A stretch of DNA of 12,737 nucleotides from a bacterium. GTDB lineage: Bacteria; CG2-30-53-67; CG2-30-70-394. Made by a program: the position numbers and the translations under genes. The notes under the pieces are model-generated. The model was not told where the DNA came from and searched no databases. It saw nothing but the letters and a program-made list of their open reading frames with translations. The DNA is taken from the NCBI GenBank assembly GCA_024278555.1, contig JAJRSX010000103.1, positions 1-12,737 of the forward strand. The letters run 5' to 3'. Positions within the stretch are counted from its first letter, which is position 1. The number at the start of each line of letters is the position of its first letter. Of the stretch, positions 1 to 12,737 are shown one piece after another.

Positions 1-406
1 CGTGCGCGTACATCAGGTTCTCGCCGTCGATCTCGCCGCTCCAGGCGGCGATGACCGTGCGGTTGCGCGAGAGCCCTTGAAGCAAGCGGAGCGGGTCCTG
101 CTGAAGATCGGGGCTGAACAGGACCTCGGTGTTGTCGAGCAGCTGCACGTCGCCTGGATGTCGCTCGACGATCTCGCTCAGGATGCGGGGGACGCGCAGC
201 GCGCGCTGCTTCGACGTCAGCTCGAGGAGCCTCTCGGAGAGCTCGAGGTTGACGTTGACGAGCGGCCAGCCGCGCTCCTCGGCGAGGTCACGCAGGGCGC
301 TCGTCTTCCCCGTCCGCGGCGGCCCCACGACGAGGATGAGCCTGTGGTAGACGCCCGCGGCGTCGGGCACCCGTTCGGCGACTCGGTGGGACAAGGGGGC
401 GGCCAT
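1..406 (-). CDS. brxF: BREX type 3 P-loop protein BrxF (partial, C-terminus beyond the left edge)
   Basis: The open frame enters from the left edge and starts at ATG 406-404, giving 135 residues so far. Walker A, GPPRTGKT, is at residues 28-35. A hydrophobic strand ending in LLDN (about 88-92) sits where Walker B is expected. It is followed by FSPDLQQDPLRLLQGLSRNR and TVIAAW (98-122), a conserved-looking pattern that I associate with BrxF. BrxF is a small ATPase-like protein of type 3 BREX anti-phage systems, which in the usual order is followed by brxC, pglXI, a helicase, pglZ and brxA. None of those is visible here. They would lie to the left, downstream of this gene. The ATG directly follows the TAG of the HTH gene, with a G-rich GGAGGGGGG upstream that can serve as ribosome site, so translational coupling is likely. 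The family name is from memory of the motif pattern. A generic small P-loop ATPase is the alternative. Confidence 0.75.
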   Translation of the reverse strand, partial: MAAPLSHRVAERVPDAAGVYHRLILVVGPPRTGKTSALRDLAEERGWPLVNVNLELSERLLELTSKQRALRVPRILSEIVERHPGDVQLLDNTEVLFSPDLQQDPLRLLQGLSRNRTVIAAWSGEIDGENLMYAH

Positions 407-601
407 CTACGCCCCCCCTCCCTGGTGCTCGGCGCGCTTCTGCGCCTCCATCCAGGCGTCGATGTCGTGGTGTTTGAACCGCCACTGCCCGCCCACCTTG
501 AAGCCCGGCAGGTCGCCGCGCTGGACCATCATGTAGGCGGTCCTCTCGGCGATCTTCAGAAGCGCGGCGACCTCCTTGAGGGTCAGGACCTCGTCTTCCA
601 C
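407..601 (-). CDS. Excisionase/MerR-like helix-turn-helix DNA-binding protein
   Basis: The product is a 64-residue protein. Nearly all of it is the excisionase-family HTH_17 fold: LTLKEVAALLKIAERTAYMMVQ (residues 6-27) forms the helix-turn-helix. RGDLPGFKVGGQWRF (28-42) is the wing, and DIDAWM follows at 46-51. I chose the GTG at 601-599 because GGAGGAGG lies six bases upstream. The longer reading from GTG 622 would put this Shine-Dalgarno inside the gene. The stop TAG abuts the brxF ATG with no spacer, so the two are almost certainly one transcription unit. Proteins of this type regulate or direct recombination, and beside a BREX locus it is most simply a transcriptional regulator (inference). 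A phage-type excisionase is the alternative, but no integrase is visible in the window. Confidence 0.8.
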   Translation of the reverse strand: MEDEVLTLKEVAALLKIAERTAYMMVQRGDLPGFKVGGQWRFKHHDIDAWMEAQKRAEHQGGGA

Positions 602-648
602 GATCGACCTCCTCCATGTCACAGCGAAAAATCTGCAATACGTTGCCG

Positions 649-677
649 TTTCTTGCCTGTTATTTCCTGACTGTCAA
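649..677 (-). promoter_or_regulatory. Possible sigma70 promoter for the HTH-brxF unit
   Basis: On the minus strand a perfect -35 hexamer TTGACA (677-672) is followed after 17 bases by AAGAAA (654-649), a poor -10. It lies in the only AT-rich pocket of the left region, about 50 bases ahead of the HTH start. The weak -10 could mean that an activator is needed, or that this is chance. Confidence 0.35.
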
Positions 678-701
678 CCTGTGCCTGTACGAGCCCGTCC
701 C

Positions 702-717
702 GAACAGGACAGAACAG
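702..717. repeat. GAACAG direct repeat, 10-bp period, upstream of the putative promoter
   Basis: GAACAG occurs at 702-707 and 712-717, one helical turn apart, about 25 bases upstream of the putative -35 of the HTH-brxF unit. The spacing suits two protomers bound on one DNA face. It is a candidate operator for the neighbouring HTH proteins, but this rests only on position and spacing. Confidence 0.3.
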
Positions 718-871
718 TCTGCCACGCGGCCCGAAGTGGAGAGCCGGGCGACTGACCACGAAAAGCTTCGCGAGTTGATCCCAGGTAAGCCCCGTGAACC
801 GGCGTAGCTCCATGAGGCGGGCGCCGCTCACGACGTTGTCTGCCGGCGGTGACAAGGCCATTTAGAACCGC

Positions 872-1336
872 TCACTCCTCCGTCCCCACCAGGTACGCCA
901 CCACCGCCGCCCACTCGCTGAAACGCCCGCTGCCGAAGTGGACATGCTCGCCGGGGAACTCGCCGGCGCCGTTTTTCTTGCGGTCGTCGATGAGGTAGTC
1001 GCCGCGGGCGAGCTCCTTGTGGTGGGTGAGGATGAGCCGCTTGTGGGCGACCTCGCCCAGGTGGGTCTGGACCCAGACCACCTTGTCCGCCCACGCCGAC
1101 GGGTTCTTCCACGGCGCGGTGGAGAGGATGTAGGTGTCGAAGCGGGCCGCGAGCCGGTGGTACGCCTCCACCGCGCCGGGGACCGGGTCCATGAGGGCGA
1201 AGATCCCCGGCGCGTCGTCGAGGTGGCCGTCGTACGCCGCGCGCACCGGCGGGTCGAGGCGGGCGATCCCCGAGGGGAAGTCCACCAGGACGTTGTCCAT
1301 GTCCACGTAGAGGATCTTCTTGGGCCACTGCGTCAT
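872..1336 (-). CDS. NT5C-type 5'(3')-deoxyribonucleotidase-like HAD phosphatase
   Basis: The product is a 154-residue HAD-superfamily protein of the cytosolic 5'-nucleotidase C type. It is predicted to dephosphorylate (deoxy)nucleoside monophosphates in the cytoplasm. HAD motif I is DMDNVLVDF, with nucleophile Asp12 and acid/base Asp14. Motif II is LSTAPW with Ser72/Thr73. Lys99 (HKRLIL) and the Asp-Asp pair 117-118 (YLIDDRKKNG) supply motifs III and IV. All key residues are present, and the length is normal for short bacterial and phage members. I chose ATG 1336-1334 because GGAG lies seven bases upstream. The same frame is open further 5' to 1906, but that part encodes the C-terminal half of an unrelated enzyme. 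Stop TGA is 10 bases before the XRE-like remnant, so it may head the HTH-brxF transcription unit. The substrate cannot be read from the sequence. Confidence 0.85.
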   Translation of the reverse strand: MTQWPKKILYVDMDNVLVDFPSGIARLDPPVRAAYDGHLDDAPGIFALMDPVPGAVEAYHRLAARFDTYILSTAPWKNPSAWADKVVWVQTHLGEVAHKRLILTHHKELARGDYLIDDRKKNGAGEFPGEHVHFGSGRFSEWAAVVAYLVGTEE

Positions 1337-1405
1337 GTGGAGTCTCCGGTTGACGAACTCGATTCTTCCTCCGGTCGAAGCGGGGGTGTCAACGTGCCAT
1401 CTCCG

Positions 1406-1998
1406 CAGGGCGCCGGCGAGGGTGGCGAGGGAGTCGCTGTCGCCGGGGGTGTTGGCCCCTTCGAGGATGGCGGCGGCCGGGTCGTCGGGGTGGCGGGCGA
1501 AGAGGTAGCCGGCGGCGGCGATCGCCTCGTGGGCGGCCCAGCCGCGCAGGCGCTCCGGGGTGGTCTGCGGGCCGATGCCGGTGCGCGCCTCGTGGATCGC
1601 CTGCGCCATCATGGTCGCCGTGGGTTCGCTCTGCCGCCGGGCCGCCGCGACCATCGTGGCGAGGACCTCCTCCACCGGGGCGTGGTGGAGGATGCGGACC
1701 ATCCCGGTGGCCATGGCCCCACAGGCAGCCAGCGCAATGGGGTCGCGGTGGGTGAGCTTCGAGTGGGCGACAGCCCACTGCTCCGCACGGTCGATATCGT
1801 CGGCAAACAGGAGGCCGAAGGGGTAGCAGCGCATGTCCGAGCCGCACCCGCCGGCGCTGGCGCCGCCCGCCTGGGACCACGCCACACCCCCCCCAGGGCG
1901 CGACACCCGGCGAGGCAGGCGTTACCCGGGGCGCGGTCGGCGAGGTCGGGCCGGTGCGACCATTCCACGAAGCCGCGGGCGATGCGGCCCATGGCCAT
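1406..1998 (-). pseudogene. ADP-ribosylglycohydrolase (DraG-like) remnant, frameshifted and truncated at both ends
   Basis: Two minus-strand frames together encode the middle and end of a DraG-like ADP-ribosylglycohydrolase. The first, from ATG 1998, reads GRIARGFVEWSHRPDLADRAPGNACLAGCRALGG. It gives way at a run of eight G (forward C-run 1887-1894) to a second frame reading AGGCGSDMRCYPFGLLFADD, then SKLTHRDPIALAACGAMA, and ending in GDSDSLATLAGAL. The final GDSDS matches the C-terminal metal-binding Asp motif of the family. One extra G in the run would join the frames as ALGGGVAWSQAGG. Only about 135 bases separate the start from the next gene, so the N-terminal part with the first metal ligands is absent. 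The usual C-terminal tail after LAGAL is also missing, and the frame runs straight into the nucleotidase region. The homopolymer slip could be a sequence error, but the missing ends could not. Confidence 0.7.
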
Positions 1999-2132
1999 CG
2001 CTCGTTCCCGGTTTCTCAGCGGTCCGCTTCGGTGTGCGGTTGTAACGTGCCTTCCACCGGGCATACCCCGAGCCGCCCGCCTCGTCGCGCCGGCTCTCGC
2101 CGGCCGCGACGATCACCTCAACCCCGGCTGCC

Positions 2133-2609
2133 CTACCCCTCGGCCGGCCGGGTGAAGGGGGCGATGGTGGGTTCGACCAGCCCCTTGAAGTCGGCGAAGT
2201 CCATCTTGAAGGCGACCTGGTGGGAGCCGGCGTTGAAGCAGATCTTGTCGTCCTCCGCCAGGGTGGGGGAGACGACCACCTGCATGGTGAAGAGGTTGCC
2301 GAAGGGGGGCATGGCGCCGAGCTCGCAGTCGGGGAAGCGGTCGCGGAACTCTTTCTCGTCCGCGAGCCGTACCGCCTTCGCGTCGAGGATGGTGGCGAGG
2401 GCGTCGAGGTCGACCCGCTCGGTGGCCGGCAGGACCGCCATCACCTCGCGGCCGTCGACGTCGACAATCACCGTCTTCGCCCACAGGTGGCCGGCGATGT
2501 GGGTGGCGGCGGCAAGCTCCTGGGCGGTGTAGGCGGGGGAGTGGTGGAGGGTGAGGTAGCGGATCTGCTTGTCGTCGAGGAAGGCCTTGAGCTTCTTGGA
2601 GAGGGGCAT
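2133..2609 (-). CDS. YbaK/EbsC-family aminoacyl-tRNA deacylase
   Basis: The product is 158 residues, a single YbaK/aminoacyl-tRNA-synthetase-associated domain, the usual length for stand-alone members. These proteins hydrolyse mischarged aminoacyl-tRNAs in trans, such as Cys- or Ala-tRNA(Pro), in the cytoplasm. Visible family signatures are YLTLHHSPAYTAQELAAA (residues 18-35), the invariant lysine in WAKTVIV (Lys45), and GAMPPFG (98-104). The start ATG 2609-2607 has an excellent ribosome site, AAGGAGG, six bases upstream. It is transcribed alone or as the last gene after the glutamate dehydrogenase, from which it is separated by about 240 bases with two strong hairpins. Stop is TAG. The subtype (YbaK, ProXp or YeaK-like) and the tRNA specificity are not resolved. 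Confidence 0.85.
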   Translation of the reverse strand: MPLSKKLKAFLDDKQIRYLTLHHSPAYTAQELAAATHIAGHLWAKTVIVDVDGREVMAVLPATERVDLDALATILDAKAVRLADEKEFRDRFPDCELGAMPPFGNLFTMQVVVSPTLAEDDKICFNAGSHQVAFKMDFADFKGLVEPTIAPFTRPAEG

Positions 2610-2784
2610 GGGACACCTCCTTGGGGTGGGGTACGGGATAACCCTAAAGATAGCGCACCCCCTGGTGTGCGGGCGGGCCGGACTGGCGGCCGATCGACTG
2701 TGGCCACCATTGGTCTCGGCGCCGCCGGCGTATTCGAGGGTGGGGGAAGAGCCGGCTCCCGCCGGCGATCCGCGCCCCGCGCGG

Positions 2785-2823
2785 CAGGCCCGTGGGGCCT
2801 GTGTCGCGAGCGGGGGGCTCGCG
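2785..2823. terminator. Tandem perfect hairpins between glutamate dehydrogenase and the deacylase
   Basis: Two perfect 7-bp stems stand side by side: CAGGCCC/GGGCCTG with a 3-base loop (2785-2801) and CGCGAGC/GCTCGCG with a 5-base loop (2805-2823). They start about 30 bases after the dehydrogenase stop codon on the minus strand. There is no U-run, so this is not a canonical intrinsic terminator. A 3'-end stabiliser or a Rho-assisted terminator is plausible. Confidence 0.45.
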
Positions 2824-2853
2824 CCGTCCTCAGCCCGTGGGGCGCCCTGGCCC

Positions 2854-5800
2854 CTATGCCCCCTCCTCCGGGAGGACCTCGCGGAGCTGGTGGACGACCA
2901 CCGTGTAGCGCAGGACGTCGGCCCCCTCCTCCAGGGCGGCGAGCCAGTCGCGGTAGGCGGTCACCGGCTCGGCGCGGTCGGTGAAGAAGCGCGCGAGCGC
3001 CGCACCCACCGACTCGCCGCGGCGGCGGCCGGCGAGGAGGTGGCGGGTGAGCTGGTAGCGGAGGGTGTCGACCTCCTCCAGGAGGTCCGCCCTCGCCCGG
3101 TCCTCCCAGTCGTCGCGCGGCGTCAGGCGGCCGAGACGGCCGGCAAGGGTGTCGAGGTCGAGGCGATCCGCCACCCCCTCCAAGGCCTCGCCGATGGCGC
3201 CGAAGGGGAGGTGGTGGGCGTGGTGGAGGTCGAGGACCTCGAGGATCCCGGCCAAGGCCGGCAGCCGCGCCGCGTGGCGCGCCAGGGTGGCCGGCACCCC
3301 CTCGTGGCGGAGCTCGACGATCCGCGCCTCGTACCGCCGCCCCGCCAGCCCCGCCTCGAAGGCGCGCACCTGCCGCCGTACCTCGCCGATGGCGGTGAGG
3401 GCAGGCCGCTCCTCGGGAGAGAGGTTGAGGAGCCGCCGGGTGAGCTCGGCCAGGAGCGCCTCCTGGCGCAGGTGGAGGTCGTACTGGACCTGCGCCTCGA
3501 TCCGGTTGTCGAGGTTGGCGATCCAGGCGCGGGTGGCGTCGGCGCCGCAGATCGCCTCAGCAAAGAGGTAGGCGTGGGCGATCTCCCACGGCGAGCAGCC
3601 GGTCTCCCGCTCGGTCTCGAAGAAGAAGCAGACGCCGGCCTGGTTGACGATCCGGTTGGCGACCACGGTGGCGATGATCTCCCGCCGGAGGGGGTGGTCG
3701 GCGAAATGGCGGCGGAAGCGGCGCGCCACGCTCTCCGGGAAGTACCCCTCCAGGTAGGGCTCGATCCCCGGGGCATCCACCAGGGGCGAGTCGGTGAGGA
3801 GCGCCTCCAGGCGCATCTTCTCGTAGCCGAGCAGGACGCAGAGGGTGGGGCGCACCAGCCGCCCCTGCGCCGCCACCCGCTCGGCGAGCTCGTCGCCGGT
3901 GGGCACCGCCTCCTCCGCCGCCGGCAGGAACCCCTCCCTCACCCGCGCCTCGATGAGGCGGAGGAAGGGGGCCGGGTGGTCCTGGGAGCGGAGCTCGTCG
4001 AGGGAGACACACGCCGACTGGAGCTCGTTGTCGGCCAGGCAGAGGGCGGAGACCTCGTCGGTGGCCCGCTTCAGGAGCCGATCACGCGCCGCCCGCCCGG
4101 AGAGCTTGCCCGCCTCGACGAGGTGCTGGCACAGGAGCTTGAGGTTGACCTCGTGGTCCGACATATCCACCCCGGCGGAGTTGTCGAGGGCGTCGGTGTT
4201 GATCCGTCCGCCGGCGGCCGCGTACTCCAGCCTGCCGAGCTGGGTGGCGCCGAGGTTGCCCCCCTCGCCCACCACCCGGGCGCGCACCTCGCCGCCGTTC
4301 ACCCGCACCCGGTCGTTCGCCTTGTCGCCCACGTCCACGTTCCGCTCGCTCGACGCCTTGAGGTAGGTGCCGATGCCGCCGTTGTAGAGCAGGTCGACCG
4401 GGGCGGTGAGGAGCAGGCGGATCAGCTCCTCGCCGGAGACCCGCTGCTTGGAGGTGGCGAGCCGTTTGCGCACCGCGGGGGCCAGGTCGATCCGCTTTGC
4501 CTCCCGCTCGAAGACGCCGCCGCCGGCGCTGATCTTGTTCGGGTCGTAGTCCGCCCAGGTGGAGCGGGGGCGGCGGAAGAGGCGCTGCCGCTCGGCAAAG
4601 CTGACCTTCGGATCGGGGTTGGGGTCGAGGAAGATGTGGCGGTGGTTGAAGGCGCCGATGAGCCGGATGTGGCGCGACCGGAGCATGCCGTTACCGAAGA
4701 CGTCGCCGGCCATGTCGCCGACGCCGACGACGGTGAAGTCTTCCGTCTGGATGTCGACGTCGAGCTCGCGGAAGTGGCGGCGGATGCACGCCCAGGCGCC
4801 GCGGGCGGTGATCCCCTCGACCTTGTGGTCGTAGCCGGCCGCGCCCCCGGAGGCGAAGGCGTCGCCGAGCCAGAACCCCATCTCCTCGGCCACCTCGTTG
4901 GCGGCGTCGGAGAGGTGGGCGGTCCCCTTGTCCGCCGCCACCACCAGGTAGGGGTCGTCGCCGTCCTCGACCACCGTGTGGGCCGGGTGGACCACCTGGC
5001 CGCCGACCATGTTGTCGGTCACCGACAACAGCGCCCGGATAAAGGCCTGGTACTGGGCGTGGATGTGGGCGGCCCGCGCCTCCGGCTCGGTCGGCATCCG
5101 GCGGAGGCAGAAGCCACCCTTCGACCCCACCGGCACGATGACGCTGTTCTTCACCGTCTGCGCCTTCATCAGGCCGAGGATCTCGGTGCGGAAGTCGTCG
5201 GGGCGGTCCGAGTGGCTGAGGCCGCCGCGCACCACCGGCCCGCCGCGCAGGTGGCAGCCGTCGAGCTCGGCGCCGTGGACGTAGATCTCCCGCCACGGCC
5301 TGGGCTCGGGCATCCGCTCCACCCGGCTACAGTCGATCTTGATCGCCGCCACCTCCACCCCGGGCTGGAAGTAGTTGGTGCGCACCACCGCCGCCACCAC
5401 GTTCGCCAGGCCGCGGAGGATCTCGTCGTCCGCCAGGTGGGTGACCGCGGCCAGCTCGCGGTTGAAGCGTCGCCGCGCCGCCGCCACCGCCGCTGGCCGC
5501 CCCGCCTCGGCGGCCGGGTCGAGGCGGGCGATGAACAGGGCGACCAGGGCCGCCACCGCCCGCGGGTAGGCGAGGAGGGTCCGCACCACCCCGCTCTCCA
5601 TGAGCGTCGGGGTCACCTGCAGGAGGTAGCCGCGCAGGGTGCGCACCAGGCGGACCTCCGCCGGCGATAGCCCCGCCAGGAGGATCAGGGCGTTGGTCGG
5701 GTCATCCTGCATGTGGCCGGTGAGGGTCCAACCGAGGGCCGCGCACAGGTCGCCACAGCGGCCGCGCACCTGCTCGGCGTCGCCGCCCAGGTGGACCACG

Positions 5801-7569
5801 TGGACCGTGTAGGCGCCGCCGGCGAGCTGTGCCTGGGTCTCGTCCACCACCATCAGGCCGAAGTGGCGCAGGGTCGGGATGAGCGCCATCAGCGGCAGGG
5901 GCCGGTCGGCGAGGATGCGGAGCTGGAGGCCGCGGTCGTCTGTGTGGGTGCAGTACGGCACCACCCCCTCCGCCTCGCCGAGCTGCTCCAGGCGGGCGAC
6001 GTCCTCCCCCGCCACCGCCGGTGGGGTCACCTCGCGGTAGAGGGCGGGGAAGCGCGGCCCGTACCGGTGCAACAAGACGAAGGCGGGGTGCTCGCCGTGG
6101 CGCTCGATCAGGTGGGTCAGGAGCCGGTCCTCCCAGGTGGTGAGGGCGGCGCGGATCGCCTCGCGCAAGGCCGGTGCCGACGGCGGCTTCACCCCGTCGG
6201 CCGCCGCCAAGTAAAAGACCACCACCGCCACCGCGTCGCCGAGGGTGACCGCCTGGTCGAGGACCGCGCCCCCGAAGGCGTCGCCCACCACCGTTGCCAG
6301 GGTACGCACCGCCTCTTCGCCGTAGCCCACCCGGGGCAGCCCCACGGTCACCGCCCAGTAGGCGCCGCCGCGCCCGTGGCGGTAGCCGACGGAGAGCCCC
6401 TCGTCGCCCTCGATGGAGAGGATCTCGTCGAAGCGCGCCACCAGCTCCGCCACCGGCGCGTAGAGGAGCTCCCGCTTCGGCAGGAGGTTGAAGAGGGTGG
6501 CCACCTCGCGCCGCTGGTAGTGGCCCCCCTGGCGTCCCCGCTTCTCCAGGAGCATCGCCAGCTTGTCCCGCAGGAGGGGCACGGTGCTGGAGGGGGTGAG
6601 CACCCCGCCGCGCGACAGGCGGCCGACCACGCAGTGGCGGCAGAGCGATCCGTCCGCCTCCACGGTCTCGAAGAGGAAGGTCTCCGCCGGCTCGGCGTGG
6701 TGGCGGATCCCCGCCCCGGCGGGGCTGAAGTCGACCTCCACCGCCCCCCCCTCGGCGGCCACCGACACTGCCAGCTCGTCGCGCAGGCCGGGGATCAGCC
6801 GGTCGAGGAGGCGGTGGTCGCGGCACATGCCGAGGGCCGCGCCGCGCACCGGTGCGAAGGGGGAGGAGGGGGCGGCAGCGCGGTACCGGTTGTAGCCGAG
6901 GAAGATCAGGTGGCCGTCGGCGAGCCAGCGGCAGAAGGCCGCCGCCTCATCGCCGCCCGGGCGCGCCTCCAGGCCGGCGGCGATGTGGCCGAGGCGGTCC
7001 TGGAAGCGGGGGAAGTCGGTGATCGACACCATCAGCCCGCGCAGGAGCCACGCCAGGGCGGTGCGCAGGCGCGCCAGACGGCGCGGGTCGACGATCTTCT
7101 CGATCTGCAGATAGATCAGGTGCTCGGCACCGTCGAGCCCCTCCAGGGTCGGGTGGAGGGAGAGGAAGATGCGGATCCCCTCATTACGCAGGAAGTTGCG
7201 CACCCCCTCGAAGATGAACGGCTAGTCCATGCAGCGGACCATCACCGTGGTGGTATCGACGGTGAGACAGAAGGGGCCGGTACACCGCTCCAGGTTACCC
7301 ACCACCAGGTCCCACCCCGGCGGCAGGATGCGGGCGACCTCCGCCGCGGGCGCCTCGCGGGCCAGGTTGTCCGCCACCGTGCGGGTCACCACCACCCACT
7401 GCTCCACGGTGAGCTCGGCGGCGCTCGCCGACGCCGACGCCATCAACCGCTCCGCCACCGCTGCCAGGCGCGGCTGCTCCCGCTTCGGGAAGTGCTCCGT
7501 GAGCCAGGCGAGGACCTCCTCGACGGGGACGGTGGTGGCGGCGTGCGACGGTGCGGTGCGAGGGGCCAT
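2854..7569 (-). CDS. gdhB: NAD-dependent glutamate dehydrogenase, large type, with one in-frame amber codon
   Basis: The reading frame of 1,571 codons before the final stop belongs to the large bacterial NAD-glutamate dehydrogenase family (Bac_GDH, about 1,600 residues). These enzymes oxidatively deaminate glutamate to 2-oxoglutarate and ammonium in the cytoplasm. The N-terminal half carries regulatory ACT-like regions. The catalytic core is clear: RGGLSHSDRPDDFRTEILGL and KAQTVKNSVIVPVGSKGGF (about residues 780-820), VVAADKGTAHLSDAANE (about 875-895), GVGDMAGDVFGNGML (about 945-965), YNGGIGTYLK (about 1065) and VGEGGNLG (about 1100). ATG 7569-7567 is chosen because GGAG lies six bases upstream. 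Codon 116 (7224-7222) is TAG, within RCMD-stop-PFIFEGVRNFL. The same frame continues uninterrupted, so this is a point change and not a frameshift. No good internal restart with a ribosome site is seen; GTG 7203 has GAGG too close. If the amber is real, the gene is probably a pseudogene or leaky. Confidence 0.9.
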
Positions 7570-7963
7570 GGGCAGCTCCGAACAAAGGCGAGGTGGGCAG
7601 GGTGGGCACCCCCTATCTACGCGCAACCGGGCGGCGAGCAAAGGGAGGGGAACAAACCCCTCGTCGGCTCCCCCTCTACATCGCCACAGACCGCCGGTCG
7701 CTTTTCGCCCGGTCTCCTGCAACGTCGGCTCTGGTTTACCCCATCAGGGCGACACCGGTGGTTCCCCAGGCAGAGCGGTGGTGCCGGGGGCGTCGCGCCA
7801 TTCACCCGCCGGGGGAAGCGCACATCACGGGTGTCGTGGGAGGATAAGCGGTACCCGTGTGGAGGCCTTGAAGGCGGGGCCTCCGCGCGAGATGCCCACC
7901 CGACGATGATTGCCCCGGGCGATCGCCTGGACGCGCGCCGCCTTGGCCCAACACACTCCCCCC
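7570..7963. other. Intergenic region between divergent glutamate dehydrogenase and ApaH-like genes; structured, no gene seen
   Basis: This stretch of about 390 bases separates two divergent genes. Short open frames occur on both strands, but they are Arg/Pro-rich shadows without ribosome sites or family resemblance. It holds several strong inverted repeats: GAGGGG/CCCCTC with loop AACAAA (7645-7662), a nested stem set (7748-7799, listed separately) and GGAGGCC/GGCCTCC with a 10-base loop (7861-7884). A weak minus-strand candidate promoter for the dehydrogenase, TTTGCT, 17 bases, TAGATA, lies at about 7615-7643, but it matches consensus poorly. I could not match any riboswitch class I know. 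Confidence 0.6.
7748..7799. other. Nested stem structure, candidate structured leader
   Basis: Read on the plus strand: GGCGAC (7748-7753), a 10-base strand, CCCC (7764-7767), A, GGCA (7769-7772), a 9-base loop, TGCC (7782-7785), G, GGGG (7787-7790), C, then GTCGC-CC with one bulged G (7792-7799). Three helices therefore stack in one hairpin. The minus-strand transcript, about 180-230 bases ahead of the dehydrogenase start, folds equally well. Hence it could be a leader element of that gene, a leader of the ApaH-like gene, or a DNA-level palindrome. Confidence 0.4.
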
Positions 7964-8656
7964 ATGGCTCCCCCCGCCCCCACCGCCGGCCGCCGGATCT
8001 TTGTCGGCGACGTCCAGGGGTGCCGCGACGAGTTGGTCGCCCTGTTGGAGCGGTGCCGGTTCCGCGAGGGGCGCGACCACCTCTGCCTGGTGGGCGATCT
8101 GGTGAACAAGGGGCCCGACTCCGACGGGGTGGTCGAGGTGGCGCGCAGGCTCGACGCCGTCGCCGTCCTCGGCAACCACGACCTCTGGTGGCTCGCCCAC
8201 GGGAAGGGCAGGCCGAAGAACCGCGCCTGGCTCGCCGCCCGGCCCCTGATCCACCTGTGGGACGACATCTGCCTGGTCCACGCGGGGCTCGCCCCGGGGT
8301 GGGACGACGCCGCCGTCGAGGGGCTCGCCACCCGCCTCGCCGAGCCCATCGACCTGGCGGCGCCGCCGCCGGAGACCGACTGGCTGGTGACGGTGCGCTA
8401 CTGCGACGCGGACGGCCGGCGGCCGGAGCGAGACTGGCCGCCGCCGCCCCCCCCCTTTGTCCCGTGGGACCACCTCTACCGCGGCAGGCGCACGGTGGTC
8501 TTCGGCCACTGGGCCAGGCGCGGCCTGGTGGTGGATAAACGGCTCCGCGGCCTGGATACCGGCTGCTGCTACGGCGGCCGCCTCACCGCCTGGATCGCCG
8601 AGGAGGACCGCCTCGTCCAGGTGGAGGCGGCGCGTGCCTACCGGCCGGTGGGGTGA
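7964..8656 (+). CDS. ApaH-like metallophosphoesterase (bis(5'-nucleosyl)-tetraphosphatase type)
   Basis: The product is a 230-residue calcineurin-like phosphoesterase. Metal-binding and catalytic motifs appear in canonical order: GDVQGC (15-20), GDLVNKGP (44-51), GNHD (70-73), VHAG (His106) and FGHW (180-183). This is the pattern of symmetrical Ap4A hydrolase ApaH and related PPP-family phosphatases, which split dinucleoside tetraphosphates or cap-like ends in the cytoplasm. At 230 residues it is shorter than classical ApaH (about 280), so 'ApaH-like' is the safer name. The start is uncertain. ATG 7964 gives a normal short lead into GDVQGC but has no Shine-Dalgarno, only CACTCCCCCC ahead. A TTG at 7910 in the same frame would add 18 residues and is no better supported. 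A proline run (WPPPPPPF) lies near residues 160-166, in a loop where family members vary. It is divergent from glutamate dehydrogenase. Confidence 0.85.
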   Translation: MAPPAPTAGRRIFVGDVQGCRDELVALLERCRFREGRDHLCLVGDLVNKGPDSDGVVEVARRLDAVAVLGNHDLWWLAHGKGRPKNRAWLAARPLIHLWDDICLVHAGLAPGWDDAAVEGLATRLAEPIDLAAPPPETDWLVTVRYCDADGRRPERDWPPPPPPFVPWDHLYRGRRTVVFGHWARRGLVVDKRLRGLDTGCCYGGRLTAWIAEEDRLVQVEAARAYRPVG

Positions 8657-8689
8657 CCGGCCAGGGAGCGGATCCCGCGGCGACGCGCC

Positions 8690-8821
8690 TCAACCGAGGA
8701 AGCGGCGCCAGGTGACGAAGAGGGCGAAGGCGAGGCCGTAGAGGCAGGCAGCCACGATCCGCTTGGCGGTGAGCGCCGGCCCCTGAGGGCTGTCGGCGGC
8801 CTGTTTCATGAGATGGATCAT
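8690..8821 (-). CDS. Small single-span membrane protein, unknown function
   Basis: The product is a 43-residue protein with a polar, positively charged N-terminal half (MKQAADSP, then LTAKR) and one hydrophobic segment RIVAACLYGLAFALFVTW (residues 21-38). It ends in RRFLG, giving positive charges on both sides of a membrane span. GGAG lies 11 bases before ATG 8821, somewhat far. An internal ATG at 8809 without a ribosome site would shorten it to 39 residues. It stands alone on the minus strand between two plus-strand genes, divergent from the aminotransferase with 53 bases between starts and convergent with the ApaH-like gene. I do not recognise a family. Support is the coherent membrane-protein composition, unlike the Arg/Pro-rich shadows elsewhere. 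Confidence 0.5.
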   Translation of the reverse strand: MIHLMKQAADSPQGPALTAKRIVAACLYGLAFALFVTWRRFLG

Positions 8822-8874
8822 GGCGATGTAGGCTCCGGGGGTTGTCCTCCCCCTTATCGGCGCCGCCCCCTTCC

Positions 8875-10041
8875 ATGGAGACCCCCCGCCCCCTCGCCCG
8901 CCGCCTCGCGGCGATCCACCCCTTCCACGTGATGGCGCTGCTCGCCCGCGCCCGGGAGATGGAGCGTGGAGGCCGCGACATCGTCCACATGGAGATCGGC
9001 GAGCCCGACCTGGGGACGCCGGAGCCGGTGGTCGCCGCCGGCGTCGCGGCCCTGGCCCGCGGCGACCTCCACTACACCCCGGCCCTCGGCCTGCCCGCCC
9101 TGCGCGAGGCGATCGCCGGCCACTACGAGCGCCGCTACCGGGTGGCGGTGGCACCGACGCGCATCGTCGTCACCCCCGGCGCCTCGGGCGCCCTGCTCCT
9201 CGCCCTCGGTCTGCTCATCGACCCGGAGAGCCGGGTCCTGCTCGCCGACCCGGGCTACCCGTGCAACCGCCACTTCGTCACCTTCCTCGGCGGCCGGCCG
9301 GTCCCCCTTCCGGTGGGGGTGGAGAGCCGCTACCAGCCGACCGCCGCGGCGGTCGCGGCGGCGTGGCAACCCGGCACCGTGGCCGCTCTGCTGTGCTCAC
9401 CGGCCAACCCCACCGGCACCCTGGTGGGGTCGGCGGCGCTGGCCGCGATCGTTGAAGTGGTGGAGGGGCGCGGCGGCCGGGTGGTGGCGGACGAGATCTA
9501 CCACGGCCTCGTCTACACCGACCCGCCCCCCACGGCGCTGGCCTGCTCCCAGGGCTGCTTGGTGGTCAACTCCTTCTCCAAGTACTTCCACATGACCGGC
9601 TGGCGCCTCGGCTGGCTGGTGGTCCCGGCGGGGTACGAGGAGGCGGTGGACCGCCTGGCGCAGAACCTCTTCCTCGCCGCCCCGACGCCGGCGCAGCACG
9701 CCGCCCTGGCCTGCTTCACCGACGAGACCGAGGCGCTCCTCGCCGAGCACCGCGACGAGTACCACCGCCGCCGCGACCTCCTGGCCGCCGCCCTCATCGA
9801 CCTCGGCTTCCGCATCCCGGTGGTGCCGGACGGCGCCTTCTACCTCTACGCCGACAGCTCCGCCCTGGCCGACGACAGCTTCGAGCTGGCCGAGCGGCTG
9901 CTCACCGAGGCCGGGGTGGCGGTGACCCCGGGCCTCGACTTCGGCGACCACCAAGCAAGCCGCCACCTCCGCTTCGCCTACACCACCCCGGTGGAACGGA
10001 TCGAGGAGGGGATAGCGCGGCTGCGGCGCCTCTTCGGCTGA
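8875..10041 (+). CDS. PLP-dependent class I/II aminotransferase (aspartate aminotransferase superfamily)
   Basis: The product is a 388-residue fold-type I aminotransferase with all hallmark positions. EIGEPDLGTPEPV sits at the N-terminus. CSPANPTGT holds Asn178 and DEIYHGL holds Asp206 and Tyr209. SFSKYFHMTGWRLGW holds the PLP-binding Lys236, and LRFAYTTP near the C-terminus supplies the substrate carboxylate-binding Arg. The family transfers amino groups between amino acids (Asp, Ala or LL-diaminopimelate precursors) and 2-oxo acids in the cytoplasm. The exact substrate is not readable. ATG 8875 is favoured because residues from ETPRPLARRL onward look like the family N-terminus. A TTG at 8842 in frame would add 11 low-complexity residues. 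Neither start has a Shine-Dalgarno, so leaderless translation is possible. It is convergent with argC, and a dispersed repeat fills the gap. Confidence 0.9.
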   Translation: METPRPLARRLAAIHPFHVMALLARAREMERGGRDIVHMEIGEPDLGTPEPVVAAGVAALARGDLHYTPALGLPALREAIAGHYERRYRVAVAPTRIVVTPGASGALLLALGLLIDPESRVLLADPGYPCNRHFVTFLGGRPVPLPVGVESRYQPTAAAVAAAWQPGTVAALLCSPANPTGTLVGSAALAAIVEVVEGRGGRVVADEIYHGLVYTDPPPTALACSQGCLVVNSFSKYFHMTGWRLGWLVVPAGYEEAVDRLAQNLFLAAPTPAQHAALACFTDETEALLAEHRDEYHRRRDLLAAALIDLGFRIPVVPDGAFYLYADSSALADDSFELAERLLTEAGVAVTPGLDFGDHQASRHLRFAYTTPVERIEEGIARLRRLFG

Positions 10042-10049
10042 CCACGAAA

Positions 10050-10149
10050 GAATTCAACCGGTTCCCTTTCGCGCTGCACCTCTTTCGCCTTTTCGTGTTC
10101 CAGCGGGGCGAGGGACGACGGAACCCCCGGGGCGATTTCCGCGGACCCT
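10050..10149 (+). repeat. Dispersed CACGAAA-type repeat, copy 1
   Basis: This 100-base element starts at GAATTC and lies between the convergent aminotransferase and argC genes. It matches the reverse complement of 12638-12737 without gaps at 80 of 100 positions, counted by eye. The best-conserved blocks are GAATTCAA, TTTCGTGTTCCAGCGG (10092-10107), GGACGACGGAAC and ATTTCCGC. The match probably continues weakly to TTCGTGG at about 10157. It has no coding potential. Because it lies at the 3' ends of two convergent genes it may be transcribed from both sides. Confidence 0.85.
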
Positions 10150-10197
10150 CTTCGTGGTTGGTCCGCCCATCCAGGCGACTCCCCCCCCGGGGCAGCC

Positions 10198-11241
10198 TCA
10201 CGGCACCAACGGCGGCGCCAGCAGGCCGGTGGTCTCCTCCCAGCCCACCATCAGGTTGAGGTTCTGGACCGCCTGGCCGGCGGCCCCCTTCACCAGGTTG
10301 TCGATCGCCGAGAGCATCACCAAACGGTTCGTGCGTGGGTCGACCACGACCTGCAGGTGGACCTGGTTGGAGCCGCGCACCCGCCCGGTGTCGGGCGTCT
10401 GGCCGGCGGGGAGGAGGTGGACGAAGGGGGCGTCGAGGTAGCGGTTGAGGTAGAGCTCCCACGCCGCCTCCGGGTCGATCCGCTTCGCCAGGGCGGCGGA
10501 GGCGGTGACCGCGATGCCGCGGTTCATCGGCGCCAGGTGGGGGGTAAAGGAGAGGACGACCTGGCTACCGGCGATCTCAGCGCAGAGCTGCTCGATCTCC
10601 GGGGTGTGCTGGTGGCGCCCCACCTTGTACGCCTTGAGCGACTCGTTGGCGTGGACAAAGTGGGTGGTCTCCGAGGGGCGCACCCCGGCGCCGGAGACCC
10701 CGGAGCAGGCGTTCACCACCACCGTGGCCGGCTGGATCAGCCCCGCCTCGATCGCCGGGAGGAGCGCCAGGAGGGTGGCGGTGGGGTAGCAGCCCGGGTT
10801 GGCGAGGAGCCGCACCTCGGTGCCGATCTCGTCGCCGTTCCACTCGGGCAGCCCGTAGACCGCCTCGGCGAGGAGCTCCGGGTGGGCGTGGTCGCGGCCG
10901 TACCACTCGGGGTAGAGGGCGGCCTCCTTGAGGCGGTAGTCGGCGGAGAGGTCGATCACCCGCACCCCCGCCTCCAGCAGGGGCGGGACCGCGGCCATCG
11001 ACTCCCCGTGGGGGAGGCAGAGAAAGGCGACCTCCACCCCCTCCGGCGGCTGTGCGTCGCGCTCCGCGAAGCGGAGCATCGGGTAGGCGCGCAGGAGCTC
11101 GGGAAAGACCACCCCCAACCACTGGCCCGCATGGGTACCCGAGGTGGCATGGACCACCTCGACCTCGGGGTGGCCGGAGAGGATGCGCAGGAGCTCGCGG
11201 CCGGTGTAGCCGGCGGCACCGTAGATGGCGATGGAGGTCAT
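10198..11241 (-). CDS. argC: N-acetyl-gamma-glutamyl-phosphate reductase
   Basis: The product is 347 residues, full length for ArgC. This enzyme reduces N-acetyl-glutamyl 5-phosphate to N-acetyl-glutamate 5-semialdehyde with NADPH, the third step of arginine synthesis, in the cytoplasm. The N-terminal dinucleotide-binding motif is IYGAAGYTG (residues 6-14). The catalytic cysteine is Cys151 in LANPGCYPT. SGVSGAGVRPSETTHF, KVGRHQHTPEIEQ and FTPHLAPMNRGI follow in the expected order, and VRGSNQVHLQ lies near the C-terminus. The start ATG 11241-11239 fits the family N-terminus, but no clear Shine-Dalgarno precedes it. The bases ahead are GCGAGCGCAGCGAGCCC. It lies downstream of rplM-rpsI on the same strand, but a strong terminator intervenes, so it should have its own promoter. 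The upstream DNA holds a G-quadruplex-type motif on the strand opposite the message. Confidence 0.97.
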   Translation of the reverse strand: MTSIAIYGAAGYTGRELLRILSGHPEVEVVHATSGTHAGQWLGVVFPELLRAYPMLRFAERDAQPPEGVEVAFLCLPHGESMAAVPPLLEAGVRVIDLSADYRLKEAALYPEWYGRDHAHPELLAEAVYGLPEWNGDEIGTEVRLLANPGCYPTATLLALLPAIEAGLIQPATVVVNACSGVSGAGVRPSETTHFVHANESLKAYKVGRHQHTPEIEQLCAEIAGSQVVLSFTPHLAPMNRGIAVTASAALAKRIDPEAAWELYLNRYLDAPFVHLLPAGQTPDTGRVRGSNQVHLQVVVDPRTNRLVMLSAIDNLVKGAAGQAVQNLNLMVGWEETTGLLAPPLVP

Positions 11242-11258
11242 GGGCTCGCTGCGCTCGC

Positions 11259-11284
11259 GGGGGTGAGGGGTGGGGGGTGAGGGG
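11259..11284 (+). repeat. Four-run G-tract (candidate G-quadruplex) ahead of argC
   Basis: The plus strand reads G5-TGA-G4-T-G6-TGA-G4, which satisfies the classical quadruplex pattern with loops of 3, 1 and 3. It ends 18 bases before the argC start codon, on the template strand for that gene, so the argC leader RNA would be C-rich here. GGGGTGA is repeated within it. Confidence 0.6.
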
Positions 11285-11336
11285 ATGGTTGGCCGCTACG
11301 CGGCCAGCGATCCTCTTTGTGGGGAGCCTCCCCCCC

Positions 11337-11364
11337 CTTTCTACTTTCTACTTTCTGCTTTCTA
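11337..11364. repeat. CTTTCTA heptamer array, four units
   Basis: There are four consecutive 7-base units, three exact CTTTCTA and one CTTTCTG (third). A C-run precedes and CTCTTCCTCC follows. It is non-coding. Seven is not a multiple of three, so length change here would not simply extend a peptide. Confidence 0.8.
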
Positions 11365-11410
11365 CTCTTCCTCCATCGGCATCTTATCAGCCCGCAGGGC
11401 TGTCCTCCCC

Positions 11411-11428
11411 TACCTCCCTACCTCCCTA
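11411..11428. repeat. TACCTCCC octamer direct repeat
   Basis: There are two exact TACCTCCC units (11411-11418 and 11419-11426) followed by the start of a third, diverging unit. It lies between the heptamer array and the rpsI terminator. Confidence 0.7.
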
Positions 11429-11454
11429 GTCCCTGCGAACCAAGCGAGCCATCC

Positions 11455-11494
11455 CCAAAGAAAAGCGGCCCCGCCCGGAAGGGGCGGGGCCGCT
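11455..11494 (-). terminator. Rho-independent terminator of the rplM-rpsI operon
   Basis: A 13-bp perfect stem pairs 11464-11476 with 11482-11494 around a 5-base loop. On the minus strand it is followed by TTTTCTTTG. It starts 35 bases after the rpsI stop codon. GC-rich stem plus U-tract is the standard intrinsic terminator layout. Confidence 0.93.
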
Positions 11495-11528
11495 CGTTTC
11501 GATCGCCTGCGCCGGTGGCTCCCCACTC

Positions 11529-11921
11529 CTACCGCTTGGAGAATTGGAAGCGGGCGCGGGCACCCTTGAGGCCCGGCTTCTTCCGCTCCTTCTTCCGCGG
11601 GTCACGGGTGAGACAACCGGCCTTCTTCAGTGCCGCCCGGGTCTCATCGTCAAAGAGGACCATCGCCTTGGAGATACCGTGGCGTACCGCCGAGCACTGG
11701 GCCGACTCACCGCCGCCCTTGACCGTGGCGCGGATGTCGTAGGCGCCTGTCGCCTCGGTGAGCTCGAAGGGCTGGCGAAGGAAGAGGTGGTGGGCCTCAC
11801 GGTGGAAGTAGTCGTCCGCGGGCTTGCCGTTGACGGTGATCTCACCGCTGCCGCGTCGCAACCAGACACGGGCGACGGCGGTCTTGCGCTTGCCGGTGGC
11901 GTAGGCGTCCCAGAGGGCCAT
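11529..11921 (-). CDS. rpsI: 30S ribosomal protein S9
   Basis: The product is 130 residues, the normal length for bacterial S9 (uS9), which sits in the head of the small subunit and reaches toward the P-site tRNA with its basic tail. The N-terminus [20 protein letters not shown] (residues 7-26) and [14 protein letters not shown] match the family. [20 protein letters not shown] (68-87) is the conserved core, and [17 protein letters not shown] is the typical C-terminus ending in K-R. ATG 11921 lies two bases after the rplM stop, and only a weak GAG-type ribosome site precedes it, so translation is likely coupled to rplM. A strong terminator follows. Confidence 0.98.
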
Positions 11922-11923
11922 GG

Positions 11924-12355
11924 TCAGCTCAGGGGAAGGGGCTCGGGCTTTTGCGCCGAGTGGGGGTGGTTGGAACGGGCGTAGACCTTCAGCTTGCGGA
12001 ACATCTGCCGGCCAAGGCTGCCCTTCGGGAGCATGCCGCGCACGGCGCTCTCGAGGAGCCGCTCGGGGTGGTTGGCACGCATGCGGGCGGCGGAGGTCTC
12101 CTTCAGTCCACCGAACCAGCCGCTGTGGTGGTAGTAGACCTTCTGCTCCTCCTTGCGCCCGGTGAGGACCACCTTCTCCGCGTTGATCACGATGACGTGG
12201 TCCCCCATGTCCACGTGCGGGGTGTAGGTCGGCTTGTGCTTGCCACGCAGGACCGTGGCGATACGGGTGGCCAGGCGACCGAGGGTCAGGCCATCGGCGT
12301 CGACCACGTACCAGCTACGCTGGATGTCGCTAGGGCGGGGGGTAAAGGACTTCAC
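11924..12355 (-). CDS. rplM: 50S ribosomal protein L13
   Basis: The product is 143 residues, close to the usual 142 of L13 (uL13), an early-assembling large-subunit protein. Family hallmarks are [50 protein letters not shown] in short overlapping blocks: WYVVDA (15-20), LGRLAT (25-30), GKHKP (38-42), YTPH and [17 protein letters not shown] and RMLPKG-like [14 protein letters not shown] follow. Two adjacent GTG codons (12358 and 12355) are possible starts. I prefer the second because the product then begins MKSFTPRPS, like other L13 proteins, and GGGAG lies seven bases away. It is the first gene of the rplM-rpsI operon. Confidence 0.97.
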
Positions 12356-12387
12356 CACGAGACTCCCGAATGACGTAAGGGGCGGGG

Positions 12388-12416
12388 ACTGTAGGGAAGA
12401 GACCGGCGCAGGTCAA
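12388..12416 (-). promoter_or_regulatory. Sigma70-type promoter of rplM-rpsI
   Basis: On the minus strand TTGACC (12416-12411, five of six to consensus) is followed after exactly 17 bases by TACAGT (12393-12388, four of six). Transcription would start near 12381, leaving a leader of about 25 bases before the GTG start. Position, spacing and match make this the best promoter in the window. Confidence 0.75.
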
Positions 12417-12637
12417 GGGCGCGCAGGCCTCCACCATCGTCGGTTGGATTCTCGCGCGACAGAGGCGGAGAACGGTGGGGAGGGGGAACAGCAGTAGGTA
12501 GTAGACAGTAGGTAGGGGGGAGGTGGGCTGGGGGGATGGCGTCAACGGTGGTGGCCCGGGGGATGGCGTGGGCCGGGAAGGCCATTTGAACCACGGAATC
12601 CACGGAAAGACACGGAAGGGAAGCGAGCCACGGGTAG
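12417..12637. other. Upstream intergenic region with short direct repeats, no gene
   Basis: No credible coding frame is seen. It holds a 9-base direct repeat CAGTAGGTA (12492-12500 and 12506-12514, 14-base period) and a 12-base direct repeat GGGGGATGGCGT (12531-12542 and 12558-12569, 27-base period). Near 12588-12618 are CCACGGA/ACACGGA-type units that lead into the dispersed repeat. Confidence 0.65.
12531..12569. repeat. GGGGGATGGCGT direct repeat
   Basis: Two exact 12-base copies (12531-12542 and 12558-12569) are separated by 15 bases. It is non-coding and about 115-180 bases upstream of the rplM promoter. Confidence 0.7.
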
Positions 12638-12737
12638 AGGATCAGCGGAAATAGCCCCGAGCGTTCCGTCGTCCTTCACACCGCTGGAACACGAAACCAC
12701 GAAAGGGGGAAAGCACGAAAAACAACCGATTGAATTC
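12638..12737 (-). repeat. Dispersed CACGAAA-type repeat, copy 2 (runs to the right edge)
   Basis: This is the reverse complement of copy 1 at 10050-10149, with 80 of 100 positions identical by eye and no gaps needed. It ends in GAATTC, the last six bases of the window, and contains CACGAAA units (12691-12719). To its left the related CCACGGA/ACACGGA units (about 12588-12618) suggest that the full element is about 150 bases long. Copies 1 and 2 form an imperfect inverted pair around argC-rpsI-rplM. Confidence 0.85.

Follow-up and report, generated by a model that had tools for sequence, protein, structure and literature searches.

A small HTH_17 gene abuts brxF at the promoter-proximal edge of a probable BREX type 3 operon

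The stretch of DNA analysed here (hereafter designated the window) makes up all of contig C72 (12,737 bases), with nothing left of position 1. The gene at this end (Table 1) was found to encode BrxF, the P-loop protein of BREX type 3; its product matched the NCBIfam model NF033453 with 168.3 bits (E 8.8e-50; curated cut-off, 50 bits) and the PADLOC BrxF model with 158.9 bits over model positions 1–134 of 158, and it contains all three of the motifs GPPRTGKT, QLLDN, and SRNRTVIAAW. These scores bear out the sequence-only reading, which had recognized a BrxF-like P-loop protein from GPPRTGKT, LLDN, and SRNRTVIAAW and had assigned the locus to BREX type 3, an assignment that also agrees with the relatives continuing into brxC. 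Moreover, the brxF open reading frame (ORF) reaches the window edge without meeting a stop codon, being open to the last base, and only the start of an operon reading leftward off the contig lies in the window, as had likewise been proposed. The 2026 BREX survey places BrxF in an inactive-STAND fold (PMC12839542), and the Walker A sequence GK[ST] is kept in 35 of 35 BrxF sequences, a motif that by itself suggests that BrxF can still bind nucleotide. No BrxF was found in phages and viral contigs.

The gene preceding brxF encodes a small protein that matched Pfam HTH_17 (64.5 bits), TIGR01764 excisionase-family domains, and, narrowly over the cut-off of 80, the MAD1 model NF047737 (82.1 bits); its score against the BldC-family model NF033787 was 20.3 bits, below the cut-off of 77, which leaves it outside that family. 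Its stop codon TAG (407–409) abuts the brxF ATG (404–406) exactly, just as had been read for an excisionase-type HTH gene. The start is most likely GTG at 599–601, rather than the mechanical ORF start at 622, because GGAGGAGGT stands just upstream and because this GTG is in register with the ATG of the orthologues in the related loci L003 and L004.

The sequence-only reading had placed two HTH genes at the head of the locus, the outer one being an XRE-type remnant. Within the 80-aa ORF concerned (619–861), residues 16–48 share 61% identity with a regulator encoded on the Chroococcidiopsis plasmid pCHRO.01, so that a remnant of an HTH regulator is indeed present; only 733–861 resembles the regulator, and the remainder of the ORF falls in noncoding sequence that precedes the HTH gene. 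Three plasmid matches of the fragment adjoin or lie near a TIGR04255 gene, and no close homolog was found elsewhere in the phylum sample. Homology to the window ends at about 646 for L003 and about 597 for L004. Judged by these alignments, the fragment is host flank outside the conserved BREX module, that is, a piece of an unrelated regulator and not a second HTH gene of the locus. Farther into the window (872–2064, minus strand), ADP-ribosylglycohydrolase homology (profile positions 107–274 of 287) continues in frame into a gene for an NT5C-like nucleotidase, and its upstream part contains a frame shift close to a stretch of Cs, so that the ADP-ribosylglycohydrolase looks truncated or frameshifted, or reflects an assembly error.

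Table 1 Features at the left end of the window
Feature	Positions	Strand	Basis
brxF, 5' 135 codons, BREX-3 P-loop protein, cut by contig end	2–406	-	NF033453, PADLOC, relatives
Gene for HTH_17/MAD1-like regulator (64 aa), starting with GTG; its TAG abuts brxF ATG	407–601	-	HTH_17, NF047737
Shine-Dalgarno-like GGAGGAGGT	607–615	-	sequence; putative role
TGCAGATT box, candidate operator	630–637	-	alignment with L003 and L004; putative function
Promoter-like TTGACA (672–677), 17 nt, AAGAAA (649–654)	649–677	-	alignment; weak -10
HTH regulator fragment (type that occurs next to TIGR04255 genes), host flank	733–861	-	plasmid matches

The usual definition of BREX type 3 comprises six genes, namely, brxF, brxC, pglXI, brxHII, pglZ, and brxA, with no HTH_17 leader. 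The present locus departs from this definition by its leader and agrees with it in BrxF and in the operon order of its relatives, the window itself showing only a partial brxF. Thus, brxC follows brxF in L003 (labelled Myxococcota) and L004 (labelled Binatota), whose BrxF proteins are 96% and 89% identical to that of the window, respectively, and the same-genus genome G007 carries HTH, brxF, brxC, and pglXI in this order on a 5-kb contig (L009) and BrxHII (1351 bits) on a separate one. In HTH-headed loci of G008 (L067 and L081), G515 (L083), and G667 (L084), brxF, brxC, pglXI, brxHII, and pglZ stand in order; among the relatives, brxC lies next to brxF in L003, L005, L007, and L009, pglXI is present in those from G007 and G008, and pglZ in L081, L083, and L084.

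Such a continuation was also sought in the source MAG (211 contigs, 3.06 Mb, estimated completeness 100%), which was searched family by family with profiles. No BrxC was found elsewhere in this MAG and no match to PF08665 (PglZ); the best match to the PglXI model was weak (21 bits), and the BrxHII model gave generic helicase matches only (up to 68 bits). Since the contig ends inside brxF and these searches recovered neither brxC nor pglXI, brxHII, or pglZ from the other contigs of the MAG, the rest of the operon is not visible here. It might accordingly be supposed that the genome holds an orphan remnant, in which nothing but the HTH gene and a broken brxF is left and BREX is not functional, as the missing core genes in an assembly estimated to be complete would imply. 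This is unlikely, because the brxF ORF is intact to its last base and stops where the contig stops, and because the contigs of L003, L004, L005, and L007 likewise end at about 1.6 kb or less past brxF, as expected for assembly breaks. The rest of the BREX-3 operon in this organism is expected beyond the contig end.

The recurrence of the leader was analyzed across 35 brxF loci, collected by NF033453 searches over samples of two other groups, to which G007, G011, and the window were added. At 25 of the 35, brxF is directly preceded by an HTH gene in the same orientation, as detected with an HTH profile that was built from 19 HTH proteins of the same loci and is not independent of this count, one locus (L063) being included with only 126 bases of upstream sequence. 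Independent support was given by Pfam HTH_17, matched by all 19 HTHs tested. The 25 HTH-headed loci do not represent 25 independent events, as they include close relatives (the window, L003, and L004; L026, L037, L039, and L040). Among 12 control P-loop loci below the cut-off, an HTH was present at only one, L057, which proved to be a brxF fragment. The small HTH_17 gene is a recurrent leader of BREX-3. The comparison of upstream HTH genes that the sequence-only reading had called for therefore upholds its view of a regulator built into the operon, insofar as the HTH–brxF pair recurs across genomes; the zero spacing from which it had argued is common for the pair and nothing special, typical junctions being TAGATG, taATG, tgATG, or about 9 intervening bases that include GGAG. 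The leader is not essential, since it is missing at 10 of the 35 loci and degenerate in three more (L021, L038, and L054), where brxF remains open.

Distance matrices of BrxF and the HTH proteins were correlated (Mantel r 0.78, p 1e-4, n 19), a value to which shared host phylogeny contributes and which includes near-identical pairs. HTH type and BrxF can nevertheless part, as in the window and G007, whose BrxF proteins are 62% and HTHs 27% identical. None of the six plasmid brxF loci carries the HTH leader. Two of them have a WYL gene in its place that overlaps brxF by 4 bases (L076:2450–2453 and L077:2450–2453, on Roseicitreum and Leisingera plasmids, Rhodobacterales), and neither HTH nor WYL is annotated directly upstream in the other four.

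The region upstream of the leader was most informative in clade C (nine loci), where a MAFFT alignment not anchored on any motif revealed a footprint with pairwise identity of 0.72–0.77 over TTGACA-N17-TAAATT, the spacer containing AACTGT repeats. Identity in the flanks was mostly 0.1–0.4, apart from a further peak (about 0.65) that covers the ribosome-binding site and start. The pattern ACTG-n6-A[CT]TG was present in six of the nine loci, versus 0.12 on average in dinucleotide-shuffled sequences, a count that is descriptive, as the motif had been noticed in the same sequences before counting. The footprint with its direct repeats suggests BldC-like autoregulation in this clade. In the window, the -35 element and its spacing are common to L003 (TTGACA) and L004 (TTGGCA), a comparison of three sequences only, and a TTGCAGATT box is shared by all three, taking the form TTGCAGATTTT in the window and L003; in L004 it belongs to an inverted repeat, AATCTGCA-n6-TGCAGATT. 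The operator assignment in the window is tentative because the -10 element (AAGAAA) is weak, the promoter scan reported nothing over its rule, the left arm of the inverted repeat is degraded, and three sequences were aligned.

When the HTH profile was compared with solved structures, the only match was a weak one, 6AMA (E 0.0053), the complex of BldC with smeA DNA, in which BldC, a protein of 68 residues, is arranged head to tail on direct repeats (PMC5859096). BldC (6AMA/6AMK) is a single-domain MerR-like wHTH protein of 68 aa that binds direct repeats in promoters; the size and single-domain layout of the leader and the direct repeats of clade C would fit a BldC-like autoregulator, whereas the window protein falls far below the BldC-family cut-off, and this binding mode is conjectural here. 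Collectively, with a probability of about 0.7, the window may be regarded as the promoter-proximal edge of a BREX-3 operon, in which an autoregulating HTH leader abuts brxF and the core genes lie past the end of the contig. This leader would most likely bind the repeats in its own promoter and thereby set the level of the whole operon, an autoregulation that is probably repression. The abutting stop and start codons could couple translation, tying BrxF synthesis to the leader, and BrxF probably binds NTP and works with BrxC and PglZ in the BREX complex.

Alternatively, a mobile element carrying BREX could use the HTH protein as its excisionase or recombination directionality factor, the HTH gene lying beside brxF by chance at the element end. 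The matches to TIGR01764 and the structural likeness of BldC to Xis (PMC5859096) would be in keeping with this, as would an ORF about 0.5 kb upstream in L004 that on visual inspection looks like a tyrosine recombinase. We consider this improbable, and no more probable than the orphan remnant, because the HTH–brxF order recurs in at least three groups with no integrase as part of it, and because the HTH gene is closely coupled to brxF, diverges together with it, and is preceded by a promoter footprint. A search for tRNAs at the module border gave none in the window, L003, L004, L006, L009, and L067, and in G007, where an empty insertion site was sought via the tRNA_edit gene, synteny was limited to that gene. 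Still far less probable, and rejected on its neighbours, is the edge of a MADS system with mad1 first: the window HTH belongs to the same small family, also named as a defence-system component, and passes the NCBI MAD1 equivalog cut-off (82.1 vs 80), but it is followed by brxF (168 bits) instead of the mad2 methyltransferase that comes after mad1, the relatives go on with brxC and pglXI, and the MAD1 model matches the BREX-3 leaders too (19 of 19) and therefore does not separate the two settings, so that the MAD1 name alone does not imply MADS.

The control of BREX type 1 by WYL proteins has already been described. BrxR/CapW resemble the present leader as promoter-proximal regulators of a BREX locus; the 64-aa window protein, in contrast, consists of the DNA-binding domain only, and a WYL reading of it was rejected, HTH_17 being its only domain with no WYL ligand-sensing domain. 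We tentatively propose, at somewhat less than even odds, that BREX-3 has a promoter-proximal regulator slot, filled in several phyla by a BldC/MAD1-type wHTH protein oligomerising on direct repeats of its own promoter and on Rhodobacterales plasmids by a WYL protein. If this is true, defence expression would be set by a cooperative autoregulator without a ligand domain. In the literature searched, BREX-3 was nowhere described with an HTH_17 leader and nothing was found on its regulation, although an earlier description may exist in Goldfarb et al. 2015 or in work on MADS itself, of which the searches gave no paper; in the 2026 BREX survey (PMC12839542), the words 'excisionase' and 'MerR' are absent and BrxR appears once, in the reference list. 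The recurrent leader, together with the promoter footprint conserved in one clade, offers a testable regulator and operator, and the NCBI MAD1 model is seen to match BREX-3 leader genes as well.

Several minor observations were made in the related loci. In L004, brxC is similar to that of L003 over about its first 525 bases, and other sequence, from a chimera or an insertion, then takes up the remainder of the contig (L004:11065–11272). G008, G422, G608, and G682 each carry two brxF loci that exceed the family cut-off. The BREX-3 locus L006 has, in the position before brxF, an ORF (5101–5532) that matches PRK00809 weakly (34 bits, under the cut-off), and its operon contains a four-helix-bundle gene, a PDC-S02 gene, and a Ppl-like gene.
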